The notes beneath the pieces were generated by a model that ran no database searches, was not told where the DNA came from, and saw only the letters and a list, made by a program, of their open reading frames with translations. 64,000 nucleotides of DNA from contig JAHBMJ010000996.1 in assembly GCA_018398765.1 (NCBI GenBank), forward strand, positions 55,201 through 119,200, in the 5' to 3' direction. Of this stretch, positions 1 through 64,000 are shown one piece after another (the first letter of the stretch is position 1; each line of letters starts with the position of its first letter). This DNA comes from Chromera velia (Eukaryota; Sar; Chromeraceae). A program made the position numbers and the translations under genes.

Positions 1-183
1 GATCTCCATGAATCAAGAACTCTTCGATAGGTCGGATGGTGCAGACTGAGCACAGACTTCCTGAATGAGATCAGTAGAGGTCGTGCTAGGAATCTTTCCT
101 CGTATGAAAATCTAGCGAGTATATATAGAGAGACGGTCTGGGTCCATCCATGAATAAAGGTTGAGGGGACCTCTCTGAACTTA

Positions 184-385
184 ACTACCACTTGAAAGTT
201 CGGGCTGCATTTTTGGATAAGCTTGAAAGTCCACGCCGCAGGCACGGATCATTTATGGTGTCTTCAAAGCCAAAGCCGCATATCTGGACGGTGTTTTAAC
301 CGTCTACACCTGCGGTGTAGACGGTTTCTTAAAAAAAAATGCTGCAGATAGAGATGATCTTAATTATATTTTTTCAAGTGGTACT
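184..385. mobile_element. Small TA-flanked inverted-repeat element (MITE-like)
   Basis: The ends read ACTACCACTTGAAA on the left (184-197) and its reverse complement with one mismatch on the right (372-385). Each end is bordered by the dinucleotide TA (182-183 and 386-387). A TA duplication with short terminal inverted repeats is the signature of Tc1/mariner-type non-autonomous elements. There is no coding capacity. Inside, 298-310 and 314-326 form a perfect 13-bp hairpin with a 3-nt loop, followed by a run of nine A. The assignment to Tc1/mariner is inference. Confidence 0.45.
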
Positions 386-429
386 TAGGTTTAGGAAGGT
401 TGTTGAGGGTTAGCATGCGAGAACTAGAC

Positions 430-792
430 GTGATGTTGTATGTTGGAATTGCGGTTGCTCATCTAGCATGTCAGGATTGAGAGTGTGCGCATTGGTACTG
501 CGGCCTGTGCCAGGACGATTTTAAATTATGCGCGCGACCGATCATTTACGGGGTGGTGTTTGAGCCATGCCGAGATTTATTGATTTTTCGCGCCGTACAT
601 GTATTTAGCATCGAATTGGCATGCATCCGTCTATCTATACATGCGTACTGAGATACAGGCATGTGAGATTTCGAGTAGAAGGACTGCTCTTCCACTGAAC
701 ACAGTGCTGCCGCGTACTAGCACAGTGCGGAGACGGTTAGGACATACGTTACAGCTGTCTGAAGTAACGCGATTTCTAAGGTAACACTAATT
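430..792 (+). repeat. 5' terminal direct repeat of the Penelope-like element
   Basis: This 363-bp repeat starts GTGATGTTG and ends CACTAATT. It matches 6317-6679 base for base except for 11 differences counted by eye, about 97% identity. Ten of the eleven are transitions. The repeat does not show the TG...CA ends of classical LTRs. Confidence 0.9.
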
Positions 793-968
793 GTACCTGT
801 TCTCGAGGCGGCGTTTGGCCAAGAACTCGAGATTTTCACGATACACCTATAGGCAAGTGTCTTACCTTCAGGGGCAAGGTGTGGTTTGTTTCGTAAGCAG
901 AACTGTAGGCAGAAAGGTAGACACTCTCCTGGAAGTCCGCTTGAAAGTAGGATCTGTAGCTTTGCACA

Positions 969-1157
969 ATGAGTGGACAGTGGGACGACGAGTTGGGAGC
1001 ACTGCCGGCCATTCCGATGGACAGGGAGGCAGCCCTCCAGATACGTAGGCAGGCGGGTTCCTCGCTGGGAAGGAGAAAGGCAGTTGTGGTGGAGATAAAG
1101 GATGGAGAGAACATGCAGGCGGCGCTGGAGAGGGCAAGGGCGGGGTTGGCGGCATAA
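969..1157 (+). CDS. Short ORF at the 5' end of ORF1 of the Penelope-like element
   Basis: This is a 62-residue reading frame starting MSGQWDDELG, about 175 bases after the 5' terminal repeat. It ends at TAA (1155-1157), and the same frame reopens at once with GTG ATG GAC. It may be a separate leader ORF, or the N-terminus of ORF1 cut off by a recent nonsense change. I recognise no domain. Confidence 0.4.
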   Translation: MSGQWDDELGALPAIPMDREAALQIRRQAGSSLGRRKAVVVEIKDGENMQAALERARAGLAA

Positions 1158-1160
1158 GTG

Positions 1161-2453
1161 ATGGACGTGTACGACTTCCAGGGAGGAGGTGGTGCAAAGA
1201 GCCTGCTCCTGCAGGCGATACCCGAGAACCAGATGAAGCAAATCGAGGCCGTGGATAAGAACTCCCGTCTGCACGAGTTTACGTGCATGGTGGCGAGGTC
1301 TGTTGATGTGAACAAGCTCTGGTACCCGTCCTTTCAGTTCAAACTGGACGGGAGGACCCCAAATCCGGCATACTTGCCCAGACTAGCATTTGTCAGGGAG
1401 GCGGCGATATCCGGGGCTCACTTCGGGTGTGACTTCCTCGATATCCCCTTGAAGGGGCCCTTCAGGGCTTTGAAGAGGGAGATGTACCCGGCAGGAGGGG
1501 TGGGGCAGAAGGAGTTCGAAGGAGCGGTGGAGGCAATGGTGAATGAGATTGGTGGGAAGTACATCAGCTTCCACAGGCTGGTGGACTTCATTTTCATGAT
1601 GCTCCCTAGTGGGAAGTCGGGAAAGAGGATGATTAGGGGGATAGTGAAGGCCTGCAGGACTTCGTCTCCGCTGCAGTTCACAAATCATGTGACTGCATTA
1701 GCGAGACAGTGGGAGCTTCGGGCCCAGGGGACGGGGTCGGGTGGGCTGCCGAGAGGCCTGACACTGACGGCTCCGCTCGGGGGGAGTGTAGAGATGGGCG
1801 TGGGTGGGAGTACAAGTGTAAGTCTGAATCGGGGGAGTCACACAGACATGAGGAAGGGCAGTTCAACAACGATGGCCGTAGCAGCAGCAGCAGGAGGGGG
1901 GGGAGGCCATCTAGTTCCCCCACCAGCAGGTCCTCAGGTGCCTATCGTGATCGTGGGGGAGGACGTGGCCCAGTCGGGCGCAGATCAAGACATGCCACAG
2001 GCAATGGGGGGGGGGAGTATCACGGGGTCGAAGGGATTTGCGGCAGCTGCCGCCGCGCCTGGGGCGAGACCCCTGTCTGCTAAGAGGAGGAGAGAACAAG
2101 CGGATGGAGGGGATGGGGGCGTGAGTGGGGGGGGGAATGGAGGGGGGGCGGTGGATGCGAAGAGCAGAGGGACCGGAGGGGACAGATCGGGGTTTGTCTC
2201 CCCAGTGAACATGACACCTAGGCATGTCGAACAGCCTGGGAATGTACTTCGGGGCTTAGGCCTTGAACCCCCGGGGAGAGGATCCGGTGACAGGATCTCC
2301 TTTAGCAATCTGCTGAAAGAGGCACCGGTGTTCAGGGATGGGGAGATGCAAGCAGTCGTCAAGTCGTCGAAGCTGATAAAAATCGGCATCGAGGGGGTAG
2401 AAGGGAGTATGGCGAGAGGGATCTGGTACAGTTCCTTGCTGACTGCGGGGTAG
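1161..2453 (+). CDS. ORF1 of the Penelope-like element, unknown function
   Basis: An uninterrupted frame of about 430 residues. The first ~190 residues look folded, with mixed hydrophobic and charged sequence. The remainder is low complexity, very rich in glycine, alanine and serine, with several poly-G tracts in the DNA. Position upstream of the endonuclease and RT fits an ORF1 or Gag-like nucleic-acid-binding role, but I see no zinc knuckle or RRM signature, so the function is inferred from position only. The ATG at 1161 is preferred to the GTG at 1158. The frame is intact although the RT of the same copy is broken. Confidence 0.5.
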   Translation: MDVYDFQGGGGAKSLLLQAIPENQMKQIEAVDKNSRLHEFTCMVARSVDVNKLWYPSFQFKLDGRTPNPAYLPRLAFVREAAISGAHFGCDFLDIPLKGPFRALKREMYPAGGVGQKEFEGAVEAMVNEIGGKYISFHRLVDFIFMMLPSGKSGKRMIRGIVKACRTSSPLQFTNHVTALARQWELRAQGTGSGGLPRGLTLTAPLGGSVEMGVGGSTSVSLNRGSHTDMRKGSSTTMAVAAAAGGGGGHLVPPPAGPQVPIVIVGEDVAQSGADQDMPQAMGGGSITGSKGFAAAAAAPGARPLSAKRRREQADGGDGGVSGGGNGGGAVDAKSRGTGGDRSGFVSPVNMTPRHVEQPGNVLRGLGLEPPGRGSGDRISFSNLLKEAPVFRDGEMQAVVKSSKLIKIGIEGVEGSMARGIWYSSLLTAG

Positions 2454-2659
2454 GCAACATTCCAGATGATGCGGACATCCAGGCCCTCGTGTTCGGGGTA
2501 GCGTTGGCCCTATGGAAAGGAAAGGGCGGCCAGGGCGGTGCTTGACTGGAGGATCGGGGTACGATCTCGGAGCGACCTAATTAAGTAAGCTTTGACATAT
2601 CGTTCTCCACAAAAGGGATTAATTCATTCATCGACTGGTTAGAAAGGAAAATTGACTCT

Positions 2660-4801
2660 GTGCGTGATCGGTTGTTGGCTGACAGAGGAGTGAGGGGTTT
2701 TGGGAGAAACGCTGTGACTGGGAGATGCAGAGAGAAAGTATTCAAATGTATGTTAGCGATGGCAGGATTGAGGATGTTTCTTGCTTGTGCCGGGGAACAC
2801 GAAATGCAATCTTGTCCCGTGTGTGGGTCACGAGTCTGTGACTGCGATTGTGCACTCTCCGTCTCGCTGCATATGCATGCTTCGGTTCCGCCATCATACT
2901 CACTCACTATTTCACCCCCGTCTCCACGTAAGAAGGAAGACCCTGCTGCAAGGGAACGCACAGTCTTTAGGGCAGGGGTGAAAAAGAGGGTGTTGCGTCG
3001 GCTCTTGCTTTTGCATTGCATGACAGCAGATTTTTTTCTTGATCTGTCGGATTCAAAGTTTTCTGTCTTTTTGAGGGGCGTCAAGAGGGGCTGCAGGCAG
3101 CACTGGGATCATGCAGACTTCACGGCAAGGAAAGTCATCTATATGGTTTGGTCTCTATGGGTACGTGGGTTTTATTTGGGGAGTTTGGTGGGCTTTGTGA
3201 TGGATAGGTTCATTCAGCATCTTTATGCGGCAGGAAGGGGGGTGGGGGGTAGGGTTAGTGGAAAAAGGAACGCGTCAGGAAGGGGGTATGCACATCGATT
3301 CTACTCAACTCTCTCTGCAAATAACGGGAGGCATGGATTGTTTGTGGTTACGCCACTGGTCGTTGTTGCAGGGTCCCAGATGGAATTGCGATATGCGGAG
3401 ATGGCCTGCATTCGATCGTACATGCCGAAGTGGAATACGGTGGGAGTGAGAAGGAGAGTGAAAGGCGACTTTGGCTGGAGGTTCAAATCTGACTGCATGG
3501 ACAGAGAGGTGACAGGGGGGGTTGGGGGGGATGGGGCTTTGAGGAGGTTGGAAAGGTTGGCTTCTGGACGTAGAGGTGTTTCAATCTGCTCGGACAAGCT
3601 GTCGAAATTCTTTGCGGTTAGGAGGAGGATTACGGTGGCGATGGTGAGCCGAGGAGGGACTGCGTTCTCCCGTGCTGCTTGTTTGTCTGCTGTGGGGGGG
3701 TTTGGGGGTGGGGGGGGGAGTCTACCTACCGGGAATGGGGGGGGGAGAGGTACAATCTCCGTCCCTATGAACACAGCAATCTTTGTTTTCCGCTCGCTTC
3801 TGTTGTCGCTTCTCAGTAAGAAGAGAATGAGTGACAATCAGCTGAGGGCTTTGTCTATTTGTGAGAATGATCTGTTGTCTATCTGTAGCCTGTTTCCTGT
3901 TCGCGGGGTATTAGGGGCGGGGAGGGCGGTTTTTAATACTAATGTGGACAGGTTGTACGAATTGAAAGGGTGGTCCATCAAGAAGATTAAGGATACGAGA
4001 AGTAAAACGTTCCGTTTGCCTCTGGTGGACTTCCCTCCTTTTTCTCGGTTTTATTGGTCAGTAATGAGGGAGTGGTGGAGGAAGGCCAGTATAGGAGGAT
4101 CTTTGGGGGTGGTGGTTTTGCCAGCCTATTTGTGTAATCTACAGCAGGCGCTTAACAATTCCTACTCTGTTTGTGGGGGGGAGGGTGACGACGTAAATGG
4201 GGGGGGAGTGACTGAGGAATCTATAGATACGACGTGCACCGATGGTTCTGCATGCCCATGTCGATCCCTCGGGATTATGTATGGTTTGGACTGCCTTGAT
4301 GGACATGTCTGCTCTCTGCTCTCTCTTTCTCCTCGTCTCCGGTCTGCCCTCTCTCTTCCTTCGAATTTCTCCGCTACTTCTAAGCTATGGCCCGGGTCTG
4401 GGGGGTGGAAAGGGGTGAGGAAGGGTTTGTTGTCTTTTTTATCGTACGTGAATGCACTCAGGGGAGGTCTTGTGGGTCAAGGATGTAGGGGGCGTATGTC
4501 TGTATCTGCTGCTACATGGACAGATCTACAATGTTGTTGGCTCTCCATGTTAGAGGTGTATCGTTTAGGCCCCAAGTTGCCTGAGAAGGGGTCTGCGGTT
4601 GTGAAGGCGATGAAAGCTGCGCTTGTCATTACACCCGTAGATAGAGCTAAGGGCGACTTAGCCTTCCTATGCCGTCGGATGTATATTGCGTGTGTGCGTA
4701 GGGCCTTCCTTGCGGATGCCGCATATGTTCGGCTTACTCCAACACAAATCGCGATCGTGAGTCTCTGTTGTTTGATCCATCTTTGTGGTCTGCCCCAATG
4801 A
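2660..4801 (+). CDS. GIY-YIG endonuclease part of the Penelope-like element
   Basis: This 713-codon frame holds a GIY-YIG nuclease-like domain at about residues 159-261 (3134-3440). The order is VIYMVWS, then GFYLGS, then VMDRFIQHL, and finally a catalytic-type Glu in LRYAEMACIRSYMPKWN. That fits the family pattern GIY, YIG, R..QH and E...I....P.LN. Upstream, around residues 52-64, is a cysteine cluster CPVCGSRVCDCDC that may bind zinc. GIY-YIG enzymes nick DNA, and in Penelope-like elements they are thought to prime target-site reverse transcription. The first codon in the frame is GTG and an ATG follows further in, so the true start is unclear. The C-terminus runs into a frameshift near 4755-4800, beyond which the RT continues in another frame. 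The ~400 residues between the nuclease and the shift are unassigned linker. Confidence 0.65.
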   Translation: MRDRLLADRGVRGFGRNAVTGRCREKVFKCMLAMAGLRMFLACAGEHEMQSCPVCGSRVCDCDCALSVSLHMHASVPPSYSLTISPPSPRKKEDPAARERTVFRAGVKKRVLRRLLLLHCMTADFFLDLSDSKFSVFLRGVKRGCRQHWDHADFTARKVIYMVWSLWVRGFYLGSLVGFVMDRFIQHLYAAGRGVGGRVSGKRNASGRGYAHRFYSTLSANNGRHGLFVVTPLVVVAGSQMELRYAEMACIRSYMPKWNTVGVRRRVKGDFGWRFKSDCMDREVTGGVGGDGALRRLERLASGRRGVSICSDKLSKFFAVRRRITVAMVSRGGTAFSRAACLSAVGGFGGGGGSLPTGNGGGRGTISVPMNTAIFVFRSLLLSLLSKKRMSDNQLRALSICENDLLSICSLFPVRGVLGAGRAVFNTNVDRLYELKGWSIKKIKDTRSKTFRLPLVDFPPFSRFYWSVMREWWRKASIGGSLGVVVLPAYLCNLQQALNNSYSVCGGEGDDVNGGGVTEESIDTTCTDGSACPCRSLGIMYGLDCLDGHVCSLLSLSPRLRSALSLPSNFSATSKLWPGSGGWKGVRKGLLSFLSYVNALRGGLVGQGCRGRMSVSAATWTDLQCCWLSMLEVYRLGPKLPEKGSAVVKAMKAALVITPVDRAKGDLAFLCRRMYIACVRRAFLADAAYVRLTPTQIAIVSLCCLIHLCGLPQ

Positions 4802-6119
4802 AGACATTCATGGTTCAGTTTGCGATTCCTAGCAGAACACGACACGAGTTTGGGACGGGGATTTTATGGCCAAAGAGGAAGTCTTGGGGGTTTGATGGTT
4901 TGGTTGTGGGCGGGTGGGATGCATTGAAATTCAGGCAGTTGGTTTCATATGCAAAGCACTGTTGGAAAGGGGTCTTTTCTTTTTTCTGCAAGGTTCTTAA
5001 CGGACTCTTGAAATTTTTTGCACCACATTGTGATTTGAACTCTGTTTTCCAATTTCAAGAAATGTTGGGTGACTTTAACATTGGGTTTGGACGGGTTGCA
5101 GACAGGGCGTTGTCTATGCGTGCCTTACCAAGCTGGCCGATAGGTTCGGTTGCAATTGCGGTGGATGACATTAAGGCGTACTTTCTGTCTTTACCCTGAG
5201 CTAACTTTTTGTCTTCTCTCGATGCTTTGGTTTGTTTTCTTTCCTCGTCTTCCAGGTATCGTTTTGCTGTGCTGAGAAAGCGGGGGTCTATTTTTATAAA
5301 GAGTGCGGGCCCTGCTGTCGGGGAGGCGTGGCTCACAAGGTGTATGAAGAAGAAACAAGAGGTTTTCCTCTCCACACACGCAAACCACGCACATGCTACC
5401 TCTGTTCCGTTAGTTTGTTGTGTGATTTAATTAGAGTTGACTTTAATTCAAATACTATCCGGGTGTTGGGGGAGAGGGTTGCTCAGGTGGAGGGATTCCC
5501 ACAAGGGAGTCCGTGTTCACCTGGAGGCGTGCGTTTTTATGCTGCATGGAAGGAATGTCAGAAAGCACTCCTCCTGAATGTCACTTCATGGCAGTCCTCT
5601 AGGTGGTTCATGAGGCGATACATGGACGATCGGACGTTGATGGCTCGTTCTGTTGCTCCCGATTTTCTTGGAAACGATCCTTTTATGCTTTCACTACAGC
5701 GCTATGATTTCTACCATGGTACATGTGTTTTGGAGAGACAGTGTGGGAAGGAGGTTTTGGGTCTCTCTCTCTTCACTCTGGAGAGTGCCCCAGAAGTTGT
5801 TCTATTCTCTCCAAAGAATCCGAATAGATCTGTTTTCTCTCCTTTCATTGATGGGTCTTTGGAAACTCCACATGCAAGTGACTTGTCATTATATTCTTTG
5901 GTTTATTTGCGTCCCTGTTTCGTTTATGGGAATGTGTGTGTGGTTAGCCGCTCTGCGTGTTCAGGTCTGATATGCGGGCACGTTATAAGAATGCTGTTAT
6001 CCGCAAATCTACCGACCTGTTTGATGGTAAGGGAGTTGTCATTAATGTTCGTTGAATTGCTGTCCTTGCGATGGCCTTTTAATTTTCTCAAGGAACAATA
6101 TTTGCATATTTTGGTCTGA
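4768..6119 (+). pseudogene. Broken reverse transcriptase of the Penelope-like element
   Basis: RT motifs are spread over two frames. The first block (4768-5199) has RQLVSYAKHCWKGVF, like the conserved R..VS.....LK segment before motif A, and then motif A DDIKAYFLSLP. A TGA at 5197-5199 interrupts it, and the same frame goes on to about 5428 with RYRFAVLRKRGS. The second block, in another frame, carries motif B GFPQGSPCSP (5493-5522) and motif C RRYMDD (5613-5630). The catalytic aspartates of motifs A and C are present. The breaks are one stop and one frameshift between about 5400 and 5450. A pyrimidine tract ending CTTCCAG at 5255 could be an intron acceptor, so splicing around the stop is not excluded. 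The copy is most likely dead. Confidence 0.65.
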
Positions 6120-6316
6120 TTGAAGGATGGTTGAATGAGATTGCGTTTCTGGAGCGCTTTAGGCCAACGATGTATTGAATATGTTTACATGTGTATCTTC
6201 CTTATTTCGATTCTTTTTGTCCTATTGATCTTCGATCGAACGTCTCTTTTACGTAGCACATAGAGCCAGAAACGATAGAAAAAAGACAGTGGCGAGACCG
6301 AAGGGGGGGGTCGCGC

Positions 6317-6679
6317 GTGATGTTGTATGTTGGAATTGCGGTTGCTCGTCTGGCATATCAGGATTAAGAGTGTGCGCATTGGTACTGCGGCCTGTGCCAG
6401 GACGATTTTAAATTATGCGCGCGACCGATCATTCACGGGGTGGTGTTTGAGCCATGCCGAGATTTATTGATCTTTCGCGCCATACATGTATTTGGCATCG
6501 AATTGGCATGCATCCGTCTATCTATACATGCGTACTGAGATACGGGCATGTGAGATTTCGAGTAGAAGGACTGCTCTTCCACTGAACACAGTGCTGCCAC
6601 CTACTAGCACAGTGCGGAGACGGTTAGGACATACGTTACAGCTGTCTGAAGTAACGCGATTTCTAAGGTAACACTAATT
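6317..6679 (+). repeat. 3' terminal direct repeat of the Penelope-like element
   Basis: Second copy of the 363-bp repeat, the same length as 430-792 with 11 substitutions and no indels. It is followed directly by AGAC, the target duplication. About 3% divergence between the two repeats suggests an old insertion if they were identical at integration, which need not hold for Penelope-like elements. Confidence 0.9.
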
Positions 6680-6831
6680 AGACCCTACGTAACCAAACCT
6701 TTAGCTCGGTAGCCTAGTCCTACCTAGTGTGAGGGGCTTGCGCTTGCAATAGATTGGCCGTAATTACCCCCAAGAAGGCTTCTTATGGTTGATCCGGAGC
6801 GGCCGTCAAAGCCTGAGCGCCGAAGGCGCCC

Positions 6832-6996
6832 GGCTGCCAAAGCCCGACCATGCCGAAGGCGCGGCCATACCAAAGCCCGACCGTGCCGAAAGCGTGGCCA
6901 CGCCAAAGCCCAACCGTGCCGAAGGCGCGGCCATGGCAAAGCCCGACCGTGCCGAAGGCGCGGCCATGCCAAAGCCCAACCGTGCCATCCCAAATC
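6832..6996. repeat. 33-bp minisatellite, about five units
   Basis: The unit begins GGCCATGCCAAAGCCC and ends GTGCCGAAGGCGC. Because 33 is a multiple of three, open frames appear on both strands, for example repeats of KARPCRR; these are not convincing genes. The core CCAAAGCCC...GCCGAAGGCGC recurs once near 9805-9846 in a palindromic form. Both sites lie beside a CCCCCAAGAAG-type segment, in opposite orientations. Confidence 0.85.
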
Positions 6997-7683
6997 CCAC
7001 AGCTCTATCAGCTGTTTGCATGCATGTATGCGTTTCGGTGCAAAAGCTGTCTGAAAAACGTCTCGGTCTTCTGGCCTATTACTGTATGTCGGTCCGCTAT
7101 GGTCAGCACCTACTCTTAGGCTGGCGAATTCGGTCTGACCGTGCCTATGTACTTTTCTTTTCCCAAAATGTCCGGTGGGCAACAATACACCCCAAGATGT
7201 TGTTGAGGACATCGCGAGCATATCTGGTGTCAGACTGTGAACGACGTTGCAATTTCTCACACTGCCAGTCACAACGTTCTTATGAGTCCATGATTCATAT
7301 GAACGGCACTGTCAGATTTTTAAGGGTAGAGACTTTTTTGAAGCGTTTGCCAGCTTTGTTCTATCTTTATTTTCTTTTTCACCAGCAGAGGCAATAAACT
7401 GAATGATTGTATTGACTCCAAGACCGGTAAGCTAAAGGAGCCAACCATTACCAACCGATGAAGTGCGATCTTGTTGAGCTGCTGCTAATCTTTTGACACA
7501 GGAATCACTGCAACCAGCACACATGCCTTCAGAAAGAGAAAGCGTGCTGGAGACGGAGATAAACGGGATAAACATGCCTGTGTCTGCCTTTACCTGGCTG
7601 TTCTTGCCTGTGGCTGTGTCTGCGTGCCTGACTACCTGCCTCACAAAATGGCTGTCTGCATATAGCACTTATCGGTCAGGAGG

Positions 7684-8545
7684 GGTTAATGAATGAATGA
7701 ATGGATGGTTGCATGGATGGATGGGTGACTGAATGTCAGGATGTGTGAGTGAGTGAGTGAGTGACTGATCGAGTGAGTGAGTCAGTGAGTGAGTGAGTGA
7801 GTGAGTTGATAAGTGAGTGAAGGTGGGTGAAAGGGCGAGGGAGTGTAGGTCGATGAGTGAGTAAATGAATGTATGAATACATGAATGCATAAATGAATGA
7901 ATGAATGAATGAATGAGTAAATGAGTGAGTGGGTGAGTGAGTAAATGGATGAGTGAGTGACGGTGGTGTGGGAGTGAGTGAGTCAATGAGTGAGCGAGGC
8001 TGCGTGGGTGAGTGGCTGAGTGAGTGAGAGAATGAGGGAGTTAGTGAATGAATAATGAATGAATGAATGGATAAATGAATAAATAAATGAATGAATGTGT
8101 AGGTGAGTGAGCGCGGGTGTCATACTAAGTGCGTAAGTGTGGGAGTGAGTGAAGAAGTGAGTGCCACTGGGCTAGGCCACTGGGTAGGTGAACAAATCAG
8201 TGAGTGAATGAATGATTGGGTGGGTGGGTGGGTGAGTGAGTGAATGGATGGATGATTGAGTGAAGGTGGGTGAAAGAGCTAGTGAGTGCGGGTGGGTGAG
8301 TCAGTGAGTAAATAAGAGCGTTGGTGAATGAGGTAGTTGGTGAATGAATAATGAATGAATGAATGAATGCATGCATGAATGAATGAATGAGTCAGTGAGT
8401 GAGCGTGGGTGAGTGCGTGAGTGTAGGTCCACTGTAGGAGTAAGTGAAAAAGTGAGTGGGTGCTTGAATGAATGAGTGAGTGAGTGAGCTAGTGAGTGAG
8501 TGAGTGAGTGAGTGAGTGGCTAAGTGAGTGAGGGAGTGAGTAAGG
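7684..8545. repeat. Degenerate tetranucleotide tract (GAGT/GAAT)
   Basis: About 860 bp made almost wholly of GTGA, GAGT, GAAT and ATGA units with scattered substitutions. The reading frames inside it (LTHSLTHS-type) are products of the repeat. Confidence 0.9.
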
Positions 8546-10041
8546 TCGGCAGTGTACACTGTCAGAAAGAAGTGAAGAAGACTCTCGCCGTCGATGCTTT
8601 TACTGGTCAACGCGGTAACTGGGCTTCAAAAAGTAATGAACAGTTGGAGACTGGCTTTCATACTTCCAATCTGATGCATCACGTGTAAGTGAGAACAGAG
8701 CCAGCTCGCCATCAGTTGATCCTGACGTGTTTCTTGGAAACGCAGTGAATCAAAAAAGAGTTAAAGAGAAACAGAAAGGGCCAAAGAAAAAATGGGGGAC
8801 AGCCTAGGGCACAGCAGGTGCCTTCTCTTGACGTAGGAAGAGAGGAGAATGAAGTGTCAGACTAATATTATGTCAAACAGTGTCACGGAATCACTTGATT
8901 CTGCTGTATATACACCACCTACATTTGACCGCGCAGCCCGTCCCACGAACAAAAATATGAGGAGAAGTAAAATTAAAAGCTTTAAACTACTTTAAACTCC
9001 TTTAAACTATATAATTGCATCATGAAAAGCAATTTAAAATTCAGTTTAGATAAAACATTTTATTTTAAATTTTATTTTACATGTTATTTCAATTTTTTTA
9101 ATAGTAGATCGTTTAACTAGTGGTTTAAATTAAATTTTAAAAAACCGAACGGATTTCGGTGGTTTGAAGACATTCCAGAACGGATCTCGGTGTCTTGAAA
9201 AGCCTTATCTAGAAAAGCAGTAAAACGTCAAGGGGGTAGTTATAACATTTTTAAACTACTGTGGGCTGTGTAGTGTCCTACCTCCCGGCGCCGCCATCCC
9301 GCCGCCGCCTCCCTGTCCTTCTCGCATGCGTGCCGCCTTTGCTTCAATCGCCTGCCGCCGCGTTCTGCATGTCTGTCTGGCCCTGGAAAGCTTGTTTTTG
9401 CGTTTGCACGGAGACCGGTCTTCAGAGAGTTTGCCTGAGCGGCTGAGCTGTCTCACTGAGACCGTTCGTTCCTTTTATCCGGTCGTGAGTCTGTCATCTC
9501 TCAGCAAGCTAACAGAAGTTAAGCCCAAATCCTCTTGACTCTACAAAGGGCTAAGGATCTATCTTTATCCAATCTTTTAGCTGACTGAGATCTTCAGACT
9601 GAGCTAGAGTCTGTAGAGTTTGGAGATCCATCTCTCTGTTTAGGCCACATCTCTGGGTCTAGCTCTCCATCTGTCCTGCCGCTACCTCCAAAGCAGCGGA
9701 AAGGTGTTACAGCTGGAGCTGTATTGCATACTAGAAAGAATTGGATTTCTATCGATCGTCGGAGCCCTGACGATATTATATACTAGAAAGAATGAGCTTT
9801 CTATCGCCAAAGCCCTGGCGCCGAAGGCGCCAGCCTGCCAAAGCCCGGAGTTTGATTGAGAGACCATAGAGTCACAGGAAGGCTTCTTGGGGGTAGCCGT
9901 AATAGACGGACAGGACCTATGCCTAGGCAAGATACATACTGGTCCGATAAAGGACGATGATTGACAAAGGACTAGAGAGATACTAAAGAGTTGCTGGCAT
10001 CAGATCGCGTGCCACTGGGCATGCATGATTTCCCCGTAAAT
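8546..10041. other. Intergenic region without a supported gene
   Basis: It holds an AT-rich patch (8960-9150) with repeated TTTAAACT words. A pair of imperfect 50-bp copies of TACTAGAAAGAAT...TTTCTATCG occurs near 9727-9806, together with one copy of the palindromic minisatellite core near 9805-9846. A basic minus-strand frame of 66 codons at 9256-9456 has no recognisable domain or splice context. Confidence 0.6.
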
Positions 10042-10049
10042 TTCGACTG

Positions 10050-10145
10050 AAAAGTGAGGGTGCAGGGGCTCGAACCCGGGACCTCGCCGCGTGGATCTTC
10101 AATCCCCAAAATTCGCTTTCCGGGCCATTGAATCGCACGCTTCGC
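10050..10145 (-). ncRNA. tRNA-Phe-like relic, probable SINE head
   Basis: On the minus strand the order is TGGCCCGGAAAGCG (A-box-like, 10127-10114), then TTGAAGA, which is a tRNA-Phe-type anticodon loop containing GAA, between a 4-of-5 paired stem, then GGTTCGAGCC (B box, 10076-10067). Spacing follows a tRNA, but the T stem has a mismatch and no paired acceptor stem is visible. A functional tRNA is therefore unlikely and a tRNA-derived SINE or tRNA pseudogene is more probable. The internal Pol III boxes are the main evidence. Confidence 0.4.
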
Positions 10146-10695
10146 GTACGTCAGATCTTCAGGGCGTCTCGGGGCCATGCACACGCCGCCGCGCGCGCTT
10201 GCGCGCGCTTAAAAATACGCATGGAGACGCCCAACATTTCTTTCTCAGTCCGTCCATGATATTCCAGCTAGGAATTTGGACGTCGGATCTGACAGCCTCG
10301 TGAATTGAGGATGCAACGAAGAGATCGTCTAAGCATCCATCGATATCTGGCAACGACACCAACGATCGAATCCATGGACAGCGCTCACCTTTCCTTTTGC
10401 GAAAGAAGGTGACTAAAAAGCACATTGGTCACCTGCCTGTTGTTCAGCTCACGACCCGTATCCGTCTGTCTGTCTCCTGCCTTCTTTCGTCCTTCGTCCA
10501 TTGGCCACTTTCCTTCGTTCTGCCTCTGAAGCTTGAGGCACTGCTGAAACACAGAGACAGGCAGCAGTGATTCTATGGCAGTACAAAAGTAGAACAAAGG
10601 GAGAGAAGGATAGACTGAAACGAAGGGAGATACGAGGACTGAGCAGTTCCTCTCTTCTCTTCTGGCTTCCTTCCCCTCTCCCCTTCCGACCGCTC

Positions 10696-13600
10696 ATGAG
10701 ATTTTCGGCCCAGCCCCACTTCCTGCCTCTGAGAGAGGGGCAGGGATTTCGAAAATTGTCGCGTTCTTTTTCAGTACTATCAATATATGTTTGCATATTC
10801 ACGTTTCTTTTGTCCGGGTCGACAGCTCTTCAGTCGTCTGTTGATGGCAGCAGCGGAAGGACGGAGAAGACCGCAGAAAGAGAAAAGCACATCGCCTCGG
10901 AGGCATGTGTGACCTCTGCAGAACGCGTTCCCTCCCTTCCAGTGTCAGTAACAGAATGCCAGATTTCTTAAATCCATGGTGGCTCAGTGTCCATTTGTTC
11001 TTTCTCTCTTTCGATCTTCTCGCTTGCTTGCTTGCCTCGTTGCTTTCATTCTTCCGCCCGTCCGTCAGTTCCTTCGTTCTGACTTCCTCCTCTCGAACCT
11101 TTTGTACAGAGTCGATTGTTCCTTCCTCTTTTGTCCATAAGCTCGTCCCCCCCCCGCCCCCCCCCTCTATCTGTGTGTGTGTGTGTGTGTGTGTGTGCGT
11201 GAGTATGTGTGTGTGTTCCATGCGTAATCTCATGCAGGTACGTCATAAACTTGGAGTCTGCCAGCGACCGCTGGTCAGAGTTCAAGAACCGGGAGGTGGA
11301 CGGCCGCTTGGCCGGACAGGGTTTCAACTTCACCCGCGTCAGGGCTGCAGACCCCATAGACGTCTCCTCGCGCACCTACCTGCCTTCCCAAGACTCCCCC
11401 TATCTCTTCCGTCTCCTCTGGCCAGACCGAGAATTCACCCACCCGGCGAAGAACCCAATGACGCTCCCTGAGTATGGGTGCACTTTCTCCCACCTGGTTG
11501 CGATCTGGACAGCGTACAACAACGGCGACGAGGTGGCGATCATGGCCGAGGACGATGCGTCGTTTGAGAATTTGATGATCTTGGCCAAAGCACGCAGACA
11601 GAGTCCAAAGGATACCGTGCTCTCTCTTTTTGAATCCGCCAACAGAGACGCACAAAGCAGAGCCCAAGCATCCAACACGCCTCTGTCAGTGGACCCAGAC
11701 CCCCTCAACGGGTCCCCTCTCCTGTTCCAGTTGTTCTGCTCGTCTCGAGAGCATGACGTCCGAGCTTGGAACATGCTCGAGAATGGCCTGGCAGCCGATT
11801 TGGAGGGAGACGGGAGTTCCGTCCTCTGCCCCACCGACCTGCCCATGGAACAGATGGCAACTTTCTCTCGACGCCCCGCCAGCGAGTGGGCCTGGGGCAC
11901 TGTCGCCTATGTGCTCAATAGAAAGGCAATGGCCCTCCTTCTCGACCGGTAAGTCTGTCTCTCTCGCTGGATGGTGAGTGGGTGGAATGCGAAGCAAAGG
12001 GTGACAGGCGGGGCAGGGTCGGAGGAAGTGGGGGTGTGTGCGTCGTTTTTTTTTTTCCTGCTTCCCCTCTCTCTGAACCCTTCCGTGCTTGTCGCTGGTC
12101 CGCATTCTTCTCGTCACTTCCTTGGTCTTTGGTTTTCGCCCTGTTGATCTGTCGTTCCTGTCTCTCCATGCATGTATAGTTGAATTAATTCTTTTTTGCA
12201 TGGACGCTGCAGGTTTTCGTACCCGGCAGGGGAGGCGAACAGCGCAAGTCAGTCGGCTCTCTCGTCGTGGTCATCTTCTTCTTCTGCCTCTGGGGGGGCG
12301 TTTGGTCCTTCGTATGTGGAGAAACTAGGTGTGGGTGCGGGTGTGGGAGGGGAGGAGAGTGAGAGAGAGACGACACTCAGCAGAGGGGCATCTAGGGGTC
12401 CATCAGAGGACTGGGAGAGGGAGATAGAGAGGGAGACGGAAGGGGATCGGGCTCTTTTGTTCATGGAGACGGGAACAGAAAAGACAGAAGAGGGCGTCTC
12501 TGTGGACATGGTGTCCGAGAGGTATCCCGTCAGCCTGCAGGTCTGTTGGTTTGCACGTCTCTTCTTTCTGTTTTTTGTCCTTCTTCTCTCTGCTGGTTTC
12601 GATTCTTGTTGTTGCCTGTATCTCGCTTCTTGGTGCGAGAATTGAATTGTCAAAGGGCAGGATTTTCGTCTTGTCTAGTCTTTTTTTTTGAACGACGCAT
12701 GAGACTTACTGGAAGCAACACCGAAACGTGTGCTTTCCTTGTAAAACATTCATACTCGCATCTGTCCATGGGTCCATGCTTCTACGTTGGTGTTAGAGCC
12801 TAATAATGTCAGATTGACCATCGCATTCGCTTTCACACAGGGAAATTCTTTTTTGTCTGGATTGAAATGTTCTCGCATTTCTCTCATACAAGCCTTTGCA
12901 AAGTCCGTTCCATAAATCAACGATGTGTGTGCGTGCCTGGTGTGCAAACACAGGAGCCGCAAGACTGGTCCTACTGCGGTCTGCCCGAGGATCGCATCTC
13001 TTTCCTGAAGGACCTCCCTCCGTTGAAGAACCCGAAGGCTGCCCTCCGAGTGATCCCTTACATGAAATTCCAGACAGACTCCAACAACGAGAAGGACAGG
13101 GTCCACGTCGCAGAGTGGACACAGCACGGAGGAGGACGGCCAGGGGGGCCACAGGGAGGGGAGGCGCTTTCTCAAAAGGCCAAAACGAAACAGATCCGGG
13201 AGGTGGGTCTGACACACATACATTACTTTGTTATGTTATTATCTTTCTTTGGGTTCAGATTTTGAAGGGAGGCCCATGAGGAAAGAAAACGACTGCGACG
13301 ATGAGCTGGATTGAGCTCAACAAGCGGATTTCACAGGCACTTTTCGCGCTCTTTCTTTACTGCGGCATAATGATGATACTGCACGCTTTTCAAAAGGTGT
13401 CAACCACAAAGGTAGACAGGACGACAGACAAACAGCCACAAAAAACTATTGAACGATGAACAGCAGCAGCGGTTTGATTGATCTCTCTCCCTTGTCTTCC
13501 AATCTTTGGAGACGATCGGTTCCTTCCTTTCTTTCTTTCTTTCTTTCTTCTTTTCTTTCTTTCTTTCTTTCTTTCTTTCTTTTTTTCTTTCTTTCTTTCT

Positions 13601-15826
13601 TTCTTCCTTTCTTTCTTCCTTTCTTTCTTTCTTTGTCCCCGCTGTGGGATCGCTGCTGCACATAATTCATCGCCCCCCTTGCTTGCTTCTGCTTCCTGCC
13701 CCATGCATGCGCATCGCAGCACCATCAACAACACGATCGCCACCGCCACCACGACCACGCCAAAAAGCGGCACTCCCACCACCACCATCACCACCATCAG
13801 CATCAGCACCCGAAGAAGACTTCGGACAAAAACAAAAACAAAGACAAGCCCCAGGCGGCAGATTCGGAATTTGCCCGCTTGAACGAGCACGTCCACCAAG
13901 GCCTCGAGTCTCTTTTCTCGGAGGTTTCCGGGTGGTACAGGGGGGAGGTCAAGGACCCAACAGCCCCCCTCAGGGCACAACCGGCAGCGTCGGGGGTTTC
14001 GCTCCTTGCGTCTAGCTCGGAAGTCGAGAAGAGACGGCGAGAATGGGAAGCTCGAAAGGAGCAGAGGGAGAGCAGAGGGATGTCGTCACGTGAGGTGGTG
14101 ATAGACTTGGGATGCTATAAGCACGTTCAGTTTGGACGTCTGCAGGCGGATGCCCTCCTGTACGACTCGATAGTCGGAGACGGAGGTCCGTCAGTCAGTC
14201 AGACAGTCACTTAGTCGAGAGATAGATACCCCCTGTAGGCGAAATCAGTTGATTTCCTTCATGTCTTTGCAGCCGCAATCGCTAGCTAGCGTCTGTACGT
14301 CCCGCTTTGCTACCGCCTGCCTTTGTCCACGTGCCTGTCTGAAATGCTTCGGGGCGCTCCGCTGCCAAATGCTCAATTGCTCCACTCATGTGTCTATGGT
14401 CAACGGTCTGATCATCACTTTTGATTTTCCTCGCATGGGTCAAGATGACATCTTGCTTGGCTTGGAAGGATTCCCAGTAATCGTTTCATTCTGATAAACT
14501 CAGAGACTGACTGACTGACTGACTGACTGATTGATTAACTGACTGGTTGACTGACTGACTGACTGACTGACTGATTGATTAACTGACTGAATGACTGCCT
14601 GACTGACTGACTGACTGATTGACTGACTGACTGACTGACTGATTGATTAACTGACTGAATGACTGATTGATTAACTGACTGGTTGACTGACTGACTGACT
14701 GATTAACTGACTGAATGACTGCCTGACTGACTGACTGACTGATTGACTGACTGACTGACTGATTGATTTGCTGACTGATTGACTGACTGACTGACTGACT
14801 GATTGACTGACTGACTGATTGATTAACTGACTGACTGACTGACTGACTGATTGATTAAGTGACTGAATGACTGACTGACTGATTGACTGACTGGGTGACT
14901 GATTGAGTGACTGACTGATTGACTGACTGACTGACTGACTGATTGATTAAGTGACTGAATGACTGACTGACTGATTGACTGACTGGGTGACTGATTGATT
15001 GACTGACTGATTGACTGACTGACTGATTGACTAACTGACTGATTGATTAAGTGACTGAATGACTGCCTGACTGACTGACTGACTGATTGACTGACTGGGT
15101 GACTGATTGATTTGCTGACTGATTGACTGACTGACTGACTGACTGACTGATTGACTGACTGACTGATTGATTAACTGACTGACTGACTGACTGACTGACT
15201 GATTGATTAAGTGACTGAATGACTGACTGACTGATTGACTGACTGGGTGACTGATTGACTGACTGACTGATTGACTGACTGACTGACTGACTGACTGATT
15301 GATTAAGTGACTGAATGACTGACTGATTGACTGACTGGGTGACTGATTGATTGACTGACTAATTGACTGACTGACTGATTGACTAACTGACTGATTGATT
15401 AAGTGACTGACTGACTGACTGGCTGATAATGAAAGTGCGAATCTTCGACCATGGATGTCTTGTCTGCCTGCAGGCGAGTGCTTCACCCTGATGGTTCCTC
15501 TGGTGAACAGCCAGGACAGCACTTCCATGATTCACAAAGAACTCGACGAGAGACACAGCCAGATCTACAGGTGGGCAGGCATGTGGAGGCCGAAAGAGGT
15601 TAAGGAGGGGAGGGAGGGAATTTTCGGATAATCCAGGGACAGAAAAGAAGGGAAGGAGGAAGAAAGCAAGAAAGGAGAAAACGCAGGATGGATGGATGGA
15701 TGAACAGGCAATTAAGCTGAATAGTCGAAATGCAGTCAGCAGAGAGACTTGCGTGATTTTTGTTTGAGTCCGTCCAGGTGGCGATGTGACACATCAAGTT
15801 TACTCTTTCTTTGTGCTGACGACTTT

Positions 15827-15861
<35 letters not shown>

Positions 15862-16010
15862 GAATAATTCCACTGGCCTGCAGGTCTGCTGACATTCTGG
15901 CGGGCATCTACCTTAGAGAGATGGAGGAGATCCAGGCACTGAAAGACAATATGCCCAAAGTCACCATCCTGGAAAAAGAAAAGAAAGGCGCCCAGCCGGC
16001 ATCAAGCTAG
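10696..16010 (+). CDS. GT25-type glycosyltransferase, membrane anchored, 7 exons
   Basis: Proposed exons are 10696-10943, 11238-11948, 12213-12540, 12954-13202, 13720-14185, 15474-15570 and 15884-16010. All junctions have GT-AG borders and compatible phases, giving 741 residues ending TAG (16008-16010). Residues ~26-41 form one hydrophobic segment after a basic stretch, as in a type II Golgi or ER enzyme. Exon 2 carries the family signature: VYVINLESASDRW, then TLPEYGCTFSHLVAIW, the acidic motif EDDASF (residues ~187-192, likely metal and sugar-nucleotide binding) and AYVLNRKAMALL. GT25 enzymes include collagen galactosyltransferases and LPS galactosyltransferases. The substrate cannot be read here. 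Exon 5 adds a His-rich run (~513-545), and the C-terminal ~230 residues are not typical of the family. An in-frame start at 10567 would add 43 residues. Confidence 0.75.
11172..11216. repeat. (GT)n tract in intron 1 of the GT25 gene
   Basis: A GT repeat with few interruptions lies just upstream of the exon 2 acceptor CATGCAG (ends 11237). Confidence 0.85.
13531..13641. repeat. (CTTT)n tract in intron 4 of the GT25 gene
   Basis: About 110 bp of CTTT repeats with a few CTTC interruptions, within the intron that precedes exon 5. Poly-K and poly-F reading frames here are repeat artefacts. Confidence 0.9.
14507..15425. repeat. Long (GACT)n/(GATT) tract in intron 5 of the GT25 gene
   Basis: About 920 bp of GACT units broken by ATTGATTAA and GACTGGGT words in a higher-order pattern. 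Blocks of roughly 60-250 bp recur, for example the word TAAGTGACTGAATGACT several times. It fills most of intron 5. Confidence 0.95.
15825..15861. repeat. (AATC)n tract in intron 6 of the GT25 gene
   Basis: About nine AATC units directly upstream of the pyrimidine-containing acceptor of the last exon. Confidence 0.85.
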
Positions 16011-17344
16011 GCAAGCACGACTGCAAGCAATCAACTCCACCTGTTCGCATATTAGTGCAATACGTAGGCTGGCACTCGTTGTCTTTCCTTTCTGTATTTC
16101 CGATTTCCCGTCGCTGTTGCAGTCCCTTTCCTGACAATGTAGCCGATAAAAAAAGGAAGAGTGAGAGAGAGCCTCCGTTGGTCTGTCGGTGGTCGGTCGA
16201 TCTGGGGCCCTTCACTTTCCTGGCTGTTTGTTATTTGTGCCTCTTTCCAGTTCTTTGAATCTTCCTTTCAACGCGAGCGGGGAAGGGCGGGGGAAAAGGA
16301 CAGATCTGAGTCTGGTGCATCGGCACTTGCTTGTCTTCGTGCGTGCATATCACTTCATACAAATGGAGGTGAAAAGAAAGAGAGTCCTTCAATCAGAGGG
16401 ACGGCCTGCCCGTGAGGCAAGCATACGGACAGACGGGCAGAGACAATTAAAAAGAGAATGAAAGAAGAAAGATTTTGCAGTATGGCGGCAGTTCGCGAGT
16501 CCGGCTTGGATGCCTGCCGTCAAGGAGGTTAAGCGGAGAAACGGGCAGGCAAGGGATGAATGGCCGGAGCGAGGCCTTCCAACAGGGTCTCGTTTCTTCG
16601 GTCCATGCGTCTGTCCAGTCTTTTTTGTGAGGTGGGGATCTGAAGGCGGGCATGGCTGATGAATGGTGGGTGCGTGGATGCCGAAGTAATCGGACTGGCC
16701 GAGAAGCCTTTGAACGGGCTACCGCCTCTCAGTCTGCTCGTATGCCGATGCGCTTCGACTCCGTTGACTGTCAATCGTGTGACAGAAAAAGGATCGGGGC
16801 GCTCGATGTATCTGTACGGATTTGGGTTGAGGGAAGGGGGGCGGGGTAAGGGGAATTTCGTATGGGAGAAGGGGGGGGGCATGACTGTTGGTCGGGAGGG
16901 TGACCGATCCGGCACCTTTCCCCTCCGCCTGTCAATTCATTCAATGGGAAAAATAATTGAACAAAGCAAAGCAGGCGCGGTTGAGAGTCTCTCCGTTTTT
17001 GTCCGGGTATGGAGTTGAGACGGTTGGCAGAGCTCTGTTCCTCGACGTCAGAATCCTCGTGAGCAAAAATGGAAGATATGTACGTATCATGCAATACAAA
17101 AATTGAGACGTCTCCAGATGAAATGCGGGAAAGGAAAAGAAACCTGAAAATCCTCTCAAAAAAAAAAAACCTGGAAAAAAAAAACTTTTTAAAAAATCTG
17201 AGTCTATTGAAAAAGCTCTGAAAAACTAGTTTACAGTGAAATTTATACTGAAAAACTTATTTAAAAACTTATTAAATTATGAATTCATTGAATTGATAAA
17301 CTAATTTATGTTAATAAGTAAGTGATAAGTGATTAGTGGTGCCT
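16011..17344. other. Intergenic region, no gene seen
   Basis: Nothing coding is supported. The last 200 bp (17150-17344) are AT-rich, with poly-A runs next to the LINE tail. Confidence 0.6.
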
Positions 17345-18320
17345 TATTGATTGATTGATTGATTGATATGTTCCGCCCCAGAGCACTGTCGCCGTTTTGT
17401 CTTATAGAGGTCGACCCCGCAAACGGCAGGGGGGTGTACCTCATCGCTGAGGCTCAGACCACACCCCGTGACCCGCCTGGTTTCCCAGGCCGCTAACAAA
17501 TAACAATTTGTCTGCACTTTGCATGCTTTGGTCTATGGGCTGCTCAGAAGGGACTGCTCCAAAAATCGATCCAATGACACAGGAGGAAAGGACACTTTGG
17601 CTTTATGCACGCCCTCTCTCCATTCTTCTCTCAGCGATTTCTCTTTCTCCCTCCCTCAGCTAGCTGTCTTCCTGCTTCCATTGTGTCTAGGATGGTCTTA
17701 TATTCTTCTTTTCTTCTTTCCGTTCCTCCCTTTCTTTTTATGATCACTCCGTATCTCTGTGCCAGCACTGTTTCATCTAACGAGCTTCTAGGTGCGTACC
17801 TTCCTGGGCTTTCCTTGAACACTCTTCTTCTGAACGCCGCCCTCCCCAGAAACTCATCCACCGCACTATGCCCCTCGTTCATCAAGAATTTGAACAGAAC
17901 CTCAGTGTGCAGTCTTCCTCTTTGTTCTTCTTTTTTCTCTCTGCAAACTTCTCTTACTCTCTTTTCTCTTCCCTCGTTCCAGTCTGCTCCTAATGTTCTA
18001 TACATGTACGCTCTTTCTCTATCATAAATCGGACACTCAGTCAGTATATGGATCTCGTCCTCCAACACCTCTGTTTCCATCCATCCTTTGCAAAAAGGGC
18101 AGAGTCTCTCCTCCAACGGCACTCTCTGCCCTTCTCTTTCTGACACTTTTCCTTTTGTTCCCGCTAACGTCCTATCTCCTACTCTGCAGGCTGCTCTCCT
18201 TCTGTGTTCTCCTCTTAGTGCTACCCTTCTATAACAAAAGGGCACCCGTCCCAGTTTTTCTTTCTCTATTTTCATTCCCTCTCTTAGTCTTTCTTCTGAT
18301 GTCTTTTCAAACAAAATGAG
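17345..18320 (-). mobile_element. 5'-truncated LINE, 3' end with (ATCA)n tail
   Basis: Read on the minus strand, the 3' UTR ends GGGGCGGAACATATCAATCA and continues as ATCA repeats at 17366-17345. The same word, GGCGGAACATATCAATCA, ends another fragment at 62869-62893 on the plus strand. Two insertions sharing a 3' end and tail indicate one LINE family. Only the C-terminal coding part remains (17631-18314). Confidence 0.65.
17631..18314 (-). pseudogene. C-terminal fragment of a LINE ORF2
   Basis: A 227-codon frame with a cysteine-histidine cluster LCPFCKG...EDEIHILTECPIYDRER, the CX2C...HX4C pattern common after the RT of non-LTR elements. It is followed by a basic, charged tail. No RT motifs are present because the copy is 5' truncated at about 18320, where a plus-strand LINE begins. 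Identification rests on the finger pattern and the adjacent 3' tail. Confidence 0.55.
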
Positions 18321-18339
18321 CTACAATCTGTTTTTATTT

Positions 18340-20940
18340 GCTTTTGTTCGGTGTATAGGTGTGATATGGACTTTTCTTCCTTTTCCTCTCTCTCTTCTAT
18401 CTCTCTCTCTCACTCTTCTCTCAATTCTCTTCCCGCAGACCCCCCCCGGCTAGAGCTCACACTAGACTCCCTCCTCCAAGCAGCTCGCTCAGCCGCCCGT
18501 GGCTCTGCACAGGGCATCTCAGGGTGGCGCTACGAACACATCCGCTTCTTTCTCCCTGGTGACGGGTCAGGGGGGGGGGCGGGATCGTGTGCCCTTCTCA
18601 CGGTGGCGCAGTGCCTTGCAGCGGGCAATGCCCCTCCATCCCTCCTCCGCTTGCTAGCAAGCGGGAGGTCTTTTGCCCTTAACAAGGATACGAAAGGAGA
18701 TAAAGTGAGACCAATCACCATCGGGGACGTACTCCGAAGATGGGTGACCAAGGCCATCTTGATTGAGTACGGGGAGAAGTTCGAGGAGCACCTCGGCGCT
18801 CTTCAGTATGCGGTCAGAACTAGCGCAGGGGCAGATAAAATTTTCTGAGCCGTCCAAACCTGCTTGCAGCTCTGTCCTAACTCCATCCTCCTTCAGATAG
18901 ACGCAAACAATGCATTCAACACGTGTGATAGACAGAAAGCGATGGATCAATTGCGGGAGCATTTCCCTGAGCTCTATCGTTTCTTTTCCCTCTGGTATGG
19001 CACCTCTGTCCCCATCTTCTTTCACGATCAGAAAGGCACATTGCGCATGTTCTTGAGTCAAGAGGGGGTACAGCAAGGAGATGTGGCAGGACCGCTTCTT
19101 TTTTGTCTTGGCTTAAAACCGGCACTAGAAAAGTTGCAAAAGAGGCTGCACGAGAAGCACAGGAGGGCGGGATGCTTTATAGGTGCATATATGGATGACC
19201 TCTCCCTCATTTTTCCTTCCAGCTCTGCTGATTGTCTGACCTCTGCCTGGTCAGATTGTGTCGAAATCTTGGGGGAATACGGCTTGACGCTCAATTTGGG
19301 CAAAGATAAGAGTGCAGCCTTCTCTCCCAGTTGGAGGGGGAAAATGGAGAGGGAGATTCCGCAACAACGCCCCCCGGGACTTGAGGTGTCAACAGAGGGC
19401 TACAAACTGATGGGGGCAGCAGGGGGGGGGACACGTTTGTCAACACACTGTTTGAAAAGAAGTTGGGGGAGGCCACTAAGCTTGGAAAGCTGGTGGAAGG
19501 GTACGGGGACCCCCAGGGCTGCAGTCTGCTCTTCAGGTACTGCATCTTCCCTAAACTCGTCTACTTGGCCCGAGTGATGGCAGACAGACTACACAATGAC
19601 GTCTGGGAGCGGGCGGATAAGAAGTTGGGGAACTCTTTTGCCCGCAGTATGCGTCTGACCCCAGAAGAATGGATCCAAAAGAAGGAGCAGATCTATCTCC
19701 CGTTATGCCAGTGGGGGTTAGGAATCCCTTTTTTCCGTCATATCGCGCCGGCAGCACTAGTAGGCTGCGGTGCGCAAACCCTCGCCGCAGTCAGAGGCAA
19801 GCTTACCGATCAAGGTTTTGCAACACCAACACAATCGGATTTTGCCGGCCTGCATTGGGTGAAAAGAGTGGCACAGGCATATACGGACTGCAGAGGGGGG
19901 GTGCAGAGGGAACTCGGACAGAACCACATTCCCCGGGTGTTGCAAAGTGAGTGGGAGGAGAGAATTGATGATTTCCTAATTCATGAGAGGGGGGAGATGC
20001 AGCACTTAATGATTGAAGCCCTCCACCTTGTTCGTAGAGAACAACTTCTGAATATGCTGTCCCCTCCAGGGAAGGCACGTTTGAAGTCTTGTTTAGGCAC
20101 AGGGGCTTCAGCTTGGCTCACTGCGATGCCGTCCTCTGGATGGACAAAAATTTCCCCCACGCTTTTCACCACCACCGTTCGTCTCCGTCTGGGTCTTCCC
20201 ATCCCAGAAATCAAACGGAACCCGATCTGTGCTTGTGGGGCTACGCTGGACCATGAGGGTCAGCATGCACAGACTTGTGGCACGAGGGGGGGAGTATGGT
20301 GGAGACATGAACAGATGAAAGATGCATTTTGCTCTCTTTTGCAGGGGCTCCGTCATTGCTATGTAACAAGGGAGCCAACCTTCAGACAGCTAGGCTTGTT
20401 TACTCCCACCCGTCTCGTCAATGAGAGACAGAAACGTCCCGATTTCCTTGCAGGTCTCCCATCAGGAGACACCGTACTAGGAGACGTCGCAGTGACCCAT
20501 CCATTCTCAATTGATGCCAACCGCCTGCGAAGATTCGCAAAAACAGCAGGGTCGGCAGCAAAGGCGATGGAGAAGGTCAAAAACGACAGGTACGGTGAGA
20601 TCTGTCATGAAATCGGATTTCGGTTTGTTCCTCTTGTGTTTGAGACATATGGGAGACCAGGAGAGGGGACAATTCGTTTTTTGAAAGAGATAGCGAAGTT
20701 GGGGGCCGGAAGAGTGAGAGGAGGAGAGGGAGATGAGGCAGTGCAGACAAGGCTGATGGACCGGTATTATAAAGTTCTTTCCTGCACGCTACAGCGTTTC
20801 GTTGCCGCAAATCTTCTCTGTTCAATTCACAGCAGGAGGGGAACCAGAGGGCCCTTCCAGCCTGAGTGCCTTCTCGGTAGGGAGGTCGCAGCGTTCTCTG
20901 GGTCTTTCGACTCGGAGGGCGTAAACTAAGCGATCCTTTT
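18340..20940 (+). mobile_element. RLE-type LINE copy, 5' truncated
   Basis: It contains RT, a zinc finger and a C-terminal restriction-like endonuclease, the arrangement of R2/NeSL-type non-LTR retrotransposons. The 5' part before the RT fingers is missing. The exact 3' end is not identified; no obvious tail is seen within 300 bp of the stop. It lies head to head with the minus-strand LINE fragment. Confidence 0.75.
18351..20929 (+). pseudogene. RT and restriction-like endonuclease of an RLE LINE, disrupted
   Basis: One protein is spread over two frames. RT finger region: SAQGISGWRYEHIRFF and VRPITIGDVLRRW. Motif A is LLQIDANNAFN with Asp at 18900-18902, motif B is GVQQGDVAGPLLF, and motif C is GAYMDDL at 19182-19202. 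A zinc finger CACGATLDHEGQHAQTC follows at about 20230-20280. The endonuclease shows RPDFLAG, GDVAV, then KVKNDRY and FVPLVFETYG, matching the PD...D.V...K..Y pattern of restriction-like LINE endonucleases. Two lesions are seen: a TGA at 18846-18848, and a shift at a run of nine G (19422-19430), after which the frame resumes with DTFVNTLFEKK. Catalytic residues are otherwise intact, so the copy is fairly young. The G-run shift could also be a sequencing error. Confidence 0.75.
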
Positions 20941-21868
20941 GTAATTGATTCTTTGTATACAAACAAGAAGGGAAAAAAAAGGGGGGGCAAGCGCATGAAA
21001 GGAAAGGAAGAAAAGAAGGTTGAGAAAATGAGGGGCAGATTAATGGGGGGGGTCTCTTTGAAGTTGTTCTCTGCCGTCAAAGGGTAGCCTTTGCCAAGGA
21101 GACAAACTTTTAGAAAGTTTTTGCCCTGCCTCTCCCCTCTTTTCGTTGTTCTCCAAGTTCTACTCTACCGCCGCTTAAGAAATAAGCCGCAGTAAAAGTG
21201 ATTAATGAGCAGTGTTCCTAGATTCAGAACAGATGGGACGAACCGGAACCTTTTGACAGACTAGGCTAAATCCGCCCCTCATACACGGGGACGCGGCATG
21301 CATAACAAAAACCTCAATCAATTCTCTCAATTCTCCACCTGAAGATTTCTTTCTTCCTCTCTTTTATTTCTTTATCTGTCTTGCTTACAATCCATCCTTC
21401 TATTCTATCTACTTTTTTATTCATTGCGTATGTCTCTATCTCTCCTGGTTGGCTTGCGAGCTTCTCTTTTGAAAAAGGATGAAGGCATCTAGGATTGGCT
21501 GGTGAGTGACAGCATGCACAGAGCAAAAACCTAGGCAAAAACTGGTTATATCTTGTAGACAATTATTTTTTAAAGAATAATCAATTAACCTAGCCATCAA
21601 CAACAGCTGCATACGGCATGCCAGTGCGCAACACTTCAAAATATGTATGATTGCAGCATAACAGCAAAAAAATGATTGTCAGACTATAAAAACCCGTTTT
21701 TAATATTTCACATATCCCTTGATTTATAACATTTGATGCATATTATTTCATATTTGTTTCCTTCTGAGTCTCTAACGCTTTTTTGTCGCATTAAATGATT
21801 TAATTAACGTTTCAAGTTTTAATAGCTGGATTTTTATAGCCAGATAAAGCTTGTTTGAGTAATAAAGT
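20941..21868. other. Intergenic region, no gene seen
   Basis: Mostly AT-rich past 21180, with no coding signal. It may include the 3' UTR of the RLE LINE in its first few hundred bases. Confidence 0.5.
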
Positions 21869-22103
21869 CTAGGCGCCTAGGCCCGGCTAGAGAAAAAAAA
21901 AAAAAGATCTTCCTAGATCGTCTACTTTTTTTTTTTCTTCTTTTTCAGTCAAACAAGTGTTGTTCAACTGTTGCACAAGTGTTGTTTGTGTGTTGCACAA
22001 CTGTTGTCAAGTGTTGTTCAGGGTCAAAAAGTAAAGAAGAAAAAAAAAAAAAGATCTCCCCAAATCGTCTACTTTTTTTTTTTTTTCTCTAGCCGGCGCC
22101 TAG
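21869..22103. mobile_element. 235-bp TIR element (MITE) with 8-bp target duplication
   Basis: The left end reads CTAGGCGCC, then CGGCTAGAG followed by an A-run. The right end is the reverse complement, CTCTAGCCGGCGCCTAG after a T-run. AATAAAGT is duplicated on both sides (21861-21868 and 22104-22111). Sub-terminal GATCT...TCGTCTAC words form a second repeat pair in direct orientation. The centre has repeated TGTTG words (CAAGTGTTGTT). There is no ORF. An 8-bp duplication suggests hAT or a similar superfamily, but the terminal bases do not clearly match the hAT consensus. Confidence 0.7.
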
Positions 22104-22208
22104 AATAAAGTCAGTCAGATTGAACTCTAGATTGAACTGATAAAAATTATTATAAAAGAGCAAGAATTGGAACGATTCGTTCATTCACTTCCATGCATTG
22201 TTCATGTT

Positions 22209-22274
22209 ATCACAATCAATGAATTCAATCTAACTAATAAATTTATAACTAGCTAAGATAAAATCTAAGGTAAA
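22209..22274. repeat. Left copy of a ~65-bp duplication flanking a LINE fragment
   Basis: The sequence starting ATCACAATCAATGAA and ending near AAATCTAAGGTAAAC recurs at 22691-22755 with a few differences (about 90% or better by eye). It is read as an unusually long target-site duplication of the insertion between. Confidence 0.6.
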
Positions 22275-22690
22275 CTGTCCACTGTGCTCAGCAGCCGAGC
22301 CCTTTCTCAGGAGTCGGTATCCAAGGAAGTGTTTCGTAGGGTTCCTACCCTATAGACTGCACTCCTTACCATTTTTTAGTCTGACATGGATGCGTTCTTT
22401 TGCTTCTCTTTTTTGGTCTCCCTTTCTGGCTTTGTCTTCCTTCTTAGTCATTTCTAGTTGTTTCCCCTGCCACTGCAAGTCTATTCTAATGCAAGTAGTT
22501 TTTAACCCTGGTTGCTTAAGGGTGGAGCTACCCTCTGTTTCTATTTCCATTTCCGCCCTAGCCAGGCTTTGATCTATACAAATGCCCCAGTGGGGCCTAG
22601 GTCGAGGGATTGAATCTATGTAGGAAATACTAGGTTAGCCAGAGCCTATATGGCTCACCGGCTTTAACCTCATACATCATCATCATCATC
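22275..22690 (+). mobile_element. LINE 3' fragment with (CAT)n tail
   Basis: A 416-bp insertion ends in CATCATCATCATCATCATC. It is flanked by a ~65-bp direct duplication (22209-22274 and 22691-22755), as expected for a 5'-truncated retroposed copy. No coding motif remains, and the family cannot be named from the sequence. Confidence 0.5.
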
Positions 22691-22755
22691 ATCACAATCA
22701 ATGAACTCAATCTAACTAATAAATTTACAACTAAGATAAAATCTAAGATAAAAAC
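22691..22755. repeat. Right copy of the ~65-bp duplication
   Basis: Matches 22209-22274. It immediately follows the (CAT)n tail. Confidence 0.6.
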
Positions 22756-22853
22756 CAAGCTACTATTAAACATGTCTGCAGTGATGATTATATAATATAA
22801 ACAATTATAGTATTCACATTTACATAATCCTAGACATAACATCTTGGCTCCCT

Positions 22854-22859
22854 TTTATT
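22854..22859 (-). promoter_or_regulatory. Possible polyadenylation signal of the giant gene
   Basis: AATAAA on the minus strand, about 85 bases after the stop codon of the giant gene. Whether this organism uses the hexamer is not known from the window. Confidence 0.25.
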
Positions 22860-22943
22860 TCAGTTCTTATAACTCTATACAATTCATGACTGCGAGTAAT
22901 ACTTGTGTTATTTAAAATTTGTGATCTGTACATGCCATAGAGT

Positions 22944-25900
22944 TTAAGAAAGTGGTGGGACAGAGCCTCCTTGCACAAGGAGAGAGGCTAAACTTGCAGG
23001 GTCGTGGGGTTTGCTTGACGCTGATGAACTGCCGGCTTGCAGTCGTTTGAGAGAGGCCTTTGGTGGAGAGTTCGCACGTCTTTGAAAACGCTTCTCCTTC
23101 TCTGGAGCCTGCCAGTGCTTTCGCTCTGGAGAAAGGCTGCGTCCACGCGAAGCAGGTCTGGGGCCTGAGGTGTCTCCCTCCACTACAATCTGTAAAGGAG
23201 CCGGGCTCTGGTTGATTTTGGTTTGAGAGGCGGGGAAAATTCCGGGCTGGGTTGCGTGTCGCGGTTGCAATAGGGGGGGGACAGAGGTCGAGACTTGAGA
23301 GCTTGTGCAGATTTGCGTGTCGTTTGGATGATGCGAAGTTTCAGATTTCGGAAGGAAAAGAAAAGGCAACAAAACGGGAGGTGACTTGGCTTTGCTGTCT
23401 GCCGATGTGTCCTTTGTTGCTCTTTCACTTTTCTTCTCAGGCTCTCTTCGTTGACTTGTGAAATTCTTCCTCTTCGGTTCGAGTGCATTGGGACGTCTCC
23501 TGATGCGAGCAGCAGCTGCAGCCGCCACAAGCTCTCCCGACTTTTTCGCTTTCTCCGCACGCAGCTGATCTTCCATCCCTCCCAAACCAATCTGTCGGAA
23601 CATTGCGTCCCATCCCCCACCTACGCCTACACCTCCTCCAGCAAACTTCTGGAGGGGGTTGCCGGGGTCCTCGTCCGAGCTGTCGCTGAGGCCGTCCGAT
23701 GCCGGGGCCCTCCATCTCGGATTCTGCTTTGCTGCCGGTCGCCGAGAAGGGACCACCATAAGGGAATTCGATCCTGCGTCGGCCCTCGGAGAGATTTGAT
23801 GACGACCTGAGACGTCAGTCTGGCCTCTCTGCCTTGAGAGGCTGCTGGTTTGTCGACTGCGTAACCGGACAGGAGAATCAGCCTGTGCTTGCATGGAAAC
23901 GGGGGAAGCGCAGCGGCTCGTTCTGGCTGAAGTCTTCCGTGACCGGTTCCCAGTCAGTGCCTCGGCCTGTCTCGAATTCTTCCCCCTTCCCTCTGCTCCC
24001 TCAGTCTGCTCCTGCTGTCGACGCTGCTGCTCCTGACGCGTGCGCCAACGACCGCGAAGGTAGCTTGCCAGCGCGCGCTTTTCAAATTTGTTGGAAAAGA
24101 AGACGGAAGGAGGCACGCGAGCCTCCGTTAGCTCCGCAAAGGCCTGCCTTTTTCGGAATGATGCGGAAATGGGCAGAGAAGGTACCACAGGAGGCGACGG
24201 TGTGACGACAGATTGAGTTGTTGTGCGGGGGATCTGCGGAATCCTGTCTTCTTTCTGACATCCTTCTGCACTCCCAGGCGGCGACATACGGACGGCCGAG
24301 ACCGACGGAACAGGGGGGGGGGAATGGGAACTTTCTGAGTGGCTGTGTTTTGGGGTTCTCCTTGATGCGCTTCCACATGTCATCAGGTGTTGTCTCTGCT
24401 GGCCCATCACTTCTTTCTCCGTGACTGGAGGAAGATAAGACTCCGAAGGAGAGAGTATGAACTCCTGTTGAGACTCCATCTTCTCTCTTCTACCCAGAGA
24501 AGATCTCGCAGAAGAAAAGTCTAACATAGTGCGAGCGGGACGCCTCTCTGAGGTCTCTCCGGTATTCCCTCTTTCCCTTCTTCTGCCGGCCTTTCGAGAA
24601 CTCCTCCCCCTCCCGCTGGTCTCTCTGTCTCTGGGACCCAACCGGAGGGGCCCCGGGGAAGGGGGAGAAGGCGGCGATACCGGTCCTGCAAACCCTGAAG
24701 ACGCTGTTGCACGTGGAGCTGAGAGAAGGATTTTGTGTGTCTGGGTGTCCGGCGAGAATGGGAGATCAGATTTGTTTGAACGCATAGACATCAGCTGTGT
24801 GTCCTGCTTGTTGTTCCACCCAATCTGCCTCCATCCCGAGGTCGTCGTAGAAGTGTGAAGATGGGAAGGCGTCTGCGAGTCGTTTGCAACAGGTTGAGAG
24901 CGTTTGGGGGACCCTGAGCGGCCAGAGGGAGAGGGCCTTCGTGAGGCGGGGGATGGGGAAGAGGTGTGAGAAGGGACCCGCGCAGTGAGAACGAGACCGA
25001 CTGCCTCGTCAGGTAGACCTCTTCTGTTTTCATCGTGAAGATTTGAGCTTCGCTCTTTCTCTTCAGCAGGGGAATGGAAAGGGAAACCTATACAAAGGGA
25101 TCCTAGAGGCGATTTGTTTGCCAGTTTTCCTCCCCGGCCCTTCAAGGCATCTGCATGGGGCGACCCGACCCCCTGGGGATGGAAGGGGGGGCGTCTAGAG
25201 GGGCTCTTTGACCCCCCCCTTGCTTCCTGTATGGGGGAGAAGCCCCCCCCTATTCTTCTGCGTTGGGTGCCGGATTCTGTACCCCCACCACCATGAACTG
25301 CCGCGAAACCGCCAGGCCCTGCCGTAACGCTTCCCGGCCCTTCCCCTCTCATCGCGGGGGAGCCCCCGTTGTCCCGCGCCCATGTCCTTGCGGTCTCTGC
25401 TTGTGAGGACAAATGCGCGTGGGCCTCTCCACCGTAAAATGTGGCGGCACCGAAAGGCATGTTTGACGTCTGCACAGGGCTGTTCGGATCGGGTCCTGAA
25501 TCAGATAGAATTCTGCGTGTGGGTGGAGGGGGGGGAGAGGGTCTCGAACGCACGCCCCCTAGATTCTGCCTTTGCCTTTGCCTTTGCTTTCTCTGGGGAT
25601 CCCTGCCTGCTGAAACTTCGGCCAGTCCATCCTCCCCGGTTCTCTGAAAGTGAGGCCGAGGATGGGGGGGTTGCACTCGGCCTCCGGTGCCTTTCTCTTT
25701 CGACGGGGCTCCCGCAACTCTCCAGAGACTCATGGACATCGGAGGAGAGTACCAGGAGGTTGACATGGAAGCGGCTGCTGTGGCCTCGGTTAGCCCTTGG
25801 GATGTTTTGTTCAAAAGAATTTCCACGTCGTCGTCAAAGTCCTTGAAAGGAGACGGCGACTGGACAACACCCCGCGCATCTTTTTGGCGGTTTGCATGTG

Positions 25901-28900
25901 TCAAACGTCCCGGAGATCTCTCCTGTCTGTGGCTGACTGCATGGGGGGATGCCTGGAGGAGGTTGAGCGTTTTCAGTGTCATCCTCATAGGGCGTCCCTT
26001 CTCGTCTGCAGCCACAGTGACTCCACTGATCCCACTGATCACGCTCAGGGGACGGGAGGACACACCAGCAGCACCAGCAGAGGGGGAGGGCTGATTGAGT
26101 GAACCTGCCGGTCTTGGACTCGAATTACGTGCATGGGGCTGTAGGGTTGTGCTCTGTCTGTGAGAAGGCGATCGGGACACTCGAGGAGTCCCCTGCTGTT
26201 CTTGTTGCTGCTGGTATGGGGGTGTTTGGTGCGTTGGGGTCTGACGAGGGAGCCTTACAGAGGGGGAGCGGGGAGAGAGATGACCCCCGTGCGTCTGACG
26301 TCTGCGAACGTGGGGGGGAGAGAGGCCGTCAACGTCGTCGTCATCGTCGGGAAGTGAAAAGCGCAAAATATTTTGACCGTTGGGAGTCAAAACTTTTCTC
26401 TGCTTTGGACTCTCCTGCTCTTCTTTTTTCAAATTATTTTTGACGAGCTCTCTAACTTTTCCGATCTTCATCAATTCTGCGTTGCATTCTTTCATTTCGT
26501 CCACGTGCTCCTTGAGCTCTGCCAGAGAGACCTCAGAGTTGGCTCCTGCAAGGGACCCATGACGAGACAACTGGTTTCTCATTGCTGTCTGTGCAGAGAT
26601 GCCTGTACCCACCCCGCCCTCAAGAGATACCCGCTGAGTTGACGCACGCCGCTGTGCGTATCTGTCTGCTAGAGAGGCTCTCCGACTTTGCAGATCGGAA
26701 TCGACGTCAGGAAGGTCCTGCTGGAGCGCTGCTTCGATCTTCGCCTGGCTGTCGACGCTGCACGGGGGGTAGTTAGAAGAAAATTGAAAATATTTAAGAA
26801 AAGTCTGTTAGTTCTTGCTTCTTTACATTTACACATACGACAGCGATAAAAATAAGGAAATGTTTTAGACAGAGCAATGGGAGAAAAAGGCCGGGAGATA
26901 ACGGCAGATCTTCCGTGATGCACCCCTAAGGAATCAGAGAAGAAATAATTGTGGGTTGACTTTCTTTCCTTCAAAGCGACTCGCGCTCTGGTCCTCAAGA
27001 ACGCTCTGGACCTTCCAAAAAATATTTCCGTCTATTGAGAATTTCATTCCCCTCATCAGAGCTAGGCAGGAAGAGTGAGGTTGTTTCTCAATCGATCTGC
27101 TGACTTGAATTGCACTGTCGATTGCCTTCGAGGGGAGCGCTTTGGTCTGGAAGGTTTCGATGCCTCTTGTTCACCTGTCTGATCTTCATCTTCTTCCTTT
27201 TGCTCTGCTTCAGGGGCATCGTCTTCGCGCTGCGTTGTCACTTTCCTTTCTCTTGGTGTTTCCTCGACAACACCCTCAGAGACTCTCCTATTCGCCTTTT
27301 CTCCCTCTCCCCCCCTGTTTGCATCTTGACTCTTTGAGGATGGACGATGCGGAGAGGTGGGGGGAGAAGGAGAAGGAGGAGTGATGACCGGAGCCGGGCG
27401 TGTGCCCAGGAGGGAGGTCAGAGAGGCCGGTTCAGGCTCGTGAGGTCCTCCCATAGGGGCGGGAGACGGATGGGTACCTGGCGGCTCTTTCAAGCGCAAA
27501 GCCGGCAACGCAGGGGGCTTCATCGAGTGCGTCATCGTGAATCTGAGACTCGAATCATCTCCTGCTGAGCGCTGAGGCTGAGGAGATCCCCTGCCGTCTC
27601 CTCTGTTCCCACTGCTTCGGCTTTTCTTAGAACCCTTCCGTCCTGCAGACCATGTGTTCTGCTCCCTGAAATGCGCCATGAGGTCCTGCTTTGTTCTCTG
27701 CCTCTGACCCAAAAACCCACGGGCAGAAAACTCCATCGTGGGCTTTCGAATAGTCTCACTCATTCGACTGACACCTCGGCTGCTGTGCTGGTCTCTGGCT
27801 TCACCCCCTGTCCCCCCGCGGCTCTTGGGACGGCCTCGATAGATCCTCCCCCGGGTGCTGGCACGGCTCTTTGTCCGTCCGTGGGACCGGACCGCTTCCG
27901 AGGAATCGGATGCATCAGTCTCCCCAAATTTGTGACTTCTTGGACGGGGGCTCAGTCCTTTTGTCAGTCTTTTCTGTTCTTGAGTTTTCAGAGAGGTGAC
28001 AGAGACAAACGGCGAGAAGAGAGATGTAGAATCGCCTTTTCTTCTCCGCCGGCCTTCCTTTTTCTGTGCCCCATCGCCCCCTTCTGGTCCCCGAAGAGCC
28101 CGCCGCCCTCTCTCCCGGAGTGTGACAAACGGAGACACACTCTCTGATTGCTGCACCCCGACTGGTAAGGAAAGCTTGACATTTGCAGGAGAAACATGGT
28201 TTCCACTCAACCCTTCTGTGTGTCTGTTTTTTTCGGCAGCTGATGAATCTTTCTCGGCCGCTTTTCCCGTCTTCTCCATTTCCCTTTCCTTTTCACCTGG
28301 TTGTGTGACTTCATGAAAGAAAATGGGGGAAGGAGAATCCGACTGCGGGCGTATAGACGGAGTGCCTGACCGTGTGGAAGGGTGCTGATCTCTGCCTGGT
28401 CCATTCAACGTCTCTGTCTGAGTACCGGGACGTTGAACTTCTGCAGAAGCATGTGCTGACAGATTCAGTTGCGCTCTGCCCGCATCATCACTTGCCATGA
28501 TGCCATCACTAGGTTTTGGCGCCTTTTCCCCACCTTCTTGGGTGTGTCCAGAAACGGGACGGGAGCCGGACTTTGAAGGGGACCAGCGTGAGTGCAAATT
28601 GGAAGGGGAGGGGGGGGGCACTAGCTTTGCTCCCCCGTCCTTTTTGGAGGGCGCAGGAGAAGAAAGGTGTCGTGTCTGTGTAGTGGAGGCACCTCCGACA
28701 AGAGGGGGCGGGAAACGGTGAAAGAACTCGTTCTTCCCTGCCCCCCTTGGGTTTGAGAGGTTGGCAGAAGGGGAGTGTGGAATGACCGTGGGGGAAAGAG
28801 CGACAGCGTGAGGGGAGCTGGGCTGCAGTTTTACCCACCCTTCTTTTGCAAGGTTTCTTTCTTTGACAGCAGATGCTGAGGTCTTCTCCTGAGGGTGCTG

Positions 28901-31855
28901 AGAAAGTAAGAATCCTGCCAACGTTAACCGTTTCGGCCGTTCTTTCGGTGTTTGCTCGAGAGGCACTCGGATCGGGAACGCTCTCCGATTTGCATGGGGA
29001 GAGAAACCGTCATCCACTTCTACGTCTTCCGTTCTCTGCACACCCACGCTTCTCTTTTCTCTTTCTTCTTGCTCATCGAATTCTCTTTCTGACCGCACCA
29101 CAGTCGGCGACTCGTCCTCAGCTGCTGTCCCTGCTGCTGCGACTACTTTCGAGAGTTCGTCAAGGAGAGAAACCGAAACAACGGGAGCGTCCATACCCTC
29201 CTGGGTCTCGAGAGACTGTATGAGGTCTGTCATTGCCTCTTGTTGCACCCCCTGCAGTGCTGCGTCCACCAAATCTAGACGTTGCTTTTGATGCTTCATC
29301 ACGCCTTTCTCGATCAAACGGATCAGTCGCTTCACCTTCTCCGTCTCCGCAATGGCCGCGTCTTTCAAAATTGCACTTCGGTTGGCCTCAAGCATTCTTT
29401 GCACAGCGCTTTGATGAATGAAACCGTCCTCCCCGTCGGACACCTGGGAGCCCTCAAGAGCCTCGGCCCCTGCTCCTGCGAGCACGCCAGAAAGTCCACG
29501 ACCGCTTTCCCCGAGGTCAACGCGTTTCCCCAGCAGACCAAAAAACCCGAACACCCCTGCTCCACGCATCAAACCACCGTCGAACGATTCCATAGAGCGT
29601 CCCAAACTGTCAGCAGAGCGGCTGCCTGAGAGAAATCTCTGTTGAAATTGATGAGACGAACCCTGCTGACGTTCTGTTCCGAGTCGGACTCCGTGCATTG
29701 AAGCCGAGGCCGACATGGAGAGTGACTTCAAATGAGACGGCCCAAAACCCACCCGGGGCTGTCCGGTGACCCTTTTCTTCCCTCGAAGCAGGGCCCCTCT
29801 CATGCCTTTCTGCGGCTCCGTGGGAGGCTGCTCCGACGTGCGCATGCTCACACGCCGCTGTCCTCCTGCTTTGGCTTGTGCAGGGTACTTGTAGGGTTTC
29901 ACGCGAAATGCGGGCTCGGCCTTCGAGGCGGCCTTCCTCTTCGTCTTCGGTTCTGCGGACGGGATCATGGCAGCCACACGTTAGACAGACATGCACGGGG
30001 ACATGGCGGAGGTCTTTCGATTGTGACAAACCGAATACGTATAGAAGAAAGCTCACGGGAACAAAAAGCAAGGGAGAAGATGTTAGAATGGCGAGACAAA
30101 GAAAGTTTGGAGGGGGAAACGGGGTCATTCAGAAAAATGAAGTATACTTCGTGGCATGAAACAACAGAGCTGAATGAGTGCATCTGGAAACAAGAAAGAA
30201 AGAGAGCTCTGTCTCCCTCCACGGACCATCATCGTCTTTCGATTCCTGTCCAGATAGAGACTCTCTGGGGCCTCCCTTTCTTCCCTTCTGCCCCTCTGCT
30301 TCTCTGTTGACAGGGAACCACCCTTTCTTCTCTAGATCCTCTCGACGTTGCCGCTCCTGCTCCTCTCTGTACTCTGTGGCTGTGCGGCTGTCCTCAAGCA
30401 ATCTTTTCCCCCAAGCTCGGGAGGCGGCTCCCGAACGGGAAGTAGCGCCTCCAGATTTGGCCCCTCCGGGTTCGCTGTCGCTTTCAGATGGGAGAGAAGC
30501 CGGCGCAGATACTGCAACAGACTGACGGGGGCGTGTCTGCTTGTTCTTTCTCTTCCTTCCGTCCTGTTGTCGCCTTGAAGTTCTGCTGCTCTTTTTCGAC
30601 CACTGCGAGCCGTCTCGATCTCTCGTGAGTCCAGACAGCTGCGACTGTGCGTCCAACTGGTCATCGGAGGAATACTGGGAGTCCACAGCAGAACGAAAAT
30701 CGGTATCTGAAGAGAAACCCGTCAGGTCCGGGGTGCTGCCTCTCCTGCCGAGACGGAACTCCGTCATTGAGGTGTGGGCTCTTTTGGGTCCGTCAATTCT
30801 CAGAGTGCGTTTCTTCGACAACGCCTGCATGCATGACGGCAGAATTATAAATGAATCCAATCAAGAAGTACGTGTACATGAGAAGGACAAAAGAAAACAA
30901 AATTCCGTGGCTGCACCGTTCCTTCCCACTGCATCTGTTCTCACCATCGAGAAATCACCGTTTTGAAACCATAATAGATCCAAAAAGGCGTGCAAACATA
31001 AAGCAGGTCGCACAAAGCGGTATGAGCGTTAAACAAGAAGGATCAGCAGATTCGCTGCACCAGACTGACCATTGCCCTCATGGCTTCTCTCATGTACGCC
31101 GTCTCCTCCCCTCTCTGGCCCACAAGAGCACCCGGGCGGCCATGCCCCCGTCGGGAACTCGGGGAGACGCTTGTAGGCCGAGACCGGCCCATGCCTGCAG
31201 CAGGTGTGGTGAACCCGCTCCGACTGAGGCCCCTCATGGATCTCATCTCACGCAGAATCGCTCCCTCGGCGTCTGCAAGTCCTGCCTGCTCCAGTCTCTC
31301 GGCAAAGGGGCGAAATTTGTCTATAGACGAGAACTCATCCAGCGCACGATGAAGCTGCGCTGCATGACGAGAGCCTCCAGCACCGATCCGTGCAATACCC
31401 CCTCCTTCAGAAGCCGCCAAAAGAGAATTCAGACGAGCGAGCGACCTCATTTCCTTCTCCCTTGCGTCGTCGACCTCAACGCCGTCCCCAAAAGTCACCA
31501 TCGGTCCCCCTCCCGACTTTCCTGCGAGAGCCCGGATCTCTCGCTGGATGTCCTGCAACAGTGCAGATTGTCGTCGCTGAGGGGCATCCAAAACTCCGTG
31601 TCTTCTCTGCTTTCGCTTTCTGTACGCGCGTCCCTTCTCTTTGTGCTCCTCAACCTCCATTGCCAAGGCATCGTCCAGCACGTCAAAGAAGGCGGTGCGG
31701 GGGAGGGATCGGCCGTCTGGGTCCCCCTGTACCTCCTTCATCTCGGCAAGCCTGCTGTTGCTTGCTCCGCTTTTTGCAGCCTGGTTGTGACGTTTCTTAT
31801 GATACGCCATTCGCTTTTTGAGGACCTGTGCATAGTCGATCCCTTGCTCTTGTCC
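22944..31855 (-). CDS. Giant protein, C-terminal exons 34-37, long disordered tail
   Basis: Exon 34 (31855-31070) is still helical and basic. Exons 35 (30824-30227), 36 (29952-27105, about 948 codons) and 37 (26757-22944, 1,271 codons including the stop) are dominated by Ser, Pro, Arg, Gly and Gln, with few hydrophobic residues. Exon 37 opens with short coiled coils ([20 protein letters not shown]), and exon 36 has one near 29350 ([16 protein letters not shown]). The 27105-to-26757 and 30227-to-29952 joins restore Asn and Glu codons in phase. Without RNA data, exons 36 and 37 could be taken for separate intronless genes. Confidence 0.6.
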
Positions 31856-34800
31856 CTGCGGAACACACACCATTCAAGAAATTCGAGTCAGCACGATTGC
31901 ATGTCAAACATAAGACCTCTCAGTCATTTTGTTCTGCTCCTTCGTCAAAATCATTTGGTGCTTCTGATCAATCCGTGGATACGGTAACCTGCATCCTCGG
32001 GGGATCTTACAAACAAAAATTTAATTTTTGTGGATCGATGCTTGGCGAAGCACGCAGATCAAATGGAGAAATCCTTCATTCTGCTTGCAATCGTCTCCTG
32101 ACAGCTTGTACACTTCCTCTTTCTCTCTTGCAACCAGCTCTGAGCTGTGCAGGTTTTCCTTCATTCTCTATTGATAACTAGTTCCTTTCTTAACATATGA
32201 CCGTGCCTGATGGCCTTGCCAACATGCATGCAGACTAACTGACTGACCCTCATCCATAGATCGTTCAGTTCCCGGATGCGCCGTTGTCTTGCAGAATCTC
32301 GAATCTCCTGGAAAGCGCTCTTCATCCACGCAACCATTTCGTGCTCTTTCTCCCGTTTCTCGTGGAGAGTTGCGAGCAGCTGCGCAACCGCACCGCCATC
32401 CTCGTCACCCTCACCCATCTCACGCCGCATCAACAGCTCCGCTTCCTCTTTTCTCTGCCTCAAAACCCTCATTTGCGTTGGCTGGTCACCCTGCAAACAG
32501 TTGCACAAAACAGAAAAAGAACCTTCAGCAAATTCAGTGAATTAAGAAGGCCATTCGCATCTTCGCACACATTCTAGACACCCACACGAAGCTGGCACGA
32601 CTTCAAGTTTCAGCTTTTGAGTTACAAAACCAGGAGTTGCAGAGAGGAACCTCACTGTTTGCAGCAGAATACTAGAGGGCCTGCAGAAAAAGTTGGATAG
32701 GAGAATCAAGACAAAGGCGAGAGAGAGAGAACGCTTTAAACGGACCTCACCAAGTCCCGCTGGCCATCCCCTGATGCTTGCCACAGACGAGCACACGCTG
32801 AAACGTTTGTAGCCTGCGTTCCACCCTTTTGGCCTTCCCAATCCCTCCTTCTTTTCCTCCTGTCCTTTTTTCGAATCGCTGTCCCTTCCTGAGCCGTCGG
32901 AAACTTCCGATTCGTCCAACACCCCCGCAACCTTTCCCCCCCCAGGCTCCCCGTCGTCGACACCGAAGAGCAAATCCAGGACGTTTTGGACTCCCCTCTC
33001 CGCCCCCTGTCCGATCTTGCCCTGACTAGTCTGCGACACCCCAAGAGCCTTCATCGACTGTTGGAGCTTTGTGGGCCCCTCCGCCGCTCCCGACGCCCCT
33101 CCTAGTGTCTCTCCCTCCCCATGCACTGGACGGCTCATGCCCCGCTGCATCATGTGCGTAGAGGCCAGGGCGACCGAATAGCGGCGCTTCATCGAGGGGT
33201 CCTGCAGTCAGGGAGGCAGCTAGTCTATCGATGCATGGGCTTGGTTTACTTGTTTCATTGTGCATGGATCTAGCGGTCCAGGAAGTCAGCAGATTGGTTT
33301 CCAAGTGGAAAGCCTGGATAAAGCCCGAATGAAATGTACATATATATGTGTATTTGTTTACGTGCATCGGCGTCTCATTCAGTCAGTTGGCATGCCTTGT
33401 CGAAGAAATCTAGATATCTTGCAAGGTTATGTGCTGATGGAACTTGCAGAAGTTTCTGGCCAGTTTCTCTTAAGTGGGTGCCCGAGTGTGTGCGGGTGTG
33501 CGTATTATGTCTGTGAGTGTCTGCTCATGCGAGTTTTTGTTTGTTTCCCTGTTTTTCTTTCTTTCAGTGTGTCTTTCGATCTGAGCACCCACAAGACACA
33601 CACAACGCGAAGGGACCCAAAACACCGTACAATCAAGTCACACTACACTCACTCACTCGATTTGACCGGAGGGACACCGGATTGAGGGATAGTACACAGA
33701 CAGCGGACAAAACAGACTCACGTGCGCCTGCCTGCCCAAAAAAGGAACGTCCAGACGTTGGAAGGAAATTGAAAGAAGGCATTGCACTGACGTACTGACG
33801 ATTCGTGTTTTCTTGACGTTGACGACCAGACGCCAAGCGTTGAAGAAGGCACGGAGCAAATCTTTGCGCTGCACACATCAAGCAGAAGAAATGAATCGAA
33901 GAAGGAAAATCCAGCAGACGTTTGTGTACGTTTTTTGCCGCATTTCGCACGTGATAGGTGTACGAAGTAGTCAGGGTCTCTCTCGGAGTCCGTCAGGCTT
34001 CATCCCGTCAGAAAAGGGGAAGAAGACGTTTTCTGAAAGACAAGAAACTCGCTGTCTGCCTGGCTTTCCACGGACCGACCCTCTCATCATCTTTTTGCCT
34101 CTTCTCTTGTCTTCGTCTCTTGCGCTCGGCAGCCTTCTCCGCCTCTCTCTTTTTCTGGGCCGCGATGCTTGCGTCCATGCTGATCTGGCTGGCGCTTGTT
34201 CTTCTACCTGCATTCATGGAGTAAGGAATGAATGAATGAATGAATGAATGAAGAAACGATCATGCGTGAGACTGCGGGCTGCCTGGATTCTATTGGAAGT
34301 CGGTCGTGGAGAAACACGGGTGTGAGACACAACCGTGAGACGACGCCTCGCACAGCCACGGACAGCCGCAAAGAATAAAAAAAGAAACAGACACACAGAA
34401 GATGGGAAAACATGCTTTTGAGACGCTCACTCGCCAGACTCACACACCCCATTTTGTCCTCTCTCAATCATTTTGACTGAAGCGTGTCTTTCTGCCTTTC
34501 AGCTTTCACACAGCTCTCTACGCTACTCTCTCTCCTCTCTTTCTCGTCAGCCATCGGCCTAAAACGTTCAAGCTGATCAAACATCAGACCTATACGGCAG
34601 GAGTTCCAAAAACTTCGAGACGGACAAACGAACCTGTGGCGTCTAATCCTGGAGCACCTATTTGGGAAACTCGGCGGACCATGCTGGTCTTAGCAGGCAT
34701 CGCTAACGACCCCCTTTTTCCTCCAGGAAACATGGAACCAGCTCCGTCGCCGTCACTGCTCAGATCTGAACTGCTGTCGTCCGTCTCGCTTCCTCCTTCA

Positions 34801-37800
34801 CCCGTTCCCTCCTCGCCTGTCCTCTGACTGAGAGACTTTTTGGAACTTTTCTTGTGTTTCCTGGCCATGATACGTTTGTGCGTCTTCTCTATGAGGTTCT
34901 CCGCACGCACTTTGAAGAGAAGCTGGTAGACACTCGCCTGCTTCTCGTGCAATTCTTCCAGCTGACGAAGGTAATTCTGGAAGGAACAAAGAAAATGGAA
35001 AGAAGACCCACGTGGCGGGTAGAGGCATCAAGGAAAGGAGTGTCAAAGGGACAAACAGACGAGTCAAGTCAAAAACAAACAGAGGTGCGCACATCATTTA
35101 CAAGCCTTGCTGGTCAACATCCTCCCATTTTCACTGTCTTTTGCCACCCGGGAAAAAAAAATATGCAGACTCCAGGTTTCCTATGGGCCAATTCAATCAT
35201 GAGTTTTCCTCTACCAGCTGCTACTAAGTCTCAATCACATCTGATTTTTCAGGGCTGAAAGGATACGCTATGGACTTAAGAGAACCAATGAAGGGGGCGA
35301 GAGAAGCTTGGAAGAAACAGAAAAAATCCACCAGAGTCCCGCATGTCCCGACTAACCACTCGCTCTATTTTCTTTGCGACGGCTTTGCAAATCTTGTCTG
35401 CAATGTTCTTGGCGACCTGCGAAGGCAATACAAGAACAGACAGTCACGTTAGCAGCTGTACTCTGTATAGCCACAAAGTCGAAATTTGACTCCTCTGAAG
35501 GCCATACGGAAGAGGAACAGGATGCAACACACGAGAGAGACACAGACGCATGGATGAACGTGTCGGAAATTGAGTTCTTCGGAAACTGTAATTCGAAGAA
35601 TTGTTTTAGCAAAGCAATGCGGATCAACGGATCCTCTGGCGAATTGACAGATTGATTTCGAGTTTCCAAACTCTTTTCTGACATCTTTCTAGATACACAC
35701 AGAGGATCGCTGTCTCCTCAATCTTCTGGTGTGTGTTGTAAAGTTTTTTTGTATGGAAATCATCAACTTACAGCCAGCGTAACTTTGTGAGCTCCTACTT
35801 TCCTGCGAATGTTTCCTGCTTTCTTCCTTCCTTCTTTCCATCTTTCCTTCTTTTCTTCCTTCCTTCTTTCCATCTTTCCTTCTTTTCTTCCTTCCTTTTT
35901 TCTTTTTTTTGTTTTTTTCTTCCATCTTTTTTGTTTTCCCTTGATTGCTTGAATATTCGCCCATCTGTCCTTCGTTGTTGCGTTCCCACCACCTCTGTCG
36001 GCTTGCATCTTTTCTTTCTCTCCCCCTCTGCATGCTCTTCCTTCTGATCTATCACATCAGCGAGATCGATGAAGTGAATTAGAAGACGCTGAATCAATGG
36101 GATCGCTGTCTAAAATATGATTTGACCTCCCTCGACTGACATACCGTATCTGTGTGAGAGAGGAAACTCGGGGAGACCTCTGCTTGCACGACCAACTCCC
36201 CTTCGTCATCCCTCTCGGGGGACCCCTTCGCCTCCTCTGCCTGTGCCTCTGTTTCTGCAGTCGCGATCTGAGCCTCCGTCCCGGAGATTTCGGCCGTGAG
36301 GATCGAGTGAAGTTGCAACGCCGTGATTGCTCGGGCTGTCTGGCTCTTTCCGGTTCTGCACACAGGAACAGCGGCGAAAAACAAAACAACAAAAAGCCGG
36401 TCCATTGCACTGTGTACGGTGCTTCAAGCAACAGTTTCTTCAAATTAAAGAAAGATGTCAAAAGCCAGATACAGTGAGTGTCCTCCTTTCATGCAATTGC
36501 TGACTTGTCAAAGTATGTGATCCGGTCCTCCTCCATCTGCGCAAGATGGGACAGCACAACCAAGCGGGCGCCACAATCGAGACCGCCCAGACACTCCAGG
36601 AGATGACGGATACCCACCAGCGTTTGCTGAACAGCAAACCGGGTCGGGATCTGACTGTCCAGAAGACTTTGACCTTGTCCCGCACGCTCTGTCTCCTCCT
36701 GTTTTTTTGCCTCAGCAGCTGCGAGGTCGCTTTGCATGACTGCAAGAGCACCTCGGGCAGCCCGGACAGGAGCTGAAGTTTCCAGAGTCTCCGTAAGCCC
36801 CTTGGAACGCCTGAGGAACGTCACAAGCGCTGAACCGGCGGCCGACCCTTTGGCAGAAAGCGACCTTGCTTCGTCAGCCGCCGCTTCTGCGGCTCCCTGG
36901 GGTTTCTGCAATGGGCTTTTCTTGTCTGCAGGGTCGAGCCTGTGGAATCCTGACACGGTCTCCAGAATATCCCAAAGAAGCGTCGAGAACGCGCGTCGAG
37001 CCTGGGGCTCAAGCAGACCGATGGAGTTCTCTGAAATGCACCGAAGACCTTCAAGAAGTGCCTGCGTTCATTTAGAAGGAAAACACATAGACAGAAGTTT
37101 GAAAGGCTTGTCAATATGCAAACATGAATCTACGTATGAATTTGTATGTGCACTGATAGATGACTCAGACATTTATCTACAAACACCGCGGCTCTGAGAA
37201 ACACGACAGGCCCTGAGTGAGCACCTGTACATCAAAAGAGATTTATTTAAGATGAGATGCCGCAACGCGACAGTCCTGCCGATCCACCAACCAACCATGC
37301 AGCACACAGACCTACCCACCCAGAGAAATTCGCGTCCCCGTGCCTGTTTGGGGCTGCTGCCGAGAATTTGGGTCTTTTTTTGTGACTTCGCCTTCCGACG
37401 GTCGCGTGTCAGCTGTGTAATTTCTTTGTACGCACAGTCTCGTGTCTCTTCTCTCTGATCCGCTCCTTCCCTGCACACACGCATGTACCCACAATCGATC
37501 GATCGACAAAACACACAAACACACACAGACTTCATTCGGTTGCATGTGTTCCTGATCGTGTTCTGGTCCAAAATGACACTGAATTCGTTCGACCCTCTCG
37601 GATTCCTTTCTAATGAGGGAAGCAAGCAGACAGCGAGCTACGCAGATAAGAAGGCAGCCAGACATGGGGACTCCGAGCGCGACCGACTGGCTTCTCATTG
37701 TGTCCAGCGGACCTCATCAGCAGCACTTTCTTCTTTTCGGGCGAAGCTGTCAGGGAATGAGCGAGAACGTGCGTATGAGAGACACGCAAACCAAACAGTA

Positions 37801-40800
37801 CTGCTCGGGAGAGACTTTGGACAGAAATCCGTTGAGAAAACGAAACAGTCTTGGAACTCTCTGAAAACAGCTCATGGAATCTGATTAATGGACTTCTTTG
37901 GCCCCCTCTTCTGCTTTTTAGAGACAGAGACAGACAGAAAGACAGTCAGGCAGCCAGAGTGTCAGACAGCCAGAAGCCAACGCATACAGGCAGACAGATA
38001 CAGACAGAGAGATGCAGACAGACATACTCACTTTTCGAACATCATCACTTCCTTCGCTTGCTCTTTGATCTCTTTGAGAAACGCGTCCATTTTTCCGTCA
38101 TTGTAGACTTCTGTTTTCCGTCTTCCCATTTTTGTGTCTCGTCTGCTTCTTGTCGGCTTCTCTGTTTCTTTCTCCTCCTCCGGACCAGCAAATGAAATTG
38201 AGCCCCTCGGTTGCTGACGCGCCACTTTCCGCCTCCACTCCCTCACTGCTGCCTCCTCGACGAGACCGGGGCAGGACCTGGTCCTCTGGGGAGCCGGCCG
38301 GGGCTTCCGCTTCTTCATTGCCGCAGCGGTGTGTGCTCCGCCTTTTCTTCCGAGTGTACGCGGGGAGCCTCTCTCTTTGTCAGCAGAATTCGGTCTAGTC
38401 CCTTGGTCCCCTTCCCCAAGCCAGCCGGACATTTCTATCCTGTCTAAGTATGCTCTCAGCTGTTCTGTCCCCTCAGCTCCAAGAAGGTCGACTGAGGACA
38501 ACGAAGACTCCCCCGCCGAGAGCCGATCGCTGAAGGAACTCTCATCGTCGTCCTTGTCGAACAACGACAACGACGCGTCAGAAGACACGTCGCTGCAGCC
38601 ACACTCAGAGAGAGCATACGTCACATGCACACGAAGAAAAAACGGATGTTTGTGCACGCCTCGTATTGAAACAGTCAGAAGCGGAGAGGACAACTTGTGG
38701 CCTGTTGACGACAGACCGCACTAGGAAAAGCGGAGAAGCAATGAATTCCCACCCCCACTCACACTATTTGATAAGTAGAAACCGAGCAAAGCTTATCGGT
38801 CAGTCAGTTTCTCGATCAAATCGGTGTGTCAACTGATCAATCGATTTGTCAGTCAACAAGTCAATCGACGTTTCACAAAAATCACAACCGACCGACCCTT
38901 CAGATCCTGAAGGCGTCCGAAGAAGGTGAGAAGGCAGAAATGCCTGCAAGCAGACGAGATTTACAGAAGGAAAACAGGGAACTCATGTCTCGAAATAGTT
39001 GGAAACGAACACGAAAATTTGATCTCGACCACGTTGAATTTTCGTGAGGGAAGGGTACACTTCGTACCTGGGCGCAAAGAGGACTGGCAAACACAAAGAA
39101 GATCAACTTTAGAGCTTGTATCAGTCTGTCAAGCAATCTCTTTGTGAGAACCAAAAAGGAGCCGACTTTTCCTGATTCACACAGCCAAGAGAGATTCCAC
39201 CAAGCTACGAACTTTGCTTCCGTCTTTTTTGAGAATTGCAGTTGAGTTTCTGCGGCTTCGTCTTCCCGACTGAGGCTGTCTTCCCCTCCCTCCTCCCTCC
39301 TCCATGATCCCTTCGGACATCGAGACGATTCCCCCTAATTCCGTCTCCCAGATGGAAAGGGCTGCTGCTTCGTCCTCCCGACCCTCTGCGTCTGCCTCAG
39401 CAGCCTCGTGCTTGGCCTGCCAGAACTCGATCTGAAGAAAGTACAATGAATACACCAACACGGATCATCAGCGCATGCTCAAAAACCCATGATGCGAATT
39501 GATTCGAACTTAAGATGAGTCGCTACCCTGTCATGCACCCTTCGATTCGAGTTCACCAGGCAAAACAAAACAATGATACGTGAGGTGATCGAACAGCAAA
39601 GCAGGCAATCTGAAAGTGGTGCACGTGGAAAAAAGTTCATCAAAGAAGAAAAGGCACAACGCGGCTCTCTTCTCACATGAGAGATGCTCTGGTCTCATTT
39701 CAGAGATGCAGTTGCAAAAGGTGCCCACACAAGCTGCCTAATTGATTTGCCAAACAGCTGGACACTTTTAGAAAAGACGTCAGTTGCATTGCATGCCTTA
39801 GCTAGACACCTGCAGGCACTCAAGGAGCAAGTCATACTGATCCGAAAGCCACTCACACAAAAACACACATCAGCTAACCAACAAAAGCACCAGAGCGGTT
39901 ACAACGGACTGACCAATTCCCCCAGTTCCTTTTCCTTCTCGATCATTTTGGTCTTCTGTTGTTCGAAGAATTCCTCCTGTTCAATCGCAGTCTTCGGAGC
40001 CTGCATATGCATGCATGTGCACTGTTGGTTGGGCAGTGATGGAGTCGGGAAGGAAGAGGGACAACATTGAAGAGGGAAAACCTTTCAGAGAAGGGTAACC
40101 TGACATTGATGATTTTGCTCAGTCAAAGTCAAAGTTTTGTGGCGACAAACCGAAAACTCTCCGACGATGACTCGAATGAAAACATGAAAAGCGGAGGCAA
40201 CGGCATCATAAAGAGGTAGATCGATCCACTAGCTGCACGCGTCGGGAGATAGCGGAAGCCTATTTTGGCCATGATTTTGCGTGCGGGTGCCGCGATCGAG
40301 AAAGAGAGAGGGAAGGAGAGAGAGGGGAGGGGGGGGAGGGAACCAGTTCTTGTGCTTTCCCAGTGCTAGGTTGCATTCCTTTCGTTCTCTTTTCTTCGTC
40401 TTCTTTCCATGTCCTGCGGTCTGAGACTCGCTAGAACAGAACAGGGATGAGAAATACCTGGGATGTCTTTTTTTCTTCCACCTACTTCTAACTTTCCCCA
40501 TGCAACATTAGCAGCTGACTGACTTTTCTTATGGTCTTTTCAATCTGGTTTCTCTCCCGGTCGTCCTTGTACTGCGCGTTGACGAATCTCATCAGCACTG
40601 CCTGTTTCTGTCTCAGCAGTCTGCAAGGGAAAATGCAAGCAAGCAAGAGGATTAGCATGCAGGAAGACAGACAGACGGGAAAGAATGACAAAAGAAGAAA
40701 TGACCGAGGCTGTCAAGAAATACGAAAGAAGGAAAGAGGCTAGCGAGCGACCAGTCAGGACAGCAGCACAATGGTGAGGTCGACGGAAAGAGAAGATGAG

Positions 40801-43800
40801 CAGTGCTCGCGTCACTTTCTTCCATCACTTTCACTGTCCATCTGACTAGTAGACACTTGCTTCCTTCCTTATCGACTGGTTGACTGGCTGACTGGCTGAC
40901 TGGCTGACTGGTTTACTGGCTGACTGGCTGACTGGCTGACTGGCTGACTGGCTGACTGACTGACTGACTGACTGACTGCATGACTCTAGCTTCCCTTGCA
41001 TGTACAAAAAGAATGTTTGCACAAGTTCACGAATTAAAGATTCGCATGCGAGAACAGATATGTTGACTGACGTTTGTAGTTTCGTTTTATCCTTTTCTAC
41101 ATTTCCGATAAGTCCCTGAAGCACTCCAGCCGACGGACTCTCTTTCATCGCCGTAGTCAATTCAGAAGCCATCATTTCCAGAAGATGATCCTGCACGAAG
41201 AGAAAACCTTCTCGGGTAAATTCATTTTTGGACGTTGCTCTTCCAACGTTGTCTCCATCCACAGCGGATGGCTGCAGAGCTTCAGAGGTAAATGGGTACA
41301 GCTTTCTACCTGCACATGTGCCCACCGTCACTCAATTCTTCCTGCATGGACCTCAGGGAAAATCTGGACAGCGGCAACTTCTGTCAGTCTGTCTGTCTGT
41401 CTTCCTGCCTGCTTGTGCATGTACGTATGGACCTATATGAACTTTTTTTCAATGCGCGTTTCCTTCCTTTTTGTCGGTAAATTCTGTGTACCTGAAGCCT
41501 GGGATCCGCAGGTCTGTGTTGCAGCAGCTCTTTCGGCAGGGTGAGTTGGGGGCCCTCCATCATGAACGCTTCTCTCAATGCGTCCGTGACCCCGAAGGCA
41601 AACCGATCCATCTGCATCGACTGGACCCTGTCTCGTCTCCGAACTTCCTGGTGTTGAGGGGCTTCGAGAACGGATCTCCGTCGGGGCGCTGATGCGTCGT
41701 CGGGGATTATTAGGGAGACGCGGCGATGCGTACTGTGCATTCCTGTTGTTTCCCTTGAGGTCGGACTCAGCTCACTGCCAGATGAATCAGAACCAGGGGA
41801 TGTGGGGCGTGGGAGACCTAAAGTCGGGTGTGGAGGTCTTCTTTGGGGGGATATGGGACGTTCTGGTGATGTGGAACGCGAAAGAGGTACTCGACCTGAT
41901 AGGGGAGATTGAGGAGGCGACTGGGGAGGTTGCATGACATTGACTGGCCCTCCTCTCGATGGTTGCGCTTTGGGCGCAGTGCGTGCGTCTCCAGTTCCCT
42001 GTTTCTGGGACGCCTTCGCCCTGCTATCTGCAGTTCCTTTCTCTTTCTCTTTTTCCTCCAGCTGCTGCTCTGCACCTGCCTGAGCGCTCTTCGGTTTTGC
42101 ACCGCCCCCATGAGGTGGTTGGGCAGAGGGATGAGAACTCTTCGACGAGGCGGCAGGCGTCCCTTTGCTCTTTCCCCCCATGATTTTGGATGCTGTCATG
42201 AGTTTGGATGCTGCTTTGGCGAGCTTTGCTTTTGACTGCGCGCGCTCGATGTTGCGAGGAGTTCCCTGCAATCAGAATAACAAAACACAACAGGACAAGG
42301 CACTCTTCACGTGGGATTTCAACGTCTGCTGCAGCATGAGAAAAAGGCAAACACAGAAATGGAAAGACAAAGTAAAGCCAAATGAGCATATCCTCCCAGA
42401 ATTTCTCTGGAAGACCTACACGTGGATCTGTCTCAACAAAAAAGGCCCTGAAAAAGAGAGACACAGCTAGAAGAGGCTGGATGGCCAATATCAGACGTGA
42501 GTTTTCTGATGTCCCTAGACAAGGAAAGAAGAGGGGACTGCATGAAACAAAAGAAGAAAATTAAGTGTGAATCGGAACAGAAGAAGAGAAGAGAACGGAA
42601 AAGAAAAGAATGGAAGGAAGCATACCTCCCCTCCTGCAGCTCCGATGCCTGCCTTGTCACCCCCCTCTGCAGCCTTTGAGGCTCGAGCCCTGAGCCTTCT
42701 TTCCTTTTCCTTCAGAGCAAATTCCATCTCCTTCACCTTCCCGGCATGTGTCTTGACCTCTTGTTTCATCATATCAACCGCCTCTTTTCGGAGGTCGAAA
42801 TGTTTCTGTTGCTCTTTTTCTCCAGAAGCTCTGATCATCTGAAGGTCCTTCAACTGCATGCACCCATTTACTCACTGTCTTCTTGAAAACAGTCCTTTTC
42901 AAAAGTTGGGTCTTCGCTTTTAAAAAATGAAGTATGGATATTTGAATCATACGAACAACAGAATGGCAACTCATGTGCGGGCCAAGTTGGGCATAAAAAG
43001 GGACTGAAAGGTCTATACTGGACAAGTCGAGACAACATCACAGAGAACCAGCATGCACAAAGAAAGACAGTGAAACCGGCAGAAAGAGAAAAACAGAGAA
43101 CTGACAGACACACAGATGAACACTCGAGAGTCACTATCGAGGGCAGAAAACAAGCAGCAAATCAGGGCCAACCCATGGAGGATCGAGAAATCGGATTTTG
43201 CAGAAACTAAGTGCGGTAGCTATCCGGAGGAAATCGGATCACCAGAACATCACGAAGATCCATTCACCCCCACATCAACTCGCCTGCCTACCTTAGACGC
43301 GACCTCTGTCTTCTCTTGGACCGCCCTTGCTTCTTCGACTTGCACTTTCTGCAGCCTTCCAACTTCTTCCTCCTCGTCTTTCTTCAGCTGCAAAACTTTC
43401 TCAGATAAACTTGTGACGCCCACCTGCAGGCACGCATTGAGTGAAGATCTCACTGAATGACTGACTGACTGAATGACTGACTGACAAAGTGAGTGAGTGA
43501 GTGAGTGAAAGACTGGATGGAAGAGGAGGCCGAAGACTGAGAGAGACAGCGAGTCAGCGAGTACACGAGTGAGCTAGCGGGATCGTAAATGTGTCAGCGA
43601 GTGAGACTCACTGACTCGGACAGCCCTACATGTTGACATACCAAGAAAACGCACATGCACACAAACCTAGACACCAAAACATGTGGATAAACTACGGAAG
43701 GATCTCCAGCTTGTCGAGGCATACACTCGTGCAAGTGCGGGCGGCTTCACTTTCCAGTGAACGAGGTGTGATGGCCACCGACCAATAGCCAGACCGAAGA

Positions 43801-44481
43801 AGAAATACAGAGAAAGGAATCAGTGGAGAAACAAAGGAGACAAACAGACCAGATTGGTACAGAATGAAAGTTGATGGATTAAGTGAGATACACCTCAGCA
43901 AGCACCCGACTGACCAACAAGCGTGCAACATTTTCGTTGATGCGGGCTGCTTCTTCAAGAATTACACTGTCCACCGCAGTGTGTCTGCATGCAGAGACAC
44001 ACAGAAAGCAGAAACAGAGACAGACCAAGAGGCGGTGAAGTGTCCTCCAAGACTCATTCAGGGGAAGATTCTTTAGTCACCAGACTGCGTGCATAAACAC
44101 ACTTGCACACTGCAACATACACATGCGCACACAAACGCCCATGCAGAAATTCTCTTCCACAAGGGAGAGCATAGAGATAGAGGAAGTTGCATCATGAAAG
44201 GGGCGCTGTTATTTGAATGAAAAAGGACTTATTTCCTTTTCCTTTCCCCTCGTTCCTTTGCGAGTCTTTTGGTATTGTTTTCGGTATGGGGGGAGTAACG
44301 CTGCTGCTTCAAGCAGACGGCGGACGACTTCTCAAAAATTACGTCGTTGAAAGCATGAATACAGATTGAAAAAGACACAGCGAGACCACAGAACAGCCTG
44401 CAAAGACCCTTTCAGACAAGGTGGAGGTTTTGAATCCGGAGCTTCACTAATGATAATCTGAAGTGAATTAGCCAAAAAATG

Positions 44482-44534
<53 letters not shown>

Positions 44535-45523
44535 CCGTCTGTCCGTCTGTCCGTCTGTCCGTCTGTCCGTCTGTCCGTCTGTCCGTCTGTCCGTCTGTCC
44601 GTCTGTCCGTGTGTCTGTCTCACCGAGTAACTCGGCTGAGAAGACAACATGCAGACTGACCGAAATTTGGGAAAGGTTGCTGGAATGGCAACACCATGAT
44701 TTGCCTTCTGGGCCCGTTTTTTTCTTTCCTTCTCCTCCTTTTTTCTTCGGGCCTTGGCGGCGTCTGACCCTTCTTCCACCGCGTGGTCAAGCGCCCCCTC
44801 TGCACTCCTCAGGTAGCACTGTTGGGCTGCTTCCCTTGCGAGGATTTGCAAAGTGCCAGGAGGCAGCAGCTCAAGCCTCGGGTTTCTTTTAACCGCCCTG
44901 ATGGGAGACGCGTCTCCTCCGTCTGCTGCTGCTTCGTCACTCAGGTCTGACAGGGCAGAGTCCAGTGCCGTGGAGGTGGGCTTAGAACGAATCGGGGATG
45001 AAGTGACAGATGCGGTTGGAGAGGCCAGGGGAGCAAAAAGGGTGAGAAAGTTTGCTGGTGGGGGGAGATTAAACCTGCAGGGGGGGGCAGACAGCGCAGT
45101 GATAGAGCCTCAGAGGAATACTGCGAACAATCCACAAGAAACGGAATCCAGCAAAGAGAAAGAATGGAGGACAGAGTCCCAATCGACGAAATTTACTCGC
45201 GGACTCTTCTCTTTTGAGTGGCAAAGAAAATGAAGAAATTCGTGATTTTTCCTGGTCCCTGACACTTCAGCACACGTGATTATTCAAAGAGAAGAAAGAC
45301 CTAACGAAAAGGGACGACAGAGCTCTCGAGCTCTTCTGTTTTAATTGCCTTCCTTCCTTCCTTCCTTCTGCACCCGTTTTACCTGCCCTGCCAACCACCC
45401 ACCTACCTGCGGATGGCTTCTGAGTCGACGGGCATCTGCACGGTCTTCTCTGTTGCCTTTAAAAAGTGAAGAATCGCGTTGCTCGCCGTCTTCGTTCGTT
45501 CCGTCGCCTGCACGCACACACCC

Positions 45524-45560
<37 letters not shown>

Positions 45561-45648
45561 ACACAGAGCACATACAGACTTACACAGGCACACACATTTG
45601 CAGAACACAGGCGCACTCAGGCACATGCGCGCGTAAATAGAGAGAGGA

Positions 45649-45692
<44 letters not shown>

Positions 45693-47163
45693 TGTAAGCG
45701 ATACACATCCGGAATGAGTATCGGAGAGGCCCATGACTGAAATCGTTAGACGAAAATTCAAAGTGATTCTACGTTTTTCATCTCCTGATGCGATCGCCAT
45801 CGTTAGAGGCACATCGTCGCTCTGCCTGTCTTCCTTATCTACCTGTCTGTCTGCCTGCCTGCCTGCCTGCCTGACTGACTGGCTGACCGTGTCAAACCCA
45901 AGGGGCCTGAGGAAGACGACGCTCGGCGCTTCCGCTCCCAGCTTTGGCGAGGTCTCTTCCAAAAGACTCGGGGGGAACATCTCTGCTGATGCCTCTTTGA
46001 TAGCCTGCAGTAACCAATCAATTACAAAAGTGCACTTTCTCTCTGACGTCCCACAGCAATAACCTCTCCAACTATCTTCATTCGAAATTTATTGGGAAGC
46101 ACACACACGGCTGCATCCTCTAACACGAGAAATCACAAGGCCGGAAATCGAAGTGGCTCTTCAAAGGTTGCGCGCGTACCGCTGCATCGGGGCAACACAA
46201 ACTAGGGTACAACACGCAACCTCGCACTGTCTGAAGAAAGTGTGATTCCGTGAAAATCGTCACAGCAACCTGCACCTGCTTGCTTGGAAAGACAACACTA
46301 TCGCTAGCTGGCAGGCAACAAAGACAGACCTCAAGCCTTGCATCCCATTTGCCGAAGGCAGATGAGAGTGCAGTTGCTATTGCTGGAGCCTCGGCATCCT
46401 TCCTGTTCTCCGCCGTCTTCCATGATTCGATTCCATCCTCGACGGTAGAAGAGACAAAACGACGCACTGCCTGCTCAGCTTCAGCTGCTACTGAGAGAAT
46501 TGTTGTCTGGGACAGACGCCGTGCTGCAATCAGTCTTTGGCGTTCTCTTTCTTTTTCTTTTTCCTTCTCTTCCTCTGTAGGGCTTTTCGGAGATCCCTCT
46601 TCACCTTTGGAATCTCCCTCTTGTTCTTCCTCAAGCTCTACCGCCTCATTTTCACCCAACAGCACTGCACGACTACTTCTCGGTTTTCCTTTCTGCAAAG
46701 CCTCCCATAGTTGGCTTGTCTTCAGAATTCCATGCTCCTTGAAAAGTTTAATCAAATCGTCAGTGGGAGTCCCTGCACGAGCATCCGAGCTGGGAGGAGG
46801 TCTGAGGAGACCAGAAACGAGGACGGATAGGGTTTCGGCCTCCTTCAAAATTTGAACACGCAAATTCTTCCACTGCTCTGACATTTGAATGCACTCTTGA
46901 ACTGCGAGTTCATGAAACTCCTCGGGGAGCCACATCTTCTCCTGCAGTCTCGACAGAGGCGACCCGTCTGCGCCCCCCCCCTCCTCGTTGGCAGTTGGGC
47001 CTCCGATCAACTTGGGGAGCTTAGGGAGAGTTGTTCCGTTCTTCGCAGCTCTGCAGAAGCAACAGACAGGTAGACGTAGAGAGAGATAGAGAAGCAAGTA
47101 GACAGACAAATGACCGACAGACAGACAGATAGACAGAGGGGAAATAGGACAATCACACACAAA

Positions 47164-47194
<31 letters not shown>

Positions 47195-47198
47195 GCGT

Positions 47199-47230
<32 letters not shown>

Positions 47231-47253
47231 GTACACTCACACGTACACTCACA

Positions 47254-47284
<31 letters not shown>

Positions 47285-47367
47285 GTACACTCACGTACAC
47301 TCACGTACACACACACCCACGTACACACACACCCACGTACACACACACCCACGTACACACACACCCA

Positions 47368-47402
<35 letters not shown>

Positions 47403-47439
47403 ACACACGTACACACGTACACGCGTACACACGTACACA

Positions 47440-47480
<41 letters not shown>

Positions 47481-50400
47481 ACGCGTACGCACAGAGAGAG
47501 GGCGGGGGACAACGAGATACAGACGGGCATGTAGGAAGCTGAGACAATTGCTTCCCTTCACTGGCTCATTGAATTTCTGTGGATAATCATTGAAGTGACT
47601 CTTTCGCCTGACGGATTCCGACTCAGCCAAGTCCCATGGTCCACAGGCATATCAAGATAGAGCAGGCCGCAATGTTTATTTCTAACTGACTGCATCTGTG
47701 CATGTTTCCTTGCGGCAAACTGGAGCTCCCTCTGGGTTTTGGTGATTTCTGCTTTGGTGTCTTTGACGACTACAAGCACGTGTCGCCTCCGGTGAAGTTC
47801 CTCTACTGTGATTGTTTGCCCAAGCCGCTCCTGCAAGACAAGAGCAAGAGCATGCACGTTGCCAAGTCAATCGCGCCCCAACGAAACAAGGTACGGGATT
47901 TCCGAGCAGAGTGTCATCATTCCAAGAGCCAGAACTCTAAAGCGGGATACAGTGTAAAGAGAAGGCACAAAAAGCAGCATGAGATGGAGGAAAGGTCCTA
48001 GACTGAACTGACACACCAGCCCCCCCCCCTTAACTGACACATCAGAGGGCATGACAGAGAATTGATTGTCCGAAAAGTGGTTTCGTTTTCGGTCATCAGA
48101 GGGCTCAAAAGGCGGATATCCGACAGGTTTTCTTCTCTTTCTTCTCTCTCATTAACGCTCCTCTTCTCCTACGTTCTGTTCATGCGTCATTCCGACGCTT
48201 TGGTCGTCGCTGCCTCTTCGCCCGTTTCTTGATCTTTTAACGCGGCCTTACCCTACAATGCCCAGGATGCTTGATTGTGACAGAGGACAGAAAAGCGATC
48301 GTTCAAAAATATCCGAACAACAACCCGCTCAAAACCCTTCCTACCCTTTCACACTTCTTCTGTTTCCCCAAGGTGCCCGTTCCCGGATTCAAAAGCGAAA
48401 AGGAATTTGAGCATTCAGCCAGCCAGGCGCTTGATTCATCAAACGAGAGGGCAGCAAAACCGGCCTGCAAAAAGACCAACTTGCCTGTATGCGAAGGATG
48501 GTAACCCTGTCGAGCTCTTGAGAAGTAGGCTCGAAGGGGAAGCGCGAGACCACGTCAGCAATTTTGGTCAACACGTCTTGAGCAGCATCTTCCCGAAGAA
48601 AATCACAAAAGCGCCATTGCAACCTCTTTTGATCAGATCTGCATGCAATTGCAAGAGACAAACGGATTGTTTTTCCATAGCTTAGTGTTTGTTCATCGTT
48701 GAACAACTTGTCCGCAATTTTTTCTTTGCACTGTACTGTTGGCACAGAAACAGAAGTTTGCAGACGGTAGCTGTCCCATGAAAGCATGAAGGTATTGATG
48801 CCACTCATACACAGGTCTGGACATAAAAATGCGTTCGGACAATAAATCATACCCGTCAGCTCAGCGCCAATCCCTTGCAACAGCGGGATCCACTCTCCCT
48901 TTCCATCCCCCATTTCCTCCTCAATTCCTCCCTTCCTTCCTTCGCTGCTTTTGTTTGACCTTTTTCCTGCAAGCCTGTGAATGCCTTTCCGACGAACCTG
49001 GACAGGAGTGCGATCAAGAGTCGAAGCTCTTTGGGTGGCTCTTTGATCTTCAGTAGAGCGTCGATGACCCGAAGTCTCGCGTTCTGGTGACGGCTTCGTT
49101 GAGAGTTCATCACTTCTTCAGAACTCAAAGGGGGATCAGGGAGGTAAGCGGAGGCTCCGATAGTCTGCAGAAGGATCGGGTGAAACAACGCATCGATGAA
49201 GAAGTGAGAGATCAAACTGAAAACAAAAACTATGGTGATGGTATCTCACAGAACCAGAGTGCCTCTGAGCTGTCCTCAGAGACCGAACTCACTCGTATTC
49301 TCTTTCATCCACCCAAGTAATGCATCGGTCGCTACCTCATCCCGTCTCTCACTCTAAAAGTCACTCACTCACTCACTCACTCACTCACTGACCTACCGGA
49401 AATTTCAGCCGTGCCTGTCCGTCTAGAGTCCATTCATCGACCTCGACTCCCAAGATCATCTCGCCCCTCCGGATAGTCTCTACCTCCTCTGCGCGCACTC
49501 CTCTGTTCAGGCCTCTTCTCAGGACCCTCAAAATCAACTCATACAGAGGCTTCCTCTGCACACACAAGCATCATGTCAGGCGAGCGTCTGGTCAAAAGAT
49601 TGAATGCAAAGAGGCAGGCAGACAATGACCTGGCACTAGCAGGCGTTCAGCCAGACAGATACAAAGCAGAGAGGCAAGCGGGAGTCATTGAACAGCATGA
49701 TTGTACCAGAATTGACACGAAGCAAGCATGCTTGCTCTGTTGAAAAAAAACAGGAGAGGGGACAACCGAATGGCAGAGACGCAGCATACTCGTCTATTCG
49801 AGTCGCATTCATCTCTTTGCTCGCAAGTATATTTGATGACCCCAGGATTCCGTGGACTTACTCTTTCTTTCTCAGCAGGTAATGCTGGAAGGAAAATCTC
49901 CATGATCAGTTTATCCGCCCTCCGTTGTCCCGTTAAGCTCGGTTCTAGAACCATCAGAGGCGCTCTGGTGTCTCTGTCCTTTGGCTGAGAGAAAGAACCC
50001 CCGCGAGACATCGTCGAGGCTTTGTTTTTACTCTTCCTGCTGCCCCACTCGTCTTCGGTCTTTTCTGTTCGGGCTTCTGTTGCATCGGAGGATGAGTCTG
50101 AGTCGGGGGGCGGCTCTTCAGTCAGACCGTCTAGCTGCGCTGTCGACTCCATGAAGATTGATGACTCGTCTGCCCCCACAGGACTCTCGTCTGCCACCAC
50201 CACACCACTGTTCATGGTCCTCAATTTCAACGACACTACACCCCTGGCAGGAGAGGTCGTCATGCCTCTGCGTAGATCGTGGGCCGCCTTCAGTGCGGCT
50301 CTCGCAGCTTCCTGTCTCTTTTGCCGTTCGGAACCTATCGTATCCACTGCATGCAGGTAATCGTGTGAGCATCAGGACGAACAGAAAATAGAAGCTTGTC

Positions 50401-53400
50401 GCCTTCATGAAGTTTTCCGGCGAGTGAACTTAACAATTTTGTTCTTGATTGAAAGTCGACAAACGGTCGAATCCGTCTCATCAACGGCGAGGTGAGGCAC
50501 ATGAACAAATATCCAGTTAAATAAAAGCATGACTGGGAACAGAACATCGGGTGGAAGCACCATGAAAGAAAACACATGTCTGCAGTCTGTTTTTTCACCG
50601 GCCTTCAAGGTCAACCAATGATGTCAATCGCATAGTCATATTCCGGCACCCTCTCATACAGCCGCAAGGAAAGATCACGGGTCTTTGACCAACCAAATCC
50701 TGTACGCCCATCACGTTTTTGTTCTAAAAGTTGTGCTTTCTCTCAGCAGCACGTTTCTTTTACTGGCCTCCCCTTCCTGTTTACCTTTTTTCTGGAGGTT
50801 TCCTTTTTCTGCTTCATACGCTAGGCGCTGCCACCAGAAAGGATCCCCCAGACTACAGACGAGGCAGAAGAGAAGGCGCATAGTCTCGTAGAGGCTCTCC
50901 CATTTCATCACCAAAGCAGACGCACTCCGTCTGTCTGAGTGTTTCAACAACTGCACACATCCAATTGAGAGCACATGAAGAAAGTAAGACTCTATGCCAT
51001 CAAGTCCAACCGACGGACAATGGGCTAGGAAGCGCAACAAATGTGTTGCTTGCAGAAATGTGTTTGCATCTTTTGAATTTTCAGTCAGCTCCTCGGAGAA
51101 GAGGACGGAAGAATGTGACTGTGCAAAAAGAAGAGAGCCAGCCATAAAGAGTATATACGTACAACACTTTTATATTTGCACGGCTGGCCAGACTGCCGCA
51201 AAAAGGACACAATGCAAATACCCCCAGACAACACTGTCTTATCAAGAAACCGCCCCGGGCTTCCATTTTGACTTTTTATTGTGAGTCGAAAGGAAAGCAG
51301 CAAGCAAGCAAAAAAAGAATAATTAAATGTGCTTGCCTGTCGTATGCGCGGCACCATGGCGAGATACTTTCGTTGGAGGTCCATGACGGCCCGCAGGGAG
51401 GAGACGTTGAAGGGGAAGCGCTTGATAAAGAAGAGAAGCGCTTCGTTGACCAAACGTTGGTTGTCTCTGAATAGATCCATCTGCACGGACACACACAAAT
51501 ACACACACACACACACACACAACATCAAATACCAAGATACACAATCCGATGACGGCCAGACAGCGGACGGGAAAAGAGAACAAGAGGCTGATCATGGCCA
51601 AGACACAGACAAACGAGTGCCGATTGTACGCATGAAGCGACGTTCCGATGCACAGACAAACAGCCAGAGAGTCAGTCAGTCAGGCGGGTAAGCAGGGAGA
51701 CATGCGAGAACCATCCGCCCCTACCTCTTGTATGAGGCGCCTCCGTGCCTGTTGCCATTTCGGAACGCCGTCTGCCCAAGACTCCAGGGTCTTCTGGCTG
51801 TTGTCAGTGGCCACCTCCCAGACCTTCATCCACTCACACCCAACGAAATCTGTTGGCATTCTCCCAGTGTCGTCCGAGTATTTCAACCAATGGGCAACAC
51901 CCTCCGCAACCTTCAGCGTGTGCTGGCAGAAGTCACGTACGGATAGCCAGAACATCATCCGATCCGCTGTGGCTTGCCATTTTGCGTAGTCGTTCCAATT
52001 TTCTCGTCTCCTTACACGAAGAAAATTTCGTTTGGCAGCAGGAGACAAAGAGTCCTCAAGCGGCTTCATAAAATCTTTCAGCACCGCTGTTTCTCCTTCT
52101 CTCCCCTTTCCCTTCTCTTTTCCAAGAACCAACCGCTCCTCCTCTTGCTCCATCCCGTCTGCGTCTCCGACTGAAATTTTACGGAGTCCTGTCAGCTCGT
52201 CTGGCCGGAGGTCCTTCGCTGCTTGTGCCTCTCTCACCGCCCTCCTTTGACGCAAAAATTCCAAAAATTGCATCAATTCTGCTGAGCGCTCTGCTCGGTA
52301 TCTTCTGAACAACCCGTCAATCTCCGCACCGTCTTCCGAAAGGACAGACCCCCCCTCCCACCTGCATCGCCATGCAGACAGATCGAACAAATGAGGGAAT
52401 GCCAGCAGGGATTCTTAAAAGTATATCAGTAGGGGAAATCTCTTTTCAAAGTGGCGAGAGGCAAAAGCCCGGCAGGACGGGAAGGAAAAAGGAAGAAAGG
52501 AAGAAGAACTTTCTTGCTGTCTGAAGCTCTCACGGATGCAGCACTCTCACTTGAAGAACTTTTCCATCGGAGCACGATTAAAGATATCGTCATTTATCTC
52601 TCTGACAGACTGACTGACTGACTGACTTGTCTTCTTGCTCCCTCTTCGGAAGCACATTCAAATTGGCGTTTGTCTTCATAAAGAACGGCGAGAGAGAGCG
52701 TGTCCCTTCTCCCCTCTCCCTCTCACGGCGCTCCTCTTCCTCCAAGGCTTCTCTCTCACGCCTCCCGAGACCAGTCTTCTCAGTCACAATCCGACTGAAC
52801 GATTCAATAGTCCCCTTCAAACCCTTCCGTCCCTTGGATGGTGACATTTTTGCATTTCCGGACTGTGCCCTTTTCTCCTTCATGAACTGTACAACAACTG
52901 CCTGGACTAAAGTCCCCGCCTCATCCCCCTCCTCCGCATCTGCAATGAACAACCTCCGGCCCCCCATACCCTGACGGGCCTTCATCGTCAGCAGCAAGGA
53001 TGCCCCCCCTTTGGGCGACTGCACACCCCCACTTGCTGGCGGTTGGCGTGGTTGGGGTGAGGAGGACGAGATACGGACTCGAGGGTCGGGGCCTTTGGAG
53101 GGCTGGAAGAAGACTGAGGCTGTTCGTCTTTCCGAGGGAAGCGTGAACACTTCCCGGTGTTCAAATGCATTCGTGCTGTCTTTCTCTCTTGCTGGAGACT
53201 TCGTTCCCCCTCCCTGTACCTGATGCTTCTTCTGACACGATGCATTCACGTTTTTGGAAACGAAAAACGGACCCGCACTCGTGGCTGCTTTGCCACTGCG
53301 ACGCCCATGACTCTCCCCGCCCCCAGTAGCAGCAATAGGGGAACCTTGGGGAGGGTCTTTGGGTCGGTTTACCAAGTTGATTGTTTCCTCAAAATGCACA

Positions 53401-54318
53401 TCTCTAGAGAGCAGATAGTTCTGTCGAGCCACCCAAGCTGAAGTAGAGGCGCTTCCGGGGTTGAAAATCGAAGCTCTGGCGGCATTGTCGCGTCGTGCTC
53501 TCTGGAAAGTTGGGGAATCCCCAGGATCGGCAAAGGAAGCTTTGATGCTTTTTGATCGCAAGTTGGGCCGGTCACCCGTTTCAACAAAGGATGCCTTAAT
53601 GCTGGCATTGCGCCTGAAATTTGGTCGGTCGCCTGTGTCTGCAAATGATGCCTTGATGCTGGGATTTCTCTTGGCGATGGGCGGTCTGCCATCTGTGTCC
53701 ATGAACGATGCCTTAATACTGGTGTTGCGTCTGGTATCGGCAATGGACCCCTTGACAGTACCCCGCCGTCCGTTTGGAACCCGGAGAGACGCTCTGTCTC
53801 CTCCGACATCAGGAGCAACAGAACCACGAAAGTTACTTACTTGCGATGCCCTCGTGCCAGTAGCAGCCTGCGAAGAACGCTGTGACGCTCTCTGCGCTTT
53901 CCGAATCTCACGGGCAGTGCGGAAAGGGGTGACTTCTTCGATGAAATTGAGCGTCTGGATATGTTTCTTGGCGTACTTCGGAATCACCTCCTCGGGATCT
54001 GCCGGGGCATTCCTCAGCGGTATGAGGTCCAGGTAGGATTGGTCACCCGTCAGGGAGGAAGAGGGCGCTGCTGCCAGTCCTGCAAAAGTCAATCAGAAAA
54101 GGGAAGAGCGTCGCTCCACGGAAGTCACAAACGTCCTTGGCAGAACGGACAAGAGGTGGGCAAGCTGGGTGATCGGGAGTCGACAGGTGTAGATGGGTTA
54201 AAACATGTTCTACTTCAGCAGACGTTGGAACCCTCTTTCTTTCTCCCAACCATAACATAATTCACACGAGTGCCGTAAAGGCACCCCCAAAGCCCCGCCC
54301 CCCCCGCTCCTCTACACT

Positions 54319-54361
<43 letters not shown>

Positions 54362-54650
54362 GTATGTGGTGCCATGCATGATCCTCTTTGCAATTTGTGG
54401 TCGACCACATTTGTCGTCCGTCTTCTTATTCAGCCGTCTTCTTCCTTCGTTTCTTCTCCTTTGCATGCATATCAGAGATGCAGCAGACAGGCAATCAGCT
54501 GGACAGACCTTTCCTGAAGATGTTCTCTTCGAAGGGCTTGACTTCTTCGGGGAAAATGTCATCAGTGATCAACCATGGAATGTCACCCTGGGTTTCGTAA
54601 TGAGAGTTATTCGAGCCCGTAGACCCTTTTCGACTTTGTGACCGTCGCAT
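22944..54650 (-). CDS. Giant coiled-coil / low-complexity protein, ~5,858 aa, 37 exons
   Basis: Exons, 5' to 3' on the minus strand: 54650-54509, 54079-52627, 52361-51725, 51480-51337, 50950-50785, 50346-49862, 49555-49397, 49164-48998, 48638-48485, 47830-47691, 47050-46330, 46004-45888, 45507-45407, 45053-44661, 43984-43915, 43423-43292, 42853-42626, 42265-41492, 41190-41072, 40620-40524, 40000-39914, 39431-39213, 38943-38897 (weak), 38592-38032, 37470-37320, 37061-36505, 36355-36145, 35416-35357, 34976-34634, 34207-34080, 33868-33800, 33201-32746, 32490-32248, 31855-31070, 30824-30227, 29952-27105, 26757-22944. Every junction agrees in phase; the sum is 17,577 bases. ATG 54650 follows an in-frame TGA and the stop is TAA. 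I recognise no enzymatic domain. Helical and coiled-coil segments alternate with Ser/Pro/Arg-rich disorder, suggesting a cytoskeletal or scaffold role. It could be two or more genes; RNA evidence would decide. Confidence 0.6.
32248..42265 (-). CDS. Giant protein, exons 18-33, mixed basic linkers and helices
   Basis: Exon 18 (42265-41492) is a Pro/Ser/Arg-rich linker. Exons 19-22 return to helical sequence ([20 protein letters not shown]). Exon 23 is only 47 bases and is the weakest call; it is needed to reconcile the phases of exons 22 and 24. Exon 24 is Ser-rich with an acidic run ([12 protein letters not shown]). Exons 26-28 are Ala-rich helices. Exon 31 encodes [16 protein letters not shown], resembling the L..AF..W repeats of centrin-binding Sfi1-type proteins, but only one copy is seen. 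Confidence 0.5.
35818..35905. repeat. (CTTC)n-type tract in an intron of the giant gene
   Basis: TTCCTTCTTT-type pyrimidine repeats occur in three near-identical blocks of about 36 bp, just left of exon 27. They make the minus-strand poly-K/R/E frames seen there spurious. Confidence 0.8.
40870..40979. repeat. (CTGACTGG)n tract in an intron of the giant gene
   Basis: About 110 bp of CTGACTGG units passing into CTGA units, between exons 20 and 19. Confidence 0.85.
42626..47830 (-). CDS. Giant protein, exons 10-17, coiled-coil region
   Basis: These exons hold many Glu/Lys/Arg-rich helices with Leu at heptad-like spacing. Examples are [20 protein letters not shown] in exon 10, [20 protein letters not shown] in exon 11, [20 protein letters not shown] in exon 16 and [19 protein letters not shown] in exon 17. 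Exon 11 (47050-46330) also has a folded start ([17 protein letters not shown]). Intron 10 holds a large CA-type microsatellite and intron 14 a CTGT tract. Confidence 0.6.
44479..44622. repeat. (CTGT)n/(CCGTCTGT)n tract in intron 14 of the giant gene
   Basis: Pure CTGT units change to the 8-bp unit CTGTCCGT, repeated about ten times. The tract ends about 40 bases from the exon 14 donor. Confidence 0.9.
45649..45692. repeat. (TG)n(AG)n compound microsatellite
   Basis: TG repeats pass directly into AG repeats. A second AG tract lies at 45525-45558. Both are in the intron between exons 12 and 13 of the giant gene. Confidence 0.85.
47166..47484. repeat. (CA)n/(GTACAC)n tract in intron 10 of the giant gene
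   Basis: About 320 bp of CA repeats with regular ACGTACAC and ACCCACGTAC interruptions forming higher-order units. Apparent cysteine- and valine-rich frames across it are artefacts. Confidence 0.95.
48485..52361 (-). CDS. Giant protein, exons 3-9, conserved-looking helical block
   Basis: These exons encode about 640 residues of regular, non-repetitive sequence rich in Leu, Trp and charged residues, for example [33 protein letters not shown] and [18 protein letters not shown]. They look like an all-helical folded region, the most gene-like part of the protein. Exon 8 contains [12 protein letters not shown] and later [19 protein letters not shown], which faintly recalls the YLR.LPEPL...LP segment of RhoGAP domains. 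The arginine finger and the remaining motifs are not seen, so I do not call one. Exons 4 and 9 end at GC donors (CAG|GCAAGC and CAG|GCAAGT), both in phase. Confidence 0.6.
52627..54650 (-). CDS. Giant protein, N-terminal exons 1-2 with IKASF repeats
   Basis: Exon 1 (54650-54509) starts MRRSQSRKG and contains the acidic stretch [15 protein letters not shown]. Exon 2 (54079-52627) has a short folded part with [22 protein letters not shown]. Between about 53740 and 53500 come four closely spaced copies of a 16-20 residue repeat whose core is R/K-x-x-SIKASF followed by an acidic D/E-T-G-D-R-P linker, plus a divergent fifth (ARASIF). The rest is Ser/Pro/Gly-rich with basic patches. The Arg-x-x-Ser cores resemble kinase sites, which is inference. 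The donor of exon 1 is GTCTGT and the phase-1 join gives a Gly codon. Confidence 0.6.
54320..54362. repeat. (TG)n microsatellite in intron 1 of the giant gene
   Basis: About 20 TG units, preceded by a CCCCCC-rich stretch. Confidence 0.9.
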
Positions 54651-55680
54651 CCTCAAGGAGATGCTTGAGCTTGGAAGCTTTCAAGTTTAACCTCCAGACT
54701 TGTAGTTCTAATTCCAGAATGAGAGGACCAAAGAAATGGACTTGATTGAGGTGAAGGGTTTTTGAAATGTGCCTCTTCCCTGTTTTGTGCAATGTAAAGA
54801 AAGCGATTCAGTGACGCTGTTTCAACAGCGATCCTTCCAAACAAGCTTTGTGGATCCAGGAGGGGTGCGTGTCAGAGACAATCTCTGGATGATGCGTAGG
54901 ACCTGATGCGAATTTGCATGGCAGGCTGTTGCTCACGGATCGGCCAAATCTTTGGCGTACAAGCCTCTGTGGTTCGGGTAACGTACTTTTGACCTTCGAT
55001 CTGTTGAGGAGGGCGTCGAAGCTGAAAGTGAGGACCCAGGTTTTCCGTCATATATACATCTGCAGACTCGTGAACATATATAGATACACATGCATGCAGG
55101 TCACGTATAGGTCACTTACGGATCGATCGAAGTGAATCATGCACGCAGTGGAGCACGGCGTATCGGTTAAATGCATGGGTATCGCATGACAAAAAAAAAG
55201 GTCTCAATTTTGTGCAAATATCTTGATAAATTATATACGATCCTGGCCGGCCGGCCCCAACCAAACTATGCTTATGAAGAGTCGCGCGCGCAAAGCGTGC
55301 GCAACTGTTGTTTTCACTCATTTTAATTAATTAACGGAAAAAAAAATGTATATACGTCACTTGACATATATATATATATATGCATGCATGCATGCATGCA
55401 TGTAAAATTTTCTCATTTTTTGGCACATGCAGTACAATATATATCACATGCAAAAGACATATGATTTCGCCAGCCACATAGTGATTATGTGTCAGGAATT
55501 TCCGCCTCGGACACTCTCTCGAAGTGTCTCCCAGCTTCGAAAAAAGCGAGAAGGTGCACAGTAACACCTGAGGGTACAAAAAACACCAAGACCGTTTCGA
55601 GTCGGCAACAGTCTCGCCCTTTTGTTCATCTCCCGCTCGATCGAGGTTTTCCCGTTCACACCTCTTTGACCAAAGGAACC
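54651..55680. promoter_or_regulatory. Divergent intergenic region between two host genes
   Basis: About 1 kb separates the ATG of the giant minus-strand gene from the ATG of the plus-strand tetraspan gene, so it must hold both 5' UTRs and promoters. It contains a (TA)n-(TGCA)n stretch at 55363-55402, the palindromic GGCCGGCCGGCC at about 55246-55257, and a CGCGCGC-containing segment at about 55284-55302. No specific promoter element can be assigned. Confidence 0.4.
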
Positions 55681-56613
55681 ATGGCAAAGGAGAAAAAACA
55701 GGCCAAGAAGAGCCGTAAACAGAAAAAGAGCTCCCCCGGAATCGTCGACAATGTATCTGGGCAGGGGTTCATGTTCGGTTTCGCCACTCTTCTCGTAGTT
55801 GCGGCACTGACTTTGAGCATTATTGCTCTCTGTATCGGCTCCTGGGGGGCATGGAAAAAGAATAAAGAAAACTACATGACTTTCGGCCTCAACGGTTACT
55901 GTATGAAGTACAACGACGACATCAAAGACTACACTGCAGATCTGGCAGCAGAGGCCCAAGTTGGAATTTCACGAGGACTCAGAAATGGATGCAATTCATA
56001 CCGACAAATGGACAAGTATGCCTACCCCTGGTATTTCATGTCTTATTGGCCTCTAAACATTGGGGCTATCGGATTCTACGTCGGACTGGCCCTTCTTCCA
56101 GCAGGGGGGCTGTGGACTGGCTCCTATGCAGCGGTTGCTGACAAGGGGGGCCCGAAAAGCTTTTTGTGCACCCTCCCCCTTTTATTTGCGACCATCGGGT
56201 TTATTCTGACCGTCTCCCTTCACAGCTACTTCGTCTCCCCCCTGGGCGAATCCTCCAAAAATAACATTTCGGTCGGAATGGGCACATCCAAACTTTTGAT
56301 GATCTTCGCAATTGTTTGCTCCGGTCTCTCAGTCGTCACTGCAGCCTTTGCCGTTCTCCAGGGGAGTGCAAAAGATGACGATGAAGATTGGGACGACGGA
56401 GAAGACCCCCCCCCCCGCCCAGATGAGATCAGACCCCCTCCCAACGCCGTGGCACCTCCGGGATTCGACCGTCCGCCGCCGCAGCAGCGGATTCCACAGC
56501 AGGGGGCCCCGCCCCCGGGATTTGCTCAACCGAATGTTACCATTCACATCCAGGAAGGTGGAGGGCCGCCCCCTGGTATGATGGGCGGAGGAGCGCCGCC
56601 CAACTACTACTAA
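55681..56613 (+). CDS. Four-transmembrane, proline-tailed membrane protein (claudin/SUR7-like)
   Basis: An intronless 310-residue gene. The ATG at 55681 sits in a good context (ACCATGG). The frame is open further upstream to 55489, but that part has no conserved look. A lysine-rich N-terminus precedes four hydrophobic segments at about residues 34-58, 118-145, 158-180 and 196-222. The first extracellular-type loop contains GSWGAW and then FGLNGYC. This recalls the W...GL.GYC motif of fungal SUR7/PalI and claudin-like proteins, which organise membrane domains or cell contacts. An acidic stretch (DDDEDWDDGED) then leads to a Pro/Gly-rich cytoplasmic-type tail ending GGGAPPNYY. The family assignment rests on topology and that one motif. 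It is divergent to the giant gene. Confidence 0.7.
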   Translation: MAKEKKQAKKSRKQKKSSPGIVDNVSGQGFMFGFATLLVVAALTLSIIALCIGSWGAWKKNKENYMTFGLNGYCMKYNDDIKDYTADLAAEAQVGISRGLRNGCNSYRQMDKYAYPWYFMSYWPLNIGAIGFYVGLALLPAGGLWTGSYAAVADKGGPKSFLCTLPLLFATIGFILTVSLHSYFVSPLGESSKNNISVGMGTSKLLMIFAIVCSGLSVVTAAFAVLQGSAKDDDEDWDDGEDPPPRPDEIRPPPNAVAPPGFDRPPPQQRIPQQGAPPPGFAQPNVTIHIQEGGGPPPGMMGGGAPPNYY

Positions 56614-56916
56614 AGGACAAAACAGACAGACAGGCAGGCAGGCAGGCAGGTAGGCAGAAGATGAGCCCGAAGAGACAGAGGCCGCAGGTGTTCGGGAAAA
56701 GAGCGGTAAGAAAGCCAGGAAGGAAAAAGGGAACAGGTGGGGCGGTAGCATGGGGGAAGAGGGGTGGGGTTATCAAAGACGGGCACCCCACTGCAATCGG
56801 GAGCAGCGAAGCTTACTCACCGAATTAGTTACCGTAACGTACAAGAGATCCTTGAAGTGAAAAAAGGGGGAGAGGAAAACATGCACACATGTGCACAAAC
56901 ATGCTGTCAGAATGAA

Positions 56917-56958
<42 letters not shown>

Positions 56959-57910
56959 CCTGAAGTAGAGGACACTTCTCTTAGACCATCCGATCAGCAG
57001 ACCTGGTACAACGTGTTCACATCGAGGGAACTCACTCGTTCTCCAGCTGTTTCGTTCTAGCTTTCGTTGAAAAAACAACAGGATTAAGCCGAGAAGTGAC
57101 TAACGGAAGGTGAACCAAAATTGAAGAAAGGGTTAACGAAAGTTACAAAAAGACCCAGAGAAGAGGTCAAGGAGGTGGGCAAAACACAAAACATATAAAA
57201 GGCTAAATCCCTTCTACCCGGGGCCTTAATTGTTTGTTTATCTGCGCAAACATCTCAAGGGTAGCATTGAAGGATGAACAATTAATAAATAATTAACAAG
57301 ATTATATTTGTAAAGCGATTTTTAATTGATGTAAAAGACCAAAGTTTATGGAAAAATATCTTGAATGTCCAATTTTTTGCATGAAATTCATATATAAAAC
57401 AATTAAATTAATAAATTATAATTAGTGTGCATACCTTAAATTTTAGCTATATACTAGTAGCTATAGTTTTAGATTTAACTACTTATGGACTATCGATATA
57501 GAACTAGTTAGATTATATATACACTGTCTATATAGTATATGAATGAATGAATAAATGAATGAAGTTGGCTTTGCTATATAAGAGTAACGGCTCTAAATTA
57601 GTAACAAAACAGCCGTTAGGCCGCTGAGCTGGCCGCTCAGTTACGGTTTTTTGAGTAACTGAAGCTTTAAGATGGTGAATTACGGAAAAATAGCTAGAAA
57701 AAGAGTAATGCAGCCCACAAAGCAGGCTACATATATACGACTCAGATGTTATTCAGTTACGAATATCAAATTATTACTAGGAAAAACATTGAATTTAATG
57801 TGTTCAAGATTTGCTGTTTGACGTCCAAAGCTACCTTTATACTCAAAAGTTTGACAAAACAATATAAAAGATTGACCGTACAAGCTGCTTCCATCCCCTC
57901 CTACCCCCCC
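56614..57910. other. Intergenic region with short simple repeats
   Basis: It holds (CAGG)n at about 56629-56656, (AG)n at 56918-56957 and AT-rich sequence from about 57200 to 57560. No gene is supported. Confidence 0.6.
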
Positions 57911-58224
57911 TGAAGAAGCTAGAAGCCGGCAAAGCGGCAGATCTAGCTTATTCTAGCAGAGTAAGGGCGATATATAGAGCCCACAAGAAGAAGCATAAAC
58001 AGCAAAAAGGTAGTGTCAGTCCGGTGCACGTTCAAGCCTTCAAGGAAAACACAAATCGATCAACGGCAAAAGATATTCTCTCTGATCGATCTGGTGGACA
58101 ATCGGGTTTTTCTGAGACGACCGCGCACGTCAAAACACTCGAATAGTAGAAGAGGCCCGGCCCGCCCGGGTCCCGGACCGGAAAGCCTTTCTCAGGCGTC
58201 CAGCCCAGCCGCCAGCCCGGGACA
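57911..58224 (-). repeat. 3' LTR of the gag-only element
   Basis: Ends TG...CA on the minus strand. It matches 60305-60618 at about 97%, with no indels. The similarity extends four more bases (TCTT) on the right of both copies. Confidence 0.75.
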
Positions 58225-58836
58225 TCTTTAATCCCCTTCTCTTTTTTGAGGCCCCGAGCTAACGACTGTTCGCTCCGACGGGCACAAAGGAAGCACAGAG
58301 GGGATGATACACAAACAAAACTCTTCCACACAAATCGATTATCCCGACGGTGCTCCCCCCGATCTAGGTTTGAACCCGATTACACGAATCGCTTGCCCTG
58401 ACCAAACCCACCGCGGAAGGCCTTTTCGGGTTCTGCGAAAGTAAGGAGACAGATCACACAGGTCTCGCACTATAGAAAGCAGAGCGCCTGTGCGTTTGCC
58501 CTCCAATTTTCCATACATCGATTTCCTGCACCCAAAGTTCTTTGCATTTCGAAGATGATCGATAAGCAGACAGTAAAGCCACCCGAACGCCTTCATGGCA
58601 CACAACCTATCAAGGGGGGAGGGGGTGTGGGGAGAAGACGAGAAGTGAATGTAAGCGCGAACTAGTGCGTGCTCGACCAGGAGGGGGAGACAGAGGTTCT
58701 GCGAGAGCCCACTGAGCCAGCGCTCTCGCAAAACAGACCACTGCTCGAGTGGAAGGTGGGCGATTTGATTTTGAGTCAGTGTTGGCGGGGAAGAAAGCGA
58801 AGTAGCTGCCTCCCTACCCCCTTCCAGGCCCCCCTT

Positions 58837-60114
58837 TTACTCTTCAGATGGAGACGGCTGCTGTTTGACAGTTGTCTCCCTCTCTTTCTTCAGCAGCTGA
58901 GCGGCGTGGAGGCAAGCACTTTCTGACAAGAAAGGCCAACGAAGCTTTATCTTTCTCAGACTTTGGGCTTCTGGTGGCTGTACTATCTCCTCCATCGCCT
59001 TTTTTCTTTCTTCTAGTCTTTCTTTTGACGGAGACGGCAACAGACCTGCCTCTTTTTCTTCCTCCGCCCCTTCTCTTTTTTCAGACAGATACGGCCGTTG
59101 TGCTGCCTTCTCCTCCCTCTGCGCCCCTTCTCTTTCTTCAAAGATGGACAGCGGAGTAGGAAGCACCCCCCCTCCCTTGTCAACACACAAACCACCACTT
59201 GGCCCACTGCATGAATGGACACAACATGAAACAATCTGGTAAGAGAGACAAGTCTTCTGATGTGGCGAAGCAACCACTTACTGTCTTGCCATGTCCATCT
59301 CCCCCTTGACGCCGAGTACGCGAGACACTGCAGATTGATTCACACTCCTTTGACAAAACCTTCCAGAAAATCCCTCACCCCCCCCTCGGACCGAAGAGCA
59401 CACTTTCACATTGTTAAGCTTCCGCTGTGTCGGCAAGTCTGAGTCTTTCAGGGCCGACACAGCTGTGGTAGATGCCGGAGCATCTTCAGGAAGCGAAGAG
59501 GGAAGACAGACGGAAGAGACTGTCTTAGAGACGGCAAGGTTTGAAGGGATATAAAAGCGGGCAGCCGATCTCTCAGCTTTGGCCCCCCCAGAACAAACAG
59601 CAGCGACTGGGAGGGACCGCGCAACTCCTACCGCAGAAGCAGGTTTGGTTGAGCCCGGAGGCACTACGGTCGGATGAAGACACTGAGTGTCGGGAGACTG
59701 CTGCGCAGGATTCGGAGGAGGAGACGGATGCTCTGGAGGGTGATGGGGGCAATCTCGTCTGTCGTGACCTCGATCCCCGCAAACCGCACAAAGCCCTTGC
59801 CGCCGGAAACACGTCACCCACGAATGACCCTTGCACCGAGGAGAATCTTCTCCAAAGAGGTGCGAACAAAAACAGCAAGGGGTCTTCTCACGAAGCTCTT
59901 CGGGGGGGAAGTCTCCCTGAGAGGGAGAAAATCCGAAACGCCGTCGGTCAGCAGCCGACAGTTCAAAAAGAGGGACAGCCTCCTCAAAAGATGGTTTTTG
60001 TCCATCACAGTACTGCTTGTACAGCTTGTCGTAGTACTGGGTGGGAGGAAGAGCACCACGGCGGCGACGAGATGGGAGAGAAAGAGACTGACAAGCAACA
60101 GAATGGTCTATGCT
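58837..60114 (-). CDS. Zinc-knuckle Gag-like protein of the LTR element
   Basis: The frame is open from 60114 to 59278. It contains the Cys/His cluster PCCFCSHLFGEDSPRCKGHS, then the CCHC knuckle CAVCGDRGHDRRDC (59790-59749), and a Pro/Ser-rich part. At 59282 the sequence GACA|GTAAGT allows a 75-base intron to the acceptor TTCATGCAG, with exon 2 at 59206-58837; the phases agree (2 + 1). Exon 2 adds a charged helical tail ending at a stop. Zinc knuckles of this type bind RNA in retrotransposon Gag. No ATG occurs at the N-terminus and a TAG stands at 60117-60115, so a further 5' exon or an internal acceptor (GTCAG near 60090) is likely. A captured host gene is an alternative. Confidence 0.5.
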
Positions 60115-60304
60115 CTAAATTTTTTCTTCGAGCCGCTTTTACAGAACGGCAAGCTCTTTTCGCACAGAGACGCAGAGGGTAACCTCTGCAGTCACTTTCT
60201 TCAGTCCCATCCAGGGGGGAAAGCAGCGGACTCCAAACGCTACTACTGAAAAAAGAGAAGAATCAGAAGGTTTGTGTCAAGCTCTTTCGAGCTCGTGTCA
60301 CCAT

Positions 60305-60618
60305 TGAAGAAGCTAGAAGCCGGCAAAGCTGCAGATCCAGCTTATTCTAGTAGAATAAGGGCAACATATAGAGCCTGCAAGAAGAAGCATAAACAGCAAA
60401 AAGGTAGTGTCAGTCCGGTGCACGTTCAAGCCTTCAAGGAAAGCACAAATCGATCAACGGCAAAAGATATTCTCTCTGATCGATCTGGTGGACAATCGGG
60501 TTTTTCTGAGACGACCGCGCACGTCAAAACACTCGAATAGTAGAAGAGGCCCGGCCTGCCCGGGTCCCGGACCGGAAAGCCTTTCTCAGGCGTCCAGCCC
60601 AGCCGCCAGCCCGGGACA
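60305..60618 (-). repeat. 5' LTR of the gag-only element
   Basis: Second LTR copy. It is followed inside the element by A and then TGGTGACACGAGC, the proposed primer-binding site (minus strand, from 60303 downward). Confidence 0.75.
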
Positions 60619-60744
60619 TCTTCATACACCCTTCGTCCCACTAATCTAGCCTGGTCGACTTACGCTGGGTTGCATCCTTTTTCTTTTTCTTCGATTCTTT
60701 CCTTCCCCCCGCTCCTTCCCCTTCCGAACTCTCACTTGCTAAAC

Positions 60745-60981
60745 ATGTCTACCAGGAGTCGGAAATCTGTTTTAGCTGCTCCGTCAGGGAAAAAGTTGTT
60801 GCATTCGATGGCGGGGGCTCGGGGGGGGGGGTTTTGGGGGATCGAAGAAGTGGGGGACAACGTCTCCCCACTCCTACGCTTACCGCAAACCTTCCTCCCA
60901 CACGTCTTGCCCCCCTCTCTCTGTGAAGGCTTTCAGAGGAGAAAGTCTGTGCACATCTCTTCAGGTGGAGAAAGAAATTAA
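60745..60981 (+). CDS. Short ORF of unknown origin
   Basis: 78 codons starting MSTRSRKSVLAAPSGKK and ending ISSGGERN. The Ser/Arg/Lys-rich start after AAAC-ATG resembles the beginning of a retroelement ORF1, but the sequence runs into a decayed minus-strand LINE and no domain is visible. It may be meaningless. Confidence 0.2.
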   Translation: MSTRSRKSVLAAPSGKKLLHSMAGARGGGFWGIEEVGDNVSPLLRLPQTFLPHVLPPSLCEGFQRRKSVHISSGGERN

Positions 60982-61569
60982 ATGGATGGAGTTCTGTCCT
61001 CCTGCCCGGCCCTCTTCATCCCATCTTCTATCCCTTCTCTTAGGCAATGAATTACAGACCTCCCTACCGCTTCATTTCTCTTGTCTAAGACTTTTAGTGT
61101 TTTCTTTGTGCATGTCAGCGTCCTTTCTGCTACTTCGATCTCAATTGGAAACATGCCCCCTTCTATTAGCATCGTCTTGATGCTTTCATTTCTCCCCCAG
61201 CACCCATCGCACAAATCTCCTCTGCTTTTTATCAAACTCGGCATACGCCCTGTCTGAATATGGATGGATTTCATAACCATACATCCACACAGCATGCACT
61301 GTCTAATTAAATAAAAGAAAACAAGGTGGGATAGTCCCTTCCCTTTCTAGCTTTCCCATCAATCCCTGCATGCATCTTTCTGCTCTTACTGACCTGTCTG
61401 CCATCATCACATCCAAATCGCAATTTACTGGGAGCACGAGACCCAAGAATGACTGTGTTTTCTCCTCCCTGAGCGTGGGCTTGAGGACCAGGCTGCCTAT
61501 CTTTATTTCTTCCGTTTGTCTCTTTCTCCTAAACCTGAGTACCCAAGACTTGTCTGAGAAAATACACAA
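60978..61569 (-). pseudogene. Decayed LINE, post-RT region
   Basis: Two frames join into LINE-like sequence. The first (61569 downward) holds LGLVLPVNCDLD and later MADRSVRAERCMQGLMGKLE. After an in-frame TAG comes YSDRAYAEFDKKQRRFVRW, like the ..Y......F...Q....R.. segment after the RT core. A shift near GGAGAAATGA then leads to NESIKTMLIEGGMFPIEIEV. Several stops and shifts show long decay. Confidence 0.4.
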
Positions 61570-61955
61570 TACACAAGTGTTGTTTCTAGGTGACGCACAG
61601 TGGTAAAAAAAAAAAAATAGACCTTTCCAGATTTTTTTTTTCTTTTTTTCTACGAAGGATTTCCTAGAGCACCTCTAGGAGCACCTAGAGGAGCACTTTT
61701 TAGAAGTACTTTTAAACTATTTTCCTCGCGAACTTATTACTCAACTCAAAGTTTTAAACATCTTTTAACCCTAGTTTTAACCCTAGTTCTAGTCCTAATT
61801 ATTATTGTACGTTTGTCTCTACTAGTATCTTCACTATTCCATCATCGACTTTGTTAAACACAGACCAACCGATCTTTTTTCCCTTGCTCAACTGCACTGT
61901 CACCAGACTTTTTTCTCTTCTCTTTGCTATGTCTATTACAAAAACTAACCATGTC

Positions 61956-62230
61956 TTATTGTTTTCTATTCATATTGATTTGCATCCGCCCTTTTTTTCT
62001 CGTAAATTCTGCAGCCACTTCAGTATCATCCCCATGCGGTATCGACTCGTGCTCTTGGTTGAACACATTTTCACGGCTGGCCACTGCATCTGCATCATCA
62101 CCTTGCTCATCCTCCTTCTCCCCCTCGTCTTCAGCATCTTCATCTAGATCTTCATACAGTTCTTCAGATGTAAAGCTGTCGACCTGGAAAATATCTTCCA
62201 ACCATTCTACTTCGTCAAGAAGACGAAGTG
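61956..62230 (-). CDS. Acidic ORF remnant inside the TIR element
   Basis: The frame reads LLDEVEWLEDIFQVDSFTSE and then a Glu/Asp-rich run, ending about 81 codons after the first ATG (62201). It also extends upstream of that ATG (EERALRLL). It could be part of a decayed transposase or a captured exon. No catalytic motif is visible. Confidence 0.3.
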
Positions 62231-62456
62231 CTCTCTCCTCTACCGTCTCATTCCTCCTCTCTTCTTTGGATTACAGGGACGAAGGCGAGCGGGCGGGCAA
62301 AGGGAAAAGGGGGCTCTCTTTTGTTCTATGCAAAGAGTGACAAGAAGGATGGATGCATGGATGCAGAAAGAAGAGCAGACAGAGGAGAAGTTCTTTGACT
62401 GGCTTTTTGACGACATCTAGGACGATATACATTTCGAAACTCTAGTCGAAGCTAGT

Positions 62457-62901
62457 TTTGGTCAATCCTTTTAAGCGTCTATCAAGCTAAAAGTGAAACT
62501 GGGATCCTAGATATGATTCAAACTGCAGGAATCACCGGAAGGCAGCGGGCGATCGAGAGACTAACAAAAGAATATGAGGAGACAATTGATAACTTAGAGA
62601 TGACCGAAAGAGCGTTAGGGTGGGGAAGAAGGGAGCTGCAGAGGAAGATTGATAAAGCAAACAAGAAGAGCGAGGAAGCCCAAATCATATGCCGTTTCAG
62701 ATCGATTTTCAGGCTGGAAAGCCAAATCATGCAGCAGCGGCCAGGGCAACAGTCTGCCAACAGACTTTGGCGGGCCCCGAGGGCGGGGTCTGATACCTCA
62801 GTTTAGGCTGGGGAACGCCCCGCCCTGCTAGCTCTGGCGACAGATAGACATAGCGGGAAGGCCCTAGGGCGGAACATATCAATCAATCAATCAGTAAAAA
62901 A
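62457..62901 (+). mobile_element. Nested LINE 3' fragment with (ATCA)n tail
   Basis: It ends GGCGGAACATATCAATCAATC and then a short A-run. It is flanked by a 20-bp duplication, AAACTCTAGTCGAAGCTAGT at 62437-62456 and the same with one change at 62902-62921. The 3' end matches that of the minus-strand LINE at 17345. A 97-codon frame (62513-62806) with helical, charged sequence may be the ORF2 C-terminus. Confidence 0.65.
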
Positions 62902-63040
62902 AAACTCTAGTTGAAGCTAGTCATTTAACCTTTATTTTTTTTTACATATACAATAAAATTTTAAATAATAAAAAAAAAAAGAATAGACGTTTTCAGATTT
63001 CTTTTTTTTTTTTACCACTGTGCGTCGCCTAGTGTTGTTT

Positions 63041-63478
63041 AGAAACAAAACAAAAAGAAAACAAGAAAATCAAAAATCAATTTTGGGCAATTACTTTTTT
63101 TTTTATATATATATATGGGGAGCCTAGCTTTAACATTATTTATCACTGTTTCAATGTTTGTCTACTCTCTCGGCATGCACCCCTAGCGGCACTCACGCCA
63201 AAGTCTGGAAAACGATCAATCGATTGATTGATTCTAAAACTTAAAAATTTTAAATATGAAAACGTAGAGCGGTCAACGTAGTAATAAATTAGTAATAATA
63301 TTGCCAGTGCTTCCTAGAATTTGTATAACATCTAAATATATTCTTACACTGTGTACCACAGCTCTACTGCTAGCACTGCTGCTATTGTCAGAGAGTTATT
63401 CATCGGCTGAAGCACAGCAAACAGTTTCCGTCTTATTCAACGAAAGCTCTAAACAACTTGATCCACCAAACCAGCCAT

Positions 63479-63518
<40 letters not shown>

Positions 63519-63524
63519 TGTGTG

Positions 63525-63565
<41 letters not shown>

Positions 63566-64000
63566 GTGTGTGGGTGTGTGTGTGGTTGTCTGTGTCCGTC
63601 CGTCTCCCTCTTTCTCTCTCTGCCCCTTGTCAGGCAATGCATCTTGATCGCCAGCAGAAACAAAGCTCGCCCGCATACCACAGTCGTGCTCATTCAGACA
63701 GGAACTTACCACCTCCCTCCCCCTCCCAGACAAAACCCTGTCACATCCCTGGACGTTCCTTCACAAAAGAGGAGTCAATCTCTCTCGACATTCATTTGCT
63801 GTTCCATCAAATTGCAGCTCCGTCAAGCAATCGCGCCCCCCCCTTCTTGATCCGCGATTGAATTTATTGTTTTCTCTCTCTGAACAGACACACCCCAAGA
63901 CTGCCGAACCCTGGATAGCTGTACGTCTGTCTATTTTGCATTCCAGTCTCAGTCTTCCGTCCCGCGCATCATTAAGATTCTTTCTCCTTACCCCCCCCCC
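63041..64000. other. Right-edge region, possible start of a secreted protein
   Basis: A frame from 63301 begins with a signal-like hydrophobic run (LCTTALLLALLLLSESYSS) followed by EAQQTVSVLFNESSKQ. There is no ATG at its start, and the frame then runs into a (CT)n(GT)n microsatellite at 63480-63595. It could be exon 1 of a gene leaving the window, or chance. Otherwise the region is AT-rich up to 63300 and pyrimidine-rich after 63480. Confidence 0.25.

What the first reader, a model, noticed from the sequence alone, without database searches (positions are those of the whole stretch)
430..6679. Penelope-like retroelement with the GIY-YIG nuclease before the RT, bounded by direct repeats
Seen directly: 363-bp direct repeats with a 4-5 bp flanking duplication; a GIY-YIG motif set (IYM, GFYLGS, R..QH, E...P.WN) at 3134-3440; and downstream RT motifs DIKAYF..LP, GFPQGSPCSP and YMDD. 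Known: most Penelope-like elements carry GIY-YIG after the RT, while a permuted N-terminal clade exists in green algae, protists and some animals. This copy adds a separate ORF1 and a clean 4-5 bp duplication that looks more LTR-like than Penelope-like.
Basis: partly seen in the sequence, partly recalled or inferred. Interest (0 to 1): 0.75.

Follow-up and report, generated by a model that had tools for sequence, protein, structure and literature searches.

The report
Penelope-type retrotransposon with LTR-like ends
This is a broken copy of a multi-copy jumping element, probably from an alveolate alga, that carries its DNA-cutting domain in front of its copying enzyme and has direct repeats at both ends, but its copies look inserted the way Penelope elements are rather than as true LTR elements.

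Summary
The element runs from 430 to 6678 between repeats of about 363 bp that are 97% identical, with a 5-bp duplication (TAGAC). It has a separate ORF1, and an ORF2 in three broken frames with GIY-YIG motifs before RT motifs A, B and C. The genome holds a large family (137 RT match places, several identity classes). GIY-YIG precedes the RT in all five loci where I read both. Pfam's GIY-YIG model is hit by 11 of 14 stop-free domains (best E 0.0035).

The LTR-like reading fails across copies. Right ends are fixed to within 7 nt in 39 of 42. Left ends are ragged: 17 of 20 lie at repeat positions 1-40, and 14 further tallied copies start elsewhere. Duplications vary up to 10 bp. One of 40 scored repeats is solo. 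This is target-primed insertion with pseudo-LTRs, as in Penelope-like elements.

Two things are unusual. Left and right repeats of one copy are sisters in 6 of 10 pairs. The right end falls inside a sequence that is complete only at the left repeat/5'UTR junction. I propose internal initiation followed by an LTR-mediated template jump. The RT's place among PLE RTs was not shown. The host is probably alveolate (Chromera-like), not proven.

The parts
425..429 (.). left copy of the target-site duplication TAGAC
430..792 (+). left terminal repeat (pseudo-LTR), full length in this copy
   Evidence: 97.0% identical to the right one and its sister in the repeat tree, support 96/87 (bootstrap not settled)
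779..798 (+). proposed small hairpin AGGUA-A-CA-CUAAU-UG-UACCU at the left repeat/5'UTR junction; the right ends of copies map into its loop and 3' arm
   Evidence: folding of the region is not better than shuffles (z -1.29), so the hairpin is inferred
969..1157 (+). short 62-aa frame before ORF1 (ORF1a)
   Evidence: matched in other copies, several with a stop inside
1161..2453 (+). ORF1, 430 aa, open in this copy, no known domain
   Evidence: dN/dS 0.24-0.71 in six pairs of four stop-free copies
2660..4801 (+). ORF2 first frame (713 aa): cysteine-rich N-terminus, GIY-YIG, long linker and the start of the RT region
2813..2851 (+). cysteine cluster CPVC....C.C.C, zinc-finger-like, partly kept in the C180 relative
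   Evidence: read by eye, no relevant profile match
3134..3439 (+). GIY-YIG endonuclease domain
   Evidence: 11 of 14 stop-free domains match PF01541; the window's own does not
4768..5199 (+). ORF2 second frame, ends just after RT motif A (DDIKAYFLSLP, 5164-5196)
5232..6119 (+). ORF2 third frame with RT motif B (GFPQGSPCSP, 5493-5522) and motif C (RYMDD, 5616-5630)
6297..6310 (+). conserved purine/G tract just before the right repeat (place of a polypurine tract in LTR elements)
   Evidence: present, with changes in some, in all 24 right ends printed there
6317..6678 (+). right terminal repeat (pseudo-LTR)
6679..6683 (.). right copy of the target-site duplication TAGAC

Best explanation
It is a decayed copy of a Penelope-like retroelement with the permuted domain order (GIY-YIG before RT) and a separate ORF1. 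The GIY-YIG domain nicks AT-rich target DNA and the RT starts cDNA synthesis on the nicked strand (target-primed reverse transcription). The start point is internal in the element RNA, at ACACTAA(TTG). The cDNA runs towards the RNA 5' end, which lies at about the first base of the repeat, so copies have a fixed right end, a ragged left end and duplications of variable length. The terminal repeat is therefore a pseudo-LTR: the stretch between the RNA 5' end and the internal start site. Shown: domain order, the end statistics, and the sister relation of the two repeats in 6 of 10 copies. Inferred: nuclease and RT activity, the RNA 5' end, and the start site. More tentative (about 0.4): the RT starts at the left repeat/5'UTR junction, copies the repeat to the RNA 5' end, jumps to the 3' repeat and then copies the whole element, so that both repeats come from one template.
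For: GIY-YIG before RT in the window copy and diverged relatives. Profile support is modest: PF01541 in 11 of 14 domains, best E 0.0035, several of them near-copies of one subfamily; RVT_1 in 4 of 7 RT rows, best E 0.046. Constraint: dN/dS 0.15-0.28 in the five between-subfamily GIY-YIG pairs that could be computed, with dS near saturation. Left junctions: 17 of 20 at repeat positions 1-40, three at 211-271, none running into the 3' body by more than a few bases; 14 more copies start at element positions 344-5687. Right ends: 39 of 42 read lie 0-7 nt past CTAA, their flanks 65% A+T. Duplications: best matches of 2-10 bp in 16 copies, mean 4.9 against 3.1 for mismatched pairs, 0 of 20,000 shuffles as high. 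Of 40 scored repeat hits, 31 go with element body, 5' region or the C3950 array by position or sequence; of the other nine, eight have element body upstream and one (C537) is solo. Own left and right repeats are sisters in 6 of 10 pairs and share a 3-row clade in a seventh; the left label is not clustered. PMC11167929 (abstract and main text read) reports internal initiation in an AC-rich stem loop, AT-rich cleavage and pseudo-LTRs for a purified Penelope-like protein. PMC8969392 (passages) gives 5' truncation and pseudo-LTRs as marks of the order.
Against: The RT could not be placed in a tree. The window's own GIY-YIG and RT frames hit no relevant Pfam family, and the GIY-YIG and RT profiles found no fitting solved structure. 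No hammerhead ribozyme was found, although PMC11167929 calls one consistent with other PLEs. The left boundary has a hard limit at the repeat start, and a conserved G-rich purine tract precedes the right repeat; both look LTR-like. The junction hairpin region is not more stable than shuffles (z -1.29). Three of 10 repeat pairs do not group together. Three of 42 right ends break off before CTAA (C2598, C2220, C2278). Six of 16 copies show a flank match of 3 bp or less, that is, no clear duplication.
Confidence: 0.8

Rival explanations
1. A true LTR retrotransposon that replaced its integrase by a GIY-YIG nuclease: both repeats are made by strong-stop jumps before insertion, and a finished double-stranded DNA is inserted.
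For: Terminal repeats of one copy are sisters in 6 of 10 pairs; a G-rich purine tract sits just before the right repeat in all 24 copies printed; the left boundary does not run past the repeat start by more than a few bases in 20 junctions; this copy has a clean 5-bp duplication.
Against: Left ends are ragged while 39 of 42 right ends are fixed; 14 tallied copies lack the left repeat and start at scattered positions; flank matches vary from 2 to 10 bp; 1 of 40 scored repeats is solo; no CCA-complementary primer site was seen right after the left repeat (by eye); no integrase, protease or RNase H was matched in the four window frames scanned, though Pfam also missed the RT there.
Confidence: 0.07
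2. Same element, but the two repeats arise from a circular or tandem multimeric RNA that is copied for more than one lap, as usually supposed for Penelope pseudo-LTRs.
For: PMC11167929 describes tandem genomic copies and multi-copy RNA; two RT matches of like identity lie 5.8 kb apart on C2586; explains why repeats of one copy are sisters.
Against: A second lap should often run past the repeat start into the 3' body; none of 20 left junctions does by more than a few bases, although truncations elsewhere are spread over the element.
Confidence: 0.3
3. The RT is not of the Penelope/telomerase branch but belongs to another or an unnamed branch that joined a GIY-YIG nuclease independently.
For: RVT_1 is hit only at E about 0.05 while the LINE RT in the same window gives 1.3e-15; the comparison with a recalled PLE RT was inconclusive.
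Against: Motif order and the block N.I.V.GK.V.Q.EGFPQGSPCSP..A fit PLE RTs as recalled; the insertion pattern is that of PLEs.
Confidence: 0.15

Closest known systems
Chlamys/Naiad Penelope-like elements (permuted GIY-YIG order; Craig et al. 2021, msab225, seen only as a cited title; paper not held)
   Same: GIY-YIG N-terminal to the RT; a multi-copy family in a protist genome. What is said of the clade is recalled, apart from the title.
   Different: Probably an alveolate host; separate ORF1; repeats with a hard left limit and sister relation. Whether known Chlamys elements share these could not be checked.
Poseidon PAc of Anolis carolinensis (PMC11167929, abstract and main text read)
   Same: Pseudo-LTRs; GIY-YIG plus RT; AT-rich target; 3' end set by initiation inside the RNA in an AC-rich stem loop.
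   Different: GIY-YIG is C-terminal there; it has a hammerhead ribozyme, none found here; its initiation site lies inside the ORF, here at the repeat/5'UTR junction (inferred).
Penelope families of Adineta vaga (PMC3846280, passages read)
   Same: Direct pseudo-LTRs of about 200 bp; duplications of 8-10 bp or none in the passages; 5'-truncated copies.
   Different: Inverted pseudo-LTRs and tails are described there; none was seen at the ends of the window copy, other copies not tested. In Pen2a the repeat runs into the ORF.
Chlamys PLEs of Ectocarpus (PMC12477816, passages read)
   Same: Permuted-type PLE in the TSAR supergroup.
   Different: Stramenopile host; that paper states PLEs had not been reported in TSAR before.

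Membership tests
Penelope-like elements | RT and GIY-YIG nuclease in one protein | tested here: met
   Both in collinear ORF2 pieces; PF01541 in 11 of 14 domains, RVT_1 in 4 of 7 RT rows, best E-values 0.0035 and 0.046. No single unbroken frame with both domains was read.
Penelope-like elements | RT groups with PLE/telomerase RTs | tested here: inconclusive
   No reference sequences at hand; a recalled string gives no clear answer
Penelope-like elements | 5' truncation on insertion | tested here: met
   20 left junctions, 18 of them short of full length by at least one base, and 14 further copies starting inside the element
Penelope-like elements | pseudo-LTRs (direct repeat from a truncated second copy) | tested here: met
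   Left repeat 5'-truncated in most of the 20 copies, right repeat whole in most; not seen around two diverged copies, whose ends were probably outside the stretch
Penelope-like elements | target-site duplications of variable length | tested here: met
   2-10 bp best matches in 16 copies, 0 of 20,000 shuffles as high
Penelope-like elements | hammerhead ribozyme in the pseudo-LTR (reported in some PLEs, not a defining feature) | tested here: not met
   No hammerhead match in Rfam at E up to 5 or 10; no core motif by pattern
Chlamys/Naiad clade | GIY-YIG N-terminal to RT | tested here: met
Chlamys/Naiad clade | position in an RT tree | not testable with these tools
   No Chlamys/Naiad sequences at hand; paper not held
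LTR retrotransposons | precise ends and constant duplication length | tested here: not met
LTR retrotransposons | integrase, protease, RNase H | tested here: inconclusive
   No Pfam match in the four window frames scanned, but Pfam misses the RT and GIY-YIG there too
LTR retrotransposons | polypurine tract before the 3' repeat | tested here: inconclusive
   A conserved G-rich tract lies 5 nt before the repeat; function unknown

The most novel reading that the evidence does not exclude
A retroelement that joins target priming to an LTR-style template jump: its GIY-YIG/RT protein primes on nicked DNA, starts inside its own RNA at a site complete only at the left repeat, makes a strong-stop copy of the repeat, and jumps to the 3' repeat. 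Each insertion thus regenerates two matching terminal repeats without a cytoplasmic DNA stage. This would be a natural intermediate between Penelope and LTR elements and an explanation of how Penelope pseudo-LTRs form.
Probability: 0.3. Interest if true: 0.75.

Novelty: new variant of a known kind. Interest (0 to 1): 0.5.

Why it matters
How Penelope elements regenerate their repeats is, to my knowledge, open; PMC11167929 leaves later steps of insertion unvalidated. A large family with many comparable copies, a fixed 3' end, an RNA-5'-end-like left limit and matching repeat pairs makes the question testable largely by sequence. If the host is Chromera, it extends permuted PLEs to alveolates, the relatives of apicomplexan parasites. 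My searches (top of each listing seen) showed no such report, and the main text of the chromerid genome paper does not contain the word Penelope; its supplementary table of transposons was not seen.

Tried and rejected
LTR retrotransposon with exchanged integrase: rejected on end statistics. Direct inheritance of left and right repeats as separate lineages: rejected, since left and right rows do not separate in the tree. Hammerhead ribozyme: none found. Single-sequence AlphaFold models of window 3056-3499 and 5232-6116 had mean pLDDT 52.5 and 33.3 and were not used. Searches of solved structures gave no meaningful hit. NCBIfam gave weak single hits of fitting kind: group I intron endonuclease E 0.035, group II RT E 0.025; three of the five proteins had none. 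PHROGs: best E 0.076, an endonuclease family, in 4 of 14 members. IMG/VR relatives: none confirmed. Host by rRNA or actin: not completed. Host by an alveolin-like repeat string: 11 matches, best E 2.7e-13, a repetitive query and so soft.

Rows dropped. The repeat tree (53 rows) left out three short left repeats (C3292, C6, C2412), the C3950 array and the cut right repeat of C2220. The duplication test (16 copies) left out C2685 (contig end), C2598, C2220 and C2278 (right end broken off), C239, and copies with only one end fetched. The right-end tally took 39 copies with the CTAA end; C2598, C2220 and C2278 were left out of the script and are counted here as the three of 42 that lack it. The GIY-YIG alignment left out seven of 21 domains that hold stops. 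The ORF1 and RT selection tests used stop-free frames only, which favours intact copies. The tally of 14 copies starting elsewhere left out C1437 (568) and C2318 (688); its numbers were typed into. Some of the 14 could be later rearrangements: of the eight with flanks tested, three matched at 6 bp or more and four at 3 bp or less.

Full report
What is there. The window's element lies at 430-6678 on the + strand, between repeats at 430-792 and 6317-6678 (97.0% identical over 364 aligned bases), flanked by TAGAC. Inside are a 62-aa frame, ORF1 (1161-2453, 430 aa, open) and ORF2 in three frames (2660-4801, 4768-5199, 5232-6119). The GIY-YIG motifs are at 3134-3439 and RT motifs A, B and C at 5164-5196, 5493-5522 and 5616-5630. 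This copy is broken as it stands.

Relatives. The genome that holds the window has 177.8 Mb in 4040 contigs. The repeat scores in 40 places (40 of 104 candidates scored), the RT half in 137, the ORF2 front in 70 and the 5' region in 32; some copies give several pieces. Relatives at 37-50% protein identity form further groups. GIY-YIG lies before the RT in all five loci where both were read (window, L041, L077, L078, L079). In the 14 stop-free domains aligned, of 21 found, the GIY-YIG motifs are kept, for example Y.GST......R...QH and E...I....P.WNT, with one or two exceptions at near-invariant places.

Domain evidence. Pfam GIY-YIG is hit by 11 of 14 members (best E 0.0035), not by the window's own; many of the 14 belong to one subfamily. 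RVT_1 is hit by 4 of 7 RT rows (best E 0.046). In the searches that print curated cut-offs the hits are below them. So identity rests on motif order, on the same family recurring as top hit, and on constraint: dN/dS 0.15-0.28 in the five between-subfamily GIY-YIG pairs that could be computed, 0.22 for the RT in the one between-subfamily pair not saturated. Within subfamilies values run from 0.36 to 1.38 for GIY-YIG and 0.43 to 0.68 for the RT, as expected of copies that decay. ORF1 gives 0.24-0.71 in six pairs of four stop-free copies. It has no known domain, and no match to it appeared in the 8 kb fetched around the C180 relative, of which only about 1.4 kb lie upstream of ORF2.

Ends. Of 20 left junctions, 17 begin at repeat positions 1-40 and three at 211-271; none runs into the 3' body by more than a few bases. 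Fourteen further copies in the tally begin at element positions 344-5687. Of 42 right ends read, 39 stop 0-7 nt past CTAA, most of these at 0-2 (28 of 39); three (C2598, C2220, C2278) break off earlier. The first ten flanking bases of the 39 are 65% A+T against about 50% in the window. In 16 copies with both ends, the best matching flank words are 2 to 10 bp, mean 4.9. Mismatched pairings give 3.1, and none of 20,000 shuffles reaches the sum. The best are ATGTTTAGAA (10 bp, C3727) and two of 9 bp; six of 16 show 3 bp or less. Of the 40 scored repeat hits, 31 go with element body, a 5' region or the C3950 array by position or sequence. Of the other nine, eight have the conserved body end upstream, and one, C537, is a solo repeat with ATGAA on both sides. 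This asymmetry is that of target-primed reverse transcription and not of LTR elements.

Repeat pairs. In a tree of 53 repeats (17 left, 36 right) the two repeats of one copy are sisters in 6 of 10 pairs (C995, C2713, C89, C3199, C3749, C3727). C2685 lies with its own partner in a 3-row clade, and C1691, C1962 and C2598 do not pair. Support is uneven (bootstrap 86-98, SH-aLRT 74-87 for the six) and the bootstrap had not settled. The left label needs 16 changes against 14.6 in shuffles, so left and right repeats are not separate lineages. By plain identity the own partner is the left repeat's best match in 3 of 10. I conclude that both repeats of an insertion come from one template in most cases.

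Mechanism. PMC11167929 (abstract and main text read) showed for a purified anole Penelope protein that reverse transcription starts inside the RNA, in an AC-rich stem loop not matching the target, that AT-rich DNA is cut, and that RNA beyond the start site is needed. Here the right ends fall in AACACTAATTG, which is complete with its flank TACCTG only at the left repeat/5'UTR junction, since at right ends host DNA follows; C3749 is an exception that runs seven bases on. A small hairpin can form there but is not special in energy (z -1.29 for the region), and its variation among 23 sequences gives no clear covariation by eye. I infer that the RT starts there, copies the repeat to the RNA 5' end, then jumps to the 3' repeat and copies the rest. 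This accounts for fixed right ends, the left limit, 5' truncation and sister repeats at once. A circular or tandem template accounts for the last but not for the left limit.

Known kinds. PMC8969392 (passages) lists 5' truncation and pseudo-LTRs as marks of Penelope-like elements. The permuted order is that of the Chlamys/Naiad clade (Craig et al. 2021, not held, known here by title and by recall). PMC12477816 (passages) reports Chlamys PLEs in Ectocarpus and says that none had been reported in TSAR before. The size is near Chromera velia's 193.66 Mb in 5953 scaffolds (PMC4501334, passages), but neither size nor contig number agrees, so the name is a guess.

Limits. The RT tree was not made. 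Structure models were useless without an alignment.

Noticed in passing
L069-L072 (C3950:101.6-105 kb): Tandem array of about 640-bp units, each the first 530 nt of the element (repeat plus about 167 nt of 5'UTR) followed by a TG-rich spacer; its 3' edge lies about 167 nt past the usual one, as if from a second start site.
   Followed up: partly
window 18300-20926: A broken LINE with RVT_1 at E 1.3e-15 in the middle frame and, by eye, a restriction-like endonuclease (PD..D) motif in the last frame, where Pfam found nothing.
   Followed up: partly
window 6785-7000: Short tandem repeats of 33 bp beside the right end of the element.
   Followed up: no
window 7678-8500: Long run of degenerate GTGA/TGAA-type microsatellite.
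   Followed up: no
G000 C2586, C604 and C737: Two RT matches each; about 5.8 kb apart on C2586 and C604 and 3 kb on C737. C2586's two have like identity and could be a tandem; the others are of unlike identity. Not fetched.
   Followed up: no
L040:5596-6399 and L039:3-1040: Next to other copies: a Gypsy-like integrase-type frame and a PIF1-helicase-like frame, both named by eye.
   Followed up: no
L041:2784-3083 and 3743-4042: An exact repeat of at least 300 nt inside the RT of the C180 copy, next to unread bases; probably an assembly join.
   Followed up: no
window 11203-11949: Probable host gene fragment with a glycosyltransferase family 25 domain, E 9.7e-11.
   Followed up: no
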